64,000 bases of DNA from the NCBI RefSeq assembly GCF_003269275.1, contig NZ_QLTS01000010.1, positions 1 through 64,000 of the forward strand, written 5' to 3'. Positions 1-64,000 of the stretch are shown here, piece by piece. The notes beneath the pieces were generated by a model that had not been told where the DNA came from, did no database searches, and saw nothing but the letters and a program-made list of their open reading frames with translations. Position numbers and translations under genes: made by a program. The DNA is from Phascolarctobacterium faecium DSM 14760. Its GTDB lineage: Bacteria; Bacillota; Negativicutes; Acidaminococcales; Acidaminococcaceae. How positions within the stretch are numbered: the first letter of the stretch is position 1; the number at the start of each line of letters is the position of its first letter.

Positions 1-92
1 TCCACCTGTTCTCATCCCGAACACAGTAGTTAAGCCCTTAAACGTCGAAAGTACTTGGCTGGAAGCGGCCTGGGAGGATAGAAAGCTGCCGG
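1..92 (+). rRNA. rrf: 5S ribosomal RNA, 3' part (5' end outside the window)
   Basis: The first about 92 bases match the 3' two thirds of a bacterial 5S rRNA: the loop sequence CCACCTGTT, the conserved CATCCCGAACACAG block and the TGGGAGGATAG segment of helix IV are all present. The 5' end lies before the window, so this is the tail of an rRNA operon that reads into the window. An intrinsic terminator follows directly. The exact 3' end is estimated. Confidence 0.93.
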
Positions 93-100
93 TTAAAAAA

Positions 101-133
101 TAACCATACCATACGGTATGGTTATTTTTTTTT
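101..133 (+). terminator. Intrinsic terminator of the rRNA operon
   Basis: A perfect 10-bp stem (TAACCATACC / GGTATGGTTA) with a 4-base loop is followed by a run of nine T. It lies immediately after the 5S rRNA and should end the rRNA transcript. Confidence 0.9.
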
Positions 134-182
134 GTATAGAAGTTTTCTATAGGCTCCATTGTAATTTTCTAAGTACTTTTAT

Positions 183-211
183 TTGCTGTTTAAGATAAAA
201 AACGTTACAAT
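183..211 (+). promoter_or_regulatory. Candidate sigma-A promoter of the hydrogenase gene
   Basis: TTGCTG at 183-188 and TACAAT at 206-211 are separated by 17 bp, 37 bp before the start codon. A strong ribosome-binding site (TGGAGGT) precedes the ATG at 248. Predicted by eye only. Confidence 0.5.
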
Positions 212-247
212 AATAATGTATAAAACTTTACACTGGAGGTATACCAT

Positions 248-1738
248 ATGGAACTGACTGAAGTCACGAAATTTCGCCGGGCAGTATTAACCGGTTTAGC
301 ACGCTTTACCTGGCAAGGGACTTTACCAGAGCATATTTATGATATACTTTATAGCGTTGTAACAGAAGACAGTCCTCGTGTTCGTTGCTGTGTGCATAAG
401 GAACGGGCTGTACTGAAAAATCGCATCAATATGGCACTGGGGCTTACGGTTGGATTGAATATTGTCGAGGCATCAAAAATTGCGTTAACAGAGCCTGTTA
501 ATAAAGCGCTGCCTATTATTGATGTCTTGCCGGAAGCTTGTGACCAATGTCCAATTGATAAATTTTTGGTCACTGACGCTTGCCGGCACTGTGTAGCCCA
601 TAAATGCATGAATAAATGTCCTAAGAAGGCTATCACTATCCATCAAAATCGAGCCTATATAGATAAAACAAAATGCATTGAATGTGGTATGTGTAAAAAA
701 GTTTGTCCTTATGGAGCTATTATTGAGATCAGTCGGCCGTGTGAGAGATCCTGTGCTCTTAATGCTATCCATGCGGGTGCAGACAGAAAAGCAAAGATTG
801 ATACTTCTAAATGTGTGGAGTGCGGTTCCTGTCGCAGTGCTTGTCCGTTTGGCGCCATTGATGAACGCAGTAATATTGTGCAGATCATTCAGGCTATTAG
901 AGCAGGGCAGCGAGTACATGCTTTACTGGCACCTTCGTTTATTGGTCAGATGGGTTTTAAAGTGACTCCGCCGCAAATTGTGGCAGCATTAAAAAAGATG
1001 GGATTCGCCGCGATTGAAGAAGTTGCAGTCGGAGCTGATATGACGGCTTTACACGAAACGAAAGAATTTATGGAAAAAGTTCCGGCACGCCAAAAATATA
1101 TGACTAATTCCTGTTGTCCGGCTTTTGTTGCACTGATACAAAAACATTTGCCAAATGAGGCGGATAAAGTATCTACTACTGTTTCACCAATGGTTGCTTG
1201 CGGACGCTATGTAAAATCTGAATATCCTGAAGCTGTTACAGTTTTTATCGGTCCATGCATAGCTAAGAAAGGTGAAGCAAGGAAGTTTAGTGATGCTATT
1301 GATTATGTGCTGACGTTTGAAGAACTTGCTTGTATGATGGCGGGTGCTGAAATAGATCCGGCAACGCTTGCTTCAGAAAGCTATATAAACCAAGCTTCTG
1401 GGTTTGGGATTAGTTTCCCATTGCTGAAAGGAGTCCAGGGTGCATTGAACCATACCTTGGAAGAGTTAGAGGAAACTCAGGTCCAAGCTCATTATGCCAG
1501 TGGACTTGAGGCTTGTTTAGACGATATGAAAAAACTGGCATCAGGTAAATTACCATGTCAGTATTTTGAAGGTATGGCTTGCGTTAACGGCTGTATAGAC
1601 GGTCCTGGAGCTTTGGCAGAATCTGGATTGGTCAGTGTGCTTATTAAAAAATATGCTTCAGAATCACAGCATAAAACAGTGCATGGAGATACCACTGCTG
1701 TTAAAGCTGTAAAAAAAGTAGATATGGAAGTCCGTTGA
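248..1738 (+). CDS. Group B-type [FeFe] hydrogenase (monomeric, ferredoxin-linked)
   Basis: The 496-residue protein should catalyse reversible proton reduction to H2 in the cytoplasm, probably with ferredoxin as partner. Residues 98-205 hold cysteine-rich iron-sulfur motifs, among them CIECGMCKKVCP (about 143-154) and CVECGSCRSACP (about 189-200). The H-cluster signatures follow in order: TNSCCPAF (286-293), GPCIAKKGE (335-343) and EGMACVNGC (441-449). The TxSCCP form of the first signature is typical of group B rather than of the classic CpI-type enzymes. Start chosen at the ATG behind TGGAGGT. The gene has its own candidate promoter and a terminator on each side, so it is monocistronic. Maturases HydE, HydF and HydG are not in the window. 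A sensory role is possible but no extra signalling domain is seen. Confidence 0.88.
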   Translation: MELTEVTKFRRAVLTGLARFTWQGTLPEHIYDILYSVVTEDSPRVRCCVHKERAVLKNRINMALGLTVGLNIVEASKIALTEPVNKALPIIDVLPEACDQCPIDKFLVTDACRHCVAHKCMNKCPKKAITIHQNRAYIDKTKCIECGMCKKVCPYGAIIEISRPCERSCALNAIHAGADRKAKIDTSKCVECGSCRSACPFGAIDERSNIVQIIQAIRAGQRVHALLAPSFIGQMGFKVTPPQIVAALKKMGFAAIEEVAVGADMTALHETKEFMEKVPARQKYMTNSCCPAFVALIQKHLPNEADKVSTTVSPMVACGRYVKSEYPEAVTVFIGPCIAKKGEARKFSDAIDYVLTFEELACMMAGAEIDPATLASESYINQASGFGISFPLLKGVQGALNHTLEELEETQVQAHYASGLEACLDDMKKLASGKLPCQYFEGMACVNGCIDGPGALAESGLVSVLIKKYASESQHKTVHGDTTAVKAVKKVDMEVR

Positions 1739-1762
1739 TACTATGTGTGGAAGGCAACGATA

Positions 1763-1796
1763 AAAAATCCTTACCTAAAAAGGTAAGGATTTTTTT
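1763..1796. terminator. Bidirectional terminator between hydrogenase and uracil permease
   Basis: The stem AAAATCCTTACCT / AGGTAAGGATTTT has an AAAA loop, with A-rich and T-rich flanks. It serves the convergent genes at 248-1738 (+) and 1798-3048 (-). Confidence 0.85.
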
Positions 1797-1797
1797 A

Positions 1798-3048
1798 TTA
1801 ATCATTGCGCATTAAACCTAAAGAATCAAGTAATTTAAAAGTCAAGCTCATTAAAATCGCAACCAGTGTGGCAAGCACCATACCCTGAACGCTGATCGTT
1901 CCAAAGGTAAGCTTGGCTCCGCTGAGACCAACTATCATAATTACAGAGGACATTACGAGATTAGCAGACTTACTGTAATCGACCTTGCTTTCAACAAGAA
2001 CCCTGATACCGGATGCGGCAATAACGCCGAACAGCAGAATGCAGACACCGCCCATGACTGGTACTGGGATGCTGCGAATAAGTTCGGATAGTTTACCGAC
2101 AAAGGAAAGACAAATTGCCATTACTGCAGCACCACCGATGACCCACACGCTATAAACTTTGGTTATAGCCATAACGCCGATATTTTCACCGTAAGTAGTA
2201 TTGGGTGTAGCACCGAAGAAGCCGGACAGAACGTTGGAACAGCCATCAGCAAAAAGGGAGCGTGCGAGACCGGGATCTTTGATCAGATTACGTTCTACTA
2301 CATTGCCTGTAACTACTAAATGACCGATATGTTCGGCCAGTACTACTAAGGCCGCCGGAGCAATAATCAGGATAGCATTGAGATTAAAGGTTGGCTGATA
2401 AAAGTGCGGCATTTGGAACCATGGAGCTGCTGCTACAGGAGCTAAGTCTACCAGGCCCATGAAGAATGAAAAGATGTAACCGCAGATAACACCAAATAAA
2501 ATTGGAATAATAGCCATAAAGCCTTTAAAAGCAACAGAACCGATAATTGTTACGGCTAAGGTAAACATGGAAACGGCAATATTTCTGAAATCTATTACGT
2601 CACCGGTAAGACCTGCCATACCTGCTGCGGTAGGAGCAAGCTCCAGTCCGATAACAGCGATGATAGCACCCATGCAGGCTGGTGGGAAAATGATGTCTAT
2701 CCAGCCTGTACCAGTATATTTGATGATAAGTGAGAATAAAATAAAGATAAGACCGAAAACGATAAAACCAGATTGAGCGTCAGAATAACTGGAAGTACTT
2801 AAAATAACCATTACAGGGGAAATAAAAGCGAAACTGGAACCAAGATAAGAAGGTATTTTACCCTTAGTGAGAAACAGATAGAGTAATGTACCAATACCGT
2901 TCATAAACAGGCAGGTAGTAGGATTTACGTTGAAGAGAAATGGGACGAGGACAGTTGCGCCAAACATTGCAAACAGATGTTGAATACTGAGTGGAATGTT
3001 GAGCAGAAGCGGCGGGCGTTCCTCTACTTGGATGACTTTGCGTTCCAT
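1798..3048 (-). CDS. uraA: Uracil permease, NCS2 family
   Basis: This 416-residue inner-membrane protein belongs to the nucleobase-cation symporter-2 family and most likely imports uracil with protons. The N-terminal QHLFAMFGATVLVP block is typical of UraA/PyrP. AEHIGHL (about 238-244) and NTTYGENIG (about 283-291) carry the Glu, His and Glu that bind uracil in the E. coli transporter. About a dozen hydrophobic segments are visible, as expected for the 14-helix fold. Start is the ATG behind AGAGGT. It stands alone, divergent from the SIMPL-domain gene and convergent with the hydrogenase. No PyrR-binding leader was recognised. A xanthine/uric-acid substrate is less likely because of the UraA-like binding residues. 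Confidence 0.87.
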   Translation of the reverse strand: MERKVIQVEERPPLLLNIPLSIQHLFAMFGATVLVPFLFNVNPTTCLFMNGIGTLLYLFLTKGKIPSYLGSSFAFISPVMVILSTSSYSDAQSGFIVFGLIFILFSLIIKYTGTGWIDIIFPPACMGAIIAVIGLELAPTAAGMAGLTGDVIDFRNIAVSMFTLAVTIIGSVAFKGFMAIIPILFGVICGYIFSFFMGLVDLAPVAAAPWFQMPHFYQPTFNLNAILIIAPAALVVLAEHIGHLVVTGNVVERNLIKDPGLARSLFADGCSNVLSGFFGATPNTTYGENIGVMAITKVYSVWVIGGAAVMAICLSFVGKLSELIRSIPVPVMGGVCILLFGVIAASGIRVLVESKVDYSKSANLVMSSVIMIVGLSGAKLTFGTISVQGMVLATLVAILMSLTFKLLDSLGLMRND

Positions 3049-3192
3049 GATGATGACCTCTTTTCTAAGTTTAAATGCTTATATAATTGTAAAATTTTTT
3101 TTGTAAATTGGCAATAGCAGTGACGATTTTGTGATGGAAAAGTAACATCTAGGTGAAGAATACTGAAAAACATAGTTTTGCCACATATTCAA

Positions 3193-3201
3193 TGCTATAA
3201 T
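3193..3201 (+). promoter_or_regulatory. Extended -10 promoter of the SIMPL-domain gene
   Basis: TGCTATAAT matches the extended -10 consensus (TGNTATAAT). No good -35 lies 16-18 bp upstream. The start codon at 3231 is about 30 bp downstream. Confidence 0.55.
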
Positions 3202-3230
3202 GAAGGCATAATGAATTGGGAGGTTTTACT

Positions 3231-3944
3231 ATGAAAAAAATAAAAACACTGGCAGCTGCAGCAGTTGTTGCCGTAAGTTTATTCTCAATGCAGGGGGACG
3301 CTATGGCAGCCGAAGCTAATACGATATCTGTCAGAGGTATTGCTAAGCAGGAAGTAGCACCTGATATGGCTTATCTAACACTTGGAATTAGTGTTAAGGG
3401 CGATACGGCTGAGTCTGTGCGCACTCAGGTGGCAGAAGCAAGTCAGAAAGTACGTCGGGCTTTGTTAGGGATGGCGATCAGTGAAAACAATATCCAAAGC
3501 TCAAGCTATAATTTGTATCCTGACTATGAAAACGTCAACGGTAAAAATAAGCAAAAAGGCTATGCTTTGAATACTACTTTACGGATCAAGGTTGACGATT
3601 TGAAAAAACTTGGTGATATTATTGATAAAACAGTCCAGGAAGGCGTGACGAATGTTAATCAGGTAAGCTTTGCTTTAAGTGAAGAAAGCAATGTGCAGCG
3701 TCAGCTTTTAGCGGCTGCTGTTGATAACGCCCGTGCTAAGGCTGCTATCGTAGCTAATGCCGGCGGTCGTAATCTTGGTGAAATGCTTAGTGCAGATATC
3801 AGTGATTATAACGGTGAGACCATGGTTGCGGCTGGAACGAATTATAAACGTTCTTTAGCGGCCGATGTGGCAGCTCCTACACAACTGATGCCGGGAACTT
3901 TAAAAATTGACGCCAGTGTTGAAGTGACTTTTAAACTTAACTAA
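3231..3944 (+). CDS. Exported SIMPL-domain (DUF541, YggE-like) protein
   Basis: The product is 237 residues with a Sec signal peptide: a basic start (MKKIK), a hydrophobic stretch, and a likely cut after AMA near residue 27. The mature part fits the SIMPL/DUF541 family, with the N-terminal ISVRGIAKQEVAPDMA block and a C-terminal VEVTFKL strand. E. coli YggE lowers oxidative stress, but the molecular function of the family is unsettled. The ATG at 3231 is preferred over the in-frame TTG at 3216, because the GGGAGG ribosome-binding site lies between them. It is transcribed alone, ending at a bidirectional terminator. Confidence 0.82.
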   Translation: MKKIKTLAAAAVVAVSLFSMQGDAMAAEANTISVRGIAKQEVAPDMAYLTLGISVKGDTAESVRTQVAEASQKVRRALLGMAISENNIQSSSYNLYPDYENVNGKNKQKGYALNTTLRIKVDDLKKLGDIIDKTVQEGVTNVNQVSFALSEESNVQRQLLAAAVDNARAKAAIVANAGGRNLGEMLSADISDYNGETMVAAGTNYKRSLAADVAAPTQLMPGTLKIDASVEVTFKLN

Positions 3945-3996
3945 CTAAATAAATAAAAGCCTGCCGCTTAAAGCAGCAGGCTTTTATTTATTTAGT
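3944..3996. terminator. Long bidirectional terminator
   Basis: A perfect 21-bp inverted repeat (3944-3964 and 3976-3996) has the core AAAAGCCTGC / GCAGGCTTTT. It overlaps the stop codons of both convergent genes, at 3942-3944 (+) and 3988-3990 (-). Confidence 0.88.
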
Positions 3997-4314
3997 TTTA
4001 TTTTTATTTTTAGGTAATTCATAGACTTCCAAAGCATGCAGCAATGCAGACGAGCCGGGTTTGTATTCGTTGCACATATGTTGCCAGGCAGCGAAGTTTT
4101 CCAGTTCTTTGCCCCAGTAAAAACAATCATCTTCGCTATAGCAGGCGGCAACAAGAGAAGCTTTTGCATCGACAGGGGTTTTTCCCATATCATCCGTAAA
4201 GACAATAAAAACTTTTTCGTCTTCGAAATCCATTCCATAAATAACAATATTTTCTTCCTCTGTTGCCGATTCCCAGCAACCAAGCTGTTCAAATTCTTTT
4301 GCTAACCCAGCCAT
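3988..4314 (-). CDS. Conserved-looking protein of unknown function, 108 aa
   Basis: This is a small acidic, soluble protein with no signal peptide or membrane segment. It is rich in aromatic residues and Cys (VAACYSEDDCFYWGKEL near the middle). The sequence suggests a compact alpha/beta protein, but I recognise no family. The start is the ATG at 4314, which has a GAGGT ribosome-binding site; the upstream in-frame ATGs at 4368 and 4347 have none. It has its own transcription unit, ending at the shared terminator. Coding is supported by the good ribosome-binding site and the terminator at the stop codon. Function unknown. Confidence 0.65.
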   Translation of the reverse strand: MAGLAKEFEQLGCWESATEEENIVIYGMDFEDEKVFIVFTDDMGKTPVDAKASLVAACYSEDDCFYWGKELENFAAWQHMCNEYKPGSSALLHALEVYELPKNKNKTK

Positions 4315-4475
4315 GATATTACCTCGCTTTTTTATTTCTACAATCATCTTATTTATAGAATAGCCCATTTTTCAGTATTTGTCTATGTATGTTACTGATA
4401 AAAATGCCTGCAAAGTTCGGCGCAGTATAGTATAATAAACCAAAGAGTACAAATGAAAGGTGCGAAGCAATAGCC

Positions 4476-4673
4476 ATGGAAAAGCGCAAAGCAAGCGAAA
4501 TAATGCAGGTCGAATTTATTTGCCCTAAGTGCGGCAAACATCTGGCCTGGGCTGTCCGGACAGCTAGTATGAGCTGCCCTGGTTGCGGCAAATGGGTAAC
4601 AGATAAAAACAGAAAACAAACACCGGCCGATGCTTTGATGCCTATTGACAGCGATCAACTGGTACTTTTTTAG
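4476..4673 (+). CDS. Small zinc-ribbon protein, 65 aa
   Basis: Two CxxC pairs (CPKCGK at 16-21 and CPGCGK at 34-39, counted from the ATG) form a typical zinc ribbon in a 65-residue protein. The rest is polar and probably disordered. TATAAT at 4431-4436 could be its -10. The ribosome-binding site (AAAGG, about 15 bases upstream) is weak, so the start is less certain than the reading frame. It lies 26 bp before the M20 hydrolase gene on the same strand and may be cotranscribed. Role unknown; DNA, RNA or protein binding are all possible for such ribbons. Confidence 0.6.
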   Translation: MEKRKASEIMQVEFICPKCGKHLAWAVRTASMSCPGCGKWVTDKNRKQTPADALMPIDSDQLVLF

Positions 4674-4699
4674 ATTTTTGAAAGAGGGGACATGAAAGT

Positions 4700-6001
4700 A
4701 TGCAAAAAATCTGGCAGGAAGCAGAAGCGCTGCAGACCGAATTAGTCGAACGCCGTCGTGATCTACACCGTCATCCGGAAACTGGCTGGACGGAATTCAG
4801 AACGGCTTCAATAGTAATTAAGGAGCTACAGGCTCTGGGGTATGAAGTTTATATGGGCGATGACGCCTTGGTTGAAGAGGAAATGATGGGGCTGCCCGTA
4901 ACAGAAGTGCTGGAACAGGCTATGGTACGTGCTGTCAGTGAAGGTGCCGATGCAGACTTAGTTGAAAAGATGCGGGGTGGTAAAACCGGTGTCGTGGGTG
5001 TGATGAAATTTTCCCGACCTGGTAAAATAGTAGCTTTTCGTTTCGACATGGACTGTAATGATGTCGAAGAGTGTGATACTGCTGATCACCGGCCTTTAGA
5101 AAGCGGCTTTCAGTCATTACATGCAAAAGAAATGCATGCTTGTGGACATGACGGCCATGTTACTATTGGATTGGGTTTGGCCAAACTGATATCGGAATAT
5201 AAGGAAGAAATGGCAGGTACGATTAAACTTATTTTTCAGCCTGCTGAAGAAGGTGTACGTGGTGCTCGCGCTATGGTAGCCAAAGGTATTGTCGATGATG
5301 TCGATTATATGTTCGGCGGGCATATCGGCTTCAAAGCCACAAAATCTGATTCTCTGGTCTGCCTGACAGGAGGTTTTCTGGCAACTACAAAGCTGGATGC
5401 CAGTTTCAAAGGTGAATCAAGCCATGCTGGTGCAGCGCCTGAAAGAGGACGGAATGCCCTTTTAGCAGCTGCTGCATCATGTATTGCGCTGCACTCTATT
5501 TCCCGTCATGGGCAGGGGGCATCCAGGATTAATGTAGGTGTCTTGCAGGCTGGAACCGGACGTAATGTTCTTCCTGATGTCGGGCTTATAAAGATGGAAA
5601 CTCGCGGTGCCAATACAGAAATTAACGAATTTATGGTAACTGAAGCCCGTCGTATGATCAAAGCTTCTGCCGATATGTATAATGTCGACGTAACTGTAAG
5701 TGAAGCGGGAGGTGCGCCAGCCTGTGTGGCTGACCATGAATTGGGAGCCGAAATCAAGGCGCTTGCTGAAGCTTGTGGACAGTATGGTCAAGTCGTTGAT
5801 TATATGGATTTAGGTGGCAGTGAAGATTGTTCTTATTTTATGGAAAGAGTACAGCAGAACGGCGGACGTGCAGCTTACCTGATGTATGGTACTGAAATTG
5901 CAGCCGGACATCATAACAGCTGCTTTGATTTTGATGAAAAGTGCCTTTATAAAGCGGTGGCCATGCTTACGGAGCTTGCTATTGCCTATACTAACAAATA
6001 A
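4700..6001 (+). CDS. M20 amidohydrolase, AbgA-like (p-aminobenzoyl-glutamate hydrolase subunit A type)
   Basis: The 433-residue protein aligns in length and motif order with AbgA, the catalytic subunit that cleaves p-aminobenzoyl-glutamate in E. coli. Visible features: RRDLHRHPETGWTEFRTA near the start, the metal-binding MHACGHDGH (145-153), QPAEEG (180-185) with the catalytic and bridging Glu pair, GGHIG (206-210), and a final metal His in AAGHHNS close to the C terminus. A lid domain lies between the two metal-binding halves. No abgB partner is adjacent. An AbgT-type transporter is in the window but 47 kb away. Other M20 substrates such as N-acyl amino acids or indoleacetyl-aspartate remain possible. 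GAGGGG lies about 9 bases before the ATG. Confidence 0.83.
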   Translation: MQKIWQEAEALQTELVERRRDLHRHPETGWTEFRTASIVIKELQALGYEVYMGDDALVEEEMMGLPVTEVLEQAMVRAVSEGADADLVEKMRGGKTGVVGVMKFSRPGKIVAFRFDMDCNDVEECDTADHRPLESGFQSLHAKEMHACGHDGHVTIGLGLAKLISEYKEEMAGTIKLIFQPAEEGVRGARAMVAKGIVDDVDYMFGGHIGFKATKSDSLVCLTGGFLATTKLDASFKGESSHAGAAPERGRNALLAAAASCIALHSISRHGQGASRINVGVLQAGTGRNVLPDVGLIKMETRGANTEINEFMVTEARRMIKASADMYNVDVTVSEAGGAPACVADHELGAEIKALAEACGQYGQVVDYMDLGGSEDCSYFMERVQQNGGRAAYLMYGTEIAAGHHNSCFDFDEKCLYKAVAMLTELAIAYTNK

Positions 6002-6002
6002 G

Positions 6003-6028
6003 AAAGGGCTCGCATAGCGGGCTCTTTT
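6003..6028 (+). terminator. Weak intrinsic terminator after the AbgA-like gene
   Basis: The stem GGGCTCGC / GCGGGCTC contains two G-U pairs and an ATA loop. It is followed by TTTT, two bases after the stop codon. Confidence 0.6.
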
Positions 6029-6091
6029 AATATAGGTAAGATTTTTATCGTGATTAAGTTATTAAAATAACACGCATTTGTCACAAAGGTT

Positions 6092-6100
6092 TGCTATAAT
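6092..6100 (+). promoter_or_regulatory. Extended -10 promoter
   Basis: TGCTATAAT lies 36 bp before the ATG at 6136, with no convincing -35 element. It would drive the exported-protein/aldolase unit. Confidence 0.55.
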
Positions 6101-6135
6101 ATAAAAAGTACGAACCTATGAGAGGAGTTGTGATC

Positions 6136-6726
6136 ATGAAATTACAACGCACATTTATTTTAACTTTAGTTTGCTTATTTACACTGGGATTAGGGATCGT
6201 CAGTGCGACAGAGCCGGAAAAAATTTATCCTAGTCCGGTACGTGACGTGATGGCCACTACCGGTGAAATAATTGCTGTTGACGGTGATAAAGTGACAGTA
6301 AAAGGCGATGGCAATTATCCTGTAGCCACAGTTATCGTAACGGATAAGACATTGCTTATCGATGGTAAAGACGGAGATCTGAAAGGTGATCGCGCCCTGA
6401 AAAAAGGCCGTAAAGTAACAGCTTATTATTCCAGTAAAATGACCCGCAGCTATCCGCCTCAAGCGGAAGGATTTGCTATTGTTTTTGGGAAAAACAATGA
6501 AAAACAAGGTAAGTATATGCATGTTGAAAAAGTTACTCCAAGTGAAAACGGAGAATCTGTGCGTTTGCTTAATTCAAACCGCGATATCATCGTAACGGTC
6601 AGCAAAGATGTTTATGAAGATTATCAGAATATCAAAGAAGGTGACCGTATCATGGCATGGTACAGTATCATGACCATGAGTCTGCCGGGTCAGACCAATG
6701 CTACCAAGGTAATTGTATTACCTTAA
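6136..6726 (+). CDS. Exported protein of unknown function, 196 aa
   Basis: A clear Sec signal peptide ([20 protein letters not shown], likely cut after VSA near residue 25) precedes a 170-residue beta-rich domain. Two similar halves can be seen: each has a strand-rich block built around a valine/aspartate pattern ([13 protein letters not shown] in the first, [13 protein letters not shown] in the second) and each ends near a KxGDR/KKGRKV-AWY/AYYS motif. This suggests an internal duplication of a small beta-barrel. AGGAG lies before the ATG at 6136; the upstream in-frame ATG at 6118 overlaps it and is rejected. Cell-envelope location is inferred. No family name can be given with confidence. Confidence 0.72.
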
Positions 6727-6761
6727 AATTGTACAGTTTCAGTAGGAAAGAGGGTTTATTG

Positions 6762-7403
6762 ATGAAAATTTTTATGGATACCGCTGATGTCGATGAAATA
6801 GCCGGCATGGCGGAGTTGGGTATCGTTTATGGTGTTACCACTAATCCCAGCCTGATTGCCAAGAGCGGTCATACACAGGCTGAAGTAATCCCTGAAATCT
6901 GCAAATTGGTAACGGGTCCTGTCAGCGCTGAAGTAATCAGTACCGAATGTGCTGGTATGGTGCGCGAAGCGCGTCTGTTAGCTCAGATAGCCGATAATAT
7001 CGTTGTTAAGATTCCATGTATTGCTGAAGGCTTAAAAGCAGTAAGAATACTAAGTGCCGAAGGGATCAAAACTAATGTTACGCTGGTTTTCAGTTTGTCG
7101 CAGGCAATATTGGCTGCCAATGCCGGAGCATCTTATGTCAGCCCTTTTATTGGCCGATTAGATGATATCGGTGAAGACGGCGTGCAGCTGGTTGCCAATA
7201 TGGTGAAAATATTTAAGCAGTATGGCTTGAAGACAGAAATCATTGCGGCCAGTATCCGCAATCTTGACCATGTAAATCAGGTTATGCTGGCAGGTGCGCA
7301 GATTGCGACAATTCCTACCAATGTGCTGGAACAAATGCTGCTGCATCCGCTTACAGATAAAGGTCTGGAAAAATTTTTGCAAGATTATGAAAACAGTTTG
7401 TGA
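6762..7403 (+). CDS. Transaldolase-like fructose-6-phosphate aldolase (TalC/FSA family)
   Basis: The 213-residue protein has the short length of the FSA/TalC branch of the transaldolase family, a cytoplasmic TIM barrel. The start [13 protein letters not shown], the [12 protein letters not shown] motif (25-37), the Schiff-base Lys83 in [14 protein letters not shown] and AASIRN are all typical. It either transfers dihydroxyacetone between sugar phosphates or cleaves fructose 6-phosphate; sequence alone does not separate these well. The ATG at 6762 follows GAAAGAGGG. It lies 35 bp downstream of the exported-protein gene and 25 bp upstream of another, so the three may form one operon. Confidence 0.86.
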
Positions 7404-7428
7404 TAACTGTCGGGGACGAATTATACTT

Positions 7429-8511
7429 ATGAAAAAAATTTTAGGAAATCTTTTAGCCGCATGCATGTGCGGCTTTCTTGTGAATGTTCCGGCGACAGGT
7501 TTTACTCAGGCTGTCTGGCCTGAACAGGGAGTTCCAGAGCATCAGGAACTGCGGGCTAAGGTGAAAGCTGAGGGCCCGAAGTTACTGTTTTCTGACAGCC
7601 CGGAAATGGTTTATGAGACTGGTATTTTATATCGTGATACACTGCAAGGTGAAGGTCGGTTGTTTTTTCATCATGTCAATGGTACAAGTAAATTGAAAAA
7701 GCTTGCGATCGTTGTTAAAAATAACGGGCTGCGACCTGTAAATTTTACAGTGACACGCAGTGGTATAGACGGTCCCAGTCATGACTACCAGGCGGTTGGC
7801 AAAAAATCTCAGGAATATTATTTCGAGGAACAAAAATCAAAAAACAGTACACTTGGCTTTGGTAAAACGCTGGAGCTTTTAGGTGGCGAAGGCATGTTGT
7901 TGCCCACCGATCAACTGTTGACCGGTACTATCGACTTTTTTAGTGACCGACCGGTTGAAGTAACAGTGTTGATGTGCGATCCGAAAACAGATATTGAACT
8001 TTTTTCTGCTTTGGCTAAACAGCTGCCGATGGATGAGCATCCGCTGCGCGGTACTTTTGTCAAAGCTGATCTAAACTATAAACTTCAGCATTCTATTGAT
8101 ACTGAAGCCGGCGCCGGTTATGCTCTGCTTTTGGCAGACAGCCAGACCGGCGAATATCTGCGCGGTACTGATGCAACTACCGGCCTGCCTGCTGAAAATT
8201 ATGGTAATTATGGAGTAATTTATAATATTGATTATAAATTAAAAGGCGATAAGCCCTATGAACTTTGGCTCAATCCCTGGGGAGGGATGTTCGCTGGCGT
8301 AGGGGTTTTAGAGCAGGGCGGCCAAAGGAAAATCATTAATATTCCAGAGAGCCCAGCCTTTGGTCGTTTAGGAGAAGAAGGATTTTGCATAGCCCGACTT
8401 GAACCAAATAGTGAAGGTCGCTTCACTTGGTCACCGCCTGGTGCATCAAATTTGCCGATCAGGCTTTTCTGGTTACCTTCGGATTATGAAGCGCCATACC
8501 TACATGATTGA
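7429..8511 (+). CDS. Exported protein of unknown function, 360 aa
   Basis: An N-terminal signal peptide (MKKILGNLLAACMCGF, hydrophobic to about residue 26) precedes a globular domain that looks rich in beta strands. It includes conserved-looking blocks such as NNGLRPVNFTVTRSG and ELWLNPWGGMFAG, and a C terminus rich in Pro, Trp and Gly. There is no lipobox, membrane anchor or barrel signature, so it is probably a soluble envelope or secreted protein. GGGGA lies before the ATG at 7429; earlier in-frame ATGs overlap the aldolase gene and lack a ribosome-binding site. Two tandem terminators follow. I do not recognise the family. Confidence 0.72.
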   Translation: MKKILGNLLAACMCGFLVNVPATGFTQAVWPEQGVPEHQELRAKVKAEGPKLLFSDSPEMVYETGILYRDTLQGEGRLFFHHVNGTSKLKKLAIVVKNNGLRPVNFTVTRSGIDGPSHDYQAVGKKSQEYYFEEQKSKNSTLGFGKTLELLGGEGMLLPTDQLLTGTIDFFSDRPVEVTVLMCDPKTDIELFSALAKQLPMDEHPLRGTFVKADLNYKLQHSIDTEAGAGYALLLADSQTGEYLRGTDATTGLPAENYGNYGVIYNIDYKLKGDKPYELWLNPWGGMFAGVGVLEQGGQRKIINIPESPAFGRLGEEGFCIARLEPNSEGRFTWSPPGASNLPIRLFWLPSDYEAPYLHD

Positions 8512-8520
8512 GAATAAGCT

Positions 8521-8553
8521 AAAAGCGCAATGTTTATAACATTGCGCTTTTTT
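8521..8553 (+). terminator. Intrinsic terminator (first of a tandem pair)
   Basis: Stem AAAAGCGCAATG / CATTGCGCTTTT with a 7-base loop and a T run, 10 bp after the stop codon at 8511. Confidence 0.88.
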
Positions 8554-8578
8554 ATATTTTAAATGGTATCATTTATCC

Positions 8579-8607
8579 AAGCTGCCGGTGAAATCGGCAG
8601 CTTTTTT
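8579..8607 (+). terminator. Intrinsic terminator (second of a tandem pair)
   Basis: Stem AAGCTGCCG / CGGCAGCTT followed by TTTT, 26 bp beyond the first terminator. It insulates the autotransporter gene from upstream transcription. Confidence 0.82.
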
Positions 8608-8887
8608 AGTGAAAGTAGTTTTTGCAAGACTTCTCAAACTAAAATATATAGCAAAAGTAAAAATGTCTTGCGGGGGGGACGAATATGATATTATATCAAA
8701 AATAACTTATAGACATAATATTAAATATAAAGATTAATAAATTACATAAAGAGAATGGTTTAAAATATTAGGAATAAAAAATAAAACTTATTACAGTAAA
8801 TAACTGAAAATCTTACAATGGCAGCAAAAAATTTGGGGAAATTTTTTTATATGTTGCAACTTTTATTTCAAGAAAGGTGAGAGGGTT
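8608..8887 (+). promoter_or_regulatory. AT-rich leader of the autotransporter gene with a G7 tract
   Basis: The 280 bp before the autotransporter hold no plausible gene. They are very AT-rich except for a run of seven G at 8672-8678. TTGCGG (8668-8673) could be a -35 and TATTAT (8689-8694) a -10, about 15 bp apart, which would place the G run in the spacer. A long untranslated leader of about 190 bases would follow. TGAGAGGG precedes the ATG at 8888. The promoter call is tentative. Confidence 0.4.
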
Positions 8888-11800
8888 ATGAAAAAAACAC
8901 AGTTTAACAACAAAAAACAAGATTTATTGCAGAAAAAAGTAATGTATTCATTGTTGGCTGCCGGTTTCTTTTGCAGTATAGGCATTGCTAGTACTGCAGT
9001 AGCGGCTGTTGCCAGTGAAAAAGTCATCAATGGGGATATGCCGTCAGGTCTGGAAACGAATACAGAATATGTCAATATTACTGGTGGCAGCCGTATCACA
9101 GGTACAGTTAAAGTTATCAATGATGCCGATAATCAGACTGGTGCTCATGGCAGTGCTTTAAGTATACGGACCGATGAAGCTATTATTATTGACGGTGACG
9201 GACATGTAGAAATTCGCACTTACAATGATAATTCTTATGCACATACCAATGCAGTCAGACTGCATAACGATGGTGCCAGCCTCCTAATAGACAAAGCAGG
9301 TTATAACGTTACCATGGCTTTGGATGCTGCTGGCGGGCAAAGTACTAAATATGATGAAGTAGCTGGGATCTATGTTGCCAACAATAATCAGAACGTTGTT
9401 ATAAATGCGGATAATATCAATTTTGAAAACAATGGATATAATCGCGGTTACGGCATTTGGACAGGAGCTTCAGCTACAAATTCTCAGATAACTATTAATG
9501 GTAATACAAATTTCTCGGATTCGGCTTCTGCGGCAGAAGCCTATGCCATTCGTCACGATCATGGCAGCACTGTTATCAACGGCGATACAAATATAAATAT
9601 GGTCGGCGCCGGTGGTTCTGGATTACGTGCTATCAATGGTACGGTTGAATTCAATGGTAATACGGTTATCAATTTAAGCGGTGATGTGGCATATATAGAT
9701 CGTTATGTGCCAGCATTCGGCATTTGGAACGGCGCTACCCCCTATGGCGTTACTCCAACTACCGGCGCACATGTTAAGCTTACCGGTAACACTCAGATCA
9801 ATACAACCGGAGCTGGCAGCGCTGCAGTAGTAACTGAACTGGCAGGCGGTACTACAGAATTTTTTGGTACTACTAAAATAACTACTGCCGGTGACAGTGG
9901 GAAATGGGGACGAGGAAGCGGTAGTGATATAGGAGCGCATGGCGTTTATAATAAATCCGGCACTACAAATTTCCACGGTAACCTGTTTATAGATACTACA
10001 GGGCAGGACGCAACGGCAATTCATGCGCTTAGCGGGCAGGTTAATCTTAATCATTACAGTGACGGCACAGAGGCACTGGCTGTTATTACTACAGCTAAAG
10101 ATAATGCCCATGGTATTTATAATAATAAAGCTGCTGTAAATGCTGAATCGCATGTTAATATTTTTACTGCTGGTACCGCGGCGTCGGCAGTTAAAGTGGA
10201 TGGTGCAAGTACGACAACATTGAATGGACGCAACTACCTTACAACATCTGGTGACAAGGCACACGGTATCGAAGTCTATGCTGCCGCATCATCTAAAGGC
10301 AGTGAAGAAAAAGCAGCCAAAGTGAAGGTTGGTAGTGATTCTACCGTTTATACTCAAGGGAATCAGTCACATGGTGTTTATACCGATATGCTGGATGCGG
10401 AGATTTCTTTAGGTGATGATATTAGCGTAACTACTAAAGGCAGTGGCTCACATGGTATTTATGCCTCCCGTGGTGTTATTGAAACAGGAGACGGATTACG
10501 GCTCAGTGCACAGGGAACAGGTTCTCATGCTGCCTATGCCGACTCTGCCGACGGCAGTATCAAATTTAACGGCGGAGCTGATATCAGTGCAGCAGATCCG
10601 GACAGTTATGCTGTTTATGCTGATAACGGTGGGAAAATAGAAGGGATTACCGCTGACAGCAGATTTACTGTTCTTGGTAATATGCTTGCTGATAACAGCG
10701 GCAGTATAGAACTGTCTATGGCGGCGAATTCGCTGTTCGCAGGTAAGTCGGAAACAGAAAATTCCGGCATTATAGACCTTGATATGACCGACAGCATGTG
10801 GCGTATGACAGGATCGTCTTCACTGACAAATTTTACTAACAATAAATCAGTAGTGGATATGACGAAAGACGGAGGTGCGTTCAGCAGTCTCACTACTGAA
10901 AATCTCAGTGGTAATGGCGGTTATTTTGTTTTGGATATTGATGGAACGACCAATGTCAATAACAGCGATCGTATTTATGTGACCGATACTTTTGATGGTA
11001 CGCATGCGATCGCCTTAAATGAAATCACCGGTCTTTATACAGGTATAGAGGCTGAAAATACGGTACTGGCAAGCGTAAAAAACAATAACGGGATATTTAC
11101 TGCAGTTGATGGAGAAGGTACACTGTACTATCAGCGTTACGAGCTGGATAAAAAAGATAATACGTATGACTCTAATTATACTACTGACTGGTATTTAAAA
11201 GCTGTGACGACCGTTGATCCTGAAGAAAAGCCGACACCGGGTGTAGATGGTGCGGTATCAGCCGGAGCCTTAGCTTATTATACATGGCTTGATCATGATC
11301 AGTTGATGAAAAGGTTGGGAGACTTACGTCATAATGGCGTGGATGAAAAAGGTGTTTGGCTCAGGGTCAAGGGCGCAAAAATAGGGCGCAGCGGTAATTT
11401 TGGCTTCAAAAATAAATATACTCATTATGAATTAGGCTACGATGAAGTAATGAAGGAAAAGCCAAATTATACGCGGTACGGTGGTGTATCTATTAGCTAT
11501 GCTGATGGTGGTGCCAGTTACTCCCGCGGTAGTGGTGATAATCATAGTCGGGCCATGAATTTTTATGTTACCGAAATGGGTAATAAAGGACATTATCTGG
11601 ATGTAGTATTAAGGTTCCACCATATGGATACCAATTTTAAAATGTTTGATGAAAATGGTAAAAAAATACGCGGTGATATGCACAATGTCGGTATTTCGTT
11701 GAGCAGTGAATATGGCCGTAAGAAAATGATTGATGATAAAGGTTGGTATATAGAACCACAGGGGCAGCTGACCCTTGGTTATTTAGGCGGTGATAACTAT

Positions 11801-12142
11801 ACTACCAGTAATGGCATAGCAGTACGCCAGGGTGGAATTCGCAGTGCTTTAGGGCGCATAGGTTTTAACTTGGGCAAGGATATCGATGAGAAAACGAATA
11901 TTTATTTAAAAGCCAATCTGCTGCATGAATTCGGCGGTGGTTACCACGCTGCGATGACTGATAGCAGCGGCAGTCGGATAAAGATAGACCGCAGTTTTAA
12001 AGATACATGGTTTGAGTATGGCATTGGAGCGGCTATCCAGACAGGCACGAATAATCATGTTTATCTGGACTTTGAACGCAGTGCCGGCGGCGATTTCAAA
12101 AAAGATTGGAGCTGGAATGTTGGTGCACGCTGGACTTTCTAA
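8888..12142 (+). CDS. Autotransporter adhesin-type protein (type Va secretion), 1084 aa
   Basis: Domains in order: an extended signal peptide (about 1-39, charged KKTQFNNKKQDLLQKK stretch, then a hydrophobic core ending STAVAAVA); a passenger of about 750 residues rich in Gly, Asn, Thr and Ser, with degenerate short repeats expected to fold as a right-handed beta-helix; and a C-terminal autotransporter barrel from about residue 805 to the terminal Phe (ending GARWTF). Repeated motifs of the form SHGIYA, SHGVYT and AHGIEV with TT/TNF strands recur around residues 340-580. The barrel shows alternating aromatic strands such as GVWLRVKG and WFEYGIGA. It is presumably anchored in or released from the outer membrane. 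The passenger has no catalytic motif I can recognise, so adhesion or biofilm roles are inference. Confidence 0.9.
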   Translation: MKKTQFNNKKQDLLQKKVMYSLLAAGFFCSIGIASTAVAAVASEKVINGDMPSGLETNTEYVNITGGSRITGTVKVINDADNQTGAHGSALSIRTDEAIIIDGDGHVEIRTYNDNSYAHTNAVRLHNDGASLLIDKAGYNVTMALDAAGGQSTKYDEVAGIYVANNNQNVVINADNINFENNGYNRGYGIWTGASATNSQITINGNTNFSDSASAAEAYAIRHDHGSTVINGDTNINMVGAGGSGLRAINGTVEFNGNTVINLSGDVAYIDRYVPAFGIWNGATPYGVTPTTGAHVKLTGNTQINTTGAGSAAVVTELAGGTTEFFGTTKITTAGDSGKWGRGSGSDIGAHGVYNKSGTTNFHGNLFIDTTGQDATAIHALSGQVNLNHYSDGTEALAVITTAKDNAHGIYNNKAAVNAESHVNIFTAGTAASAVKVDGASTTTLNGRNYLTTSGDKAHGIEVYAAASSKGSEEKAAKVKVGSDSTVYTQGNQSHGVYTDMLDAEISLGDDISVTTKGSGSHGIYASRGVIETGDGLRLSAQGTGSHAAYADSADGSIKFNGGADISAADPDSYAVYADNGGKIEGITADSRFTVLGNMLADNSGSIELSMAANSLFAGKSETENSGIIDLDMTDSMWRMTGSSSLTNFTNNKSVVDMTKDGGAFSSLTTENLSGNGGYFVLDIDGTTNVNNSDRIYVTDTFDGTHAIALNEITGLYTGIEAENTVLASVKNNNGIFTAVDGEGTLYYQRYELDKKDNTYDSNYTTDWYLKAVTTVDPEEKPTPGVDGAVSAGALAYYTWLDHDQLMKRLGDLRHNGVDEKGVWLRVKGAKIGRSGNFGFKNKYTHYELGYDEVMKEKPNYTRYGGVSISYADGGASYSRGSGDNHSRAMNFYVTEMGNKGHYLDVVLRFHHMDTNFKMFDENGKKIRGDMHNVGISLSSEYGRKKMIDDKGWYIEPQGQLTLGYLGGDNYTTSNGIAVRQGGIRSALGRIGFNLGKDIDEKTNIYLKANLLHEFGGGYHAAMTDSSGSRIKIDRSFKDTWFEYGIGAAIQTGTNNHVYLDFERSAGGDFKKDWSWNVGARWTF

Positions 12143-12454
12143 CAATTTGTTAAAATAATATCTGCTTTTCGGCAGAACATTGCAACCCTCTGTTCTGTTT
12201 GGAAATATTCCCCGAGCCAGGGCTGTTATTTAATAACGGCCCTGGCTTTGTTTATAAAAACGTAACTGAGAAACGATGCGGAAGTTTTCAGAGAAAAATT
12301 CAGTAATGAAACGGTTCCTTTAGTTGTATTTATTAGGAATATGCCGTTTATGCAGGACGTAAGCACAAATATTATTGCAGCTATAGTTGTTTTAAACAGA
12401 GTAAGTGTTAGATAATAAAAAAGATCCAGCTCCTTTTAAGAAGCTGGATCTTTT
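12143..12454. other. Intergenic region between autotransporter and feoB
   Basis: These 312 bases hold the autotransporter terminator (12215-12253) and the feoB terminator (12417-12456). The 160 bp between them are AT-rich and show no gene or repeat that I can support. Confidence 0.7.
12215..12253 (+). terminator. Terminator of the autotransporter gene
   Basis: A 16-bp stem (12215-12230 and 12232-12247, core AGCCAGGGC / GCCCTGGCT with one G-U pair) is followed by TTGTTT, 73 bp after the stop codon. Confidence 0.8.
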
Positions 12455-12456
12455 TT
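12417..12456. terminator. Bidirectional terminator of feoB
   Basis: A perfect 15-bp stem AAAAAAGATCCAGCT / AGCTGGATCTTTTTT directly at the feoB stop codon. Confidence 0.88.
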
Positions 12457-14470
12457 ATTTAAATCCAAGTATTTTACCAAGATTATAGACAATGAAAGCG
12501 ACGATCCAGGAGGTGATTATCTGGTAGGACATGATATAAAATGTCTCCACCGTAGAATTCATTTCGCGTCTGATTGCGGCGAGAGCTGCTATGCAGGGGG
12601 GATAAAGCAGAGAAAAAGTTAGGAAGCTTAGAGCAGTCAGTGGTGTAAAGATACTTTGTAGCGCTGTACCGGGTATATCGCCGTCTCCTCCCATCAGGAC
12701 AGATAGAGTGCTGATGACAACTTCTTTGGCTGTTAGACCGGTAACAAGTGCCGTTGCAGCACGCCAGTCGCCGAATCCAAGCGGAGCGAAGAATGGTGCA
12801 ATAAAACTGCCTATACCGGCCAGCATACTGTTTTCGGGATTGTCTACCATATAGAATCTGGTGTCAAAGCTTTGCAGCAGCCAGATGACGATGCTGGCAA
12901 CGAAGATAACAGTAAAGGCTTTGTATAAGAAGTCTTTGGCCTTGCTCCACATATGCAGCATGATATTGCGGGCTGTTGGCAGACGATAGGCGGGCAGCTC
13001 CATAACAAAAGGAACTGGCTGACCGTTATAAACAAAGGTTTTTAAAAGCAGTCCTGAAGCGATTGCAATGAAGATTCCCAATAAATACAGGAACATCATA
13101 ACCGCGGCTTTGTTATCGGCAAAAAAGGCTGATATAAAAACACCGTAGATCGGCAGTTTAGCACTGCAGGACATAAATGGTGTGAGAATCATGGTCATTT
13201 TGCGGTCACGTTCGCTGGCAAGGGTACGTGTGGCCATAATGGCCGGGACGCTGCAGCCGAATCCTATCAGCATAGGAACGAATGAAGAACCGGATAGGCC
13301 AATTTTTCTCAGCAGTTTGTCCATAACAAAGGCAATCCGGGCCATATAACCACTGTCTTCAAGCATGGATAGAAAGAAAAAAAGTGTAACAATAGTTGGC
13401 AGGAAGGAAAGGACGCTCCCTACACCTGTAAAAATACCGTCAATAATGAGGGAATGGATAGGAGCACTGAGGCCGATTGCAGTAAGACCCAGATCGGCGG
13501 CTTCAGTAACGGAACTGATGCCGATTTCGAGCCAGTCGCTTAATGCGGCGCCGATAACATCGAAGGTGAGCCAAAAAATGGTGAAGATAGTCAGCAGGAA
13601 AATAGGTATTGCAAAATATTTATGGGTCAGATAATGGTCGATTTTGACTGACCTCATCTGAGCAATTGTTTCTTGTGGTTTATGTACGGCGTAGGAACAT
13701 AATTCTTCAATATAAGTGTAGCGCATATCGGCCAGCGCCGCTTCTTTATCTGTATCTAAAGCTATTTCCAAGTCTTTGGTGACATGGTCAATAATATCCA
13801 GCTCGTTGGCTGTCAGTTCAAGCTCTTTTACCAGTGGTTCATCGCCTTCAATGAGTTTTGTTGCCGAAAATCGCAGCGGCAGTCCTTTGCTGCGGACTTT
13901 GGCTTCGATCAGGTGGGCGATAGAATGAATTGCCATATGAGTGACGCCTGAACAAAAGTCGAGTCGTTCAGGCATTTTTTTATCATGAGCGGTTTTCTGG
14001 GCGCGTGAAAGCAGTTCGTCAACGCCGGCACCTGAATTGGCTGTGATTGGGACGACCGGTACGGTAAGGCGGTCTTCTATTTTTTTGATATCGATAGAAC
14101 CGCCGCTGGCCGTAAGTTCATCCATCATATTCAGGGCCATGATCATCGGGGTGTTGAGTTCGATGAGCTGCAGGGAAAGATAGAGACTGCGTTCAATATT
14201 GGTAGCGTCGATAACGTTGATGATGATATCAGGTTTGCTGCGTAAAAGCAGGTCACGGGTCACGATTTCTTCCGAGGTATAGGGCGACAGCGAATAAATG
14301 CCCGGCAGATCAATGACGGTGACATCTTTATTGTTCAGCAGGCGGCCTTCTTTTTTCTGGACCGTGACGCCGGGAAAGTTGCCGACGTGCTGATTGCTGC
14401 CGGTCAGATAGTTGAAAAGTGTGCTTTTGCCGCAGTTTTGGTTGCCGACGAGGGCGAAGGTAAGGCTCAT
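12455..14470 (-). CDS. feoB: Ferrous iron transport protein B
   Basis: FeoB imports Fe2+ across the inner membrane. The 671-residue protein starts with a G domain: G1 GNQNCGKST (8-16), G3 DLPGIYSLSP (about 55-64) and G4 NMMDE. A helical regulatory region follows. From about residue 280 there are multiple membrane segments with two Gate-type regions (GVGSVLSFLPT and the later WRAATALVTGLTAKE). The length fits the short bacterial FeoB form. The start overlaps the end of feoA by 4 bp (ATGA type), so the two are translationally coupled. No FeoC gene is seen. The neighbouring perR on the opposite strand suggests metal- or peroxide-linked control of the region, but this is inference. Confidence 0.96.
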   Translation of the reverse strand: MSLTFALVGNQNCGKSTLFNYLTGSNQHVGNFPGVTVQKKEGRLLNNKDVTVIDLPGIYSLSPYTSEEIVTRDLLLRSKPDIIINVIDATNIERSLYLSLQLIELNTPMIMALNMMDELTASGGSIDIKKIEDRLTVPVVPITANSGAGVDELLSRAQKTAHDKKMPERLDFCSGVTHMAIHSIAHLIEAKVRSKGLPLRFSATKLIEGDEPLVKELELTANELDIIDHVTKDLEIALDTDKEAALADMRYTYIEELCSYAVHKPQETIAQMRSVKIDHYLTHKYFAIPIFLLTIFTIFWLTFDVIGAALSDWLEIGISSVTEAADLGLTAIGLSAPIHSLIIDGIFTGVGSVLSFLPTIVTLFFFLSMLEDSGYMARIAFVMDKLLRKIGLSGSSFVPMLIGFGCSVPAIMATRTLASERDRKMTMILTPFMSCSAKLPIYGVFISAFFADNKAAVMMFLYLLGIFIAIASGLLLKTFVYNGQPVPFVMELPAYRLPTARNIMLHMWSKAKDFLYKAFTVIFVASIVIWLLQSFDTRFYMVDNPENSMLAGIGSFIAPFFAPLGFGDWRAATALVTGLTAKEVVISTLSVLMGGDGDIPGTALQSIFTPLTALSFLTFSLLYPPCIAALAAIRREMNSTVETFYIMSYQIITSWIVAFIVYNLGKILGFK

Positions 14471-14706
14471 GGTTCCTCCGGTGCAACGGTGATCTTATTG
14501 GCGTCATCCAGCCTTAGAGTGAGCTCATAGCCACGCAGAAAAATTTCGATCGGGTCGCCTAAGGGGGCTTTTTTACGTACCATGACTTTGGTTTTGGGGG
14601 TCAGCCCCATATCTAAAAAACGGCGGCGCAGGATTCCTTCACCGCCGACAGTAGTGATAGTTGCTTTTTGACCAATGGCAAGTTTGTCTAATGTTAGTGT
14701 TTGCAT
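14467..14706 (-). CDS. feoA: Ferrous iron transport protein A
   Basis: This 79-residue cytoplasmic protein has the SH3-like beta-barrel of FeoA: TLDKLAIGQKATIT at the start, GGEGILRRRFLDMGLTP in the middle and PLGDPIEIFLRGYELTLR near the end. It assists FeoB, whose gene overlaps it by 4 bp. AGGT precedes the ATG at 14706. It is the first gene of the minus-strand feoAB operon, whose promoter must lie in the 308-bp divergent region shared with perR. Confidence 0.95.
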   Translation of the reverse strand: MQTLTLDKLAIGQKATITTVGGEGILRRRFLDMGLTPKTKVMVRKKAPLGDPIEIFLRGYELTLRLDDANKITVAPEEP

Positions 14707-14950
14707 ATGGACCTCGATAGATGTTTTATTATTGAAGCTGCTTGTGTTGGAGCGGTTAACTGCTGCCTAAATTATACGTCGCCTGCTTCCCGGTTGTCAA
14801 TGAAGCTGATTCCTTTATGAATTATCTGATTTGTTTAAGTACTATTTTATGAAAAAAACTTATCGATATTGATTTCGCAATTTGCAAAAACAGTTACTGT
14901 CCGGACTGGTAAAAATGCTGTTTGTGCAGGTGAAAAAACAGTGAAAATGC

Positions 14951-14978
14951 TTGACAATGATTTAATTGGGTGTATAAT
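14951..14978 (+). promoter_or_regulatory. Sigma-A promoter of perR
   Basis: A consensus TTGACA (14951-14956) and a TATAAT (14973-14978) lie 16 bp apart, 37 bp before the perR ATG. Confidence 0.78.
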
Positions 14979-14991
14979 TCTAATTAAGAAT
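14977..14991 (+). promoter_or_regulatory. Candidate PerR/Fur operator overlapping the perR promoter
   Basis: ATTCTAATTAAGAAT is a 7-1-7 inverted repeat with 6 of 7 pairs matching. This is the geometry of a Per/Fur box. It overlaps the -10 of the perR promoter, which suggests autoregulation. Confidence 0.5.
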
Positions 14992-15014
14992 AAGTTTCGA
15001 TAGGAGAGGTATAT

Positions 15015-15419
15015 ATGACTAAGAGAAACACTATCCAAAGGCAGTTAGTTATAGCTGCCGTAAGATTTTTAGCAGATCACCCCACTGCCGAAGAAGTGTA
15101 TGACCGTATTACTATGGAATATCCTGATATAAGCAAAGGCACTGTGTACAGAAATCTTAATTCGCTGGTAGAAAGCGGCCTGTTGGGCAAGGTTTCCGTA
15201 CCAAGCGGCGCTGATCGTTTTGACCATATCCTGACCAGGCATTATCACATAAAATGTACTCATTGCGGTATGTTTATGAATGTTGAGGATATGGACTATA
15301 TAGAAGGGCTGGACGAAAAAGTAGGCGAAGTCACCGGTTTTAAAATGGAAGACCATGACATCGTGTTTAACGGCGTCTGTCCTGAGTGTCAAAAGCTGGA
15401 AGCCAAGGAGAAGAACTAA
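15015..15419 (+). CDS. perR: Fur-family repressor, PerR type (peroxide sensor)
   Basis: The 134-residue protein has an N-terminal winged helix (residues about 7-60, with [20 protein letters not shown] as recognition region) and a C-terminal dimer domain. Structural zinc is bound by CTHC (81-84) and CPEC (122-125). [11 protein letters not shown] (68-78) places Asp70, His76 and His78 where PerR binds its regulatory metal, and an acidic pair (EDMD, 91-94) follows. With rubrerythrin 61 bp downstream on the same strand, a peroxide-sensing role is more likely than a Fur role. The iron importer feoAB is divergent, so some iron control cannot be excluded. The ATG follows AGGAGAGG. Confidence 0.83.
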
Positions 15420-15480
15420 GAACGTACGCCCGCAACGGGTTGTATATAAAAAAATTATTGTTTTAAAGGAGGAGTTTCCA

Positions 15481-16035
15481 ATGGAATTTAAAGGAAGTAA
15501 AACAGAAGCTAATTTGCATACCGCTTTCGCAGGTGAGTCTGAAGCGAGAAATAAATACACTTATTATGCTGGTATCGCTAAAAAAGAAGGCTATAATCAG
15601 ATCGCTTCTATTTTTGAAGAAACTGCAGGTAACGAGAAAGAGCATGCTAAGATCTGGTTCAAAATTTTAATGAGCGGCGGTATTCCGCATGCCAGCCTGC
15701 CCGATACTATGGCTAACCTGAAAGACGCTGCAGCCGGTGAACATTATGAATGGACCGACATGTATGCAGGTTTTGCAAAGGAAGCAAGAGAAGAAGGCTT
15801 TGATAAAATCGCTTTCCTTTTTGAAGAAGTTGCCAAAATCGAGAAAGAGCATGAAGAAAGATATCTGGCACTGCTCGCCAATATCGAAAATGACAGAGTA
15901 TTCAAACGTGAAGAAAAACAGGTTTGGATCTGCAGCAACTGTGGCAGAATTGTTGTTGCTGAAAAAGCTCCGGAAAAATGCCCGGTCTGCGACCATCCGC
16001 AGGGCTATTTTGAACTGAGAAGCACCAATTACTGA
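15481..16035 (+). CDS. Rubrerythrin
   Basis: Rubrerythrin reduces H2O2 to water in the cytoplasm of anaerobes, using electrons from reduced rubredoxin or NADH oxidoreductase. The 184-residue protein has a four-helix ferritin-like domain with the di-iron ligands ([11 protein letters not shown] near 15-25, [10 protein letters not shown] near 46-55, [14 protein letters not shown] near 112-125). A C-terminal rubredoxin-like domain with CSNC (about 142-145) and CPVC (about 159-162) follows. The ATG follows AAGGAGGAG. It is placed right after perR and is likely read from the same promoter. Confidence 0.94.
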
Positions 16036-16050
16036 TACTAAAAAGATTTA

Positions 16051-16085
16051 AACTTCCGCAAGCTAAAGCTTGCGGAAGTTTTTTT
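16051..16085 (+). terminator. Terminator of the perR-rubrerythrin unit
   Basis: A 13-bp perfect stem AACTTCCGCAAGC / GCTTGCGGAAGTT with a TAAA loop and a following T run. Confidence 0.9.
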
Positions 16086-16116
16086 ATATAATTTCTTATA
16101 TATTAGTAAAAAAATG

Positions 16117-16145
16117 TTGTAATTTCACAAAAATGAGGTTATAAT
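16117..16145 (+). promoter_or_regulatory. Promoter of the dcw cluster (mraZ promoter)
   Basis: TTGTAA (16117-16122) and TATAAT (16140-16145) lie 17 bp apart, 40 bp before mraZ. The MraZ operator repeats begin within the -10. Confidence 0.72.
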
Positions 16146-16170
16146 GGTGAAAAGTGGAGCAAAGTGGAGG
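16141..16170 (+). promoter_or_regulatory. MraZ operator: three 10-bp direct repeats
   Basis: The blocks ATAATGGTGA, AAAGTGGAGC and AAAGTGGAGG follow each other in exact 10-bp register. The last two match the AAAGTGK-N3 repeats known to bind MraZ in Mollicutes. They cover the start-site region of the mraZ promoter, consistent with MraZ repressing or tuning its own operon. Confidence 0.75.
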
Positions 16171-16185
16171 AAGGAGTGTCTCAAA

Positions 16186-16623
16186 ATGTTAATGGGCGAG
16201 TTTCAACATAACCTTGATGCAAAGGGACGCCTTTTTATGCCTGTAAAGCTCCGCGAGGCTTTGGGAACAAAGTTTGTTTTAACAAAAGGGCTGGACGGCT
16301 GCTTATTTGTTTATGATCTTGAGCAATGGCGGCTTTTAGAAGCAAAGCTCAATTCTTTACCGATGACCCGTAAGGGTGCCCGTGATTTTAACCGTTTCTT
16401 TTTTGGCGGTGCTGCCGAAGGTGAGTGCGATAAACAGGGACGGGTACTTTTACCTGTTAATCTGCGCGAGTTTGCAGGACTGGATAAAAATGCCGTTATT
16501 GTCGGCGTTGGCAACAGGGCTGAGATCTGGGACGCAGAACGCTGGAACGCATATAACGAAGAAAATGCCGAAGATGTGGGCGAATTAGCGGAACAGTTGG
16601 CAGATCTTGATTTAGGAATCTAA
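16186..16623 (+). CDS. mraZ: Transcriptional regulator MraZ
   Basis: MraZ is an AbrB-like double-fold protein that binds its own promoter and controls the dcw cluster. The 145-residue protein shows the two SpoVT/AbrB halves: GEFQHNLDAKGRLFMPVKLRE (about 4-24) and GECDKQGRVLLPVNLRE (about 83-99). The DxxGR motif is present in the first half and DKQGR in the second. The start MLMGEF at 16186 follows AAGGAG; the upstream in-frame ATG at 16144 lies in the operator region and lacks a ribosome-binding site. First gene of the cluster; rsmH follows after 12 bp. Confidence 0.94.
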   Translation: MLMGEFQHNLDAKGRLFMPVKLREALGTKFVLTKGLDGCLFVYDLEQWRLLEAKLNSLPMTRKGARDFNRFFFGGAAEGECDKQGRVLLPVNLREFAGLDKNAVIVGVGNRAEIWDAERWNAYNEENAEDVGELAEQLADLDLGI

Positions 16624-16635
16624 GGACAGGCGGCC

Positions 16636-17571
16636 ATGATAATGGAATTTGTACATAAAAGCGTATTGCTGGAAGAGAGCATCAACTGGCTTATAACTGA
16701 CAAAGATGGAATTTATGTGGACTGCACCATGGGTGGTGCGGGACATTCCAAAGGGTTTGCCATGCAGCTCAGTTCGCGGGGCACGCTGGTCGCTATTGAT
16801 CAGGACGATGACGCGATTGCAGCTGCAAGTGTTAGATTGCAGGGACTGCCTTGTAAAATAAAAATCGCTAAGTCAAATTTTAAGAATTTCGACGATGTTT
16901 TAGATGGCTTGGATATTGATAAGATTGACGGAATTTTTTTTGATCTTGGTGTATCTTCTTATCAACTGGACACACCGGAGCGTGGATTTTCGTATATGCA
17001 TGATGGTCCTTTGGATATGAGGATGGATAAAGAAAGTAAAAAAGATGCTTATTATATAGTTAACCGTTACAAAGAAGAAGAACTGGCGGATATTATTTAC
17101 CGTTATGGTGAAGAACGCTGGAGTAAAAGAATAGCTCAGTTTATCGTTAAGGAACGGTCTGAAAAGCCTATTAAAACTACCTTTGAACTTGTGAATGTGA
17201 TCAAAAAGGCAATTCCCAAGGGAGCGCGGCAGGATGGTCCGCATCCTGCAAAACGTACGTTTCAGGCAATCCGTATTGAAGTGAATGATGAATTGAATAT
17301 TTTGGAAAATGTTGTAACGCAGGCGGTCGAACGTTTGAAAAGCGGCGGGCGTATAGGAGTGATTACATTTCATTCTTTAGAAGATAGGATAGTGAAACAA
17401 ACACTGGCACAGCTGGCGAAAGGGTGTATATGTCCGCCGCAGCTTCCAGTTTGTGTTTGCGGCAGAAAGCCGCTTGTAAAAAAAGTGGGGAATATAGTTC
17501 CCAGCGATGCGGAAATAGAGGCGAATCCGCGTTCGCGCAGCGCACGGTTACGTTATGCGATCAAACGCTGA
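16636..17571 (+). CDS. rsmH: 16S rRNA (cytosine1402-N4)-methyltransferase
   Basis: RsmH (MraW) methylates C1402 of 16S rRNA with S-adenosylmethionine in the cytoplasm. The 311-residue protein has the family start FVHKSVLLEE, the SAM-binding YVDCTMGGAGHSKG (about 30-43), FDLGVSSYQLD (about 101-111), the long inserted helical domain, and the C-terminal PSDAEIEANPRSRSARLR block. The ATG at 16642 is an alternative start two codons later. It lies between mraZ and ftsL, its usual position. Confidence 0.95.
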   Translation: MIMEFVHKSVLLEESINWLITDKDGIYVDCTMGGAGHSKGFAMQLSSRGTLVAIDQDDDAIAAASVRLQGLPCKIKIAKSNFKNFDDVLDGLDIDKIDGIFFDLGVSSYQLDTPERGFSYMHDGPLDMRMDKESKKDAYYIVNRYKEEELADIIYRYGEERWSKRIAQFIVKERSEKPIKTTFELVNVIKKAIPKGARQDGPHPAKRTFQAIRIEVNDELNILENVVTQAVERLKSGGRIGVITFHSLEDRIVKQTLAQLAKGCICPPQLPVCVCGRKPLVKKVGNIVPSDAEIEANPRSRSARLRYAIKR

Positions 17572-17586
17572 TTTGGAGGGTGGAGC

Positions 17587-17982
17587 ATGTTAGCACGTAA
17601 GTATGATAACTACGCATGGGAAGAAATTGAATATGAGAGACCTGTAGAGCGGGTTCGCAAAGTCAAAAAAGTTGACTATAAACTTGTGCGTCGCCGTGCT
17701 GCCGTGTTAGTACTGCTCGTGATGGTGGCTTATTTTGCTGCGGTCGCACGCAGCGAAAGCCTGGTCCGTACAGGTGATGAGCTTGTTGCATTGAAGCAGC
17801 AGGAAGCTACGTTGCTTTTAAAAAATTCGGAAATAAAAATTGAAGTTGAGCAGCTGAAGGGGCCGGAAAGAGTCACCAGTATAGCTGAAAAACAATTGGG
17901 TATGACAGTTGCCCGTAATAATATCTATGTGAAGGCTGATAGCCGTAAAGTTGCTTATGACGGCTATGCTTATGCAAAATAA
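17587..17982 (+). CDS. ftsL: Cell division protein FtsL-like
   Basis: This 131-residue bitopic protein has a basic cytoplasmic N terminus, one membrane segment (about residues 37-56, AVLVLLVMVAYFAAVA) and a short coiled coil (about 63-90) of leucine-zipper character, as in FtsL/DivIC proteins of the FtsQLB complex. Sequence conservation is low in this family, so the call rests on topology and on position right after rsmH. The GTG/ATG-rich N terminus is led by GGAGGG. Unusually, no penicillin-binding protein gene follows; the next gene is murE after a 100-bp gap with its own promoter. Confidence 0.82.
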   Translation: MLARKYDNYAWEEIEYERPVERVRKVKKVDYKLVRRRAAVLVLLVMVAYFAAVARSESLVRTGDELVALKQQEATLLLKNSEIKIEVEQLKGPERVTSIAEKQLGMTVARNNIYVKADSRKVAYDGYAYAK

Positions 17983-18010
17983 TCGTTTCATAGCCTTCTT
18001 ATTAAAAATA

Positions 18011-18019
18011 TGCTATAAT
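18011..18019 (+). promoter_or_regulatory. Extended -10 promoter inside the dcw cluster, before murE
   Basis: TGCTATAAT lies 64 bp before the murE ATG. It gives the mur genes a start site independent of the mraZ promoter. Confidence 0.55.
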
Positions 18020-18036
18020 ATATGAAGATTTTAGAA

Positions 18037-18058
18037 GGCAGCCTGTATATAGGCTGCC
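18037..18058 (+). promoter_or_regulatory. Leader hairpin of the murE transcript
   Basis: GGCAGCCT / AGGCTGCC forms an 8-bp perfect stem with a 6-base loop. It starts about 10 bases after the expected transcript start and is followed by CTTTCACTTTT. It may stabilise the 5' end or act as a weak terminator for read-through from ftsL. Confidence 0.5.
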
Positions 18059-18082
18059 CTTTCACTTTTGGAGGTATGCTAT

Positions 18083-19564
18083 ATGCAAAAGCTGTTAGAA
18101 GAAATCGTTGCTGTACTGCCTGAAGTACAGGTTGTTGGTGACTGCGATAAAATCATTAAGGATATAACTGCTGATTCGCGCGAAGTGAGAGAAGGCAGTT
18201 TGTTTATATGTCTGAAAGGGGCACATGTGGATGGGCATAAATACTTGGAGCAGGCTGCTGCGTCTGGTGCCGGTGCAGCTTTGGTTGAGGATGTTCCAGA
18301 GGTATGTCCTGATGGATTGACGCTTTTAAAGGTGGCTGATACCCGATTGGGAATGGAAGTTATCGCTCCCTTTTTCTATGATTATCCAGGTAAAACTATG
18401 CGGATGATAGGGGTAACGGGAACGAATGGTAAAACCACTACTACCAATATTGTGCGTGCTATTTTACGTAAGGCCGGATTTAAGGTTGGGCTTATAGGAA
18501 CTATCAATATAATGATCGAGGACGAGGCTATTGTAGCTCATAATACTACTCCAGACGTAGTAGATCTGCAGCGTGCTTTATACAGAATGAAAGAAGCCGG
18601 ATGCGAGTATGTGGTCATGGAGGTTTCGTCGCATGCACTGGCACTTAATCGTGTTGCCGGCTGTGAATATGACACTGCTGCTTTAACCAACATAACGCAG
18701 GATCATTTGGATTTTCATAAAACACTGGAAAACTATCGCGATGCGAAAGGGCTGTTGTTTGAACATTTGCATGAAGGTAAAAAAGAGAATAAAACAGCAG
18801 TTTTTAATATGGATGATGCAAGTTCGCCGATTTTATGCGACCGCACAAAAACAAGAATACTGACTTATGGCGAAGGACGTAATAATGATATTTATCCGTT
18901 GTTTTTTAAAGTTGAGGCTAAACAAATGCGGTTACAGCTGCATACGCCGGTGGGCGAGATGGATCTGCTTTTAAAAATTACGGGTGAATTTAATGTTTAC
19001 AATGTTATGGCGGCTGTGGCTATTGCGTTGGCAGAACAAATTGATAAAAAAACTATTGTTGATGTTTTAAATGGTTTCGACGGTGTTCCTGGACGTTTCC
19101 AGTTAGTGGAAGCAGGACAGCCGTATACTGTTATTGTTGATTATGCTCATACTCCTGATGGTTTGGAAAATGTGCTGAAAACTGCTCGTAGTATTACGGA
19201 AGGCAAACTGTGGGTAGTATTTGGCTGCGGTGGTGACCGTGACAATAAAAAAAGGCCTATTATGGGAAGGATCGCTTTGGAGCTGGCAGATAGGGTCGTA
19301 GTTACTTCTGATAATCCGCGTACTGAGGATCCGGCAGTTATCATTGACGAGATTGCAGAGGCGCTGAAGGATGTTCCGGAAGGGAAGAGTGTGGAATTGA
19401 TTGCAGAGCGCAGAGACGCTATTTATCACGCCTTGTCTGAGGCTGCTGCGAATGATGTAATTATGATCGCCGGTAAAGGCCATGAAAACTATCAAATTCT
19501 GGCAGATAAAACTATTCACTTTGATGATCGTGAAGTAGTGCAGGAATACTGGAAGAAAAGGTGA
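18083..19564 (+). CDS. murE: UDP-MurNAc-tripeptide synthetase, meso-diaminopimelate-adding
   Basis: MurE adds the third amino acid to UDP-MurNAc-L-Ala-D-Glu in the cytoplasm. The 493-residue protein has the three Mur-ligase domains: TADSREVREGSLF early, the P-loop TGTNGKTTTT (about 111-120), and the C-terminal ligase domain with DNPRTEDP (about 411-418). DNPR is the motif of meso-diaminopimelate-adding enzymes, so the wall should contain DAP, fitting a diderm Firmicute. The start is the ATG at 18083 behind GGAGG; the in-frame TTG at 18068 precedes the ribosome-binding site. murF follows after 4 bp. Confidence 0.96.
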   Translation: MQKLLEEIVAVLPEVQVVGDCDKIIKDITADSREVREGSLFICLKGAHVDGHKYLEQAAASGAGAALVEDVPEVCPDGLTLLKVADTRLGMEVIAPFFYDYPGKTMRMIGVTGTNGKTTTTNIVRAILRKAGFKVGLIGTINIMIEDEAIVAHNTTPDVVDLQRALYRMKEAGCEYVVMEVSSHALALNRVAGCEYDTAALTNITQDHLDFHKTLENYRDAKGLLFEHLHEGKKENKTAVFNMDDASSPILCDRTKTRILTYGEGRNNDIYPLFFKVEAKQMRLQLHTPVGEMDLLLKITGEFNVYNVMAAVAIALAEQIDKKTIVDVLNGFDGVPGRFQLVEAGQPYTVIVDYAHTPDGLENVLKTARSITEGKLWVVFGCGGDRDNKKRPIMGRIALELADRVVVTSDNPRTEDPAVIIDEIAEALKDVPEGKSVELIAERRDAIYHALSEAAANDVIMIAGKGHENYQILADKTIHFDDREVVQEYWKKR

Positions 19565-19568
19565 TTGT

Positions 19569-20954
19569 ATGTTGAGCTTGCAGGAAATAATAACGGCAAC
19601 AGGTGGACATTGTGAAAATATGCAGGAGCTTATTTTCACAGGGATTACGACTGATTCGCGGATTGAAAGCAGTGGTGAATTGTTCGTAGCTTTGTGTGGT
19701 GAGCGTTTTGACGGTCATGCTTATTGTAAAATGGCGTTGGAACATGGAGCGGCGGCAGTGCTGGTGTCAAAGCCTGTGCCTGAACTGCCCTCTGAAACTG
19801 TAATTATTACTGTTGAGGATACGCTGCTTGCTTATCAGCAGATAGCGCATGCATACAGAATGAGTAATAAAAATTTAAAGGTGGTTGCTGTTACTGGTTC
19901 TAATGGTAAAACTTCTACTAAGGATATGATTGCTGCCTGCTTGTCGACTAAGTTTAAGGTGATCAAAACTCAGGAAAATTTTAATAATGAAATTGGTTTG
20001 CCAAAAACATTGTTGAGCGTTAAGGCTGATACAGAGATTGCTGTTGTCGAAATGGGAATGCGCGGCTTGGGTCAGATTAGGGAATTATGCGATATTGCAA
20101 AACCTGATGTAGCGGTTGTGACTAATGTTGGTGAAACACATATGGAGCTTCTGGGAAGTATGGAAAATATTGCCAGAGCAAAAAGTGAGCTAGTTGAAGA
20201 TCTGACACAGGAACAATTGGCCGTGCTGAATGCTGATAATGAATATGTTGCAGCAATGGCGGATAAAACTAAGGCACAGGTTGTTACTTATGGGTATTCA
20301 GGTAAAGCTACTTTCCGCGGTGATAATGTGGTAACAACTGCTCGTGGGAGTGTATTTACCTGCATTGACAGCAGATCAGGAGAACGTACGGAAGTGAATA
20401 TGCCATTTATTGGTGAACACAATGTACAAAATGCTTTGGCAGCGATTGCAGTGGGTGCTGCTTTTGGTGTAAAATTAAATAATAGTGCTAAAGCTTTAAT
20501 GACAGCAAAACTGACAGGCAGCCGTCAGGAAATAGTGCATATAGGTACTATGACGGTAATCAATGATGCCTATAATGCCAGCCCTGCTTCAATGGAAGCA
20601 GCGTTAAAAACTTTACATGAAGCAAAGAAAGCTGCCCACGGCGCCCGCACGATTGCAGTGTTGGCTGATATGCTGGAGCTGGGTGATATTTCTTTCGATT
20701 CTCATCGCAGAGTTGGTCAGTTTGCTGTTCGCGAAAAGACGGATATGGTAATCGCTTATGGTGATGAAGCAAAAGCTATTGCCGCGGCAGTTGAAGCTTT
20801 GGGAGGCAAAGCATATTGGTGTGCTGGCCGAGATGAAGCGGCCAAGCTTTTGGATAGCCTTCTGCAGTCGCACGACATTGTGCTTTTAAAAGGTTCGCAT
20901 TCGATGCAGGTGGATTCTCTTTTGGAGTTAGTTTTAAAAAATAAACAGCTATAG
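19569..20954 (+). CDS. murF: UDP-MurNAc-tripeptide:D-Ala-D-Ala ligase
   Basis: MurF attaches D-Ala-D-Ala to complete the UDP-MurNAc pentapeptide. The 461-residue protein has the N-terminal FTGITTDSRIESSGELFVAL block (about 24-43), the P-loop VTGSNGKTSTKDM (about 111-123), NFNNEIGLP typical of MurF, and INDAYNASPASM in the ligase domain. It starts 4 bp after murE, which implies tight coupling. The next gene is mraY, 26 bp downstream. Confidence 0.96.
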   Translation: MLSLQEIITATGGHCENMQELIFTGITTDSRIESSGELFVALCGERFDGHAYCKMALEHGAAAVLVSKPVPELPSETVIITVEDTLLAYQQIAHAYRMSNKNLKVVAVTGSNGKTSTKDMIAACLSTKFKVIKTQENFNNEIGLPKTLLSVKADTEIAVVEMGMRGLGQIRELCDIAKPDVAVVTNVGETHMELLGSMENIARAKSELVEDLTQEQLAVLNADNEYVAAMADKTKAQVVTYGYSGKATFRGDNVVTTARGSVFTCIDSRSGERTEVNMPFIGEHNVQNALAAIAVGAAFGVKLNNSAKALMTAKLTGSRQEIVHIGTMTVINDAYNASPASMEAALKTLHEAKKAAHGARTIAVLADMLELGDISFDSHRRVGQFAVREKTDMVIAYGDEAKAIAAAVEALGGKAYWCAGRDEAAKLLDSLLQSHDIVLLKGSHSMQVDSLLELVLKNKQL

Positions 20955-20980
20955 CTATAAGGTTTGGAGATTGATAGAAA

Positions 20981-21961
20981 ATGGATTACAGCCTTTGGGG
21001 AGCATTGGCGACATCTTTTGTGATCTGCGCAGCCAGTGGACCTGTGCTGATACCGCTGCTTCATAAATTGAAATTTGGTCAGAGCATTCGTGACTGCGGG
21101 CCGCAGGCACATCAAAAAAAGAGTGGCACACCGACAATGGGCGGGTTGATGATACTGACTGCAGTTCTGGTTGCAGTGCTGGTATGGTGCAAGCTGACGC
21201 CGGCAGTTTTGATTGCATTGCTTCTGACTTTTGGGCATGCGCTGATTGGTTTTGTTGACGATTATATTAAAGTGGTAATGAAACGTAATCTTGGGCTTAC
21301 AGCTAAACAGAAAATGTTTTTACAATTCTTGCTGGCTGGTGCCTATGTTTATTATCTTGAATTGCAGCCGCATGTAAATTTGGGGTTGAATATTCCAGGA
21401 ACCTCATTGTCAGTTCCCTTGGGAAGCCTATATTACGTACTGGCGTTTTTGCTTCTGGTAGGTACTACGAATGCTGTCAATCTTACTGATGGGTTAGATG
21501 GCCTGGCTGCATCCGTAACAGTACCGGTAACGTTGGCTTATGCTTATATTGCTTATCAGTCAGGCAGTATGGACCTCAGTATTTTTGCTTTGACATTGAC
21601 GGGTGCTTGTTTGGGCTTTTTACTGTTCAATCGTTATCCGGCTAAAGTTTTTATGGGCGATACAGGTTCTTTGGCACTGGGCGGAGGAATTGCTGCGTTG
21701 GCCCTGTTGACACGGACAGAGCTGTTGCTGATTATTCTTGGCGGGATTTATGTTATGGAAGCAGCTTCGGTTATTATTCAGGTAGGTTATTTTAAGAAAA
21801 CAGGCGGTAAGCGTATTTTTCGTATGACGCCTATTCATCATCATTTTGAATTGGGCGGGTGGAAAGAAACAAAGATTGTGCAAGTTTTTGCGGGCAGTAG
21901 TTTGCTGCTTGGTTTAATCGGTATCGGGTTATGGTGTTTGGGGAACGGAGGCGGCTGCTAA
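20981..21961 (+). CDS. mraY: Phospho-MurNAc-pentapeptide transferase
   Basis: MraY transfers phospho-MurNAc-pentapeptide to undecaprenyl phosphate, giving lipid I at the inner membrane. The 326-residue protein has about ten membrane segments. Diagnostic motifs are GTPTMGG (49-55), FVDDYIKV (91-98) with the catalytic Asp pair, NLTDGLDGLA (about 167-176), FMGDTGSLALG (about 223-233) and TPIHHHFEL (about 281-289). The stop codon shares one base with the murD start. Confidence 0.97.
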   Translation: MDYSLWGALATSFVICAASGPVLIPLLHKLKFGQSIRDCGPQAHQKKSGTPTMGGLMILTAVLVAVLVWCKLTPAVLIALLLTFGHALIGFVDDYIKVVMKRNLGLTAKQKMFLQFLLAGAYVYYLELQPHVNLGLNIPGTSLSVPLGSLYYVLAFLLLVGTTNAVNLTDGLDGLAASVTVPVTLAYAYIAYQSGSMDLSIFALTLTGACLGFLLFNRYPAKVFMGDTGSLALGGGIAALALLTRTELLLIILGGIYVMEAASVIIQVGYFKKTGGKRIFRMTPIHHHFELGGWKETKIVQVFAGSSLLLGLIGIGLWCLGNGGGC

Positions 21962-23307
21962 TGACAAAGACGGTTTTAGTATACGGTACTGGCATCAGTG
22001 GCTGCGGAGCTGCTGACGCTTTGGCGAAACAAGGCTGCAGGGTGCTTCTATATAGCGATAAGGAAACAAAGATAGATAATGCTTTGCTGGAACTGCTGAA
22101 AAAGCAAGGTGGCGGCCTGTACTGCGGCAATGGGGAAACTTTGCTGCAGGAAGTAGAACAGATAGTTTTATCGCCTGGTATTCCTTTGGCTAATCCTTTG
22201 ACTGATATGGCCGTGCAGATGGGAATAGAGGTCATAAGTGAAGTAGAAGCGGCATACCGCAGTTATCATGGGCATATTATAGGAATTACGGGTACGAATG
22301 GAAAAACAACAACTACTACTTTAGTAGGAGAAATGCTGAAAACTTTGCCTGTGCCAACGGCCGTTGGCGGTAATATTGGACAGGCATTGTCTAAGGAAGT
22401 TGAGAATTTAGGAGCTGACGCCTGGCTTGCAGCGGAACTGTCTAGTTTTCAGCTGGAAGGTGTGCGTGAGTTTCGCCCAGATGTAGCAGTAATTTTGAAT
22501 CTGACTCCCGATCATTTAGATCGCCACCATACGATGGAAGCTTATGGTGCGGCGAAGTGTAATATATTTAAAAAACAGCGTGAGAATGATATCGTGATTT
22601 TAAATTATGATGATCCTATTATACGCGGCTGGGGCGAATTGGCCCCTTCAAGGGTTTGCTGGTTCAGCCGCAGGGAACAGCTTAATCGGGGCGTATATTT
22701 AAACGGAGGTAATTTTACTATTGCCTGGGACAGACAGCTTTATACTGTTTGTCATAAAAAAGACTTGCGTGTATTTGGCGGTCATAATGAAGAAAATGTA
22801 CTGGCGGCTATTGCGGCATGTTTTTTTGCCGGGGTCACTATTGAAAATATGCGCAGGGTTTTGCTGGATTTCACAGGTGTTGAGCACCGTTTGGAGTATG
22901 TGATGACAGTTAACGGTGTACCATATTATAATGATTCGAAAGCAACTAATCCTGATTCGACAATAAAAGCTTTGGAAGCTTTTGACGGGCATATAATTTT
23001 GCTGGCAGGCGGACATGATAAAATGACATCTTTGGAACCGATGATGAAATTAGTGCAGGCCAAGGCAGATGTGCTGATTTTATTGGGTGAAGCGAAAGAA
23101 CGTTTTTATGAAGCCGCCGCAGCAGCAGGCGTAGGCGATATCAGAAAAGTAGAGACAATGGATGAGGCTGTTGAGCTGGCGTATAAGCTGGCTGCTGCGC
23201 CACAGGTAGTATTACTGTCACCTGCCTGTTCTTCGTATGATATGTTTGAAAATTTCCCTGCACGCGGCCGTTATTTTAAAAATTTGGTTGCGGCATTGCC
23301 AAAGTAA
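21961..23307 (+). CDS. murD: UDP-MurNAc-L-alanine:D-glutamate ligase
   Basis: MurD adds D-glutamate to UDP-MurNAc-L-Ala. The 448-residue protein shows VLVYGTGISGCGAADAL (5-21), SPGIPLANPL, the P-loop GTNGKTTTT (about 110-118), LNLTPDHLDRH and YYNDSKATNPDST. The ATG at 21961 overlaps the mraY stop codon by one base. The usual next gene in this cluster is ftsW, but here murG follows after 18 bp. Confidence 0.96.
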   Translation: MTKTVLVYGTGISGCGAADALAKQGCRVLLYSDKETKIDNALLELLKKQGGGLYCGNGETLLQEVEQIVLSPGIPLANPLTDMAVQMGIEVISEVEAAYRSYHGHIIGITGTNGKTTTTTLVGEMLKTLPVPTAVGGNIGQALSKEVENLGADAWLAAELSSFQLEGVREFRPDVAVILNLTPDHLDRHHTMEAYGAAKCNIFKKQRENDIVILNYDDPIIRGWGELAPSRVCWFSRREQLNRGVYLNGGNFTIAWDRQLYTVCHKKDLRVFGGHNEENVLAAIAACFFAGVTIENMRRVLLDFTGVEHRLEYVMTVNGVPYYNDSKATNPDSTIKALEAFDGHIILLAGGHDKMTSLEPMMKLVQAKADVLILLGEAKERFYEAAAAAGVGDIRKVETMDEAVELAYKLAAAPQVVLLSPACSSYDMFENFPARGRYFKNLVAALPK

Positions 23308-23325
23308 AGGCTAGGAGGAAAAACT

Positions 23326-24429
23326 GTGAAAGTTATACTTTCTGGCGGCGGTACCGGCGGGCATATTTATCCGGCGCTGACTATTGCCGATCAAATCAAG
23401 GCTATCCGTCCTGATGTGGAAATTACCTTTGTCGGGACAAGGCAAGGTTTGGAAAAAGATATTATTCCACGTTACGGTTATAATTTGGAATTTATTGATG
23501 TTGCAGGTTTTAAACGCAGTTTAAGTTTAGACACATTGCGTTCAGGCATAAAACTGCTGCATGGGCTTAAAGATGCCTACAGCCTGCTTGATAAGTTGAA
23601 GCCGGATTTAGTTATTGGTACTGGCGGTTATGTTTGTGGTCCAATCGTGTTTTTAGCTTCTTTAAAAGGTATTCCCACATGTATTCAGGAACAGAACGCA
23701 ATGCCTGGTGTAACTAATAAAATTCTGGCGCGTTATGTGAGAAAGGTTTTTTTAGGTTATAGTGAGGCCGAAAAATATTTTGGCGGTTCGTCAAAAAAGA
23801 TTTTTACAGGGAATCCTATTCGCAGCGAGATCATGCAGAAAAAACGTAAGGATGCTGTTGCTGAGCTTGGGCTTGATGCAAACAAAAAAACTATTCTTGT
23901 ATCAGGTGGAAGCCGAGGGGCCCGTAGCATCAATAATGCCATGCAGTATGTAGAGCGCGAGCTGTCGGGACGCTCAGATGTGCAGGTGCTGCATGCTACC
24001 GGTGAAGTTAATTATGAATATTATATGGCTGAAATGAGGAAGGCCGGATCATTGGACGATAACATTATGATCAGGCCATATCTGCATAATATGCCGGTTG
24101 CTTTGGCAGCTGCCGATCTGGCTGTATTTCGGGCCGGAGCTATCGGTTTGGCAGAGTTGACAGCAAAGGGTGTTCCTGCTGTGCTTGTACCATATCCTTA
24201 CGCTACAGCCAATCACCAGGAATTTAACGCTAAGGCCGTAGAGGCGGCCGGAGCAGCTAAGGTTATTTTGGATAAAGAACTGACAGGCGAAAAATTGTTG
24301 GAAGAGATAGAAAAATTACTGATCAACGATAACCAACTGCAGGCTATGAAAAAAGCTGCAAAAAGTTTGGGAAGACCTGAGGCGGCGGCAGAAATCGCGC
24401 AGCAGGCGTTGAACTTAGTAAGAAAATGA
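23326..24429 (+). CDS. murG: UDP-GlcNAc:lipid I N-acetylglucosaminyltransferase
   Basis: MurG makes lipid II from lipid I on the cytoplasmic face of the inner membrane. The 367-residue GT-B protein has the G-loop SGGGTGGHIYPALT (5-18), the second glycine-rich block SGGSRGARSIN (about 191-201) and the UDP-binding RAGAIGLAELTAKGVP plus YPYATANHQEFNA region. It uses a GTG start behind a strong TAGGAGG. It lies between murD and murC. Confidence 0.97.
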   Translation: MKVILSGGGTGGHIYPALTIADQIKAIRPDVEITFVGTRQGLEKDIIPRYGYNLEFIDVAGFKRSLSLDTLRSGIKLLHGLKDAYSLLDKLKPDLVIGTGGYVCGPIVFLASLKGIPTCIQEQNAMPGVTNKILARYVRKVFLGYSEAEKYFGGSSKKIFTGNPIRSEIMQKKRKDAVAELGLDANKKTILVSGGSRGARSINNAMQYVERELSGRSDVQVLHATGEVNYEYYMAEMRKAGSLDDNIMIRPYLHNMPVALAAADLAVFRAGAIGLAELTAKGVPAVLVPYPYATANHQEFNAKAVEAAGAAKVILDKELTGEKLLEEIEKLLINDNQLQAMKKAAKSLGRPEAAAEIAQQALNLVRK

Positions 24430-24445
24430 CGGAGGAGGGCTTTTA

Positions 24446-25825
24446 GTGCTTAAAGGTCTGCAAAACATTCATTTTATCGGTATTGGAGGAGCCGGAATGA
24501 GTGCTATTGCGCATGTTTTGCTCAAACGCGGTTATCAGGTATCAGGTTCTGATCTTAATGCCGGTCATATGGGAGCTAAGCTTGCTCAAGAGGGCGCTTT
24601 GGTTTACATGGGTCATGCCGAATGTCAGGTCGACGATGTCGACGCCGTAGTTATATCCAGTGCTATCCATCAAAATAACCCCGAACTGATGGAAGCGAAA
24701 AAACGTAATTTACCTATTCTGCACAGATCAGATGTGCTGGCAGAGATTCTTAATCATGCTGATGGGGTGGCTGTGGCAGGTGCTCACGGCAAAACTACTA
24801 CCAGTGCAATGATTTCCTGTATTGCTGCTGCATCGGATATCGATCCGACCATTATTATTGGCGGTGAGGTTGGCAGCTTGGGCGGTAACGCCCGTAATGG
24901 GGCAGGACCATATGTGGTAGCTGAGGCTGATGAAAGCGACGGTTCTTTTTTAAAGTTTTATCCTAAGTATGCCATTGTTACAAATATTGAAAACGATCAT
25001 ATGGACCATTATGGCAGCGAAGAAAATATTTATCTGGCTTTTACAGAGTTTTTGTCTAATGTCAAAGACGGCGGCGCAGCAATTTTATGTATGGACAGTC
25101 CAAAACTGCGCAAGCTGGCATCAGAAACGACAACTCCTGTTATCAGCTATGGCCTGGAGCATGAAGACGCTCGTTATCAGGCGAGAAACATCCGATACAG
25201 TGTCAATGGTACCTGTTATGATTTATATGTAGAAGGAGTTTTTGTCAGCACCGTGGAGCTGATCGTACCAGGACAGCATAATGTGCTTAATTCTTTGGGA
25301 GCAATAGCGACGGCACAGGCAATGGGGATACCGATGCAGCAGATTTTACCTGCATTGAAGAAATTCAGCGGTGCTAGAAGACGTTTTGAAACAAAAGGCC
25401 GCATTGATGGGATCTGGGTTGTTGACGATTATGCGCATCATCCGACGGAAATCGGTGTTACGTTAAAAGCGGCCAGGCAGACCCAGCCTAAAAGGTTGAT
25501 TTGTGCTTTTCAGCCGCACCGTTATACCCGCACAAAATTATTATTTGATGAATTCAGCCGATGCTTTGCTGATTGCGATCAGCTGATATTGACGGATATT
25601 TATTCTGCAGGTGAATTCCCAATTGATGGTGTAAGTGGGGCTTCACTGGCAGAAGCTGTGACTGAGGCGACACAGCAGCAGGTTACGTTTATTCCTACTT
25701 TGCCGAAGTTAGAGGAGTACTTGTTTAAAATTGCCGAGCCGGGAGATTTGATTATGACTGTTGGCGCCGGCGATATTTTTAAGGTCGGTGAAGAGCTTGT
25801 TACCGAGCTTGAGAGAGGTAGATAA
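24446..25825 (+). CDS. murC: UDP-MurNAc:L-alanine ligase
   Basis: MurC starts the stem peptide by adding L-alanine to UDP-MurNAc. The 459-residue protein has HFIGIGGAGMSAIAHVL (8-24), the P-loop GAHGKTTTSAM (about 112-122), EADESDGSFL and DDYAHHPTEI motifs. GTG start behind GGAGGAGGG. The stop overlaps the ddl start by one base. murB, a common downstream neighbour or fusion partner, is absent here. Confidence 0.96.
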   Translation: MLKGLQNIHFIGIGGAGMSAIAHVLLKRGYQVSGSDLNAGHMGAKLAQEGALVYMGHAECQVDDVDAVVISSAIHQNNPELMEAKKRNLPILHRSDVLAEILNHADGVAVAGAHGKTTTSAMISCIAAASDIDPTIIIGGEVGSLGGNARNGAGPYVVAEADESDGSFLKFYPKYAIVTNIENDHMDHYGSEENIYLAFTEFLSNVKDGGAAILCMDSPKLRKLASETTTPVISYGLEHEDARYQARNIRYSVNGTCYDLYVEGVFVSTVELIVPGQHNVLNSLGAIATAQAMGIPMQQILPALKKFSGARRRFETKGRIDGIWVVDDYAHHPTEIGVTLKAARQTQPKRLICAFQPHRYTRTKLLFDEFSRCFADCDQLILTDIYSAGEFPIDGVSGASLAEAVTEATQQQVTFIPTLPKLEEYLFKIAEPGDLIMTVGAGDIFKVGEELVTELERGR

Positions 25826-26772
25826 TGATGAATAAAAACGATGTTGTTGCAGTAATAATGGGAGGTCCGTCGGCTGAACGAGAAATTTCTCTGGTTACTG
25901 GTGCCGCTATTGCTGGGGCTCTGCGTGAAAAAGGCTACAATGTTGCCGAAATAGATCTGGAACCGAAAAAACTGGCACTGCAATTGGAAGAATGCAGTGC
26001 AAAAGTAGTTTTTAATGCTGTACATGGAATGTATGGTGAAGATGGTCGGCTGCAGACTTTACTGGAGATGCTGGAAATTCCCTATACTGGTTCAGGTATG
26101 CTTGCAAGTGCGTTGGGTATGGATAAAGCGGCATCTAAACGCATCATGCAGGCCGCAGGTATTGCTACTCCTAAATCGTTGATTTTTGTAAAGGGAGAAA
26201 CGCATGATTTTTGCGGTGAGATTCTATCTGCTTTTAAAAAGATGCCTGTTGTTGTTAAACCGGCGACACAGGGATCCAGTATTGGTGTTGAGATCGTAAA
26301 AAATGATACTGATATTAATTCTGCTATGGAGAAGGCTTTTACTTATTCCCGTGAGGTTGTTGTGGAAGAGTTTATTCATGGCAAAGAGCTTACTGTTGCC
26401 ATTATGCAGGATGGGGGCGTGGCTGTTGCATTGCCTGTTATCAATATCGTACCGCATTCCGGGGTTTATGATTTTCATTCTAAATATACCAAAGGTGAAA
26501 CTGAATATTTAGTTCCGGCGCCGCTTGATAAAGAAACGACAAGGCATGTGCAGGAACTGGCTGTTGCAACCTACAAGGTTTTGGGATGCAGTGGTGTTGC
26601 GCGTGTGGATGTGATGCTTGATGAAGCAGGTAAAGGCTATGTCCTGGAGGCTAATACAGTTCCAGGAATGACTGCTACCAGCCTGGTGCCGAAAGCAGCA
26701 GCTGCTGTGGGGATATCTTTCCCTGACTTGTGTGAGAAGATTCTTTTGTCGGCATCTTTGAACGATAAATAG
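25825..26772 (+). CDS. ddl: D-alanine:D-alanine ligase
   Basis: The 315-residue ATP-grasp enzyme makes the D-Ala-D-Ala dipeptide for MurF. Visible motifs are MGGPSAEREISL (12-23), HGMYGEDGRLQ, KPATQGSSIGVE and, near the end, EANTVPGMTATSLVP. The SKYTKG segment holds the Lys-Tyr pair found in D-Ala-D-Ala ligases; D-Ala-D-lactate ligases carry Phe there, so ordinary dipeptide synthesis is expected. A second ATG three bases downstream (25828) is an equally possible start. Confidence 0.95.
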   Translation: MMNKNDVVAVIMGGPSAEREISLVTGAAIAGALREKGYNVAEIDLEPKKLALQLEECSAKVVFNAVHGMYGEDGRLQTLLEMLEIPYTGSGMLASALGMDKAASKRIMQAAGIATPKSLIFVKGETHDFCGEILSAFKKMPVVVKPATQGSSIGVEIVKNDTDINSAMEKAFTYSREVVVEEFIHGKELTVAIMQDGGVAVALPVINIVPHSGVYDFHSKYTKGETEYLVPAPLDKETTRHVQELAVATYKVLGCSGVARVDVMLDEAGKGYVLEANTVPGMTATSLVPKAAAAVGISFPDLCEKILLSASLNDK

Positions 26773-26814
26773 TAAGATCGATACTGCTGATATTGACGAA
26801 GTGAGGTGAGAAAG

Positions 26815-27576
26815 GTGCAGTCGACACGTGAACGTTTGCGAAAAGAGCGGAGAAGGCGTCGGGTGCGCCTTTTGCGTTTCATCTGTTTTTGCATAATATG
26901 TGCTGCTTTGCTGGCTGCTGGCTGGCATTGGGTTCGTCAGCCGGGTTTTGCTTTTGGCAGTATTAATGTCGAAGGCAGCGATAAGGTTACGGCTAAAGAT
27001 ATTCTGCAGATCTCTGGTGTGCAGGAGCCTGTTAATTTGTTTGTGATATCACCGTGGCAGGTACAGAAGGCGCTGACTCATGACGTAAGATTCGAGAAGG
27101 CTGATGTTTCTTACAGTTGGCCTGGTGTGATGCGCGTGAAGATCACAGAACGGCGGCCGGCAGTATATCTGGCCTGCTCTTATAACGGATATGCAAAGGT
27201 AGATTATACAGGCGTGGTGATGGAAGTCAGTGATGGAATCAAGGATGCCAACGCTCCTGTATTATCAGGTATTGTTACAGGTAATATTTACTTTGGAGAC
27301 AGAATCGGTGAAAAGCAGGTTTTACTGATTTTGGAATTTTTGAGTCAATTGGATCGTGATACTGTGGCGCATATTTCCGAAATTGCTGTAGACCAGCAGA
27401 ATAATGTTAAGTTCTATCTGCAATATGGTTATCCGATTTTATTGGGTGATGTTTATAAGATTATGGATAAACTTAATTTATTTGTTACTGTTTTTAATGA
27501 AATAAAAGCAAAAAACATACAAGCTGAATTTATTGACTTGACATTTACGAAGCCATATATTAAATTGAAACAGTAA
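26815..27576 (+). CDS. ftsQ: Cell division protein FtsQ/DivIB
   Basis: FtsQ scaffolds the septal complex with FtsL and its partner. The 253-residue protein has a very basic cytoplasmic N terminus (RERLRKERRRRRVRLLR), one membrane segment (about 20-38), a POTRA domain beginning GFAFGSINVEGSDKVTAKDIL and a beta domain ending with FTKPYIKLK. The start is taken as the GTG at 26815, well spaced from GAGGTGAG; the GTG at 26806 sits inside that ribosome-binding site. It lies after ddl, as in many dcw clusters. Confidence 0.9.
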   Translation: MQSTRERLRKERRRRRVRLLRFICFCIICAALLAAGWHWVRQPGFAFGSINVEGSDKVTAKDILQISGVQEPVNLFVISPWQVQKALTHDVRFEKADVSYSWPGVMRVKITERRPAVYLACSYNGYAKVDYTGVVMEVSDGIKDANAPVLSGIVTGNIYFGDRIGEKQVLLILEFLSQLDRDTVAHISEIAVDQQNNVKFYLQYGYPILLGDVYKIMDKLNLFVTVFNEIKAKNIQAEFIDLTFTKPYIKLKQ

Positions 27577-27603
27577 CATAGCAAGAATTACACGGAGGAT
27601 AAA

Positions 27604-28320
27604 ATGTTTGCGAACAAACATGCAAAAATTTTAATTGCACTGGTTTGCGCCGTACTCGGTTTTATGTTGGCTACACAGTTTAAAACTACAGAACGACAAA
27701 AAACTATTAATATTCAGCGTGCCGAGGATTTGTCTGACCGTTTGAAAGCAGTAGAAAAAGAACGAGATGAATTATCTAAAGAAATGGAAAAGCTGCAGGC
27801 AAAAGCAGGTGACGAGGTTGTTGCCAGAGAAATAGTTCGGTTAAAAGCTTTTGCAGGTGATTTTGAAATGCATGGTAAGGGTATCAAACTGGTTTTGGAC
27901 GACAGTAAGATTGCCAGCAAACCTGGAGAAAATCCTAACTTGTATATTATTCATGATGATGATTTATTAAGAGTTATCAATGAGCTGCGTGCCGCAGGCG
28001 CTGAGGCTATTGCCATCAACGGCGAAAGGATTGTAGCGATGAGCGAGATCCGCTGTGCGGGTCCGACTTTATCGGTAAATAACAATCGTTCGGCACCGCC
28101 TTATGAGATAAAAGCTATTGGGAATCCTAACAATTTAGAAAGTGCGCTCAAATTGCGCGGCGGCGTTCTGGAAAACTTCAAATTTTGGGGTATCCAGGCC
28201 GATTTAAGTCAGTCTGATGATATCGTTATTCCGGCTTTTAAAGGCCGTAAAAGTTTTGAGTATGCCAAAATAGCAGAAGGGCAAGCTTCCGATGCAGAGA
28301 AGGAGGCGGCAGAAAAATGA
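27604..28320 (+). CDS. DUF881 family membrane-anchored protein (YlxW/YlxX-like)
   Basis: The 238-residue protein has one N-terminal membrane segment (about 8-24), a coiled coil (about 38-72, rich in Glu and Lys) and a DUF881 domain outside the membrane with the family blocks HGKGIKLVLDDS, DLLRVINELRAAGAEAIAINGERI and CAGPTLSVN. Such proteins sit next to division genes in Firmicutes. Their function is unknown, though placement between ftsQ and sbp/ftsZ implies a link with division. The C terminus is a charged Ala/Glu/Lys tail. The stop overlaps sbp by 4 bp. Confidence 0.88.
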   Translation: MFANKHAKILIALVCAVLGFMLATQFKTTERQKTINIQRAEDLSDRLKAVEKERDELSKEMEKLQAKAGDEVVAREIVRLKAFAGDFEMHGKGIKLVLDDSKIASKPGENPNLYIIHDDDLLRVINELRAAGAEAIAINGERIVAMSEIRCAGPTLSVNNNRSAPPYEIKAIGNPNNLESALKLRGGVLENFKFWGIQADLSQSDDIVIPAFKGRKSFEYAKIAEGQASDAEKEAAEK

Positions 28321-28649
28321 TTTTTTATGTTCTTGCTGGTTTGGCGGCAGGCATCTGTGCCGGATTGTATTTCCCGGTTTATATACCGCCTGAATATGGT
28401 AAAATGCTTTCTGTAGCTTTGATGGCGGCATTGGATACTGCTTTCGGCGGGATTCGTTCCAGCATGGAAGGGTCTTATGATAATACGGTCTTTATTACGG
28501 GATTTTTTACTAACGCTGTGCTGGCGGCTTTTTTGTGCTACGTTGGTATGATTCTTGGTATCGACTTGTATCTGGTTGGTATCCTGATTTTTGGGATGCG
28601 CATTTTCCAAAATCTGGCGGCGATCAGACATCTGTTTTTGAAAAAATAA
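28317..28649 (+). CDS. sbp: Small basic protein, DUF1290
   Basis: This 110-residue protein has three or four membrane helices and the DUF1290 signature: AGLYFPVYIPPEYGKMLSVA followed by ALDTAFGGIRSSMEG. Its homologue in Bacillus (sbp) lies immediately upstream of ftsA-ftsZ. Function unknown. It overlaps the DUF881 gene by 4 bp and is followed by a 108-bp gap before ftsZ, where ftsA would be expected in most relatives. Confidence 0.9.
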   Translation: MIFYVLAGLAAGICAGLYFPVYIPPEYGKMLSVALMAALDTAFGGIRSSMEGSYDNTVFITGFFTNAVLAAFLCYVGMILGIDLYLVGILIFGMRIFQNLAAIRHLFLKK

Positions 28650-28711
28650 AAAAATTTTTATAAAAAGCAGGAAAAAAGACTATTAATGTTGAATGTAAAA
28701 TGTCAATGGTT

Positions 28712-28740
28712 TTGATTTTTCATTTTGACCCAAATACATA
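28712..28740 (+). promoter_or_regulatory. Possible ftsZ promoter
   Basis: TTGATT (28712-28717) and TACATA (28735-28740) lie 17 bp apart, 18 bp before the ftsZ ATG. A short leader would hold the AGGGGGAG ribosome-binding site. Weak prediction. Confidence 0.35.
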
Positions 28741-28757
28741 AGGGGGAGCACAATACG

Positions 28758-29903
28758 ATGTTTGAAGAATTTGAAGAGAAAAGTTTTGAAAATTTAGCCA
28801 ATATAAAAGTTATCGGTGTCGGCGGCGGCGGTAACAATGCTGTCAACCGGATGATTTCAGCCGGTGTTCAGGGTGTGGAATTTATTTCCGTAAACTGTGA
28901 TGCCCAGGCTTTGTTGCTTTCGAAAGCTCCCAACCGTATTCAGATCGGCGAAAAACTGACCAAAGGTCTTGGGGCCGGTGCCAATCCTGAAGTTGGTGAA
29001 AAAGCGGCCGAGGAGTCCAGAGATCAGTTGCTGGAATCTCTGCGCGGTGCTGACATGGTTTTTGTAACAGCAGGTATGGGCGGCGGTACAGGTACCGGCG
29101 CTGCGCATGTTGTGGCTGAGTGTGCCAAAGAAGTTGGCGCTTTGACAGTCGGAGTAGTTACCAAACCGTTTTCTTTTGAAGGCAAACGTCGCATGACGCA
29201 GGCTGAAAACGGTATAGTTAATTTGAAAGATAAAGTTGATACTTTGATCACCATACCTAATGATCGTTTGCTGCAGGTAATTGATCGTCGTACTTCGATG
29301 CTTGATGCTTTCCGTATTGCTGATGACGTACTGCGTCAGGGTGTGCAGGGTATTTCTGACCTGATCGGAGTTCCGGGACTTATCAATGCCGACTTTGCTG
29401 ACGTGAAAACTATCATGTCTGATGCAGGGTCTGCTTTAATGGGTATCGGTACGGCCAAAGGTGAGGGCGGAGCCCGTGCAGCAGCTGAAGCTGCAATCAA
29501 GAGTCCGCTTTTGGAAGCTTCTATTGAAGGGGCACGTGGTGTACTCTTTAATATTACCGGCGGTAAAGATTTATCACTGTTCGATGTTACTGAAGCATCT
29601 AATATTATTACTGAAGCTGTTGATGCTGAAGCTAATATCATTTTTGGTGCTGTTATTAATGAAGAGTTGGAAGATGAGATCCGTGTTACGGTTATTGCTA
29701 CCGGTTTTGAGCGCAGAAATCCTGCTGTCGGAGCGCGTGGCGCTTCCCGTCCAAGTTATAACAACAGCTATGCACAGCAGCACAGCAGTGAAAAACAACA
29801 GGCTGCTGCTCCTGCGCAGCCGGGACAAGCTCCTTCGTATGGTTCTGGTGTTATCAAACCGCCAACCTCCGATACTGAAATTCCGCCTTGGATTCGCGGT
29901 TAA
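28758..29903 (+). CDS. ftsZ: Cell division GTPase FtsZ
   Basis: FtsZ polymerises into the Z ring that recruits the division machinery. The 381-residue protein has the GTPase blocks [15 protein letters not shown] (about 18-32) and the tubulin signature GGGTGTGAA (about 106-114). The T7 catalytic loop lies in [12 protein letters not shown] short, glutamine- and proline-rich linker leads to the conserved C-terminal peptide EIPPWIRG, which binds FtsA or SepF. No ftsA is adjacent, so another membrane anchor such as SepF may act elsewhere in the genome. The ATG at 28758 follows AAGGGGGAG. Confidence 0.97.
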
Positions 29904-29916
29904 ACTTACAAATGCG

Positions 29917-29948
29917 AACTCCCTTTGCTTATGCAAAGGGAGTTTTTC
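29917..29948 (+). terminator. Terminator of the dcw cluster after ftsZ
   Basis: A 12-bp perfect stem AACTCCCTTTGC / GCAAAGGGAGTT with a TTAT loop and a following TTTC. Confidence 0.88.
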
Positions 29949-29986
29949 TATATCTTGGGCATATATGATAGAAATGTGGATGAAAA

Positions 29987-30002
29987 ACACAAGATATTGT
30001 TT
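29987..30002 (+). promoter_or_regulatory. NrdR box upstream of nrdR-nrdD-nrdG
   Basis: ACACAAGATATTGTTT matches the NrdR-box consensus (ACACWATATATWGTGT) at 14 of 16 positions. It touches the -35 element of the nrdR promoter. A weaker second copy (TTTCTATATCTTGGGC, 29945-29960) begins 42 bp upstream. Confidence 0.7.
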
Positions 30003-30028
30003 GAATAAACTGAAAGTTATGATATAAT
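30001..30028 (+). promoter_or_regulatory. Promoter of the nrdR-nrdD-nrdG operon
   Basis: TTGAAT (30001-30006), 16-bp spacer, TATAAT (30023-30028) with an upstream TGA making an extended -10. It lies 43 bp before the nrdR ATG. Confidence 0.7.
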
Positions 30029-30070
30029 AAAAGCGCTGATATAAATAAAGCTGTAAAAGGAAGTGACGTT

Positions 30071-30553
30071 ATGAAGTGCCCGTTTTGCTCTTATCGTGAC
30101 AGTCGAGTTGTTGATTCCCGTGCTGTGGATGATGGCGTTTCTATTCGGCGTCGTCGAGAATGTCCTGATTGTGGACGCAGGTTCACTACTTATGAAAAAT
30201 ATGAGGAAACTCCTTTGATGGTAAGTAAAAAAGATGGACGTCGGGAGTTGTTCGACGCTAAAAAACTTTTGAGTGGATTGATCAAAGCTTTTGAAAAGCG
30301 GCCTATTTCTTATGAGAAAATCCAGGAAATTGCTGAGCATATCGAACGGGAACTGAGGATGCGCGGAGAAGCAGAGATCAGGAGCGAAGTTATCGGCGAA
30401 GCGGTAATGAATCATTTAGAGAAAACTGACCAGATCGCTTATGTACGGTTTGCTTCTGTTTATAGGCAGTTTGCTGACGTTAATAATTTTATGCAGGAAT
30501 TACAACGTATTATGAAAAACAATGAAAGTATTGATCGGAGTGATAAGGAATGA
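30071..30553 (+). CDS. nrdR: Ribonucleotide reductase repressor NrdR
   Basis: NrdR senses ATP/dATP and represses ribonucleotide reductase genes. The 160-residue protein starts with a zinc ribbon (CPFC at 3-6, CPDC at 31-34 followed by GRRFTTYE) and continues with an ATP-cone (KKDGRRELFDAKKLLSGLIKA, about 53-73), then VRFASVYRQF. It begins at an ATG with AAGGAAGTGA upstream. An NrdR box overlaps its own promoter. The stop overlaps nrdD by 4 bp, so repressor and target are made together. Confidence 0.96.
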   Translation: MKCPFCSYRDSRVVDSRAVDDGVSIRRRRECPDCGRRFTTYEKYEETPLMVSKKDGRRELFDAKKLLSGLIKAFEKRPISYEKIQEIAEHIERELRMRGEAEIRSEVIGEAVMNHLEKTDQIAYVRFASVYRQFADVNNFMQELQRIMKNNESIDRSDKE

Positions 30554-32490
30554 TGATCCGTAAGCGTGACGGCAGGGTTGTGGAGTTTGATGAAACAAAA
30601 ATCACGGATGCTATTTTTGAAGCGGCTAAATCAGTAGGCGGCGCCGACAGGCAGCTGGCAATGGAATTGACTTTGAATGTTTTAAAAGCCTTAAAAAATG
30701 AAAATAAGCAGACTGTTGATGTTGAACATATTCAAGATATTGTAGAAAAAGTACTGATTGAAAGCGGACATGCCCGTACGGCTAAATCATATATTCTGTA
30801 CAGAGCTAGAAGAACTGGTATGCGCAGCTCTCGCAGTGAGCTGATGGACACTGTGGCAGAGATATTAAAGGAAACTGACCGCGATAATGCTAATATTTCT
30901 AACTCTCCTTCTGCAAAAATGCTTCAGATAGCATCGGCTGCCAGTCGGGAATTTTATCTGAATCGGTTGATCCCTGAAGAAATGGCTACGGCTCACAAGC
31001 GAGGTGATATCCATATCCATGATCTTGATTTTTATGGAAAAACATTAAATTGCCTCAATATTCCATTAGGTCGGTTGCTGGCCAAAGGTTTTAATAATGG
31101 ACATGGGTTTATCCGTCCTCCCAGACGTCCAGGTTCTGCGACAGCTTTAGCGGCAATTATTCTGCAAAGCTCTCAGAATGATATGTTCGGTGGACAGTCT
31201 TTTGGTTATTTTGATACTGATATAGCGCCTTTTATGGAAGGTGCTTCTGAGGAAGAAGTATTTCAGGCGATGGAAGCGCTTGTTTATAATTTGAACAGTA
31301 TGCACTCCAGGGCTGGTGCGCAGGTACCGTTTTCGAGTTTAAATCTGGGTCTTGATACTTCTGAAAATGGTCGCAAGGTGACGCGTAATTTATTGAATGC
31401 ATATGCTAAAGGTCTTGGACGCGGGGAGAATCCTATTTTTCCGAATGTTATTTTCCGTGTTAAACGCGGTATAAATCTGGACAAAGGTGATCCTAACTAT
31501 GATTTATTCCAGCTGGCTATTTCAGTTGCAGCCAAGCGTTTGAATCCGACTTTTAGTTTTATGGATACTAGCTTTAATAAACCTTATGGCGGGGATGTAG
31601 CTTATATGGGCTGCCGTACACGTGTTATTGCTAATCGTCGCGGGCCTGAAATTACAGAAGGCCGCGGTAATTTGTCCTTCACTACAATTAATTTGCCGCG
31701 TTTGGCAATTAAGTCTGAGCGCAACATAGACACCTTTTACCGACTGTTGGATGATTTGCTGGATCTTGTACGAGATCAGCTTTATCATCGCTATCAAGTG
31801 CAGGCAAATCTTAAAGTCCGTGATCTACCGTTTTTAATGGGGCAGGGATTATATTTGGACAGTGATAAACTGGCCAGTGACGACAGGATTGAAGAGGCTA
31901 TCAAGCATGGTACTTTGGGCGTTGGTTTCATTGGCTTGGCTGAGACACTGACTTCTTTGCTGGGGTGCCATCATGCACAAAGTGAGGAAGCACAAAAGCT
32001 TGGTGAAGATATCATTGGTCATATGCGTGAAAAAGTGGATGCTATGAGCGATAAATATGATTTGAATTACAGCTTTATTGCAACTCCTGCCGAAGGTTTG
32101 TCAGGGCGCTTTATTCGTATGGACCGCAAGGAATATGGTATTATTCCCGGTGTTACGGATAAAGCTTATTACACTAATTCCTTTCATGTACCGGTATCTT
32201 ATCCGATCAGTGCTTTTGAGAAAATGCGCTTAGAAGGTGCATATCATAAATTTACAAACGGTGGCCATATAAGTTATGTTGAGTTTGCCTCGTCTCCTGT
32301 CCATAATCTAGGGGCAGTGGAAGATGTTCTTAGACATATGCTGGAATGTGACTGTGGTTATGTAGGTATTAATTTCCCGATTGATTATTGTGAAGAATGC
32401 GGCTACACTGGTATCATTGACAGTGATTATTGTCCTGTTTGCGAAAGGACTCTGACCCAAAAATATTGTCGGGAAAACCTGTTGTACTGA
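30550..32490 (+). CDS. nrdD: Class III (anaerobic) ribonucleoside-triphosphate reductase lacking the glycyl-radical segment
   Basis: NrdD reduces ribonucleoside triphosphates in anaerobes. The 646-residue protein has an N-terminal ATP-cone (IRKRDGRVVEFDETKITDAI), the ten-stranded barrel with HIHDLDFYGKTLNCLN (about 155-170) and YMGCRTRV carrying the expected active-site cysteines, and a C-terminal zinc site C614, C617, C628, C631 (CEECG and CPVCE). In known NrdD proteins the zinc site is followed within about 15-20 residues by the radical loop RxxGYL and a further about 30 residues. Here only 15 residues (ERTLTQKYCRENLLY) follow and no GYL is present in any frame before nrdG. The enzyme as encoded could not carry a radical. 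Truncation, assembly error or a separate radical domain are all possible. Confidence 0.88.
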   Translation: MMIRKRDGRVVEFDETKITDAIFEAAKSVGGADRQLAMELTLNVLKALKNENKQTVDVEHIQDIVEKVLIESGHARTAKSYILYRARRTGMRSSRSELMDTVAEILKETDRDNANISNSPSAKMLQIASAASREFYLNRLIPEEMATAHKRGDIHIHDLDFYGKTLNCLNIPLGRLLAKGFNNGHGFIRPPRRPGSATALAAIILQSSQNDMFGGQSFGYFDTDIAPFMEGASEEEVFQAMEALVYNLNSMHSRAGAQVPFSSLNLGLDTSENGRKVTRNLLNAYAKGLGRGENPIFPNVIFRVKRGINLDKGDPNYDLFQLAISVAAKRLNPTFSFMDTSFNKPYGGDVAYMGCRTRVIANRRGPEITEGRGNLSFTTINLPRLAIKSERNIDTFYRLLDDLLDLVRDQLYHRYQVQANLKVRDLPFLMGQGLYLDSDKLASDDRIEEAIKHGTLGVGFIGLAETLTSLLGCHHAQSEEAQKLGEDIIGHMREKVDAMSDKYDLNYSFIATPAEGLSGRFIRMDRKEYGIIPGVTDKAYYTNSFHVPVSYPISAFEKMRLEGAYHKFTNGGHISYVEFASSPVHNLGAVEDVLRHMLECDCGYVGINFPIDYCEECGYTGIIDSDYCPVCERTLTQKYCRENLLY

Positions 32491-32506
32491 ATAGGAGGCG
32501 TCTATT

Positions 32507-32995
32507 GTGCTTAAAGTTGCCGCTATTTTAGAAGAGTCTATTGTGGATGGTCCGGGGATCAGGTCTGTGATTTTTTTTCAGGGCTGCCCGCGGCATTGCG
32601 AAGGCTGCCATAATCCTGATCTGTTACCTTTTGAGGGAGGTACGGAGTATTCTCCGCAGCAGCTGGCCGACGAAGTTTTTCCAAAGCTGACGCCGCTGCA
32701 CAGAGGTATTACTTTAAGCGGCGGGGATCCGTTGGCGCAGGCGGACGACATTTTAGAGTTTCTGAAGCTGGTGCGTAGAGAAAACCCAAAACTTACAATT
32801 TGGTGTTACACTGGTTATTGGTATGACGAGGTAAAGGATTCTCCTGTTTTGCAGGAAATAGATGTTTTGGTTGACGGGCCTTTTATTTTGGCGCAGCGTA
32901 ATCTTGATCTGCCGTTTCGCGGGTCAGATAACCAGCGTTTAATCGACCTGACAGCGACTAGAAAGTCAGGTAGCATAGTTGAAGTTAATTTATAA
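32507..32995 (+). CDS. nrdG: Anaerobic ribonucleotide reductase activating protein (radical SAM)
   Basis: NrdG is the radical SAM activase that forms the glycyl radical on NrdD. The 162-residue protein has SIVDGPGIRSVIFFQGCP, then the [4Fe-4S] motif Cys27-x3-Cys31-x2-Cys34 (CPRHCEGC), the SAM-binding TLSGGDPL (about 69-76) and a C-terminal VDGPF. GTG start behind TAGGAGG, 16 bp after the nrdD stop codon. The intact activase makes it more striking that the neighbouring NrdD lacks its glycine target. Confidence 0.94.
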   Translation: MLKVAAILEESIVDGPGIRSVIFFQGCPRHCEGCHNPDLLPFEGGTEYSPQQLADEVFPKLTPLHRGITLSGGDPLAQADDILEFLKLVRRENPKLTIWCYTGYWYDEVKDSPVLQEIDVLVDGPFILAQRNLDLPFRGSDNQRLIDLTATRKSGSIVEVNL

Positions 32996-33015
32996 GGCAT
33001 ATTGGAGGGGTCGAG

Positions 33016-33423
33016 ATGCTGCTAAAGTTATTACAGGATGGTTTTGGAAGCGCTATGGATTTGAATTGTGCGGAAAAAATTCTTTATGGTGCGAATTGGG
33101 CTTATAATATGAAGCTGCCCGGTGAGGCCTTAAAACTTGCTGCCGGGTTTGGCGGTGGTATGGGGGTAGAAAGCAGCTGTGGCGTTATAACCGGCGGCGT
33201 TATGGTATTGAGCAGCCTGTATGTAAGCCGTAACGGGCATGAAAGCGGCCGTATCAAAGCGTTGGAAAAGGAATTTATTGAAACCTTTACGAAGGAAATG
33301 GGAACAATAGACTGTTCTGATCTCAAAGCGAAATATCGTAATGATGAAATAAAATGTAATCTGGTTATTTTTAAGGCCGGTGAAATTTTAGACCGTATAG
33401 TTGAACGTGAAGGCCTGAATTAA
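33016..33423 (+). CDS. C_GCAxxG_C_C family redox-type protein
   Basis: The 135-residue protein matches the family named for its Cys pattern: NCAEKILYGAN (17-27) in place of GCA, then GFGGGMGVESSCGVITGGV (about 44-62), and later Cys in TIDCSDL and IKCNLV. Members are thought to be redox-active or metal-binding, and often accompany reductases, but no biochemical role is settled. It follows nrdG by 20 bp with GGAGGGG before the ATG and ends at a strong terminator. It is thus part of the nrd operon, where an electron-donor role would make sense as inference. Confidence 0.82.
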   Translation: MLLKLLQDGFGSAMDLNCAEKILYGANWAYNMKLPGEALKLAAGFGGGMGVESSCGVITGGVMVLSSLYVSRNGHESGRIKALEKEFIETFTKEMGTIDCSDLKAKYRNDEIKCNLVIFKAGEILDRIVEREGLN

Positions 33424-33427
33424 ATAT

Positions 33428-33462
33428 AAAAACTCCGCCAGCCTCTGCTGGCGGAGTTTTTA
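33428..33462. terminator. Bidirectional terminator after the nrd operon
   Basis: A 15-bp perfect stem AAAAACTCCGCCAGC / GCTGGCGGAGTTTTT with a CTCT loop, between convergent genes. Confidence 0.92.
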
Positions 33463-33482
33463 CTTATTTAAAGTTTTTATTT

Positions 33483-34460
33483 TTAAAGTTTGATAATATA
33501 AGGTGTCAGATCGATCTTATTTTTTTGCAGGCCTGTTGCTAAAAGAAATTCCTGCGTAGCATTCAAATCTTCGATATCAGAAGTTTTTATTTCAGGATCG
33601 AAGTCATACCATGGGGCCATGGTTACAACGTCTTCAGGGGCAAGCCCTGTTGCCTGAGCGGTAAAATCGTATGCCTTAGCTTGCTCCTGATTCATATAGT
33701 CAATATTTTTACGATGAGCTGAAAGATAACGTTTAAGAATATCAGGATTGTTTTTTACTAAATCTCCGCGTGCGGCGATGACGATCGTGGCGTCAACAAG
33801 GCCTTCCCCGCTGATTATGATGTGGGCGCCTGCTTTTTGAGCACGCAGAACATCTGAGCCTGCTACGAGTGCGGCATCGACATTTCCGTTCAGCATAGCG
33901 TTGACAGAGGGAGGAATATCCATGGAGAGTAGTTCCACACTATCTGGCTTTAGATTGTTTTTGGCCAAAGCGGCAACAAGTATCTGGTGCAGGATTGTTC
34001 CTTTAGGACCGGCAACTTTCTTTCCTGTCAGGTCTGATACTGTTGTGATATTCGGATCTTTGGCCATGATGGTGAAGGCTTTGGGTGCGCGGCTGTAGAT
34101 ACCGACAATTTTTAGATCAACTCCGTTGGAAGCTGCCAAAATAGCAGAAGTGCCGCCGAGGGCACTGCAGATATCAAGACTTCCAGCTGCCAGTGCTTCA
34201 GTTTGTTTGGCACCGGAATTGATTTCAGGATAAGAAATTTTAGTATCAGTTTTTGCAAATTCTTTGCTGACAGTTTGCAGATTTTTGTCAATAATCGAAG
34301 GAATGTTCAATGGCGATTTAACATAGGTAATCTTAAGTTCTTTGGGTTCGTTGGAATTGGAAACATAAGATTTGCTGTCACTGCAGCCGGATGCAGCAAG
34401 CATAACAGCCGCCATACAACAGCAGGCTGTTATTTTTTTGATGATTTTACTGGAAAGCAT
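33483..34460 (-). CDS. ABC transporter substrate-binding lipoprotein, SsuA/TauA/NitT type
   Basis: The 325-residue product has a lipoprotein signal with lipobox LAASGC, then a periplasmic-binding fold of the SsuA/TauA/NMT1 kind: ITYVKSPLNIPSII, GSLDICSALGGTSAILAA, DLTGKKVAGPKGTILHQIL and ALVAGSDVLRAQKAGA. It should bring a sulfonate-like or other small organic anion to the permease encoded upstream. The ATG at 34460 has AAGGTGG before it; the in-frame GTG at 34472 lies within that site. It is the third gene of a permease-ATPase-binding protein operon on the minus strand. The true substrate cannot be read from the sequence. Confidence 0.85.
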   Translation of the reverse strand: MLSSKIIKKITACCCMAAVMLAASGCSDSKSYVSNSNEPKELKITYVKSPLNIPSIIDKNLQTVSKEFAKTDTKISYPEINSGAKQTEALAAGSLDICSALGGTSAILAASNGVDLKIVGIYSRAPKAFTIMAKDPNITTVSDLTGKKVAGPKGTILHQILVAALAKNNLKPDSVELLSMDIPPSVNAMLNGNVDAALVAGSDVLRAQKAGAHIIISGEGLVDATIVIAARGDLVKNNPDILKRYLSAHRKNIDYMNQEQAKAYDFTAQATGLAPEDVVTMAPWYDFDPEIKTSDIEDLNATQEFLLATGLQKNKIDLTPYIIKL

Positions 34461-34481
34461 TTCTATTACCACCTTATCTGA

Positions 34482-35189
34482 TTAATTTTCTATTGCGCTC
34501 AGTATTTGCAGGCGTAGTTGCTGGAAAGAAAGAGATGCTTGCTGACGAGGATATTCCATATCAATGCGTTGGTCTATTTTTATCCTGCCCTCCTGCATGA
34601 CTAAAATACGCTGCCCTAACAGTAGTGCTTCTTCAACGTCATGGGTGACGAAAATAACGCTTTTTTTCTGTTGTTGAAATAAGTTTAAAAGCATTTGCTG
34701 AAGACTACGGCGTGTAAAGTAATCTAAAGCGCTGAACGGTTCATCCATCAAAATAAGATCAGGATTTTGAAACAGAGTACGTCCTAAAGCTGTGCGCTGT
34801 GCCATACCTCCAGAAAGTTGCGCCGGAAAAGAATGTTGGAATGCTTTAAGACCCAAGAGTTCTAAAAGCTTTTCGTCTGGCGCTGCCGGCAGGCTGGGAT
34901 CATTTTTAGCGGCAAAAGCTATGTTGGCATTGACAGTCAGCCAGGGCATCAGCCGTGGTTCCTGAAAAACAAAGCCTATTTTGGCAGCTTTGCCATAATC
35001 GATGGTTCCAGAAGTGGCAGGTTCCAAGCCGGATAATAACCTCAGTAATGTTGTTTTACCGCAGCCGCTTTTTCCGACGATACAGGTGAAACTGTTTTCA
35101 GAGAAAGTTAAATCAACAGTGTTAAGTGCTATAATAAGCTTTCCGGAAATGGTATAGGTTTTAGTGAGTGCGGTTATATTAAGCAGCAT
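34482..35189 (-). CDS. ABC transporter ATP-binding protein, SsuB/TauB type
   Basis: The 235-residue nucleotide-binding subunit has Walker A GKSGCGKTT (about 40-48), a Q-loop in FVFQEPRLMPW, signature LSGGMAQR, Walker B LILMDEPFSALD and the switch VTHDVEEAL. It powers the importer with the adjacent permease. The start is the ATG at 35189, preceded by AGGTGA; it overlaps the permease stop by 11 bp. The GTG at 35198 is an alternative. Confidence 0.92.
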   Translation of the reverse strand: MLLNITALTKTYTISGKLIIALNTVDLTFSENSFTCIVGKSGCGKTTLLRLLSGLEPATSGTIDYGKAAKIGFVFQEPRLMPWLTVNANIAFAAKNDPSLPAAPDEKLLELLGLKAFQHSFPAQLSGGMAQRTALGRTLFQNPDLILMDEPFSALDYFTRRSLQQMLLNLFQQQKKSVIFVTHDVEEALLLGQRILVMQEGRIKIDQRIDMEYPRQQASLSFQQLRLQILSAIEN

Positions 35190-35946
35190 ATTTATCACCT
35201 GTTTCTGTGTTCCAGGGCAGTATTTTATTAGTCAGTGCTAAGAACAGCCAGTCGATAAGACTGCCGACGATGCCAATGGCGAATAAACCTACTAATACGA
35301 TATCCGGACGTGACATTTGTTCAGCGTCTAAAATCATATAACCGATCCCGGACGAAGCAGCTATTAACTCGGCGCCGATAAGAGCCCGCCAGCTGTAACC
35401 CAGCGAAAGCTGCAAACCTACGGCAATAGCGGGAAGCGCTGCAGGCAACTGGATAAGCCTTGCCTGTTGCCAGGCAGTGAAATGCAGTGAACGGCCGACT
35501 TCCAGCAACTTACGGTCGCAGCCTTTAATACCACTGTAGGTGTTCAGAAAAAGCGGAAAGAAGGACGCCAGAAAAATAATGACTAATTTAGAGCCTTCGT
35601 CAATGCCAAACCAGAGGATTATCAGCGGTATTGCAGCCAAAGGCGGCACATGACGCAGGAATTCCAGGATAGGCCAGCAATAGGACTGAAAAGAGTTGCT
35701 GCGTCCGCACAGGATACCCAAAGGTAAAGCGACAACGACTGAACAGAGGAAGCCACCGGCTACTCTCTGCAGGCTTATCAGTAAATGCTGCCACAGCATA
35801 CCGCTGCGGATCAGTTCTCCTGCTGTAATGGCTGTTGCAGCTGGACTTGGCAGCAGATAAGAGCTGAAGATCTGTAATTTACTTATAATATACCAAAGTA
35901 AAACTAATAAAAACGGTAAAAGTATTCCGTTTTTCCATGTGCGCAT
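35179..35946 (-). CDS. ABC transporter permease, SsuC/TauC type
   Basis: The 255-residue inner-membrane subunit has about six membrane segments. The EAA-type loop that contacts the ATPase is seen as EVGRSLHFTAWQQARLIQLPAALP. GYSWRALIGAELIAASSGIGYMI near the end is typical of the SsuC/TauC subgroup. First gene of the operon; the ATG follows AGGAG. A possible promoter lies about 40-50 bp upstream on the minus strand (TTGTCT, 17 bp, TAGGTA). Confidence 0.9.
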   Translation of the reverse strand: MRTWKNGILLPFLLVLLWYIISKLQIFSSYLLPSPAATAITAGELIRSGMLWQHLLISLQRVAGGFLCSVVVALPLGILCGRSNSFQSYCWPILEFLRHVPPLAAIPLIILWFGIDEGSKLVIIFLASFFPLFLNTYSGIKGCDRKLLEVGRSLHFTAWQQARLIQLPAALPAIAVGLQLSLGYSWRALIGAELIAASSGIGYMILDAEQMSRPDIVLVGLFAIGIVGSLIDWLFLALTNKILPWNTETGDKYAA

Positions 35947-36110
35947 AAATTTCTCCTAATAAATACCTATTGTTGATTTTACTTTAAGACAAATTGACCT
36001 GCTTGTCAATATTTATGGATAGAAGGAGAGAGAGATTATAGTTCTAGCAGAGTTGAATATCAAACTGAGCTGCAAAAACGTCCAAAGTACTGTTGCGCTA
36101 AAGTTGTTAT

Positions 36111-36141
36111 GTCTTGTGGGGGGGTACTGCTGTGCTATAAT
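36111..36141 (+). promoter_or_regulatory. Promoter with a G7 tract in its spacer
   Basis: TTGTGG (36114-36119) is a possible -35. A run of seven G (36118-36124) begins in it. TGCTATAAT (36133-36141) is an extended -10, 16 bp from the -35. The flank ATGTCTTG before the G run is shared with the autotransporter leader at 8663-8670. Confidence 0.5.
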
Positions 36142-36186
36142 AATTGTATAAATAGAAAAAATAAGTATGTTAAGAGAGGTAGTAAT

Positions 36187-36411
36187 ATGATTTATCAAAA
36201 ACTGACCACCGGTATGGGTCAATGCCTGCTGCTGATCAGAAAACATGCTGACAGGGATGGTTTTGAATTATGGCGTCGGAAGGAACGATGCTGGTGTTAT
36301 TTTAATAATGTCGGGGCTGAATATTTTAAAGAATTTTTTGATATGCGTGGAGAATTGACAGATATCAGTGAAGCTGAAGCTTTGGAATTGATAAAAGAAT
36401 TACGTGAATGA
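36187..36411 (+). CDS. Small protein of unknown function, 74 aa
   Basis: The 74-residue protein is soluble and charged, with a WRRKERCWCYFNN centre (aromatic and Cys-rich) and a C-terminal acidic helix ending LIKELRE. AGAGAGGT stands before the ATG, a clear promoter lies 46 bp upstream and a strong terminator follows the stop codon, so it is a real independent unit. No family is recognised. Its promoter resembles that of the autotransporter in the G7 tract. Confidence 0.65.
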   Translation: MIYQKLTTGMGQCLLLIRKHADRDGFELWRRKERCWCYFNNVGAEYFKEFFDMRGELTDISEAEALELIKELRE

Positions 36412-36449
36412 TAGAAAACTGGCATCAGTACCTGATGCCAGTTTTCTAT
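36411..36449. terminator. Bidirectional terminator
   Basis: An 18-bp perfect stem (36411-36428 and 36432-36449, core ACTGGCATCAG) with a 3-base loop, between convergent genes. Confidence 0.9.
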
Positions 36450-36450
36450 T

Positions 36451-37296
36451 TTATTTAGTATTTTTTAATATATTGATTACGTTATCAAGGATGTTTGTTT
36501 GATAATTTTCAATATTGCCGGAATCACAGGCTGCAGCTAAATCGGGATCTATGGGAAGTTCAGCCAGAATTTTAAGTCCATAAGCATCAGCGGCGGCTTG
36601 TAAGTGACTGGGACCAAAAATATGATATTTTTTACCATTGTCTGGGCATTGGAAATAAGAATAATTTTCGATCAGTCCCAAAATAGGAATTTGCATCATG
36701 GCTGCCATTTTTACAGCTTTACCGACGATCATAGAAACTAATTCCTGAGGAGATGTAACGATGATGATAGCGTCGACGGGAAGTGACTGAAAAACAGTGA
36801 GCGGAACATCACCGGTACCTGGAGGCATGTCGATGAACATATATTCTATGTCCGTCCAGATAACGTCGCTCCAGAATTGTTTAACAGTACCGGCAATAAT
36901 CGGGCCGCGCCAAACGACAGGATCAGTTTCATTATTCAAGAGAAGATTAGTAGAGATGATTTCAATACCACTTGTTGTCTGCATTGGCAGCAGGCCAATT
37001 TCTGTAGCATTGGCTTTTCCGTGCAGTCCGAAGGCTTTAGGAATTGATGGGCCGGTGATATCGGCATCTAAAACAGCAGTTTTCTTACCCGCTTTCTGCA
37101 TGGCTGCAGCCAAAAGCGAAGTGACGATAGATTTTCCGACACCTCCTTTACCGCTGACAATACCAATAACTTTTTTTACAGTACTCATTTCATGGAGTGG
37201 AGCGGAAAAATTTATTGCAGTATTAGCATGGTCGCAACTTTCGCAGGATGTTTTGTCACAGCCAGTATCAGAGCATTGACGGTTTTGTTCGGACAT
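36451..37296 (-). CDS. Mrp/NBP35-type P-loop ATPase (iron-sulfur cluster carrier)
   Basis: This 281-residue cytoplasmic ATPase of the ParA/MinD superfamily is related to Mrp/ApbC and NBP35, which carry and transfer [4Fe-4S] clusters. The N-terminal CDKTSCESCDH segment (about 13-23) has the Cys pattern of NBP35-like members. The deviant Walker A SGKGGVGKS (about 48-56), DADITGPSIPKAFG, DMPPGTGDVPL and TSPQEL follow. A CxxC near the C terminus, used by Mrp for cluster binding, is not clearly present; only a single Cys in YFQCPDN is seen there. The ATG at 37296 has CGGAGGCG. It is downstream of the DUF134 gene. Confidence 0.86.
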   Translation of the reverse strand: MSEQNRQCSDTGCDKTSCESCDHANTAINFSAPLHEMSTVKKVIGIVSGKGGVGKSIVTSLLAAAMQKAGKKTAVLDADITGPSIPKAFGLHGKANATEIGLLPMQTTSGIEIISTNLLLNNETDPVVWRGPIIAGTVKQFWSDVIWTDIEYMFIDMPPGTGDVPLTVFQSLPVDAIIIVTSPQELVSMIVGKAVKMAAMMQIPILGLIENYSYFQCPDNGKKYHIFGPSHLQAAADAYGLKILAELPIDPDLAAACDSGNIENYQTNILDNVINILKNTK

Positions 37297-37318
37297 GGGA
37301 TACGCCTCCGGTAGATTA

Positions 37319-37678
37319 TTATTTGTTTTGCAAAAGTTCTCCGCGCTGCAATAGACGGCAGGAAGCGCGGACACAGTTTTGATTATGGCCGTCGCAAAGG
37401 CGGAATTCCCCGCCTTCGATCGATAATTCCTTGCCGTTAATAAGAGCATCCGCTAATTTATAACGTGCTTCTTCGTAGATTTTTTGAACAGTGGTCCTGG
37501 CTACATTCATTGCCATTGCGCAGGTTTCCTGTGTGCAGTTTTCCAGATCCATGAGCCTGATCGTTTCGTATTCATCAATAGTCATGGTTATTTTCCCCTG
37601 CGGTTTGCTGCCGGAGGGAGCAAAAGTTTTATTGAGCGGCATACAGCAGATCTTGCGCCATTTAATAGGTCTCGACAT
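37319..37678 (-). CDS. DUF134 family DNA-binding-like protein
   Basis: The 119-residue protein starts MSRPIKWRKICCMP and has TMTIDEYETIRLMDLENCTQE, then a helix-turn-helix-like MAMNVARTTVQKIYEEARYKLADAL, which are the DUF134 hallmarks. A C-terminal Cys cluster (RLCDGHNQNCVRASC) may bind metal. DUF134 genes often lie next to Mrp-type ATPase genes in anaerobes, as here (22 bp apart), pointing to a shared role in iron-sulfur or nitrogenase-accessory-like biology, but no function is proven. A strong AAAGGAGG precedes the ATG. Confidence 0.87.
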   Translation of the reverse strand: MSRPIKWRKICCMPLNKTFAPSGSKPQGKITMTIDEYETIRLMDLENCTQETCAMAMNVARTTVQKIYEEARYKLADALINGKELSIEGGEFRLCDGHNQNCVRASCRLLQRGELLQNK

Positions 37679-37789
37679 AGTAGAAGCCTCCTTTCTTCAA
37701 GGGGTTTATTATTGTGAATATCATAACGTTATTACTGTCTTATGTCAATAAAAGCAGTCGGCAAAGTGATTTTCAAAAACGTGTGTTTA

Positions 37790-37798
37790 TGTTATAAT
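37790..37798 (+). promoter_or_regulatory. Extended -10 promoter
   Basis: TGTTATAAT lies 17 bp before the ATG of the carrier gene, so the leader is very short. Confidence 0.5.
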
Positions 37799-37814
37799 TT
37801 ACCATATCAAAGGC

Positions 37815-38948
37815 ATGGTGAAAAATTTGGATACAAAAGAGATTTGGAAGTTTTCAAAAAGCTTTGTAAAGCGTGAAGGTATATTATTGCTGGCCTGTGT
37901 TCTGGCTGTTGCTTCTTCGCTTGCAGTTGTTCCTAAGGCAGAGTATATAGATTGGCGTGTTTTAGTTTTATTATATTGCCTGATGTTAGTTGTAGGCGGG
38001 TTTAAAAAGCGTCGCGTACTTGATAACTGTGCCGTACGGCTTTTGCAGAGATGTATTTCGCTGCGTCAGATAACTGCCGCACTGCTGCTGATAACTTTTA
38101 TCAGTTCAATGCTTGTAACAAATGATGTGGCTTTAATAACTTTTGTCCCTTTGACTTTGATTATAGGCAAAGAAGCAGGAGTTGATGTTGGAAAAATAAT
38201 TGTTTGGCAGACATTGGCAGCTAATCTTGGCAGTATGCTGACACCGATGGGAAATCCGCAAAATTTGTTTTTATATGCCCGTTATAATTTTGATATTATT
38301 GCTTTTTTCAAGGTCACATGGATACCGACATGTTTAGCAGTGGCTTTGCTGGCAGTATTTTTAATGCGCCAGCAGGACAGGCAGTTAAAAGTAAGCTTGA
38401 CCTCTGTGAATGTAGAACGTGGCTGGGGGCTGATAGTTTTAAATTTACTGTTTTTGCTGTGTGTGGTGACGGTCTTTCACTGGTTTGATCATTGGTTGCT
38501 GCTGATGATAACGGTAACGGTAATGCTGGTGCTTGATCGTGGCTTATTCAGGCAAATTGATTATTCTCTTTTGTTCACGTTTGCCGGTTTTTTTATCTTT
38601 ATTGGTAATTTAACACAATTTGATTTTTTAAATATTATCCGAGACAGTTTTTTTGGAAGTGCGACCGGTACATATTTTTCTGCAATTGCTGTCAGCCAGT
38701 TTATCAGCAATGTCCCTGCTGCAATGCTGCTGGCTGCGTTTTCTCAGCAGCGTGAAGCTTTGCTGCTTGGGGTCAATGTCGGCGGACTGGGAACTCTGAT
38801 CGCTTCGATGGCGAGTGTGATATCTTACAAGCTGTTTGCAGAGGCGTACCCTGCGCAGGTAAGACATTATTTGCTGATGTTTCTGTACTATAATGTGATA
38901 GGTCTGTTTTTATTAGTGCCGGCGGTATACTTTTTAATGCTGTATTGA
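37815..38948 (+). CDS. ArsB/CitM-type (ion transporter superfamily) membrane carrier
   Basis: The 377-residue protein has about ten membrane segments and resembles the ArsB/NhaD/SLC13 superfamily: MLVTNDVALITFVPLTL (about 97-113) and LAANLGSMLTPMGNPQNLF (about 134-152) form the first hairpin. A similar SQFISNVPAAMLL motif, as expected from the inverted repeat, is in the second half. Substrate is unknown: anions such as dicarboxylates or arsenite, or Na+/H+ exchange, are all possible in this superfamily. The start is uncertain between the ATG at 37815 and the next GTG codon at 37818, because the ribosome-binding site (AAAGG) is close. dinB follows after 11 bp. Confidence 0.78.
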   Translation: MVKNLDTKEIWKFSKSFVKREGILLLACVLAVASSLAVVPKAEYIDWRVLVLLYCLMLVVGGFKKRRVLDNCAVRLLQRCISLRQITAALLLITFISSMLVTNDVALITFVPLTLIIGKEAGVDVGKIIVWQTLAANLGSMLTPMGNPQNLFLYARYNFDIIAFFKVTWIPTCLAVALLAVFLMRQQDRQLKVSLTSVNVERGWGLIVLNLLFLLCVVTVFHWFDHWLLLMITVTVMLVLDRGLFRQIDYSLLFTFAGFFIFIGNLTQFDFLNIIRDSFFGSATGTYFSAIAVSQFISNVPAAMLLAAFSQQREALLLGVNVGGLGTLIASMASVISYKLFAEAYPAQVRHYLLMFLYYNVIGLFLLVPAVYFLMLY

Positions 38949-38959
38949 GAGGGTTGTTT

Positions 38960-40099
38960 ATGCAGAGATGGATCATGCATGTGGATATGGATGCGTTTTT
39001 TGCATCCGTCGAACAATTTGATAATCCTGATCTGATGGGACTGCCGGTAATTGTCGGGGGACAGTCTGATCGTGGCGTTGTATCTACTTGCTCTTATGAA
39101 GCACGTGTGTATGGTGTACACTCGGCAATGCCTATGATAGAAGCCAGGCGTTTATGCCCTCAGGCAGTCTTTTTGCCGGGAAGAATGAAGCGGTATCAGG
39201 AAGTATCACGGCAGATAATGAATATTTTTGACAGCTTTTCTCCTTTGGTTGAACAGCTTTCGGTGGACGAAGCGTTTTTGGATATTTCAGGAATGGAGCT
39301 ATTGGCTGGTTCTGAACGTGATATCGGTTTTAAAGTAAAAAGATCGATAAAAGAAAAAACTGGTTTAACTGCTTCAGTTGGTATCGCTCCCAATAAATTT
39401 TTGGCCAAACTGGCTTCGGATATGCAGAAGCCGGATGGTTTGGTTGTGATAAGGGCAGAAGAGGCTGAAGGCATGTTAAAGCCAATGTCGGTGCGGCGTA
39501 TTTTTGGAATTGGGCGCAGTGCTGAAAAAAGTCTGCTGCAGTTTGGCATAGCGACTATTGGGCAAATTGCAGATGCTGATTTGGGTATTTTGCATAAAGC
39601 TCTGGGGAATAATGCTGCTGTGGTAAAACAACTGGCACATGGTTTGGATGACAGACCTGTTGTTAATGATTATGCTGCTAAATCTATTGGGAAAGAATGT
39701 ACTTTTGAAAAAGATCTTCATACGGAAGATGAGCGGCGTCATGCCGTTCTTGATCTATGCGGACGTGTTGGTTGGCGGCTGCGGCGCAGTGGCGTTGTTG
39801 GCTATACTGTAACTTTAAAGGTGAAGTTTGCGTCGTTCAAAATCATTACCCGCAGTATTACAGCTGAAGGTCCTGTTGCTTATGATGAAGAAATTTTTGC
39901 GTTGGCGCAGAAGCTGATGCAGTCTGTAAAATGGATCGAAGGCGTAAGGTTATTAGGCGTCAGCGTAGCGCATTTAGAACCTGCCGATGCGGTGCCTGTA
40001 CTAAATTTTGCCGAAGATGAGCGATTGGGTAAACGTAATCAGGCGGTCGATATATTAAAAGCTAAATTTGGTGAAGATATTATAAAACGCGGTTTTTAA
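38960..40099 (+). CDS. dinB: DNA polymerase IV (Y family)
   Basis: DinB carries out translesion synthesis. The 379-residue protein has HVDMDAFFASVE (7-18) with the metal-binding Asp9, SVDEAFLD (101-108) with the Asp-Glu catalytic pair, GIAPNKFLAKLASDMQKPDG, a helix-hairpin-helix thumb (RIFGIGRSAEKSL) and a little-finger domain. The ATG at 38960 follows GAGAGGG; the in-frame TTG at 38945 overlaps the carrier's stop codon. No LexA-type operator was noticed, and it probably shares the carrier's promoter. Confidence 0.94.
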   Translation: MQRWIMHVDMDAFFASVEQFDNPDLMGLPVIVGGQSDRGVVSTCSYEARVYGVHSAMPMIEARRLCPQAVFLPGRMKRYQEVSRQIMNIFDSFSPLVEQLSVDEAFLDISGMELLAGSERDIGFKVKRSIKEKTGLTASVGIAPNKFLAKLASDMQKPDGLVVIRAEEAEGMLKPMSVRRIFGIGRSAEKSLLQFGIATIGQIADADLGILHKALGNNAAVVKQLAHGLDDRPVVNDYAAKSIGKECTFEKDLHTEDERRHAVLDLCGRVGWRLRRSGVVGYTVTLKVKFASFKIITRSITAEGPVAYDEEIFALAQKLMQSVKWIEGVRLLGVSVAHLEPADAVPVLNFAEDERLGKRNQAVDILKAKFGEDIIKRGF

Positions 40100-40117
40100 A
40101 ACCGCGTTTTATAATAT
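40077..40117 (+). terminator. Terminator-like perfect inverted repeat at the dinB stop codon
   Basis: A 19-bp perfect stem (40077-40095 and 40099-40117) with core AACGCGGTTT / AAACCGCGTT includes the stop codon in its loop. The T tract (TTTTATAATAT) is inside the 3' arm. Confidence 0.75.
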
Positions 40118-40208
40118 GATGATAAACGGCATATGTTTTAAAATACAAAATATATTGTTAAATAAATTAGAAAACAACAAAATGTAGTAGATGTTACATA
40201 AAAGTTTA

Positions 40209-40236
40209 TTGACATATGCCGAAAATCTACTATAAT
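40209..40236 (+). promoter_or_regulatory. Near-consensus promoter of the aldehyde dehydrogenase gene
   Basis: TTGACA (40209-40214), 16 bp, TATAAT (40231-40236). Both hexamers are perfect. It lies 63 bp before the ATG. Confidence 0.82.
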
Positions 40237-40298
40237 CATATATAAAAGAGCCGACGACAATCAACTGCCGGCAATAAAAAACAATAAAGGAAGTGTAA

Positions 40299-41780
40299 AT
40301 GATGCAAGAAAATTTATTGAAAGAATATGGTTTATATATTAATGGCGAATGGCGGCCGGCTTCAGATGGAGCTACGTTTAGTTCTACAGATCCTGCGACT
40401 GGCGAACATTTGGCGGTATGTGCTGAAGCAACTAAGGTGGATGTAGATAATGCAGTAAAAGCGGCGCAGAAAGCTTTTGAAACATGGAAAGATACCACTG
40501 CACAGCAAAGAGCTGAGATTTTAAATAAAATAGCTGATATTATTGACGCAAATGCCGTACACTTGGCAAAGGTTGAATCTATGGATAACGGTAAACCTTT
40601 CCGTGAGACTTCTGGAATCGATATTCCAATGTCTGCTGATCATTTCCGTTATTTTGCCGCTGCGATCAGAACGCAGGAAGGTACTGCGACCATGCTGGAT
40701 AATAATACGATGAGTTTGGTGCTGCACGAGCCTCTGGGAGTTGTGGGACAAATTATTCCCTGGAATTTCCCCTTTTTGATGGCCGCGTGGAAATTAGCTC
40801 CGGCGTTGGCTGCAGGCGATACTATTGTCATTAAACCTTCCAGCCAGACATCGCTTAGTATTCTTGAACTGGCAAGATTGCTTGAAGGCGTACTGCCGAA
40901 AGGGGTTCTGAATATTATTACCGGTAAAGGATCAAAATCTGGTAACGACATTCTTGAACATCCTGGTTTTGCTAAGCTGGCATTTACCGGTTCTACTGAA
41001 GTCGGGCGTTCTGTTGCCGAGGCTGCCGCTGAGAAATTGATTCCTGCTACTTTGGAACTGGGTGGCAAATCAGCTAATATTTTCTTCCCCGACTGCAACT
41101 GGAACCTGGCTATGGAAGGTTTACTGCTGGGGATTCTTTTCAATCAGGGACAGGTTTGCTGTGCTGGATCACGCGTTTTTGTACATGAAGCTATCTACGA
41201 TAAATTTGTAGAAGAAGCTGTTAAACGTTTTGAAAAAGTAAAAGTAGGTCTGCCTCTTGATAAAGGCGTACAAATGGGTGCACAAATTGATGCAAATCAG
41301 GTCAAAAAGATTTTGAGCTACATTGATATTGCCAAACAGGAAGGTGCTACTATAGCCTGCGGTGGCTATAAATTGACTGATAATGGGTTAGAGAAGGGTA
41401 ATTTTGTTGCTCCGACTCTGATTACTAATGTTACTAATAATATGCGTGTTGCTCAGGAGGAAATTTTTGGACCTGTTGCCGTAGTGATTAAATTTAAGGA
41501 CGAAGCGGATGTTATCCGTATGGCAAACGAGAGTGTCTATGGTCTGGGCGGTGCTGTCTGGACTCAGGATATCAATCGTGCTATGCGCGTGGCTAAAGCT
41601 GTACAGACTGGTAGAATTTGGGTCAATACCTATAATGCTATTCCGGCAGGGGCGCCTTTTGGAGGATATAAACAATCTGGTATAGGGCGAGAAACTCATA
41701 AGGTGATGCTGGATCATTACAGCCAGACCAAAAATATTATGATTAATCTTTCAGAAAATACTTTAGGTTTATATGAATAA
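40299..41780 (+). CDS. NAD(P)-dependent aldehyde dehydrogenase
   Basis: The 493-residue enzyme oxidises an aldehyde to the acid. Motifs: GVVGQIIPWNFPFLM (NAD-binding region), the catalytic Glu in LELGGKSANI, and Cys287 in NQGQVCCAGSR, which aligns with the nucleophile of class 1/2 enzymes. EEIFGPVAVV and PFGGYKQSGIGRE complete the fold. Length and motifs resemble AdhE-independent acetaldehyde or betaine-aldehyde-type dehydrogenases, but the substrate cannot be deduced. AAAGGAAG precedes two adjacent ATGs (40299 and 40302). The strong promoter and the flanking terminator-like structures make it a monocistronic, likely highly expressed gene. Confidence 0.92.
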   Translation: MMQENLLKEYGLYINGEWRPASDGATFSSTDPATGEHLAVCAEATKVDVDNAVKAAQKAFETWKDTTAQQRAEILNKIADIIDANAVHLAKVESMDNGKPFRETSGIDIPMSADHFRYFAAAIRTQEGTATMLDNNTMSLVLHEPLGVVGQIIPWNFPFLMAAWKLAPALAAGDTIVIKPSSQTSLSILELARLLEGVLPKGVLNIITGKGSKSGNDILEHPGFAKLAFTGSTEVGRSVAEAAAEKLIPATLELGGKSANIFFPDCNWNLAMEGLLLGILFNQGQVCCAGSRVFVHEAIYDKFVEEAVKRFEKVKVGLPLDKGVQMGAQIDANQVKKILSYIDIAKQEGATIACGGYKLTDNGLEKGNFVAPTLITNVTNNMRVAQEEIFGPVAVVIKFKDEADVIRMANESVYGLGGAVWTQDINRAMRVAKAVQTGRIWVNTYNAIPAGAPFGGYKQSGIGRETHKVMLDHYSQTKNIMINLSENTLGLYE

Positions 41781-41798
41781 AGCGTGATAAAAAAAACG

Positions 41799-41826
41799 AC
41801 TGCATAGCAGTCGTTTTTTTTATTTG
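41799..41826. terminator. Bidirectional terminator
   Basis: Stem AAAAAACGACTGC / GCAGTCGTTTTTT with an ATA loop, between convergent genes. Confidence 0.88.
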
Positions 41827-41837
41827 GTTTTAAGATT

Positions 41838-42344
41838 TTAAAAAGCTGATGTAACAAAACTTTCCATATCACCGGCACTTAATGCGCCGATATGGCTGTC
41901 AACGACATTGCTATCAGCATCAATGATATAACTTGTTGGTATGGCCTGAACGGCATAGGCTGAAGCAGCTGAACCGTTCGTATCAAGTGCAACGGGGAAA
42001 CTGAAAGCATGGTTTTCCATAAATGCAGTTACATCAGGTTTTGTGCCGTCTATGTTGACGATAACAAAATGAACTTTATCTCCATATTTAGCATACATTC
42101 TTTGGATATCAGGCATTTCTCCAACACAGGGAGGGCACCAAGTAGCCCAAAAATTAAGAAAAACAGGCTTACCTTTTAGAGAAGCAAGGGAAACAGTCTG
42201 TCCATTCATATCTGTTACAGTAAAAGGCGGAGCTGCGTTAGTTTCTGCTTTGGCAATATGCGGGAGGTCGAAAAAATGTACGCCACTTACAGCGACGGCA
42301 GTAAGTAAGATTACGCCTAAGAGAACTTTTTTGAGTGTGCTCAT
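41838..42344 (-). CDS. TlpA/ResA-type extracytoplasmic thioredoxin
   Basis: The 168-residue protein has an N-terminal membrane anchor or signal (about 5-22) and a thioredoxin fold with WCPPC (Cys70 and Cys73), LNFWATWC, and the cis-proline loop AIPTSYIID. It should act as a thiol-disulfide reductase outside the inner membrane. GCGAGGT precedes the ATG at 42344. It lies 112 bp downstream of a polyferredoxin-like membrane protein on the same strand, with a perfect inverted repeat between them. The neighbours suggest that its reducing power arrives from that membrane protein; this is inference. Confidence 0.9.
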   Translation of the reverse strand: MSTLKKVLLGVILLTAVAVSGVHFFDLPHIAKAETNAAPPFTVTDMNGQTVSLASLKGKPVFLNFWATWCPPCVGEMPDIQRMYAKYGDKVHFVIVNIDGTKPDVTAFMENHAFSFPVALDTNGSAASAYAVQAIPTSYIIDADSNVVDSHIGALSAGDMESFVTSAF

Positions 42345-42393
42345 AACAGTACCTCGCTTTGTAAAATTTTAGAATATCATAATAAACTTTATT

Positions 42394-42435
42394 TTAGTAT
42401 AACAAAGTTTATACTTGTAACGTTTGTTATACTAA
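42394..42435 (-). promoter_or_regulatory. 13-bp perfect inverted repeat upstream of the TlpA-like gene
   Basis: TTAGTATAACAAA (42394-42406) and TTTGTTATACTAA (42423-42435) are perfect inverted copies 16 bp apart. On the minus strand the right part reads TGTTATACT, an extended -10-like element for the TlpA-like gene. No T tract follows, so an operator is more likely than a terminator. Confidence 0.5.
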
Positions 42436-42456
42436 TTTTATAAATGGTTACAAAAG

Positions 42457-43314
42457 TTAATTATTTGTTGCTTCGGCAACATTAGTATCTGCTTTTTTCA
42501 CTTTAGATCCAAGCGAGATTGCGTTTACAGGACAAGTATCGATGCACTCGCCGCAGTTAATACATTCACGATCTCCCACCTTTGCGCAGTCCATTTTACA
42601 TTTGCGTATACAGGCATCGCAGCCAATGCATTTGACATTATCTACCTGGATCCCAAAATAAGAAAGTTTATTAAATAAACTATAAAAGGCTCCTAAAGGG
42701 CAGATAAAGCGGCAGAAAGGTCGATAGATGACGATGCTGGCAATAACAGTGACGAGCAGTAGAAATAATTTCCAGTTAAAAAGCATACCAAGATTTTCTT
42801 TGAGGAAGGGATTGGTGCTTAAAAGCGGTAATGCTGCTTCCAAAGTACCGGCAGGACAAATATATTTACAAAAGGCTGGTGCGCCAACACCAACGACATA
42901 GAAAAAAATTACTGGCAAAATAATAACGAAAAGCAAACCAATAATGTATTTAAGCTTTGTCAAAGTCCGCGTTGCTTTATTTTTAGTAAACTTTGGCGAC
43001 GGAATTTTATAAAGTAGTTCCTGTATGAATCCAAATGGACAGAGCCAGCCGCAGACAGTCCGCCCAAACAGTAGCCCAAAGAGAAGCATAAGTCCTAAAA
43101 CATAGAACGGAAAGCGTAGGAGCACTCCTGATAAAGAGCTTTGTAACGCTCCTAAAGGGCAGGCTCCTAAAGCACCTGGGCAAGAATAACAGTTAAGCCC
43201 GGGGACGCAAATACTTTTACTTGGACCCTGCCAGATTCGACCATTAAGGAATCCCGGCAGATTGCCATTATAAAGAAATGCGGTAAGGATTTGAATGAGG
43301 GTTCGTTTAGCCAA
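42457..43314 (-). CDS. NapH/MauN-like membrane protein with 4Fe-4S ferredoxin domain
   Basis: The 285-residue protein has about five membrane segments and four Cys-rich membrane loops of the polyferredoxin type: NCYSCPGALGACPLGA (41-56), RTVCGWLCPFG (85-95), FCKYICPAG (about 148-156) and FCRFICPLG (about 198-206). A C-terminal 2x[4Fe-4S] domain with CIGCDACIRKC and CINCGECIDTCP follows. It should pass electrons across or along the inner membrane. The start is a TTG at 43314 that overlaps the stop of the upstream CXXC peptide gene; GGAG about 10 bases upstream is the only ribosome-binding site. The C-terminal KKADTNVAEATNN tail is polar. Confidence 0.83.
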   Translation of the reverse strand: MAKRTLIQILTAFLYNGNLPGFLNGRIWQGPSKSICVPGLNCYSCPGALGACPLGALQSSLSGVLLRFPFYVLGLMLLFGLLFGRTVCGWLCPFGFIQELLYKIPSPKFTKNKATRTLTKLKYIIGLLFVIILPVIFFYVVGVGAPAFCKYICPAGTLEAALPLLSTNPFLKENLGMLFNWKLFLLLVTVIASIVIYRPFCRFICPLGAFYSLFNKLSYFGIQVDNVKCIGCDACIRKCKMDCAKVGDRECINCGECIDTCPVNAISLGSKVKKADTNVAEATNN

Positions 43315-43429
43315 TGCCGATACACTCCAGACAGATCATAGCTGCTTTACGAAGCACGCTAAGATATTGTTGTTGCCAAATGCCGATGCTTAAAAAAATC
43401 AGAGCTATCAGCCATAGATATTTTTTCAT
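43307..43429 (-). CDS. CD1871A-family CXXC motif peptide, 40 aa
   Basis: This 40-residue peptide has one membrane segment (KKYLWLIALIFLSIGIW) and ends AAMICLECIGIG. The CLECIGIG ending is the hallmark of the CD1871A family of small CXXC membrane peptides found in clostridia. Its stop codon overlaps the start of the polyferredoxin-like gene, so the two are coupled. A longer in-frame reading to 43531 has no ribosome-binding site and is rejected. The CXXC likely undergoes thiol-disulfide exchange at the membrane; its partner is unproven. Confidence 0.75.
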   Translation of the reverse strand: MKKYLWLIALIFLSIGIWQQQYLSVLRKAAMICLECIGIG

Positions 43430-43524
43430 AAGCAGTACCAGACTTTCTTCAATATGTACAAAAGATATTATATTTAATATGATAGCAGAAAGAAAGCTTG
43501 AAAACAAATGAAAAAAATATGTCG

Positions 43525-43553
43525 TAGACAAAAAGCTTTTTTATAGTTACAAT
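43525..43553 (+). promoter_or_regulatory. Candidate promoter of the cyclohexadienyl-dehydratase-like gene
   Basis: TAGACA (43525-43530) and TACAAT (43548-43553) with a 17-bp spacer, 37 bp before the ATG at 43590. Confidence 0.5.
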
Positions 43554-43589
43554 TAAAAGGTAGTGATCTTAAAATTGGAGGATGGTAGT

Positions 43590-44381
43590 ATGGTAAGTGT
43601 AAAGAAAATTGTAATGGTGACCCTTGTAGCTGTAACGATGCTTGGACTTGGCGGTTTGTTCCCCCATGCAGAGGCTTCAAAACTGGACGAAGTTCAAAGT
43701 AGGGGCTGTCTTTTGGTTGGAACTACAGGCGATTATAAACCGATGAGTTATTTAAATCGGGAGACAGGAAGATATGAAGGCTTTGATACAGAAGCAAGCG
43801 AACTTCTGGCACAATCGCTTGGGGTACAGGTGAAGTTTATACCAACTACCTGGAGCACGTTGACTGCCGATACTTTAGCTGGTAAATTTGATATTGCAAT
43901 GTGCGGTATCACCCGCACTTTGGCAAGAGAACAAAAAATGGCGCAAAGCAATGGTTATCTGGTATTTGGTAAAACTATTCTGTGTCGTAAGGACGATGCT
44001 AAAAAATTTAAAACACTGGCGGATATGAATAAAAAAGATGTGCGTGTAATGGTTAATCCGGGAGGTACTAATGAAAAATTTGCCCTTGCTAATCTGCCTG
44101 ACTGTACATTGATCGTACATCAGCAAAATGCAGAGATCCCAGGTTTGATTGCGGAAGGAAAAGCAGATATTATGATTACAGAGACGATGGAAGCACGCCG
44201 TTATGTGCGTGATAATGCAAAACTTGCGGCTCCTTTGATCGAGGAACCATTTACAAAAAACAACTTTGGCATACTGATGCAGCAAGGTGATCAGATTTTT
44301 CTTAACTATGTGAATATGTGGATAGAAGAAATGGAGTTGAATGGAACATTTGCCCGTTTAGACGCTAAGTATATAAAATAA
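43590..44381 (+). CDS. Periplasmic solute-binding-fold protein resembling cyclohexadienyl dehydratase (PheC)
   Basis: The 263-residue protein has a signal peptide (cut after AEA near residue 29) and a family-3 solute-binding fold. Several blocks follow PheC, the periplasmic arogenate/prephenate dehydratase: TTGDYKPMSYL (45-55), GFDTEASELLAQSLG, KFDIAMCGITRTLAREQ, Lys128 in FGKTILC, VNPGGTNEKFA (155-165) with Glu162, and MITETMEARR. Lys128 and Glu162 fall where I place the catalytic Lys and Glu of PheC, from memory. The enzyme would make phenylpyruvate or phenylalanine outside the cytoplasm. An ordinary amino-acid-binding protein is the alternative; no ABC permease is adjacent, which favours the enzyme. 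ATG behind TTGGAGG. Confidence 0.78.
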   Translation: MVSVKKIVMVTLVAVTMLGLGGLFPHAEASKLDEVQSRGCLLVGTTGDYKPMSYLNRETGRYEGFDTEASELLAQSLGVQVKFIPTTWSTLTADTLAGKFDIAMCGITRTLAREQKMAQSNGYLVFGKTILCRKDDAKKFKTLADMNKKDVRVMVNPGGTNEKFALANLPDCTLIVHQQNAEIPGLIAEGKADIMITETMEARRYVRDNAKLAAPLIEEPFTKNNFGILMQQGDQIFLNYVNMWIEEMELNGTFARLDAKYIK

Positions 44382-44426
44382 TAAATGTAAAAAGCCTGCC
44401 TTAACAGGCAGGCTTTTTACATTTAT
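44381..44426 (+). terminator. Terminator
   Basis: A 20-bp perfect stem (44381-44400 and 44407-44426) with core AAAAAGCCTGCC and a TTAACA loop, overlapping the stop codon region. Confidence 0.9.
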
Positions 44427-44441
44427 TTCAATTTTACAGAT

Positions 44442-44470
44442 TTGTATTCCCAGAAACTTTAGCATATAAT
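44442..44470 (+). promoter_or_regulatory. Promoter of the SH3-domain gene
   Basis: TTGTAT (44442-44447), 17 bp, TATAAT (44465-44470), 32 bp before the ATG at 44502. Confidence 0.65.
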
Positions 44471-44501
44471 AAAACGTAAGAATTAAGAAGGAGGAACTGC
44501 A

Positions 44502-45254
44502 ATGCTGATACAAAGGTTTGCAGCTGTTGCGCTGGGCATTATGATGGGGACGAGCTTGCTTTTGCAGACAGGAACTGTACTGGCTGCAAAAAGCGAAGCT
44601 TATTATACAACGCAGAAAATTTCTGATTATAAAAAAGGTGAATTTGCAGTTTTAGCTGATGATGATGTGAATTTTCGTTCGGGGCCTTCAACTACTGCTG
44701 ATGTTTTAGCATGCCTGCCAAGACATTCACTTTTGCGTTTGAGCGGTAGTAAAAGCGGGGAGTGGCAAAAAGTTGAATGGAATGGTAAAAATGGTTATAT
44801 TTTTGCCGAGTATCTGGAAAAGCCAGAGACTGAAGAATTGATCGATGAAGATAATTCGTTGGGGGATTGGCATTTGGGTCAGATTTTTGACAGTTCAGCG
44901 GCAAAATCGTTGGGAAAAGTAAAAAAAGAAAGTAAAGATGGGAGCAGTCAGGTTTATGATTTTCAGCAGCTGCAGGTTAAAGCCAGACGTGGTAATAAGA
45001 AAATCGTTGAGCTTATGACAGCTTCTCCTGTAATCTATACAATGCGTGGTATTGGTACAGGTGACGACGGTGCCCGTGTTATAGGCCAGTATGGGATTCC
45101 GGCAAGGGTCGTTTATTTGAAAGATGATAAAGACGGCGCTGTGATTATGTATGGTTATAATTTTCCCAAAAACAGTAAAATCGGGAAAAGTTTAGATTTT
45201 TATATTAGCAGTGATGGTGATGTGTGTAGAATTGTTTTGAGTGGCGAAGAGTGA
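44502..45254 (+). CDS. Exported bacterial SH3-domain protein, 250 aa
   Basis: A signal peptide (residues 1-29, ending TVLAA) is followed by an SH3b domain: AVLADDDVNFRSGPSTTADVL (about 49-69), LLRLSGSKSGEWQKVEWNGKNGYIFAEYL. The NFRSGPSTTADVL stretch is the usual SH3_3 start that binds cell-wall peptides. A second domain (about 125-250) of unknown type has strands such as VIYTMRGIGTG and AVIMYGYNF. Likely an envelope protein. GAAGGAGG precedes the ATG, and it is a single-gene unit. The SH3 domain is clear; the overall role is unknown. Confidence 0.8.
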   Translation: MLIQRFAAVALGIMMGTSLLLQTGTVLAAKSEAYYTTQKISDYKKGEFAVLADDDVNFRSGPSTTADVLACLPRHSLLRLSGSKSGEWQKVEWNGKNGYIFAEYLEKPETEELIDEDNSLGDWHLGQIFDSSAAKSLGKVKKESKDGSSQVYDFQQLQVKARRGNKKIVELMTASPVIYTMRGIGTGDDGARVIGQYGIPARVVYLKDDKDGAVIMYGYNFPKNSKIGKSLDFYISSDGDVCRIVLSGEE

Positions 45255-45366
45255 ATTTGTATAAATATTAAAATAACAGGAATTTTCTGTGAATTTATTA
45301 AAAGTGTAAACTGATTGACAAAATTGAAAATTTGAAAAAATTTTTTAGCGATTTTTGAAAAACTTG

Positions 45367-45395
45367 TTGACGCTTGTTAAACATGATGCTAAACT
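45367..45395 (+). promoter_or_regulatory. Candidate trp operon promoter
   Basis: TTGACG (45367-45372), 17 bp, TAAACT (45390-45395) preceded by TGC as an extended -10. Transcription would start just before the T-box leader. Confidence 0.6.
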
Positions 45396-45404
45396 TACAA
45401 CAAT

Positions 45405-45690
45405 TAAATAACGACCACAAAACCGTAGAGGCGGAGATCAAGTCAAAAAATGCGCTTACAGAGAGTTCGGGGAGCTGGGAACCGGATAGAAATGCAGTTT
45501 GATAAATGGACCGCTGAGGGTGCAGTCAAATCGGCTTGCCGAAAGTACTCTGCAACGCAACGCCTGCGTTAAGGGCGAGGGGTGTGTTGGCACTCTGCTT
45601 TAAGTGCACGATTTATTTTCGTGAATCAAGGTGGTACCGCAGGTATATGTTTTTTCAACCTGTCCTTGTTATAACAAGGGCAGGTTTTTT
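45405..45690 (+). ncRNA. T-box leader of the trp operon (tRNA-Trp sensing)
   Basis: The leader contains the conserved T-box AAGGTGGTACCGC (45629-45641), which pairs with the acceptor end of uncharged tRNA. An intrinsic terminator at 45657-45686 (AACCTGTCCTTGTT / AACAAGGGCAGGTT, TTTT) can be replaced by an antiterminator using part of the T-box. The likely specifier codon is TGG at 45507-45509 (in AAATGGACC), which pairs with tRNA-Trp. This fits the trp genes downstream. Stem boundaries are estimated. Confidence 0.88.
45657..45690 (+). terminator. T-box-controlled terminator (attenuator)
   Basis: A 14-bp stem with one G-U pair and a TTTTTT tail, 31 bp before the trpE start. It is the switchable part of the T-box leader. 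Confidence 0.88.
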
Positions 45691-45720
45691 ATTTATTTTA
45701 ACGATGAAGGAGTGAAAACA

Positions 45721-47181
45721 GTGCTTAATCTTACGCTGGAAGAAGTTAAAGCCTATCAAAAAGACTATACAGCAGTTCCAGTTGCGAAAGAATGTCTGGC
45801 TGACATGACAACGCCGCTGGCATTTTTAGCAGCTGTAAAAAACAGCAGCAACGATTATTTTCTGCTGGAAAGTTTGGAGGGCGGTGAGCGCTGGGGACGT
45901 TATTCTTTTGTCGGCTATGATCCAATCGTCAAACTGAGAGCTAAAGATAAAGTTGTAGAAGTTATTAACGGTGCTAAAGTAAAATTCAAGACCAAGGATC
46001 CTGTAAATTGTATTAAAGAGGTGCTGGCAGAATATAGGGTTCCTAAAATCGGAGGGATACCGCCTTTGACAGGAGGTTTTGTAGGCTATTTTGGTTATGA
46101 CTTTGTTCAGTATTGTGAGCCGAGTCTGCAATTTGACCCGACAAAAGCGACAGATTTTCCTGATTTTGATTTGATGTTGTTTGATAAAATAGTAGCGTTT
46201 GATCACTTAAAACAGAAACTTTTTATTATTGTGAATGTACGCACAGATAATTTAGAGGTGAATTATGCAAAAGCTGAGCGGGAAATTACGGCCGTTGAAG
46301 CGCTTTTGTCTAGCTCGGTTGCTCAGAGGCCATTTATAGCGGCCAAACTTGGTGAAGTAAAATCTAATCAAAGTAAGGATCTATATGCAGCTAATGTGCA
46401 GAAATGCAAAAAATATATCAAGAATGGCGATGTATTTCAAATAGTTTATTCACAGAAATTTACAGCAGACTACGATCAGGATCTTTTTAATGCTTATCGT
46501 ATCTTGCGGACGACGAACCCATCTCAATATATGGTGTTGATGAAAAATGATGATGTTGAAATCGCAGGAAGTTCGCCGGAAACTCTTGTGAAGGTGAATG
46601 GACACGAGATTACGACGATGCCGATTGCAGGTACAAGACCAAGAGGGGCGACAGAAGAACTGGACCAGGCATTGGAAAAAGAACTTTTGGCTGATGCCAA
46701 AGAAATAGCCGAACATAATATGCTGGTAGATTTAGGCCGAAATGACGTGGGACGCGTAAGTGAATTTGGCACTGTTAAAGTACTTGATTATCTGGAAATT
46801 AAAAAATTTTCTCATGTGATGCATATAACCAGCCGTGTTACTGGACGATTGAGAGCAGATAAAGATTGCCTGGATGCTTTGCAGTCCGTATTTCCAGCCG
46901 GAACTTTAAGCGGTGCTCCGAAGATCAGGGCCTGCCAGATTATTGATGAGCTGGAACCTCAGCGTCGAGGAATTTACGGCGGTGGTATGGGCTATATAGA
47001 TTTTGGCGGTAATATGGATATTTGTATCACGATAAGGACTATGGTAAAACGTGCTGGTAAAGTTTATATACAGGCCGGCGGTGGGATTGTAGCCGATTCT
47101 GTGATTGACAATGAGTTCGCAGAAACAGTAAATAAAGCAGGGGCCTGTATGAAGGCGCTGCGAGAAACAGCAAAAGAATAA
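45721..47181 (+). CDS. trpE: Anthranilate synthase component I
   Basis: TrpE makes anthranilate from chorismate with ammonia from TrpG. The 486-residue protein has the tryptophan-binding LLES motif (about 43-46, in NDYFLLESLEGGERWGRYSFVG), so feedback inhibition is expected. The catalytic domain shows FQIVYSQKF, GSSPETLVKV, PIAGTRPRGA, HNMLVDLGRND and GTLSGAPKIRA. GTG start behind AAGGAG at 45710-45715; the reading frame is open upstream through the T-box, but a start there would be inside the leader. First gene of trpEGDCFBA. Confidence 0.96.
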   Translation: MLNLTLEEVKAYQKDYTAVPVAKECLADMTTPLAFLAAVKNSSNDYFLLESLEGGERWGRYSFVGYDPIVKLRAKDKVVEVINGAKVKFKTKDPVNCIKEVLAEYRVPKIGGIPPLTGGFVGYFGYDFVQYCEPSLQFDPTKATDFPDFDLMLFDKIVAFDHLKQKLFIIVNVRTDNLEVNYAKAEREITAVEALLSSSVAQRPFIAAKLGEVKSNQSKDLYAANVQKCKKYIKNGDVFQIVYSQKFTADYDQDLFNAYRILRTTNPSQYMVLMKNDDVEIAGSSPETLVKVNGHEITTMPIAGTRPRGATEELDQALEKELLADAKEIAEHNMLVDLGRNDVGRVSEFGTVKVLDYLEIKKFSHVMHITSRVTGRLRADKDCLDALQSVFPAGTLSGAPKIRACQIIDELEPQRRGIYGGGMGYIDFGGNMDICITIRTMVKRAGKVYIQAGGGIVADSVIDNEFAETVNKAGACMKALRETAKE

Positions 47182-47195
47182 TAAGGAGCAAAGTA

Positions 47196-47762
47196 ATGGT
47201 AATTATTATTGATAATTATGACAGTTTTACATTTAATCTGTTTCAGTTTATTGGGATGCTGACTGATGAGGTTAAAGTATATCGTAACGATCAAATAACT
47301 GTGGAAGCTATAGAAGCTTTGCAGCCTTCGCATATTATTCTGTCACCAGGACCTGGTTTTCCTGAAAATGCAGGAATATGCGAAACTGTTTTAGAAAAGT
47401 TGCAGGGGAAGATGCCGATCTTAGGTGTGTGTCTGGGCCATCAGGCGATCGGTGAAGTGTTCGGCGGGAAAATTGTGCATGCCCGTGAGCTGGTACATGG
47501 CAAACAGAGTATGATCGAAATAGACAAGAACAGCAGATTATTTGAAGGGTTGCCACAGACAATACTTGCCGCACGGTACCATTCTCTGATAATTGATAAG
47601 TATTCCAAGCCCGAATGCCTGGAGGTCATAGCGACTACGAACGATGGAGAGATTATGGCTGTGAAACATTGCGATTATGATATTTATGGCGTCCAGTTTC
47701 ATCCAGAGTCTATTATGACACCTGACGGATTAAGTATTTTAAAGAATTTTTTAGCAATATAG
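47196..47762 (+). CDS. trpG: Anthranilate synthase component II (glutamine amidotransferase)
   Basis: The 188-residue class I glutamine amidotransferase gives ammonia to TrpE. It starts with IIIDNYDSFTFNLFQ, has PGPGFPENAG, the catalytic Cys in LGVCLGHQAIGEVFGG (about 76-91) and the His-Glu pair in YGVQFHPES (about 169-177). AAGGAGC precedes the ATG. It may also serve PabB for folate synthesis. A separate protein, not fused to trpD or trpE. Confidence 0.95.
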   Translation: MVIIIDNYDSFTFNLFQFIGMLTDEVKVYRNDQITVEAIEALQPSHIILSPGPGFPENAGICETVLEKLQGKMPILGVCLGHQAIGEVFGGKIVHARELVHGKQSMIEIDKNSRLFEGLPQTILAARYHSLIIDKYSKPECLEVIATTNDGEIMAVKHCDYDIYGVQFHPESIMTPDGLSILKNFLAI

Positions 47763-47777
47763 TAAGGAGTGAAAATA

Positions 47778-48785
47778 ATGATCAATGAAGCAATAAATAA
47801 ATTAGCAGAAAAACAAAATCTTACTGGAGCAGAGACCATAGGTGCTTTTGGGGAAATAATGAGCGGTGAAGCTACTAATGCTCAAATTGCGGCGTTTATT
47901 ACGGCTATGCGTATGAAAGGTGAAACTATTGAAGAAATAACGGCATGTGCAAAGGTTTTGCGTGAGAAATGCACACATATCGATCCGGGTAAAGATGTAC
48001 TGGATATTGTAGGTACTGGAGGCGATTGTGCGAATACCTTTAATATCTCTACAACAAGTTCTTTTGTGATTGCGGCGGCAGGGGTTCCTGTAGCAAAACA
48101 CGGTAATCGCAGCGTTTCCAGCAAAAGCGGAGCTGCAGATGTTTTGGAAGAACTGGGTGTGAAAATAGATCTTTCGGCTGAACGTAATAAAGAGCTGCTG
48201 CAGGAAATCGATTTATGTTTTTTGTTTGCGCAGGCGTATCATGCTTCAATGAGATTTGCCGGTCCTGTGCGTAAAGAGCTTGGAATCCGCACGGTTTTCA
48301 ATATTATTGGCCCCTTGGCAAATCCAGCTTTTGCCAGTCTGCAGCTTTTGGGAGTTTACAAAAAAGAGTTGGTAGAACCTTTAGCGAAAGTACTTGCTAA
48401 CTTGGGTGTTAAGCGTGGCATTGTTGTTTACGGCAATGATGGGATTGATGAAGTAACTGTTTCTTCAACGAATACGATAGCAGAGATTAATGATGGTGAA
48501 ATCACGACTTATACACTTGACCCACAGGCTTTTGGGTTTACCCCATGCAAAAAAAGTGATCTTATGGGCGGTGATGCAAAAATCAATGCAGGTATAACCT
48601 ATGATATTTTGAGTGGTAAGGAACAAGGCGCAAAACGTGATGCAGTAGTTTTAAATTCTGGGTTGAGTTTGTATTTGGGAGGCAAAGGTTCAATTAAAGA
48701 ATGTATTGAACTTGCCAGGATAACGCTTGACAATGGTAAAGCATTGCAGAAATTACAGCAGCTGATCGTTCTGAGCAATGGTTGA
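47778..48785 (+). CDS. trpD: Anthranilate phosphoribosyltransferase
   Basis: TrpD joins anthranilate and PRPP. The 335-residue protein has the family motif DIVGTGGDCANTFNISTTSSFV (about 75-96) for PRPP binding, then KHGNRSVSSKSGAADVLEELG and RTVFNIIGPLANPA (about 172-185). The ATG at 47778 follows AAGGAGTG; the in-frame GTG at 47769 lies in that site. The stop is 8 bp before the trpC start. Confidence 0.95.
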   Translation: MINEAINKLAEKQNLTGAETIGAFGEIMSGEATNAQIAAFITAMRMKGETIEEITACAKVLREKCTHIDPGKDVLDIVGTGGDCANTFNISTTSSFVIAAAGVPVAKHGNRSVSSKSGAADVLEELGVKIDLSAERNKELLQEIDLCFLFAQAYHASMRFAGPVRKELGIRTVFNIIGPLANPAFASLQLLGVYKKELVEPLAKVLANLGVKRGIVVYGNDGIDEVTVSSTNTIAEINDGEITTYTLDPQAFGFTPCKKSDLMGGDAKINAGITYDILSGKEQGAKRDAVVLNSGLSLYLGGKGSIKECIELARITLDNGKALQKLQQLIVLSNG

Positions 48786-48793
48786 GGTGGATG

Positions 48794-49579
48794 ATGATTT
48801 TAGATGAAATTGCAGCGGCTACACGGCTCAGAGTAGAGCAACTGCAAAGAATAAAAGATTTAAATAAAATTAGATCTGACGCTGAGAGTTTACCTAAAAA
48901 TAACCGTGGGTTTCGTACTCGTTTGTCGAGAGATGGGATGAATTTTATTACTGAGGTCAAGAAGGCTTCACCCTCTAAAGGTATTATTAGCAAAGAGTTT
49001 GACTATCTGCGACTGGCCAGAGATTATGAAGCTGCAGGTGCAGCGGCGATTTCGTGTTTAACAGAACCGCAGTTTTTTTTAGGTAAAGACGAGTATTTAC
49101 AGGCGATCAGTACTGCAGTGAAATTACCGGTTTTACGCAAAGATTTTATAATCAGTGAATATCAGATTTATGAAGCGAAAACTATTGGTGCTGATGCTGT
49201 ACTACTGATTTGTGCACTGTTGGAAACGTCCATGATCAGAGAATTTTTAGATATTGCCGCCAGTGTGGGTTTGGATGTTTTAGTCGAAGCACATGATGAG
49301 TCAGAAGTGGAGTCTGCACTGAATGCGGGAGCAGAAATCATCGGCGTCAATAACCGTAATTTGAAAGATTTCAGTGTTGATTTACAGAATAGCCTGCGTT
49401 TGAGGTCGCTTGTACCACGAGATAAAATATTTGTTTCTGAAAGCGGGATCATGTGTGCAGCAGACATCAAACTGCTGCGTGCCGCTGGTGTAAATGGTTT
49501 TTTGATTGGTGAAATGCTGATGAGAAGCAATAATATTACTTTAGATTTACAGCGGCTTTCAGGTGAGATAAATGACTAA
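48794..49579 (+). CDS. trpC: Indole-3-glycerol-phosphate synthase
   Basis: The 261-residue TIM barrel closes the indole ring of CdRP. Motifs: FITEVKKASPSKGII (about 51-65), SCLTEPQFFLG, VLRKDFIISEYQIYEA (about 112-127), LVEAHDESE, GVNNRNLKDF and SESGI. The ATG at 48794 is chosen because GAGGTGG lies 5-10 bases upstream; 48791 is an alternative. Ends with an 8-bp overlap into trpF. Confidence 0.95.
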   Translation: MILDEIAAATRLRVEQLQRIKDLNKIRSDAESLPKNNRGFRTRLSRDGMNFITEVKKASPSKGIISKEFDYLRLARDYEAAGAAAISCLTEPQFFLGKDEYLQAISTAVKLPVLRKDFIISEYQIYEAKTIGADAVLLICALLETSMIREFLDIAASVGLDVLVEAHDESEVESALNAGAEIIGVNNRNLKDFSVDLQNSLRLRSLVPRDKIFVSESGIMCAADIKLLRAAGVNGFLIGEMLMRSNNITLDLQRLSGEIND

Positions 49580-50198
49580 AGTTAAAATATGCGGGTTAAA
49601 ACGTAAAGAAGATATTGAATTTGCCAACATACTGTTGCCGGAATATGCCGGGTTCGTTTTTGCGGCCAGTCCAAGGCAGGTTTCGGCCGAGCAAGCTGCA
49701 AAACTGCGGGCAGAATTGGATTTGAGGGTTCGGACTGTAGGTGTTTTTGTAAAAGAAGATATTAATTTTATCAAAAGGCTGGCGGCAGAACGCATTATTG
49801 ATGTGGTGCAGCTGCACGGTGACGAAAGTCAGGAGTATTGCAGGGAGCTGCGCCGTAAAATAAATTTGCCTGTGATAAAAGTTCTTCGCGTGAGAAATAT
49901 AGAGAGTTTTGAGAGTACGATTGATTATGAATGTGATTATCTGCTGCTTGATACTTATACAAAGACTGCCTATGGCGGCAGCGGTCAGCGCTTTGACTTG
50001 GAGATTTTAAAAAATATTAAATTGCAGCGTCCGTTTTTTCTTGCTGGTGGCTTGGATGCGAAAAATGTACATGAGGCTTTAGAAGCAAAACCATATGCGG
50101 TTGATGTGAGCGGCGGGGTGGAAACTGACGGCAGCAAAGATTTTGAAAAAATGCGTGCATTTATTGCCGCAGTGAAAGGGAGCAGAGAAAATGACTAA
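49572..50198 (+). CDS. trpF: Phosphoribosylanthranilate isomerase
   Basis: The 208-residue TIM barrel isomerises PRA to CdRP. It starts [15 protein letters not shown] with the catalytic Cys in KICG, has [14 protein letters not shown] (about 27-40), [27 protein letters not shown] (general acid Asp in LLDT) and [14 protein letters not shown]. It overlaps trpC and trpB by 8 bp each (ATGACTAA at both junctions). Confidence 0.95.
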
Positions 50199-51375
50199 AG
50201 GAAGATATGGCAGGCATGGAGGACAATATATTCCGGAAACCCTGATGAATGCGGTTTTGGAATTAGAGCGTGCATATGATTATTATAAAAACGAACCGCA
50301 GTTTATGGAGGAATTGCAGGCTTTATATCGCGAATATGCTAACAGGCCTTCATTATTATATTTCGCTGAAAAAATGACTCGTGATTTAGGTGGAGCTAAA
50401 ATATATTTAAAACGTGAAGATTTGAATCACACCGGATCTCATAAAATCAATAATGTTTTAGGGCAGGTGCTGCTGGCTAAAAAAATGGGGAAAAAACGTG
50501 TGATTGCTGAAACTGGGGCGGGGCAGCATGGTGTAGCTACGGCTACAGCAGCAGCTTTGATGGATATGGAATGTGTTGTTTATATGGGAAAGGAAGACAC
50601 AGAGCGGCAGGCATTGAATGTTTTTCGCATGGAGCTGCTGGGAGCAAAGGTAGTGCCGGTTGAAACTGGCACGATGACTTTGAAAGATGCTGTCAATGAA
50701 GCCTTGCGTTCGTGGACTGCGAATGTTAATGATACGTACTATGTTTTAGGCAGTGTGATGGGGCCGCATCCTTATCCGGAAATAGTTCGTGATTTTCAGC
50801 GTGTAATAGGAAAAGAAGTAAAAGAACAGATGCTGGCTAAAGAGGGGCGTTTACCCGATATTGTGATGGCCTGTGTCGGCGGCGGTTCTAATGCGATGGG
50901 TTTATTTTATGATTTTATTTCTGAGACGGATGTTCAGCTCATTGGCGTTGAAGCTGCAGGGCGCGGCATTGAAACGGAAGAGACTGCGGCTACGATTAAT
51001 CGTGGTAGCCTGGGAATTTTTCACGGGATGAAATCGTATTTTATGCAGGATAAGTATGGTCAGATAGCACCGGTGTATTCAATTTCAGCTGGACTTGATT
51101 ATCCGGGGATCGGACCTGAACATGCACATTTATATGATACCGGACGTGCCAGCTATGTAGCCATTACAGACACTGAAGCAGTACGGGCATTCAGTTATTT
51201 ATCTGAAACGGAAGGAATTATCCCTGCTATCGAAAGTGCGCATGCGCTGGCTTATGCGATGAAGGTTGCGCCTGAAATGTCAAAGGAGAAAATCATTGTC
51301 GTCAATTTGTCTGGACGTGGAGATAAAGATGTAGCGGCGATTGCCAGATATATGGGGGTAGATTTACATGAGTAA
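50191..51375 (+). CDS. trpB: Tryptophan synthase beta chain
   Basis: The 394-residue PLP enzyme condenses indole with serine. [16 protein letters not shown] starts the protein, the Schiff-base Lys is in [10 protein letters not shown] (about 85-94), [13 protein letters not shown] (about 111-123) follows, the phosphate loop is GGGSNAMG (about 231-238), and GIGPEHA is near the C terminus. It belongs to the TrpB1 type that pairs with TrpA. Overlaps trpF and trpA by 8 bp. Confidence 0.96.
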
Positions 51376-52147
51376 AATAAGGCAGGCTTTTAAAAATAAA
51401 AAGAAATGCTTCATCCCGTTTATTACAGGAGGAGATCCCAATCTTGAAGTTAGCAAAGAACTGATATTGGCAATGGCCGCAGCAGGTGCCGATATTATTG
51501 AAATAGGCATACCTTTTTCTGATCCTGTTGCAGAAGGAGAAGTTATTCAGCGGGGCAATGTCAGAGCGTTAAATGCAGGTACTACTACGGATAAGCTTTT
51601 TGATATGCTTGCAGAAGTACGAAATGTCACTCAGGTACCGCTGGTATTTTTAACTTATGTCAATCCGATTTTTATTTACGGAACTGAGCGGTTTATGGAA
51701 AAATGCCGTCAGCTGGAAATTGATGGCGTTATCGTACCTGATTTGCCTTATGAAGAAAAAAATGAACTGCTTTCTAATTGCAGGAAATACGATGTTGATC
51801 TTATTTCACTGATAGCTCCAACGTCTGATGACCGTATTCAAATGATCGCCAGAGAGGCCATGGGGTATATTTATGTTGTTTCTTCATTGGGAGTTACAGG
51901 TATCCGCAGTAATATAACTACAGATATTGGAGCGATAGTCAAACGTATTCGTGAAGTCACCGATACTCCTGTTGCAGTAGGGTTTGGGATCGCTACGCTG
52001 GAACAAGCTGAAAAAATGGCTGGGCTAAGTGATGGAGCGATAGTTGGCAGCGCGATTGTGAAGATTGTTGAGCAATATGGAAAAGATGCCGCAGGGCCGG
52101 TAAAAAAATATGTTGAAGAGATGGTTGCTGCAGTGAGAAAAGCGTAA
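51368..52147 (+). CDS. trpA: Tryptophan synthase alpha chain
   Basis: TrpA cleaves indole-3-glycerol phosphate to indole, which passes to TrpB. The 259-residue TIM barrel has [10 protein letters not shown] (15-24), [19 protein letters not shown] (43-61), [22 protein letters not shown] and [13 protein letters not shown]. Glu45 matches the catalytic Glu49 of the Salmonella enzyme. The second catalytic acid, Asp60 in the ADG motif, is Glu56 here (AEG). Last gene of the trp operon. Confidence 0.95.
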
Positions 52148-52157
52148 AGAAAAGAAT

Positions 52158-52191
52158 CTGCCAAGAGCGAAAAGCTTGCGGCAGTTTTTTA
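52158..52191 (+). terminator. Possible terminator of the trp operon
   Basis: CTGCC pairs with GGCAG across an imperfect stem (AAGAGC / GCTTGC), followed by TTTTTT, 11 bp after the trpA stop. Confidence 0.6.
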
Positions 52192-52252
52192 TGAAAAGAG
52201 TACAAATTTTTTATAAAGGTTACTGCAGTAAGTGGTATTGCCGACTGACTTT

Positions 52253-52261
52253 TGCTATAAT
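52253..52261 (+). promoter_or_regulatory. Extended -10 promoter of the AbgT-type gene
   Basis: TGCTATAAT, 48 bp before the TTG start at 52310. No -35 at the usual distance. Confidence 0.55.
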
Positions 52262-52309
52262 ATTAAATCATGATATTTCTCAGATAAAATTAGTTAGGAG
52301 GCTTCAAAA

Positions 52310-53860
52310 TTGCAGCAAAGTCAAAGTAAACAGCAGGTAGGAGGCATATTAGGATTTATAGAGCGTATCGGTAATAAAATACCGGATATTACGATTCTTT
52401 TCATCAGTGCCTTTATTTTGGTTTGTGTAGTGTCGGCAGTTTTAGCGCAGATACATTTCAATTATGTGCATCCGGCGACCGGCAGGCCTATCGAAATAAC
52501 TAATATGCTCAGCGGTAAGGCGCTAGTTGATTTAATGAGTAAAATGGTCACTAATTATGCAAATTTCCCACCGCTAAGTATGGTTATCGTAGCAACACTT
52601 GGTATTGGTATTGCCGATGGGTCTGGTTACATTAATACAGGGTTGAAAAAGATACTTTCTATAACACCTAAAGTTCTGATCACACCGGTAGTTATTCTGG
52701 TAGGGATGCTCAGTCATTTGGGGCCCGACTCTGGTTATGTCATCATTATCCCGATAGCCGCTTATATGTTTTATGCAGTAGGTAAGCATCCTTTAGCAGG
52801 TATTGCTGCTTCTTTTGCAGGTATTGCCGGCGCGTTTGCTGCCAACTATACGCCTTCGGCTATTGATCCTGTTATTCAGGGGTTTACTCAAAGTGCGGCC
52901 CAGATTATTGATCCGGGATATCAGGTAAACGTATTATGCAACTATTTTTATGCGTTTGCTTCTACGTTTATAGTTATTGGTGCTTGCTGGTGGGTAACGG
53001 AAAAGATTACTAACCCATGGCTTTGGAAGGCTTGTCCGCTTGATGACGATCTGGACTTGGGCAACGAAAATAACAGCTCGATTACGCCTTCGGAGAACAG
53101 GGCTTTTAAAATAGCTACAGCAGTATTGCTGTTGATGTTGACCGGGCTTGCCGCAGCACTGTATCCGGCAGATTCTATCCTGCGTGCTCCTGATGGCGTT
53201 ATTGCCAGCTTTAAGGCTCCGATAATGCAGTCGATAGTGTCGCTGATTTTTATTTTTGCAGCTTTGGTTGGTTTAGTATATGGTATTGCCTGCGGTAAAT
53301 TCAAATCGCCTAAAGATGTTACGGCGGCAATGGAAGAGATTACGAAAACTTTAGTGCAGCTGATCGTATTTTATTTTTTTGCTGCTCAATTCCTATATGC
53401 GTTTGGCGCATCGAACATGGGAGCACTGATTGCTGTATCCGGTGCAGAATTCTTAAAATCATTGAATTTACCGCCGCAGGTAACTGTTTTCGGTATTATT
53501 GTTTTTGTTGCTCTGCTTAATCTTATAATTACCTCTGCTTCAGCAAAATGGGCTATTCTGGCTCCGATATTTGTGCCGATGCTGATGGCGGTAGGAATTG
53601 CGCCTGAACTGACACAAGTTGCTTTCCGAGTCAGTGATTCTGCGGTCAATGTTGTAACACCAATGTTTGCTTTTTATCCTTTAATAATTCTGTATTGCCA
53701 GAAATATGTAAAAAATGCTGGTATTGGTACATTAAGTTCCATGATGCTGCCGTATACTATAGCATTATTGGTTTCTCTTACCTTTATGTTATACTTATTT
53801 TGGTGGCTGGATATACCACTGGGGTTCCAGGCAGATTATGTTTATCCGAGACGGTTTTAA
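52310..53860 (+). CDS. AbgT-family transporter
   Basis: The 516-residue inner-membrane protein has the AbgT-family architecture: a short N-terminal cytoplasmic part, about 10-12 membrane segments, LSHLGPDSGYVIIIPIAAYMF (about 134-154) and AANYTPSAIDPVIQGFT (about 179-195) near the first hairpin, and TSASAKWAILAPIFVPM (about 411-427) near the second. E. coli AbgT imports p-aminobenzoyl-glutamate; MtrF-type members export sulfonamides. TTG start with a strong TTAGGAGG. Followed after 22 bp by peptidase T, so the transporter may import a dipeptide or acyl-glutamate that is then cleaved. An AbgA-like hydrolase is 47 kb away. Confidence 0.87.
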   Translation: MQQSQSKQQVGGILGFIERIGNKIPDITILFISAFILVCVVSAVLAQIHFNYVHPATGRPIEITNMLSGKALVDLMSKMVTNYANFPPLSMVIVATLGIGIADGSGYINTGLKKILSITPKVLITPVVILVGMLSHLGPDSGYVIIIPIAAYMFYAVGKHPLAGIAASFAGIAGAFAANYTPSAIDPVIQGFTQSAAQIIDPGYQVNVLCNYFYAFASTFIVIGACWWVTEKITNPWLWKACPLDDDLDLGNENNSSITPSENRAFKIATAVLLLMLTGLAAALYPADSILRAPDGVIASFKAPIMQSIVSLIFIFAALVGLVYGIACGKFKSPKDVTAAMEEITKTLVQLIVFYFFAAQFLYAFGASNMGALIAVSGAEFLKSLNLPPQVTVFGIIVFVALLNLIITSASAKWAILAPIFVPMLMAVGIAPELTQVAFRVSDSAVNVVTPMFAFYPLIILYCQKYVKNAGIGTLSSMMLPYTIALLVSLTFMLYLFWWLDIPLGFQADYVYPRRF

Positions 53861-53882
53861 CGATCAGTAAGGGGGCAGAAGA

Positions 53883-55130
53883 ATGCAGACACGTTTATTA
53901 GAACGTTTTTTACGTTATGTAGCAGTAACAAGTCAAAGCGATGCTTCTCAGGCAGTAGTTCCTTCTACAGAAGGTCAGAGAAGTTTAGCTGAATTATTAA
54001 AAAAAGATCTTGACGAACTGGGCTTAGTTAATCTTGAGATCAGTGAATATTCTGTTCTTACAGGTAAACTTCCGGCTAATTTACCAGCCGGAAGCGGTGA
54101 ACAAGTTCCGGCGGTTGGTTTTGTTGCTCATTTAGACACTGTGGATGTTAATCTTTCAGCTGATATCAAACCGCAGGTGGTACGGTCTTATAGCGGCGGG
54201 GATATTTGTCTGAATGAAAAAAAGGGGATTTATCTTCGCGAGGCAGAACATCCAGAATTATTAAAATATAAAGGTCAGGATATAGTTTGCACTGATGGTA
54301 CAAGTGTATTGGGCGCTGATAACAAGGCTGCCATAGCAAATGTAGTGGTTGCATTGGAAACTTTGGTGCAAAATAAAGACCTGCAGCACGGAGATATCTA
54401 TGTAGCCTTTGTGCCTGATGAAGAATGTGGATTGCGCGGAGCAAAGAAAATGGATTTCAGTAAATTTCCGGTAGCTTTTGCTTATACTATTGACTGTTGT
54501 GAATTGGGCGAAGTTGTTTATGAAACTTTCAATGCCGGCAGTGCGGTAGTAAAAATCAAAGGTGTAAGTGCACATCCTATGTCGGCGAAAGGGGTAATGG
54601 TAAATCCAACTCTGGTTGCTGTTGACTTGATAAACAGCTTTGACAGGATGCAGACACCGGAGCATACAGAAGGAACGGAAGGTTACATCTGGGCGAAGTC
54701 TATTATTTCCAATCAAAGCGAGGCCGTAGTTCAGCTGGATATACGCGATCATAATAAAAATACCTATGAGGCTAGAAAACATCTGATAAAAACAAATGTT
54801 GAATCTTTGCAGAAGCTATATCCTCGTGCAGAAATAGTATGTACTATAACGGATACTTATGGAAATATTGCAGATGCTGTCAATGATGAGAATAGAAAAT
54901 GTATAGATTATATTTATACGGCGATGTCAGAGCTGGGAATAAAACCAAATACTATTGCCATGCGCGGTGGTACTGATGGTTCCTATATTTCTACGCAGGG
55001 AATTTTAACGCCAAACTATTTTACCGGAGGACATAATTTCCATTCTAACTGTGAATTTTTACCACTGCTGGCATTAGAAAAATCCTGTCAGATGACATTG
55101 AAGCTGATTGAATTGATTGCTAAAGGTTAA
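53883..55130 (+). CDS. pepT: Peptidase T (tripeptide aminopeptidase), M20 family
   Basis: The 415-residue zinc peptidase releases N-terminal residues from tripeptides. Motifs in order: HLDTVD (about 81-86) with metal His and Asp, TSVLGADNKAAIA (about 139-151) with the bridging Asp, PDEECGLRGA (about 180-189) with the catalytic Glu pair, a dimerisation lid, RGGTDGSYIS and GHNFHSNCEF carrying the last metal His. AAGGGGG precedes the ATG. It shares the transcript of the AbgT-type transporter. Confidence 0.94.
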   Translation: MQTRLLERFLRYVAVTSQSDASQAVVPSTEGQRSLAELLKKDLDELGLVNLEISEYSVLTGKLPANLPAGSGEQVPAVGFVAHLDTVDVNLSADIKPQVVRSYSGGDICLNEKKGIYLREAEHPELLKYKGQDIVCTDGTSVLGADNKAAIANVVVALETLVQNKDLQHGDIYVAFVPDEECGLRGAKKMDFSKFPVAFAYTIDCCELGEVVYETFNAGSAVVKIKGVSAHPMSAKGVMVNPTLVAVDLINSFDRMQTPEHTEGTEGYIWAKSIISNQSEAVVQLDIRDHNKNTYEARKHLIKTNVESLQKLYPRAEIVCTITDTYGNIADAVNDENRKCIDYIYTAMSELGIKPNTIAMRGGTDGSYISTQGILTPNYFTGGHNFHSNCEFLPLLALEKSCQMTLKLIELIAKG

Positions 55131-55136
55131 GTTATT

Positions 55137-55177
55137 CAGAATGCCTTCCCTTAAAGATTTTAAGGGAAGGCATTCTG
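55137..55177 (+). terminator. Terminator-like hairpin after pepT
   Basis: A strong stem CAGAATGCCTTCCCTTAAA / TTTAAGGGAAGGCATTCTG lies 6 bp after the stop codon. It lacks a clear T run. Confidence 0.7.
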
Positions 55178-55215
55178 AGTTTCACAAAGAAATAACCAAC
55201 TGGAAGACAGGAATA

Positions 55216-55224
55216 TGTTATAAT
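55216..55224 (+). promoter_or_regulatory. Extended -10 promoter of trmK
   Basis: TGTTATAAT, 32 bp before the trmK ATG at 55257. Confidence 0.55.
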
Positions 55225-55256
55225 TTGTATGATAAAGTAATGATGTGGGAGGCAAT

Positions 55257-55955
55257 ATGAACATTGGTGCGCGTTTGGAAGCGATTGGAAGATTAGTTCC
55301 TCAGAACGTAAGCATAGCAGATATAGGAACAGATCATGCATATCTGCCGACATGGCTGGCAGAGCGTGGAGTGATTATCAAAGCAGTTGCTGGTGATATT
55401 ACTGAGGGGCCCTGTGCTGCTGCACGTAATACAGTTGCTATGTATGGCATGAATGATAAAGTAGAAGTAAGGATGGGTAATGGTTTAAGCATTATAGAGC
55501 CTGGTGAAACAGATGTTATTATAATTGCGGGTATGGGTGCCGGTACAATGATTGAAATCCTTGAAGCTTCCAGGGACACTACAAAGGAAGCCAGAAAACT
55601 GATATTGCAGCCGATGGCTGGAGCATCCTCTTTAAGGCGTTGGGCCAATGCCAACGGCTGGCGTATTGATGATGAAGTTCTTGTTGAAGAAGGACGGCAT
55701 CTTTATGAAATCATTGTTCTGGAACGTGGCGCTGAGGCTGCTTTTACCGCCTTGGAATGTGAAATAGGGCCGCGCTTGCTGGAAAAAAGGCCGCCGCTTT
55801 TCAAAAAACATTTTGCTAAAGTATGCGGTCAATATCAAAAGATGCTGCTGAATATGTGCCGCAGTGCAGAAGCAAGGCAAAGTGAAAAATATCAGGAAAT
55901 ATACACTTTATTGCAGGAACTGGAGGGATTAGGCGATGGAAGCTACGGTAAATGA
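55257..55955 (+). CDS. trmK: tRNA (adenine22-N1)-methyltransferase
   Basis: TrmK methylates A22 of tRNA with SAM. The 232-residue protein starts MNIGARLEAIGRLVP and has the Rossmann motif IADIGTDHAYLPTWLAERG (about 22-40), then IIAGMGAGTMIEIL (about 85-98) and LQPMAGASSLRRW, all typical of the family. A C-terminal helical tail follows. GGGAGGC precedes the ATG at 55257. It overlaps the next gene by 20 bp, a common pairing in Firmicutes. Confidence 0.93.
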   Translation: MNIGARLEAIGRLVPQNVSIADIGTDHAYLPTWLAERGVIIKAVAGDITEGPCAAARNTVAMYGMNDKVEVRMGNGLSIIEPGETDVIIIAGMGAGTMIEILEASRDTTKEARKLILQPMAGASSLRRWANANGWRIDDEVLVEEGRHLYEIIVLERGAEAAFTALECEIGPRLLEKRPPLFKKHFAKVCGQYQKMLLNMCRSAEARQSEKYQEIYTLLQELEGLGDGSYGK

Positions 55956-56730
55956 TATCATTAAAGTAATGGATGGCATAGCTCCGCCTAATTTAGCAGA
56001 ACCTTGGGATAATGTTGGATTGTTGGTTGGGCGCAGTAGTAATACGGTAAAAAAACTTATGGTTGCTTTGGATGTATCACCTGAAGTAGTAGAGCAGGCC
56101 GTTGAACATAAAGTACAAATGCTTGTAACACATCATCCGGTTATTTTTGATCCAATAAAAAAGATGACCGACAGGAGCTGGCAGCATAAATTACTTCTAG
56201 ATTGTGCTGAAAATAAAATTGCTGTTTATAGTGCACATACCAGCCTTGATAGTGTATTGGGCGGTGTTAATGATGTTTTGGCAGAGAAAATTGGGTTGTT
56301 GCATACTGAAGTTTTAGTTCCTGCTGCCGGTGGAGAAGCAGGTTTAGGACGGGTTGGATGTTTACATGAGCCGATGACTCTGCAGGAGTTCAGTGAAAAA
56401 ATTAAAACCGTCTTAAAGTTAGACAATATAATTGCAGGTGACGCTGGACGCAGGGTAAGCAAGGTTGCTGTATGTGGTGGAGCAGGTGCTGAATTCATTG
56501 ATGAGGCACTGGCTGCCGGAGCAGATACCTTTGTGACTGGAGATGTGAAATATCATACTGCACAGAACGCAGTATACAGCGGCTTGAATATAATTGATGC
56601 TACACATCAGGGAACTGAATTACCTATGATAAATACGCTTGCTGACAGAATTGCACTGCGTCTAACGTCAGGCGGATTCAATGCTCAGGTTTTGGTAGCG
56701 AAGGAAAGCAAAATTTTGCAATACCTGTAA
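55936..56730 (+). CDS. Nif3-like dinuclear metal centre protein (YqfO family)
   Basis: The 264-residue cytoplasmic protein has the NIF3 features: ATVNDIIKVMDGIAPPNLAEPWDNVGLLVG, the metal His pair THHPVIFDPIK (about 64-74), SAHTSLDSVLGGVND, a middle loop and ITGD-like VTGDVKYHT, THQGTELP near the C terminus. Members are linked to tRNA or GTP cyclohydrolase-like activities, but the function is unclear. It lacks the long CutA-like insert of some homologues. Its ATG overlaps trmK by 20 bp with GGAGGG upstream. Confidence 0.9.
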   Translation: MEATVNDIIKVMDGIAPPNLAEPWDNVGLLVGRSSNTVKKLMVALDVSPEVVEQAVEHKVQMLVTHHPVIFDPIKKMTDRSWQHKLLLDCAENKIAVYSAHTSLDSVLGGVNDVLAEKIGLLHTEVLVPAAGGEAGLGRVGCLHEPMTLQEFSEKIKTVLKLDNIIAGDAGRRVSKVAVCGGAGAEFIDEALAAGADTFVTGDVKYHTAQNAVYSGLNIIDATHQGTELPMINTLADRIALRLTSGGFNAQVLVAKESKILQYL

Positions 56731-56759
56731 CCGGTATGCTTTAGAGGATGGTGACAAAT

Positions 56760-57683
56760 ATGATCAGTGATTTTAAGGCTGGCACTAAAGTGTGTCAAGC
56801 TGTATTGCTGCGTGTGCAGAAAATTGGTAATTCGTCTAATGGCGGTGTGTTTGCGCGCGGTTTACTGGAAGATAACAGCGGCAAAATGCCGTTTATTGTT
56901 TTTGAAGCTGGCATTGTAGATAAGATGAGGTCTATGGAAGGTCCTAAAGTAATGATGGTTGGCGGCATGGTAGATATTAATAAATTTTCTAATGATATGA
57001 CGCTGCAGCTGGTTTTACAACGGATGGAAGAGATTATGCCAGAAGATGATATTACCCATTTGCTGCCTAATGGTGATTTTGATCATCAGGAATATGAAAA
57101 TAAGCTGCAAAAACTTATCAAAGGAGTTATGACCCCGGGAATAAGATTGATTTTGGAAAATATTTTCAGCGGGACTTTATATGATAAATTTTTGATCAAT
57201 CCGGCGGGAATGCGTTTACATCATGCTTATATCGGAGGTTTGCTGCAGCATTCTGTTGATGTTGCCGGTATTGCTCAGTCGTTGGCAGATCGTATTGGTG
57301 GCGTGGATAAGGATTTGATCGTTGCAGGAGCATTGCTGCATGATATTGGCAAGATTAGAGAAATTTCTTCGGATATAGGTTTTCCATATACGATGGAAGG
57401 AAGATTGCTGGGGCATGTGTCTATGTCGGCGGTGATGGTGCAGGAGGCAGCTGGCAAGGCAAAAGTAACAGGACCTAAGCTGCAGCAGCTGTTGCATATT
57501 GTTTTATCACACCATGGTGAACAGGAAAAAGGTTCGCCGGTTGCATGTGCAACGAAAGAAAGCTTTATTGTGCATTATGCTGATGAAATTGATGCGATTA
57601 TGAATCAGTTCAGTAAAAATGAAGGAAAAAATCCTTGGGAATACAATAAAATGCTGCAGCGTTTTTTATTGCATGAAGCTTGA
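56760..57683 (+). CDS. yhaM: YhaM-type 3'-5' exoribonuclease (OB fold plus HD domain)
   Basis: The 307-residue protein has an N-terminal OB-fold domain (KVCQAVLLRVQKIGNSSNGGVFARGLLEDNSG, about 10-41) and an HD domain (HHAYIGGLLQHSVDVAGIAQSL and LLHDIGKIREI, about 155-205; LSHHGEQEKGSP). This layout is that of Bacillus YhaM, a metal-dependent 3' exonuclease acting on RNA and DNA. The ATG at 56760 has GGTGA upstream; the ATG at 56748 directly abuts GAGG. It follows the Nif3-like gene by 29 bp. Confidence 0.88.
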   Translation: MISDFKAGTKVCQAVLLRVQKIGNSSNGGVFARGLLEDNSGKMPFIVFEAGIVDKMRSMEGPKVMMVGGMVDINKFSNDMTLQLVLQRMEEIMPEDDITHLLPNGDFDHQEYENKLQKLIKGVMTPGIRLILENIFSGTLYDKFLINPAGMRLHHAYIGGLLQHSVDVAGIAQSLADRIGGVDKDLIVAGALLHDIGKIREISSDIGFPYTMEGRLLGHVSMSAVMVQEAAGKAKVTGPKLQQLLHIVLSHHGEQEKGSPVACATKESFIVHYADEIDAIMNQFSKNEGKNPWEYNKMLQRFLLHEA

Positions 57684-57708
57684 CTAAATAATCTCTATGT
57701 GTTAAATT
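57680..57708 (+). promoter_or_regulatory. Candidate promoter of RNase P RNA
   Basis: TTGACT (57680-57685), 17 bp, TAAATT (57703-57708) preceded by TGT. Transcription would start within a few bases of the RNA's 5' end. Confidence 0.5.
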
Positions 57709-57716
57709 AACAAACG

Positions 57717-58073
57717 ATATGAGTGCGAAAGATGATCGCGGTGATGCTTAGGCGTTAACGAGGAAAGTCCGAGCTCCACAGGGCAGAATGCCGGATAACG
57801 TCCGGCGAGGGTGACCTCAGGGATAGTGCCACAGAAATGTGTACCGCCTGCTATGCAGGTAAGGGTGGAACGGTGCGGTAAGAGCGCACCAGCGGTCGGG
57901 TAACCGGCCGGCTAGGTAAACCCCATTCGGAGCAAGACCAAATAGGGGAGGGATGAAGCGGCCCGCTGAACCTTCCGGGTTGTGTCGCTGGAGCCTGCGA
58001 GTAATTACAGGCCTAGATAAATGATCATCACCGCTTTGCGGAACAGAACTCGGCTTATTGAGCACTCGTATTC
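57717..58073 (+). ncRNA. rnpB: RNase P RNA (bacterial class A type)
   Basis: The ribozyme processes tRNA 5' ends. Diagnostic conserved regions are GAGGAAAGTCC (57760-57770), the GGTAAACCCC block (57915-57924), and the 3' ACAGAACTCGGCTTA (58044-58058). The 5' ATATGAGTGC pairs with 3' GCACTCGTAT to close helix P1. The GGTGACCTCAGGGATAGTGCCACAGAAA stretch also fits. The ends are set from P1 pairing. It lies between yhaM and a glycosyltransferase gene, with a terminator directly after. Confidence 0.95.
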
Positions 58074-58082
58074 TTGGATATT

Positions 58083-58115
58083 AAGCTGCCTGTTTCAGGC
58101 AGCTTTTCTTTTTTC
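58083..58115 (+). terminator. Terminator of RNase P RNA
   Basis: A 10-bp perfect stem AAGCTGCCTG / CAGGCAGCTT with a TTT loop, followed by TTCTTTTTTC. Confidence 0.9.
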
Positions 58116-58155
58116 TAAAAATTCACATAATCACTTCATTTTAATTTCAAAATAG

Positions 58156-58164
58156 TGATATAAT
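58156..58164 (+). promoter_or_regulatory. Extended -10 promoter of the glycosyltransferase gene
   Basis: TGATATAAT, 36 bp before the ATG at 58201. Confidence 0.5.
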
Positions 58165-58200
58165 ATAAAAGTATTCTAAATTGACGGTGAGGGTAAATTA

Positions 58201-59130
58201 ATGAAACATATTTCTTTTGTCGTGCCTGTTTTTAATGAAGAGGCCAATCTCAGGGAATTTTACCAACGGCTGACAGATATTATGTCGGCACTGCCATACG
58301 AATACGATCTTACTTTTGTTGACGATGGTTCTAAAGACAGCAGTGCTGTGATTTTGGCGGAATTGGTCCGCAATGATGAGCGCGTACAGGCTTATTTGCT
58401 TTCTCGTAATTACGGACATCAGCTGGCACTGACCTGCGGTTTGGATTATGCTGATGGTGATGCTGTTATTACAATGGATGGAGATTTGCAGCATCCGCCT
58501 GAATTAGTTCCGGACTTACTGAGGCTGTGGGAAGATGGAAATGAAATTGTCCAGACGATCCGCCTAAGTACAGAGAATGTTTCGTTTATGAAACGTTTTT
58601 CGTCAGCAGTTTACTACAAACTCATCAATATCATGTCTAAAGTGGAAATCACTCCCGGAGGCAGCGATTTCAGGCTTATGGACCAAAAAGCTGTGGAGGC
58701 TTTTCGTCTGTATCGTGAAAGAGCGCGCTTTATCAGAGGGCTTATCAATACCTTAGGATTTAAGGTCGCTAAGGTTGAATTTGTGGCTCCGCCGCGTTTT
58801 GCGGGACAATCAAAGTACAGTCTGCGTAAAATGCTGCATTTTGCATTGGATGGGATTACTTCTTTTTCAAATCTGCCATTGCGCTGGGCCTTTTACTGCG
58901 GCGTGTTCTGTGGGCTTTGCAGCCTGATGGTTTTGGGGCATGTTTTCTATGTTAAATATGTTATTGACGATGCTGTACCAGGTTGGGCGACAATGACCGC
59001 CAGTGTCTTGTTTTTGGGAGGTATTCAATTAGTAGGCATTGGTATTTTGGGAGAGTATATCGGACGTGTTTTTGAAGAAGTTAAGCAGAGACCGCTGTAT
59101 CTTGTAGGACGTCATCTCGGAAAAAAGTAA
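58201..59130 (+). CDS. Family 2 glycosyltransferase, GtrB-type polyprenyl-phosphate glycosyltransferase
   Basis: The 309-residue protein has a GT-A catalytic domain: VVPVFNEEANLREF (7-20), TFVDDGSKDSS, ITMDGDLQHPPE (with the DxD-like metal site, about 90-101) and the acceptor-side GGSDFRLMDQ. Two C-terminal membrane segments (about 230-285) lead to EYIGRVFEEVKQRPLYLV. This layout is that of GtrB/DPM1-like enzymes that load a sugar on undecaprenyl phosphate at the inner membrane. The sugar and end product (LPS or protein glycosylation) are unknown. GGTGAGGG precedes the ATG. Confidence 0.9.
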   Translation: MKHISFVVPVFNEEANLREFYQRLTDIMSALPYEYDLTFVDDGSKDSSAVILAELVRNDERVQAYLLSRNYGHQLALTCGLDYADGDAVITMDGDLQHPPELVPDLLRLWEDGNEIVQTIRLSTENVSFMKRFSSAVYYKLINIMSKVEITPGGSDFRLMDQKAVEAFRLYRERARFIRGLINTLGFKVAKVEFVAPPRFAGQSKYSLRKMLHFALDGITSFSNLPLRWAFYCGVFCGLCSLMVLGHVFYVKYVIDDAVPGWATMTASVLFLGGIQLVGIGILGEYIGRVFEEVKQRPLYLVGRHLGKK

Positions 59131-59156
59131 GATAGTTTTACAATATTGTAAGTTTA

Positions 59157-59165
59157 TGTTATAAT
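59157..59165 (+). promoter_or_regulatory. Extended -10 promoter
   Basis: TGTTATAAT; the expected transcript start is near 59172, which argues against a start codon at 59175 for the next gene. Confidence 0.55.
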
Positions 59166-59195
59166 TATTTACAGTTGAGAAAGGATGTGCGGTGC

Positions 59196-59864
59196 TTGCT
59201 GAAAAAAAAGCTGTTATGTGTAGTATTGACAATGATGTTTTGTTTTATGAACATTGCGACTGCCTTGGCGTCTTTTGAACGTGGTGACGAAGGGCAAGAA
59301 GTCATTGATATTCAAAAACGTCTGGTAGAATTACAATATAAAGTATCTAATGTTGACGGTAAATTCGGTCCTGAAACAGAAGCTGCTGTAAAGCAGTTCC
59401 AAACAGATAAAAGTTTGGAGGTAGACGGAATTATCGGCAATGATACTTATCGTGCATTGATGCAGAAAGACATGCCTCCTAATCGTTCCGGTCGCAGTGC
59501 TGCAGTGCGTAATGTCATTCGAGCAGCATACAGCGTTCTGGGAACGCCTTATGTTTTTGGCGGTACCAGTACTTATGGCTTTGATTGTTCAGGTTTTACT
59601 CAATATGCTTTTGCACGTGCAGGAATCAGCATTCCCCGTATGGCTGATAGCCAGTTATATTATGGCCGTCAGATTTCCATGAGCGAACTGCGTCCGGGAG
59701 ATTTGATTTTCTTTTCTACCTATGAACCAGGTGCTTCTCATTGCGGTATTTATCTTGGCGATGGCAAATTTATCCATGCCGGCACCAGCACAGGCGTGGT
59801 TGTGGCTGATGCGTTCACAGGTTACTGGGGCGAACGTTATTACGGAGCCTGCCGCGTTTTATAA
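59196..59864 (+). CDS. NlpC/P60 peptidoglycan hydrolase with peptidoglycan-binding domain
   Basis: The 222-residue exported protein has a signal peptide (cut after ATALA, about residue 25), a PG_binding_1 domain (RGDEGQEVIDIQKRLVELQY ... FGPETEAAVKQFQ, about 29-85) and an NlpC/P60 domain (about 100-222). The catalytic Cys is in YGFDCSGFTQYAF, and the His in ASHCGIYLG; a further polar residue in FIHAG completes the usual triad region. It should cleave the D-Glu-DAP bond of stem peptides. The TTG at 59196 is my preferred start, about 11 bases after AAGG; the TTG at 59175 would leave almost no leader. Confidence 0.88.
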   Translation: MLKKKLLCVVLTMMFCFMNIATALASFERGDEGQEVIDIQKRLVELQYKVSNVDGKFGPETEAAVKQFQTDKSLEVDGIIGNDTYRALMQKDMPPNRSGRSAAVRNVIRAAYSVLGTPYVFGGTSTYGFDCSGFTQYAFARAGISIPRMADSQLYYGRQISMSELRPGDLIFFSTYEPGASHCGIYLGDGKFIHAGTSTGVVVADAFTGYWGERYYGACRVL

Positions 59865-59877
59865 AAATATAACTTTC

Positions 59878-59907
59878 AGCAGACAAGTTTTCTTGTCTGC
59901 TTTTTTT
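59878..59907 (+). terminator. Terminator
   Basis: A 10-bp perfect stem AGCAGACAAG / CTTGTCTGCT with a TTTT loop and a T run. Confidence 0.9.
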
Positions 59908-60050
59908 ATGAGAAAAACGAGACTGAAAATGTATTTATTTGTCATAAATCTGTTTAAGTTGTAATATTTTTGTGAAAGCAGTATAAAAACAGGCTTTTTA
60001 AAGAAAACTATTGTATAATAATAAGCAAGAATAGTTATGAGGTGATTAGT

Positions 60051-60749
60051 ATGGATATTCAAAAAGTTTTAATTGCCGACGACGAAAAGCATATTCGCGA
60101 GATTCTTAAGATGTATTGCGAAAAAGAAGGCTTTGATGTTATCGAAGCAGCTGATGGTGCCGAGGCGATTTTAAAAGTACAATCTGAGAAGCCGGATATT
60201 CTTATTTTGGATATTATGATGCCAGTCATGGACGGTTTGGAGGTTTGCAAGCAAGTACGCAAAATGTCTGATCTACCTATTATTATGCTGACGGCTAAAG
60301 ATGAAGATGATGATCGTATTTTAGGGTTGGAGATCGGTGCGGATGATTATATTACGAAGCCTTTTAATAGCCGTGAGGTAGTTGCCCGTATAAAAGCGGT
60401 TCTGCGACGTGCTGGAGCCCAGGAAAAACAGGAAGGTCGTTCGCGGGTAGAATATGACGGGTTGACAATTGATATGGAAGAGTATCAGGTGGTTGCTTTT
60501 GGTCAGAAAATGACCTTTACTGCTAAAGAAATGGAATTACTCTGGTGCTTGGCAACCAATCCTGGTAAGGCTTTTTCTCGAAACCAGCTGTTGGAAACCA
60601 TTTGGGGTTATTCTTATTATGGTGATACACGAACTGTGGATACGCACATCAAACGTATTCGCCAAAAACTAAACATTCCAGAAAATTCTAAATGGGATAT
60701 TACCACTATTTGGGGTGTTGGTTATAAATTTGAGGTGAAGAGTGAATAA
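60051..60749 (+). CDS. OmpR/PhoB-family response regulator
   Basis: The 232-residue regulator has a receiver domain (acidic Asp10 and Asp11, phosphorylation site Asp54 in LILDIMMP, Thr in MLTAKDE, Lys in DDYITKPF) and a C-terminal winged helix (about 130-230, ending with RTVDTHIKRIRQKL and TIWGVGYKFE). It should be phosphorylated by the kinase whose gene overlaps it by 8 bp. Closest in style to PhoP/ResD/WalR regulators; the target genes are unknown. ATG at 60051 behind TGAGGTGA. TATAAT at 60014-60019 is the likely -10. Confidence 0.95.
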   Translation: MDIQKVLIADDEKHIREILKMYCEKEGFDVIEAADGAEAILKVQSEKPDILILDIMMPVMDGLEVCKQVRKMSDLPIIMLTAKDEDDDRILGLEIGADDYITKPFNSREVVARIKAVLRRAGAQEKQEGRSRVEYDGLTIDMEEYQVVAFGQKMTFTAKEMELLWCLATNPGKAFSRNQLLETIWGYSYYGDTRTVDTHIKRIRQKLNIPENSKWDITTIWGVGYKFEVKSE

Positions 60750-62268
60750 GTCTTTAAGTACCCGGCTTATGTACAGCTTCATGGCTTTGATCGTAGTTAT
60801 TGTAGTCGGCGTGACAGCGGGTATTTCTTACCTTATCGCCGACTATTTTTTTAAGATTAAAGAGCAGGAGCTGGCGCAAAAAGGTAATGAAATGGCTGAA
60901 ACCATTGAATATTTTATGCTGCGTGATACTGATCGAACAACGCTGCACCGCTATATAGTTGCTGTAGACAGGCTGGTTGGAGCACGTATTTGGCTTTTTG
61001 ACAATAAATATGATCTTTTGGCTGCTTCTTTGGTTAATACTGATGAAGATGCAGATGGTAACAAATTGATCCGCAATTATAATTCGAAAGAGGGAACCGA
61101 GCTCTTAGGAAAAGAGATAAAAGGTGGCAATTTATCTACTAAAGTACGCAGTATCTTGAAAGATGTTTACAGTGGTAAATCGGTAAAATCACAGATTTTT
61201 CATCCGTATTATAAAGAACAGGTTATGCTGGTTGGTGTGCCGTATGGTAAACAGGATGGGGCACATGGAGCTATTTTGCTGGCAGAGCCGCTGAGCGGTT
61301 TCGATAGTTTTCTGCGTGATATATATATATATACTTCGATCGTAGGTGTACTGGCGCTTATTTTAAGCTTATTTATGGTCAGGAGATTATCACGTTCTAT
61401 TATCAGGCCTTTGATATCAATGAAAGACAGTGCGGCTGCTATAGCTTCCGGCGACTATACACGTAAGGTAGAAGTACATGGCGAAGATGAGGTGGCTGCT
61501 TTAGGCAGGGCTTTGAATGCACTTGGTAATGACCTCAGTGCTTTTGTTGATAAGACAGAGCGAACTGAAAAAATCCGCCGTGATTTCGTTGCTAATGTTT
61601 CGCATGAATTAAGGACTCCTATAACTATTATTCGTGGTTATAATGAGGCTATCAGCGATGGTACTATTACAGATAAAGAAATGATCCAGCGCTACCGTGC
61701 TTTGATAAATGAAGAAACTATCAGGTTAGAACGCATGATCAGGGAACTTCTCAATATAAGTCGTTTTCAGGCCAGTGATGAGCTGACGACAGGAATAGAG
61801 CCTTTACCGTTAGCAGAAATTGTGCGAAATGTCACAGAAAAGCTGATGGTTAAATCGGTTAAACGACATGTGACATTGGTTATTCATGCAGATGAAAATA
61901 TCGCTGTAGTAGGTAATGGCGACCAACTTGTACAGCTTATTATGATCTTGGGTGACAATGCTCTGAAATATTCTCCGGATAATGGCACTATTTCTTTTAC
62001 TGCAGTAAGGCAAGAAGATGGCAGTGTGCTGCTTTCAGTGGCAGATCAGGGACCGGGTATTCCAGAAGAGGATCTGCCGTTTATTTGGGAACGATTTTAT
62101 AAAGTGGATAAATCTCATTGCCGTAATGTACCTGGAACAGGGCTTGGACTTGCGATTGCCAAGGAAATTATCCGTGTTCACGGGGCTAAAGCACAGGTGT
62201 TTAGTATCCCGGGTGTCGGTACACGATTTGAAGTTACCTTTCCGAAGGAGAAAGTCGTTTTATGTTAA
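60742..62268 (+). CDS. Membrane sensor histidine kinase
   Basis: The 508-residue kinase has two membrane segments (about 11-34 and 191-209) around an extracytoplasmic sensor of about 155 residues, a HAMP linker (about 210-262, ending near GRALNALGNDL), a HisKA domain with the phospho-acceptor His in VSHELRTPIT, and an HATPase domain with the N-box GDNALKYSP, G1 DQGPGIPEEDLPFIWERFY and G2 GTGLGLAI. The sensor type (dCache/sCache-like) suggests small ligands, but none can be named. GTG start behind TGAGGTGA in an 8-bp overlap with the regulator gene. Confidence 0.94.
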   Translation: MNKSLSTRLMYSFMALIVVIVVGVTAGISYLIADYFFKIKEQELAQKGNEMAETIEYFMLRDTDRTTLHRYIVAVDRLVGARIWLFDNKYDLLAASLVNTDEDADGNKLIRNYNSKEGTELLGKEIKGGNLSTKVRSILKDVYSGKSVKSQIFHPYYKEQVMLVGVPYGKQDGAHGAILLAEPLSGFDSFLRDIYIYTSIVGVLALILSLFMVRRLSRSIIRPLISMKDSAAAIASGDYTRKVEVHGEDEVAALGRALNALGNDLSAFVDKTERTEKIRRDFVANVSHELRTPITIIRGYNEAISDGTITDKEMIQRYRALINEETIRLERMIRELLNISRFQASDELTTGIEPLPLAEIVRNVTEKLMVKSVKRHVTLVIHADENIAVVGNGDQLVQLIMILGDNALKYSPDNGTISFTAVRQEDGSVLLSVADQGPGIPEEDLPFIWERFYKVDKSHCRNVPGTGLGLAIAKEIIRVHGAKAQVFSIPGVGTRFEVTFPKEKVVLC

Positions 62269-62780
62269 AAATTTTTTGCCCGGATTTTCGCTTTGACAGT
62301 ATTGCGTCGATTCCGGTTGAATGGCTGAAAAAGCAACAGGTAGAAAGAGTTATTTTAGATGTTGATAATACTTTACTGCCGCGTGATGAAGTACAGCTGG
62401 ATGCAGATGTACTGAATTGGCTGCAATTACTTCGCAAAAATGAAATTGAAATAGTGTTGCTTTCTAATAATGGTGGAGAAAGACTGCGGAAAATCAGCGA
62501 AGCTGCTCAGATTGAAGCAGTAAGCTGGGCAGTAAAGCCAATGCCTTGGGGGTTTAAAAGAGCTCTTAAACGTTTTGGTAGGCAGCAGGGTAAAGTGTTA
62601 GTCATTGGTGATCAGCTTTTAACTGATGTGTTGGGAGCAAAACGGATGGGGTTTACTGTGCTTTGGGTACGTTCGTTACAGGGGAAGGAATTTCCAATGA
62701 CAAGAATTACAAGGCAAATAGAAAAAATGCTGGTGCGCAGGTTAGATGCACAGGGCTTATTGCCGGAGGAAAGAAAATGA
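62262..62780 (+). CDS. YqeG family HAD-IIIA phosphatase
   Basis: This 172-residue HAD hydrolase has the nucleophile motif I VILDVDNTLLPRDE (about 30-43), motif II LLSNNGGERL (about 66-75), and motif IV in VIGDQLLTDVLGAKRMG (about 111-127). The KPMPWGFKRAL stretch is typical of the YqeG branch (related to yeast GEP4, a phosphatidylglycerophosphatase). It starts inside the kinase gene (7-bp overlap), so is translationally coupled to it. Substrate unproven: PGP or another phosphate ester. Confidence 0.9.
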   Translation: MLKIFCPDFRFDSIASIPVEWLKKQQVERVILDVDNTLLPRDEVQLDADVLNWLQLLRKNEIEIVLLSNNGGERLRKISEAAQIEAVSWAVKPMPWGFKRALKRFGRQQGKVLVIGDQLLTDVLGAKRMGFTVLWVRSLQGKEFPMTRITRQIEKMLVRRLDAQGLLPEERK

Positions 62781-63556
62781 AAGTTGCATTGATCCAAATG
62801 GAAATAGCAGAGAAAAACACGCCTGGGAATATTGTACATGGGCTTGACTTACTGCAGGAGGCTGCTGCTAACAGCGACATTGCCGTATTGCCTGAAATTT
62901 GGACCACAGGGTATTCTTTAGGACGAATTGAAGAAGAAGCCGAAACTATAGATGGGAGTACGATTGCTGCAGTACGAAAGATTGCCAATGATCATCACTG
63001 TGCAGTAGTTGCAGGGTCTATTCCTTTGCGTCATAAAGATGGAAAAATTTATAATAATACCGTAGTTATTGATAAACAGGGCAGTGTTGTAGCGTCTTAC
63101 AGCAAAGTACATCTTTTTGGTTTATTTAATGAAGAACGTTTTTTTGCTGCTGGTGATAATTTTGATACTTATGAGTTGAACGGAGTTATTTGTGGTTCTA
63201 CTATTTGTTATGATCTGCGATTTCCTGAATTGTACAGGCATTTATCACTTCAGGGAGCAAAAATAATTTTTGTGCCTGCAGAATGGCCGTCGGCCCGGGG
63301 GGATATTTGGACTTTACTGTCACAGGCCCGCGGGGCAGAAAATCATAACTATATTGTTGCTGTTAATTGTGTCGGTAATTTTAAAGGGGCTCCTTTTTAC
63401 GGACATTCGATGGTAGTAGATCCTATGGGAAAAATTATAGCTGAAGGTGGCAGTGCAGAGGAAATCATTTATTGTGACATTGATTTAGCTTATATAGACA
63501 AGGTGCGTGCAAGGCTTAATGCATTGGCTGATGTGCGTAAGGAGCTTATACGATGA
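62777..63556 (+). CDS. Carbon-nitrogen hydrolase, omega-amidase (Nit2)-like
   Basis: The 259-residue nitrilase-superfamily enzyme has the Glu-Lys-Cys triad: Glu40 in LPEIWTTGY, Lys109 in SKVHLFG and Cys143 in ICYDLRFPE. NHNYIVAVNCVG and YGHSMVVDPMG are typical of the omega-amidase/Nit2 group, which deamidates alpha-ketoglutaramate or alpha-ketosuccinamate. An amidase with other small substrates is possible. It overlaps the YqeG-type gene and the next gene by 4 bp each (ATGA). GGAGGAAAG precedes the ATG. Confidence 0.9.
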   Translation: MKVALIQMEIAEKNTPGNIVHGLDLLQEAAANSDIAVLPEIWTTGYSLGRIEEEAETIDGSTIAAVRKIANDHHCAVVAGSIPLRHKDGKIYNNTVVIDKQGSVVASYSKVHLFGLFNEERFFAAGDNFDTYELNGVICGSTICYDLRFPELYRHLSLQGAKIIFVPAEWPSARGDIWTLLSQARGAENHNYIVAVNCVGNFKGAPFYGHSMVVDPMGKIIAEGGSAEEIIYCDIDLAYIDKVRARLNALADVRKELIR

Positions 63557-64000
63557 TAAAAAAGCTGCTTGGAACAATACTTTTATGTGCGGGACTTGTT
63601 GTACAAAGCCTGCCTGGACAGGCTGCGGTACTTGAACCCAGAGAATGCCCAAAGGATTTGAAATACCTATTGGGTATGTATTATGGGAATGGTGAGCAGT
63701 TCGTTATAAGGGAACGCAATGGCGAATTGGAACTTTTATACCGTACGACCCGTGAAGATTATAAATTTGCAAACAGCAATCAGTTTCCGCTGAAAAAGGA
63801 ACGCTTTGATTCATATACTCTTCTGGAAGCGGGACCGATGAACAATACTGAAACCAGTGTGCGTTTTGAACGTGATCCTGATGGTTATGGCATTACGTGT
63901 AAAATAGGCGGCAATCGTTACAGCAGGGCCTTTTTTGGGCCAGATAGAGAAAAGCCTTTTCGTATTCCGCAGCCGTCTGATTGGCAGGGGTTAAAAAAGG
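63553..64000 (+). CDS. Exported protein of unknown function, N-terminal part (runs off the window)
   Basis: At least 149 codons are open to the end of the window. A signal peptide (MIKKLLGTILLCAGLVVQSL, cut near QAA) precedes an extracytoplasmic domain with strand-rich blocks such as YLLGMYYGNGEQFVIRERNGELELLYR and later FFGPDREKPFRI. The ATG overlaps the amidase stop by 4 bp, so it shares that operon. I do not recognise the domain; the C-terminal part, which probably holds the active or binding domain, is missing from the window. Confidence 0.7.
   Translation, partial: MIKKLLGTILLCAGLVVQSLPGQAAVLEPRECPKDLKYLLGMYYGNGEQFVIRERNGELELLYRTTREDYKFANSNQFPLKKERFDSYTLLEAGPMNNTETSVRFERDPDGYGITCKIGGNRYSRAFFGPDREKPFRIPQPSDWQGLKK

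Follow-up and report, generated by a model that had tools for sequence, protein, structure and literature searches.

A conserved membrane gene set of Phascolarctobacterium faecium as a candidate ferredoxin-linked route of envelope thiol reduction

Three small genes of Phascolarctobacterium faecium DSM 14760 encode a CxxC membrane peptide, a polytopic membrane iron-sulfur protein and a TlpA-type thioredoxin, and it is rather probable that the first two act as a wire for electrons across the membrane, reducing the third and standing in for CcdA/DsbD. The sequence features that favor this reading are the obligate pairing of the peptide with the iron-sulfur protein, fusions of the latter to TlpA, the conservation of the set, the frequent absence of CcdA among its carriers and the host's lack of genes for quinone synthesis. 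The genes are located on contig NZ_QLTS01000010.1, of which positions 1-64,000 were analyzed (the window, to which all coordinates of the locus refer).

Gene order and predicted architecture

The genes are transcribed from the minus strand in the order peptide (43307-43429, 40 aa), iron-sulfur protein (42457-43314, 285 aa) and TlpA-type thioredoxin (41838-42344, 168 aa), and the iron-sulfur gene starts with a TTG codon that overlaps the stop codon of the peptide gene. A sequence-only reading of this DNA had proposed three genes on one strand at this place, and the parts that it described, namely the CLEC peptide, the four cysteine loops with a ferredoxin domain and the WCPPC thioredoxin, were confirmed in the translations. 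A strong, symmetrical stem-loop of 18 pairs that A- and T-runs flank on either side (41786-41824, no strand assigned), identified as a terminator-like consensus match only, is likely a bidirectional terminator at the end of the module. Between the iron-sulfur gene and tlpA, upstream of the latter, a perfect 13-bp inverted repeat is found at 42394-42435 (TTAGTATAACAAA, a 16-nt spacer and TTTGTTATACTAA), which could be an operator; no counterpart was detected upstream of tlpA in ten relatives. On the other side of the module, positions 43563-44381 encode a divergently transcribed solute-binding protein (PF00497) whose best NCBIfam match, to a cystine-binding family, is below the cut-off, and this gene is not conserved as a neighbor in relatives.

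The peptide (MKKYLWLIALIFLSIGIWQQQYLSVLRKAAMICLECIGIG) belongs to the NCBIfam family NF040920, 'CD1871A family CXXC motif-containing protein', with a score of 43.6 bits against a cut-off of 32, and displays the family's C-terminal CxxC motif after a single transmembrane helix. It ends in CLECIGIG, and this C-terminus is near-invariant in the form K-A-x-x-I-C-[LM]-E-C-I-G-[IL]-G-stop. Among 99 peptide homologues, both cysteines of CLEC (C33-C36, 43322-43333, minus strand) and the following glycine are conserved in 98 sequences and the terminal glycine in 96. Since the N-terminal flank of the helix is more positive than the C-terminal flank in 83 of the 99 sequences, the CLEC motif is predicted at the outer face. 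In loci with a fusion of TlpA to the iron-sulfur protein, the CxxC peptide is often much extended at its N-terminus, and additional membrane segments are predicted in the extension (L045:5118-5960, L039:1848-2444, L047:1852-2538, L050:5448-5996 and L056:5463-5966).

The iron-sulfur protein contains three Fer4_5 stretches and one ferredoxin domain (PF12801, 77.5 bits, gathering cut-off 22; PF00037, 32.9 bits), giving it a NapH-like appearance. Its cysteines are arranged in four loops, C36/C42/C45/C52, C88/C92, C149/C153 and C201/C205, and the ferredoxin domain contributes eight more, a number sufficient for two [4Fe-4S] clusters. Each of the 18 cysteines is conserved in no fewer than 97 of 98 homologues. 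The charge distribution of the loops was utilized to predict their sidedness: the C88-GWL-C92 loop (43039-43053), which is the most positive, and the C201-RFI-C205 segment (42700-42714) are predicted inside, and the C149-KYI-C153 loop (42856-42870), which has the lowest positive charge, is predicted outside, all three being invariant and on the minus strand. It follows from the helix count that the N-terminal loop C36-C52 (CVPGLNCYSCPGALGAC; 43159-43209, minus strand), in which C42, C45 and C52 are invariant and C36 is kept in 97 of 98 homologues, would also lie on the outer side. The C-terminus of the peptide and the N-terminus of the iron-sulfur protein are predicted on opposite sides of the membrane. 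The ferredoxin domain (42532-42630, minus strand; eight invariant cysteines between C229 and C261) is placed in the cytoplasm by the layout of the fusion proteins described below, as TlpA works outside the membrane and a hydrophobic segment precedes the fused TlpA domain. By this prediction, the inner face would hold four cysteines, the outer face six and the ferredoxin domain eight. AlphaFold2 models the protein with confidence (pLDDT 92.7, pTM 0.88). Searches for solved relatives of the membrane part by sequence profile, Foldseek and VIA-align returned nothing convincing beyond the ferredoxin domain, a lack of matches that should not be read as pointing to a new fold. Elsewhere in the host genome, three more Fer4_5 iron-sulfur proteins are encoded (G000:C7:38037-38465, G000:C2:178249-178569 and G000:C1:704266-704370).

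The third protein combines a TlpA/ResA-type domain (PF08534, 102.7 bits; PF00578, 97.6 bits; both above their cut-offs) with an N-terminal signal or anchor and a WCPPC active site (42126-42140, minus strand), and its nearest solved structures are those of ResA. In a PF00578 search of the host genome it was the sole TlpA-type match; two additional matches, in frames of 156 and 201 aa, look like peroxiredoxins, judged by size. The equivalent active site of relatives contains either cysteine or an in-frame TGA codon: in 16 loci, TGA occupies the first active-site position of a TlpA frame that is otherwise open, resulting in UxxC motifs such as WTTTUGPC. This TGA probably encodes selenocysteine, which fits the role of a reductant. 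Such genes lie beside the peptide and iron-sulfur genes at L008:2331-3110, L010:1720-3099, L042:5307-5849, L052:4413-4949, L077:5287-5829, L101:6752-7768 and ten more loci. A UGC-containing TlpA family is listed in a 2026 review of the selenoproteome (PMC13188914).

Conservation of the gene set and its relation to CcdA/DsbD

Relatives of the iron-sulfur protein were searched in one genome per species, which yielded at least 568 places; the best 80, spanning Clostridia, Negativicutes, Coriobacteriia and a Synergistota genome, were analyzed with profiles built for this purpose. In 79 of these 80 loci, the peptide gene is found directly upstream of the iron-sulfur gene on the same strand, with a median gap of -20 nt between profile boundaries, and in the sole exception (L055) 94 bases separate the start of the iron-sulfur gene from the edge of the sequence. 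The converse search gave the same picture: in loci found through the peptide an iron-sulfur gene adjoins, the one exception (L021) being resolved in a longer stretch (L148). The peptide and the iron-sulfur protein are thus an obligate pair. TlpA is the usual but not obligate third member: 67 of the 80 loci encode it on the same strand at a distance of up to 2.5 kb, upstream in 39, downstream in 15 and fused in 13. In the fusions, TlpA forms the C-terminal part of the chain and is linked to the iron-sulfur protein via one membrane helix, and a hydrophobic segment precedes TlpA in all 13 cases, so that the ferredoxin domain and TlpA are physically coupled on opposite sides of the membrane. Conservation of the set in relatives, whose lack the sequence-only reading had named as a refutation, is therefore borne out for these 80 loci, and the three-gene combination that it proposed holds for the pair but not for TlpA in the 13 loci where the latter is missing nearby. 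Only one record, a large replicon, places the gene set on a plasmid, so it is not a typical plasmid trait.

That these are simply annotated genes brought together by coincidence, with no joint function, is extremely unlikely. Although no member has been studied, the curated family match of each gene, the recurrence of the same order across phyla, the overlapping genes, the fusions and the invariant motifs, with 18 cysteines kept, argue that the set did not arise by chance. A different question is raised by the 13 loci in which TlpA is not nearby, as the pair could be a general outward wire for another acceptor (a metal ion, a radical or a reductase), with TlpA as an accessory that maintains the cysteines binding the outer cluster in the reduced state or aids the assembly of this cluster. 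TlpA and CcmG have clients in metal-centre assembly in other systems, and the pair is obligate although those 13 of the 80 loci have no TlpA close by. Eleven of the TlpA-less loci were inspected, and no other recurrent neighbor was found in them; the 13 fusions and the probable selenocysteine in TlpA suggest a catalytic partner, and the anticorrelation with CcdA described below is not predicted by an assembly role alone. Taken together, this accessory role of TlpA is rather unlikely. Pairs with neither a nearby TlpA gene nor a consistent neighbor were recorded in L037, L038, L053, L062, L069, L082, L094, L099, L105 and L109.

The DsbD transmembrane domain (DsbD_TM, PF02683) was matched neither by the three proteins nor anywhere in the 2.32-Mb host genome, which is rated 100% complete, in a search that was positive in 10 of 14 control genomes; the sequence-only reading had seen no DsbD/CcdA gene in the window, and this absence now extends to the whole genome. 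Of 150 genomes from the class to which the host belongs, 17 encode the peptide and 73 encode DsbD_TM, with no overlap and 60 genomes with neither, i.e. CcdA is present in 0/17 carriers versus 73/133 non-carriers (Fisher p=6e-6, uncorrected for phylogeny). Phylogeny was allowed for by genus counts only: at the genus level, the overlap in the class is limited to one genus (p=0.0017), in which four genomes (G029, G272, G378 and G426) contain the peptide without CcdA and one (G406) contains CcdA without the peptide. Across 299 genomes of the phylum, DsbD_TM was detected in 14 of 40 peptide carriers as opposed to 194 of 259 non-carriers, and a comparison of the 50 named carriers from the best 80 loci, 14 of which have DsbD_TM, with the same 194/259 non-carriers gave p=7e-10, again uncorrected for phylogeny. 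The gene set and CcdA/DsbD thus tend to replace each other, but not absolutely, and the earlier expectation that carriers lack CcdA/DsbD stands for the host and its class and fails for the 14 of 50 named carriers and the 14 of 40 phylum carriers with DsbD_TM.

Proposed electron path, donor and clients

The following path would connect the three proteins. A low-potential donor in the cytoplasm, most likely ferredoxin, would first reduce both clusters of the ferredoxin domain, which is placed on the cytoplasmic side, and electrons would pass from there to an inner-face cluster held by C88/C92/C201/C205 and further to an outer-face site built from C36/C42/C45/C52 and C149/C153. These six outer-face cysteines leave room for one four-cysteine cluster and one cysteine pair. 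From the outer site, electrons would reach a disulfide, either of the spare cysteine pair or of the CLEC motif of the peptide, which would then deliver two electrons to the WCPPC site of TlpA, and reduced TlpA would in turn reduce envelope proteins. What we infer in this path are the assignment of the clusters, the side on which each loop lies, the donor, the direction in which electrons run, the function of the peptide as a relay and the final substrates.

With regard to the donor, the Fer4_5 architecture brings to mind a quinol-linked, NapH-type system, in which the iron-sulfur protein would receive electrons from menaquinol and pass them outward to TlpA or another acceptor. NapH is thought to draw electrons from menaquinol, and the NapH/MauN family TIGR02163 is the best named relative of the iron-sulfur protein (64.7 bits). 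In addition, a UbiA-family gene is present in 25 of 67 carriers. No UbiA prenyltransferase was found, however, in the host, in all seven other carriers of the same family or, in total, in 42 of the 67 carriers. Unless the cells scavenge quinones, quinol is thus an improbable donor for carriers in general, and we consider this quinol-fed system distinctly unlikely. The remaining candidates are ferredoxin, flavodoxin and a partner linked to NAD(P)H, among which the presence of the ferredoxin domain would favor ferredoxin.

The direction of flow can also be reversed in thought: the module might oxidize TlpA and return electrons to the cell, thereby serving oxidative folding in a genome in which no DsbA-family protein was found. 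This is very unlikely, given that ResA, CcmG and TlpA, the TlpA/ResA relatives of known function, are established as reductants, that low-potential clusters and a selenocysteine-containing TlpA favor reduction, and that the module tends to be missing where the reductive CcdA is present. For outward flow to TlpA, the preferred reading, three client pathways were considered in the host, namely system II cytochrome c maturation, DsbA recycling and MsrA reduction. Searches of the host genome found no ResB, DsbA or MsrA, so that none of the three is a client pathway in this host; the clients best known for a route of this type are thereby lost, which counts against the wire. The envelope redox genes of the host are altogether unusually bare, as no CcdA/DsbD, DsbA, ResB, MsrA or UbiA was found in a genome rated complete.

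Comparison with described systems and possible meaning for fermenting anaerobes

By proposal, the chemistry of the module would resemble that of ferredoxin:thioredoxin reductase (FTR), its role that of CcdA and its architecture that of NapH-type proteins. The conduits CcdA, DsbD and ScsB share the proposed transmembrane supply of electrons to an extracytoplasmic TlpA-type thioredoxin; there, a membrane cysteine pair is fed by cytoplasmic thioredoxin, whereas here the membrane component is an iron-sulfur protein without a PF02683 match. NapH/MauN, NosR and CcoG, which also belong to the Fer4_5 proteins (PF12801), have in common with the present protein transmembrane helices that end in CxxxCP and a C-terminal two-cluster ferredoxin domain, but its scores are far below every named family cut-off: 64.7 bits versus 213.05 for NapH/MauN (TIGR02163), 26.9 versus 316.7 for CcoG/RdxA/FixG (TIGR02745) and 31.6 versus 1000 for NosR (NF046105). 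In comparison to NapH-type proteins and the content of their loops, ten membrane-loop cysteines, an invariant CVPGLNCYSCPGAxGACPxG loop, the obligate CxxC peptide and the TlpA partner are distinguishing features.

FTR has six catalytic cysteines, of which four bind the cluster and two are redox-active, a number equal to that predicted at the outer face of the iron-sulfur protein. It shares with the proposed module the use of one-electron clusters and a disulfide to reduce a thioredoxin, but is soluble and cytoplasmic, and neither the catalytic-chain domain nor any other FTR family was matched by the three proteins at E values up to 1. ResA and StoA of Bacillus share the TlpA fold, ResA providing the closest solved structures; ResA depends on CcdA and acts in the synthesis of cytochrome c, in contrast to a host without CcdA and ResB, and the TlpA protein scores 136.9 bits against a cut-off of 170 for ResA (NF002854) and 96.6 against 210 for StoA (NF041202). 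For TsoB of the Tso selenoprotein system (NF045694), the score is 19.3 bits versus a cut-off of 805, and no SAO (selenocysteine-assisted organometal) family is among the profile matches of the three proteins. As these cut-offs were not reached and no DsbD_TM or FTR domain was found, the set was not assigned to NapH, CcoG, NosR, ResA, StoA, DsbD or FTR. A Fer4_5 membrane protein is also used as a wire for redox reactions outside the cytosol in NapH-like flavinylated extracytosolic electron transfer systems; in the parts of that survey available to us, the partners are ApbE or FMN-binding proteins and not, as here, a thioredoxin with a CxxC peptide, a supply by quinol is assumed for some, and 'NapH-like' Fer4_5 wires and DsbD systems are described separately and not in this combination (PMC8238504).

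The same genes lie close together in Peptoclostridium acidaminophilum, where NCBI names them 'CD1871A family CXXC motif-containing protein', '4Fe-4S binding protein' and 'TlpA disulfide reductase family protein'. The peptide studied here is a member of that annotated family, and these names describe neither a function nor a system. Searches of the open-access literature, which covered the peptide family, the gene set, envelope thiol reduction driven by ferredoxin and related selenoprotein systems, found no paper that describes the set or its function. The sequence-only reading had called the combination not characterized, which is correct with respect to function and has to be amended with respect to existence, the peptide family having already been modeled as NF040920. 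The gene set is probably an uncharacterized substitute for CcdA/DsbD, and there is a fair chance that it represents a distinct class of envelope thiol reductant. Going further, it is hypothesized that it constitutes a third kind of envelope reductant route beside the quinone-linked and the thiol-cascade (CcdA/DsbD) ones, in effect a membrane-spanning ferredoxin:thioredoxin reductase in which an iron-sulfur protein and a 40-residue CxxC peptide would make an outer dithiol from one-electron, low-potential cytoplasmic electrons, and which would occur widely among fermenting anaerobes, in which quinones and CcdA are often missing. On the present sequence comparisons, we see this broader proposal as evenly balanced.

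We know of no way by which fermenting anaerobes without quinones or CcdA keep their outer thiols reduced. If the proposal is true, this gap would be explained in many gut Clostridia, Negativicutes and Coriobacteriia, an unstudied peptide family would gain a function, and the question would be directly testable with three small genes. The module would then also offer a natural example in which a membrane protein links electron transfer through iron-sulfur clusters with disulfide chemistry across the bilayer.
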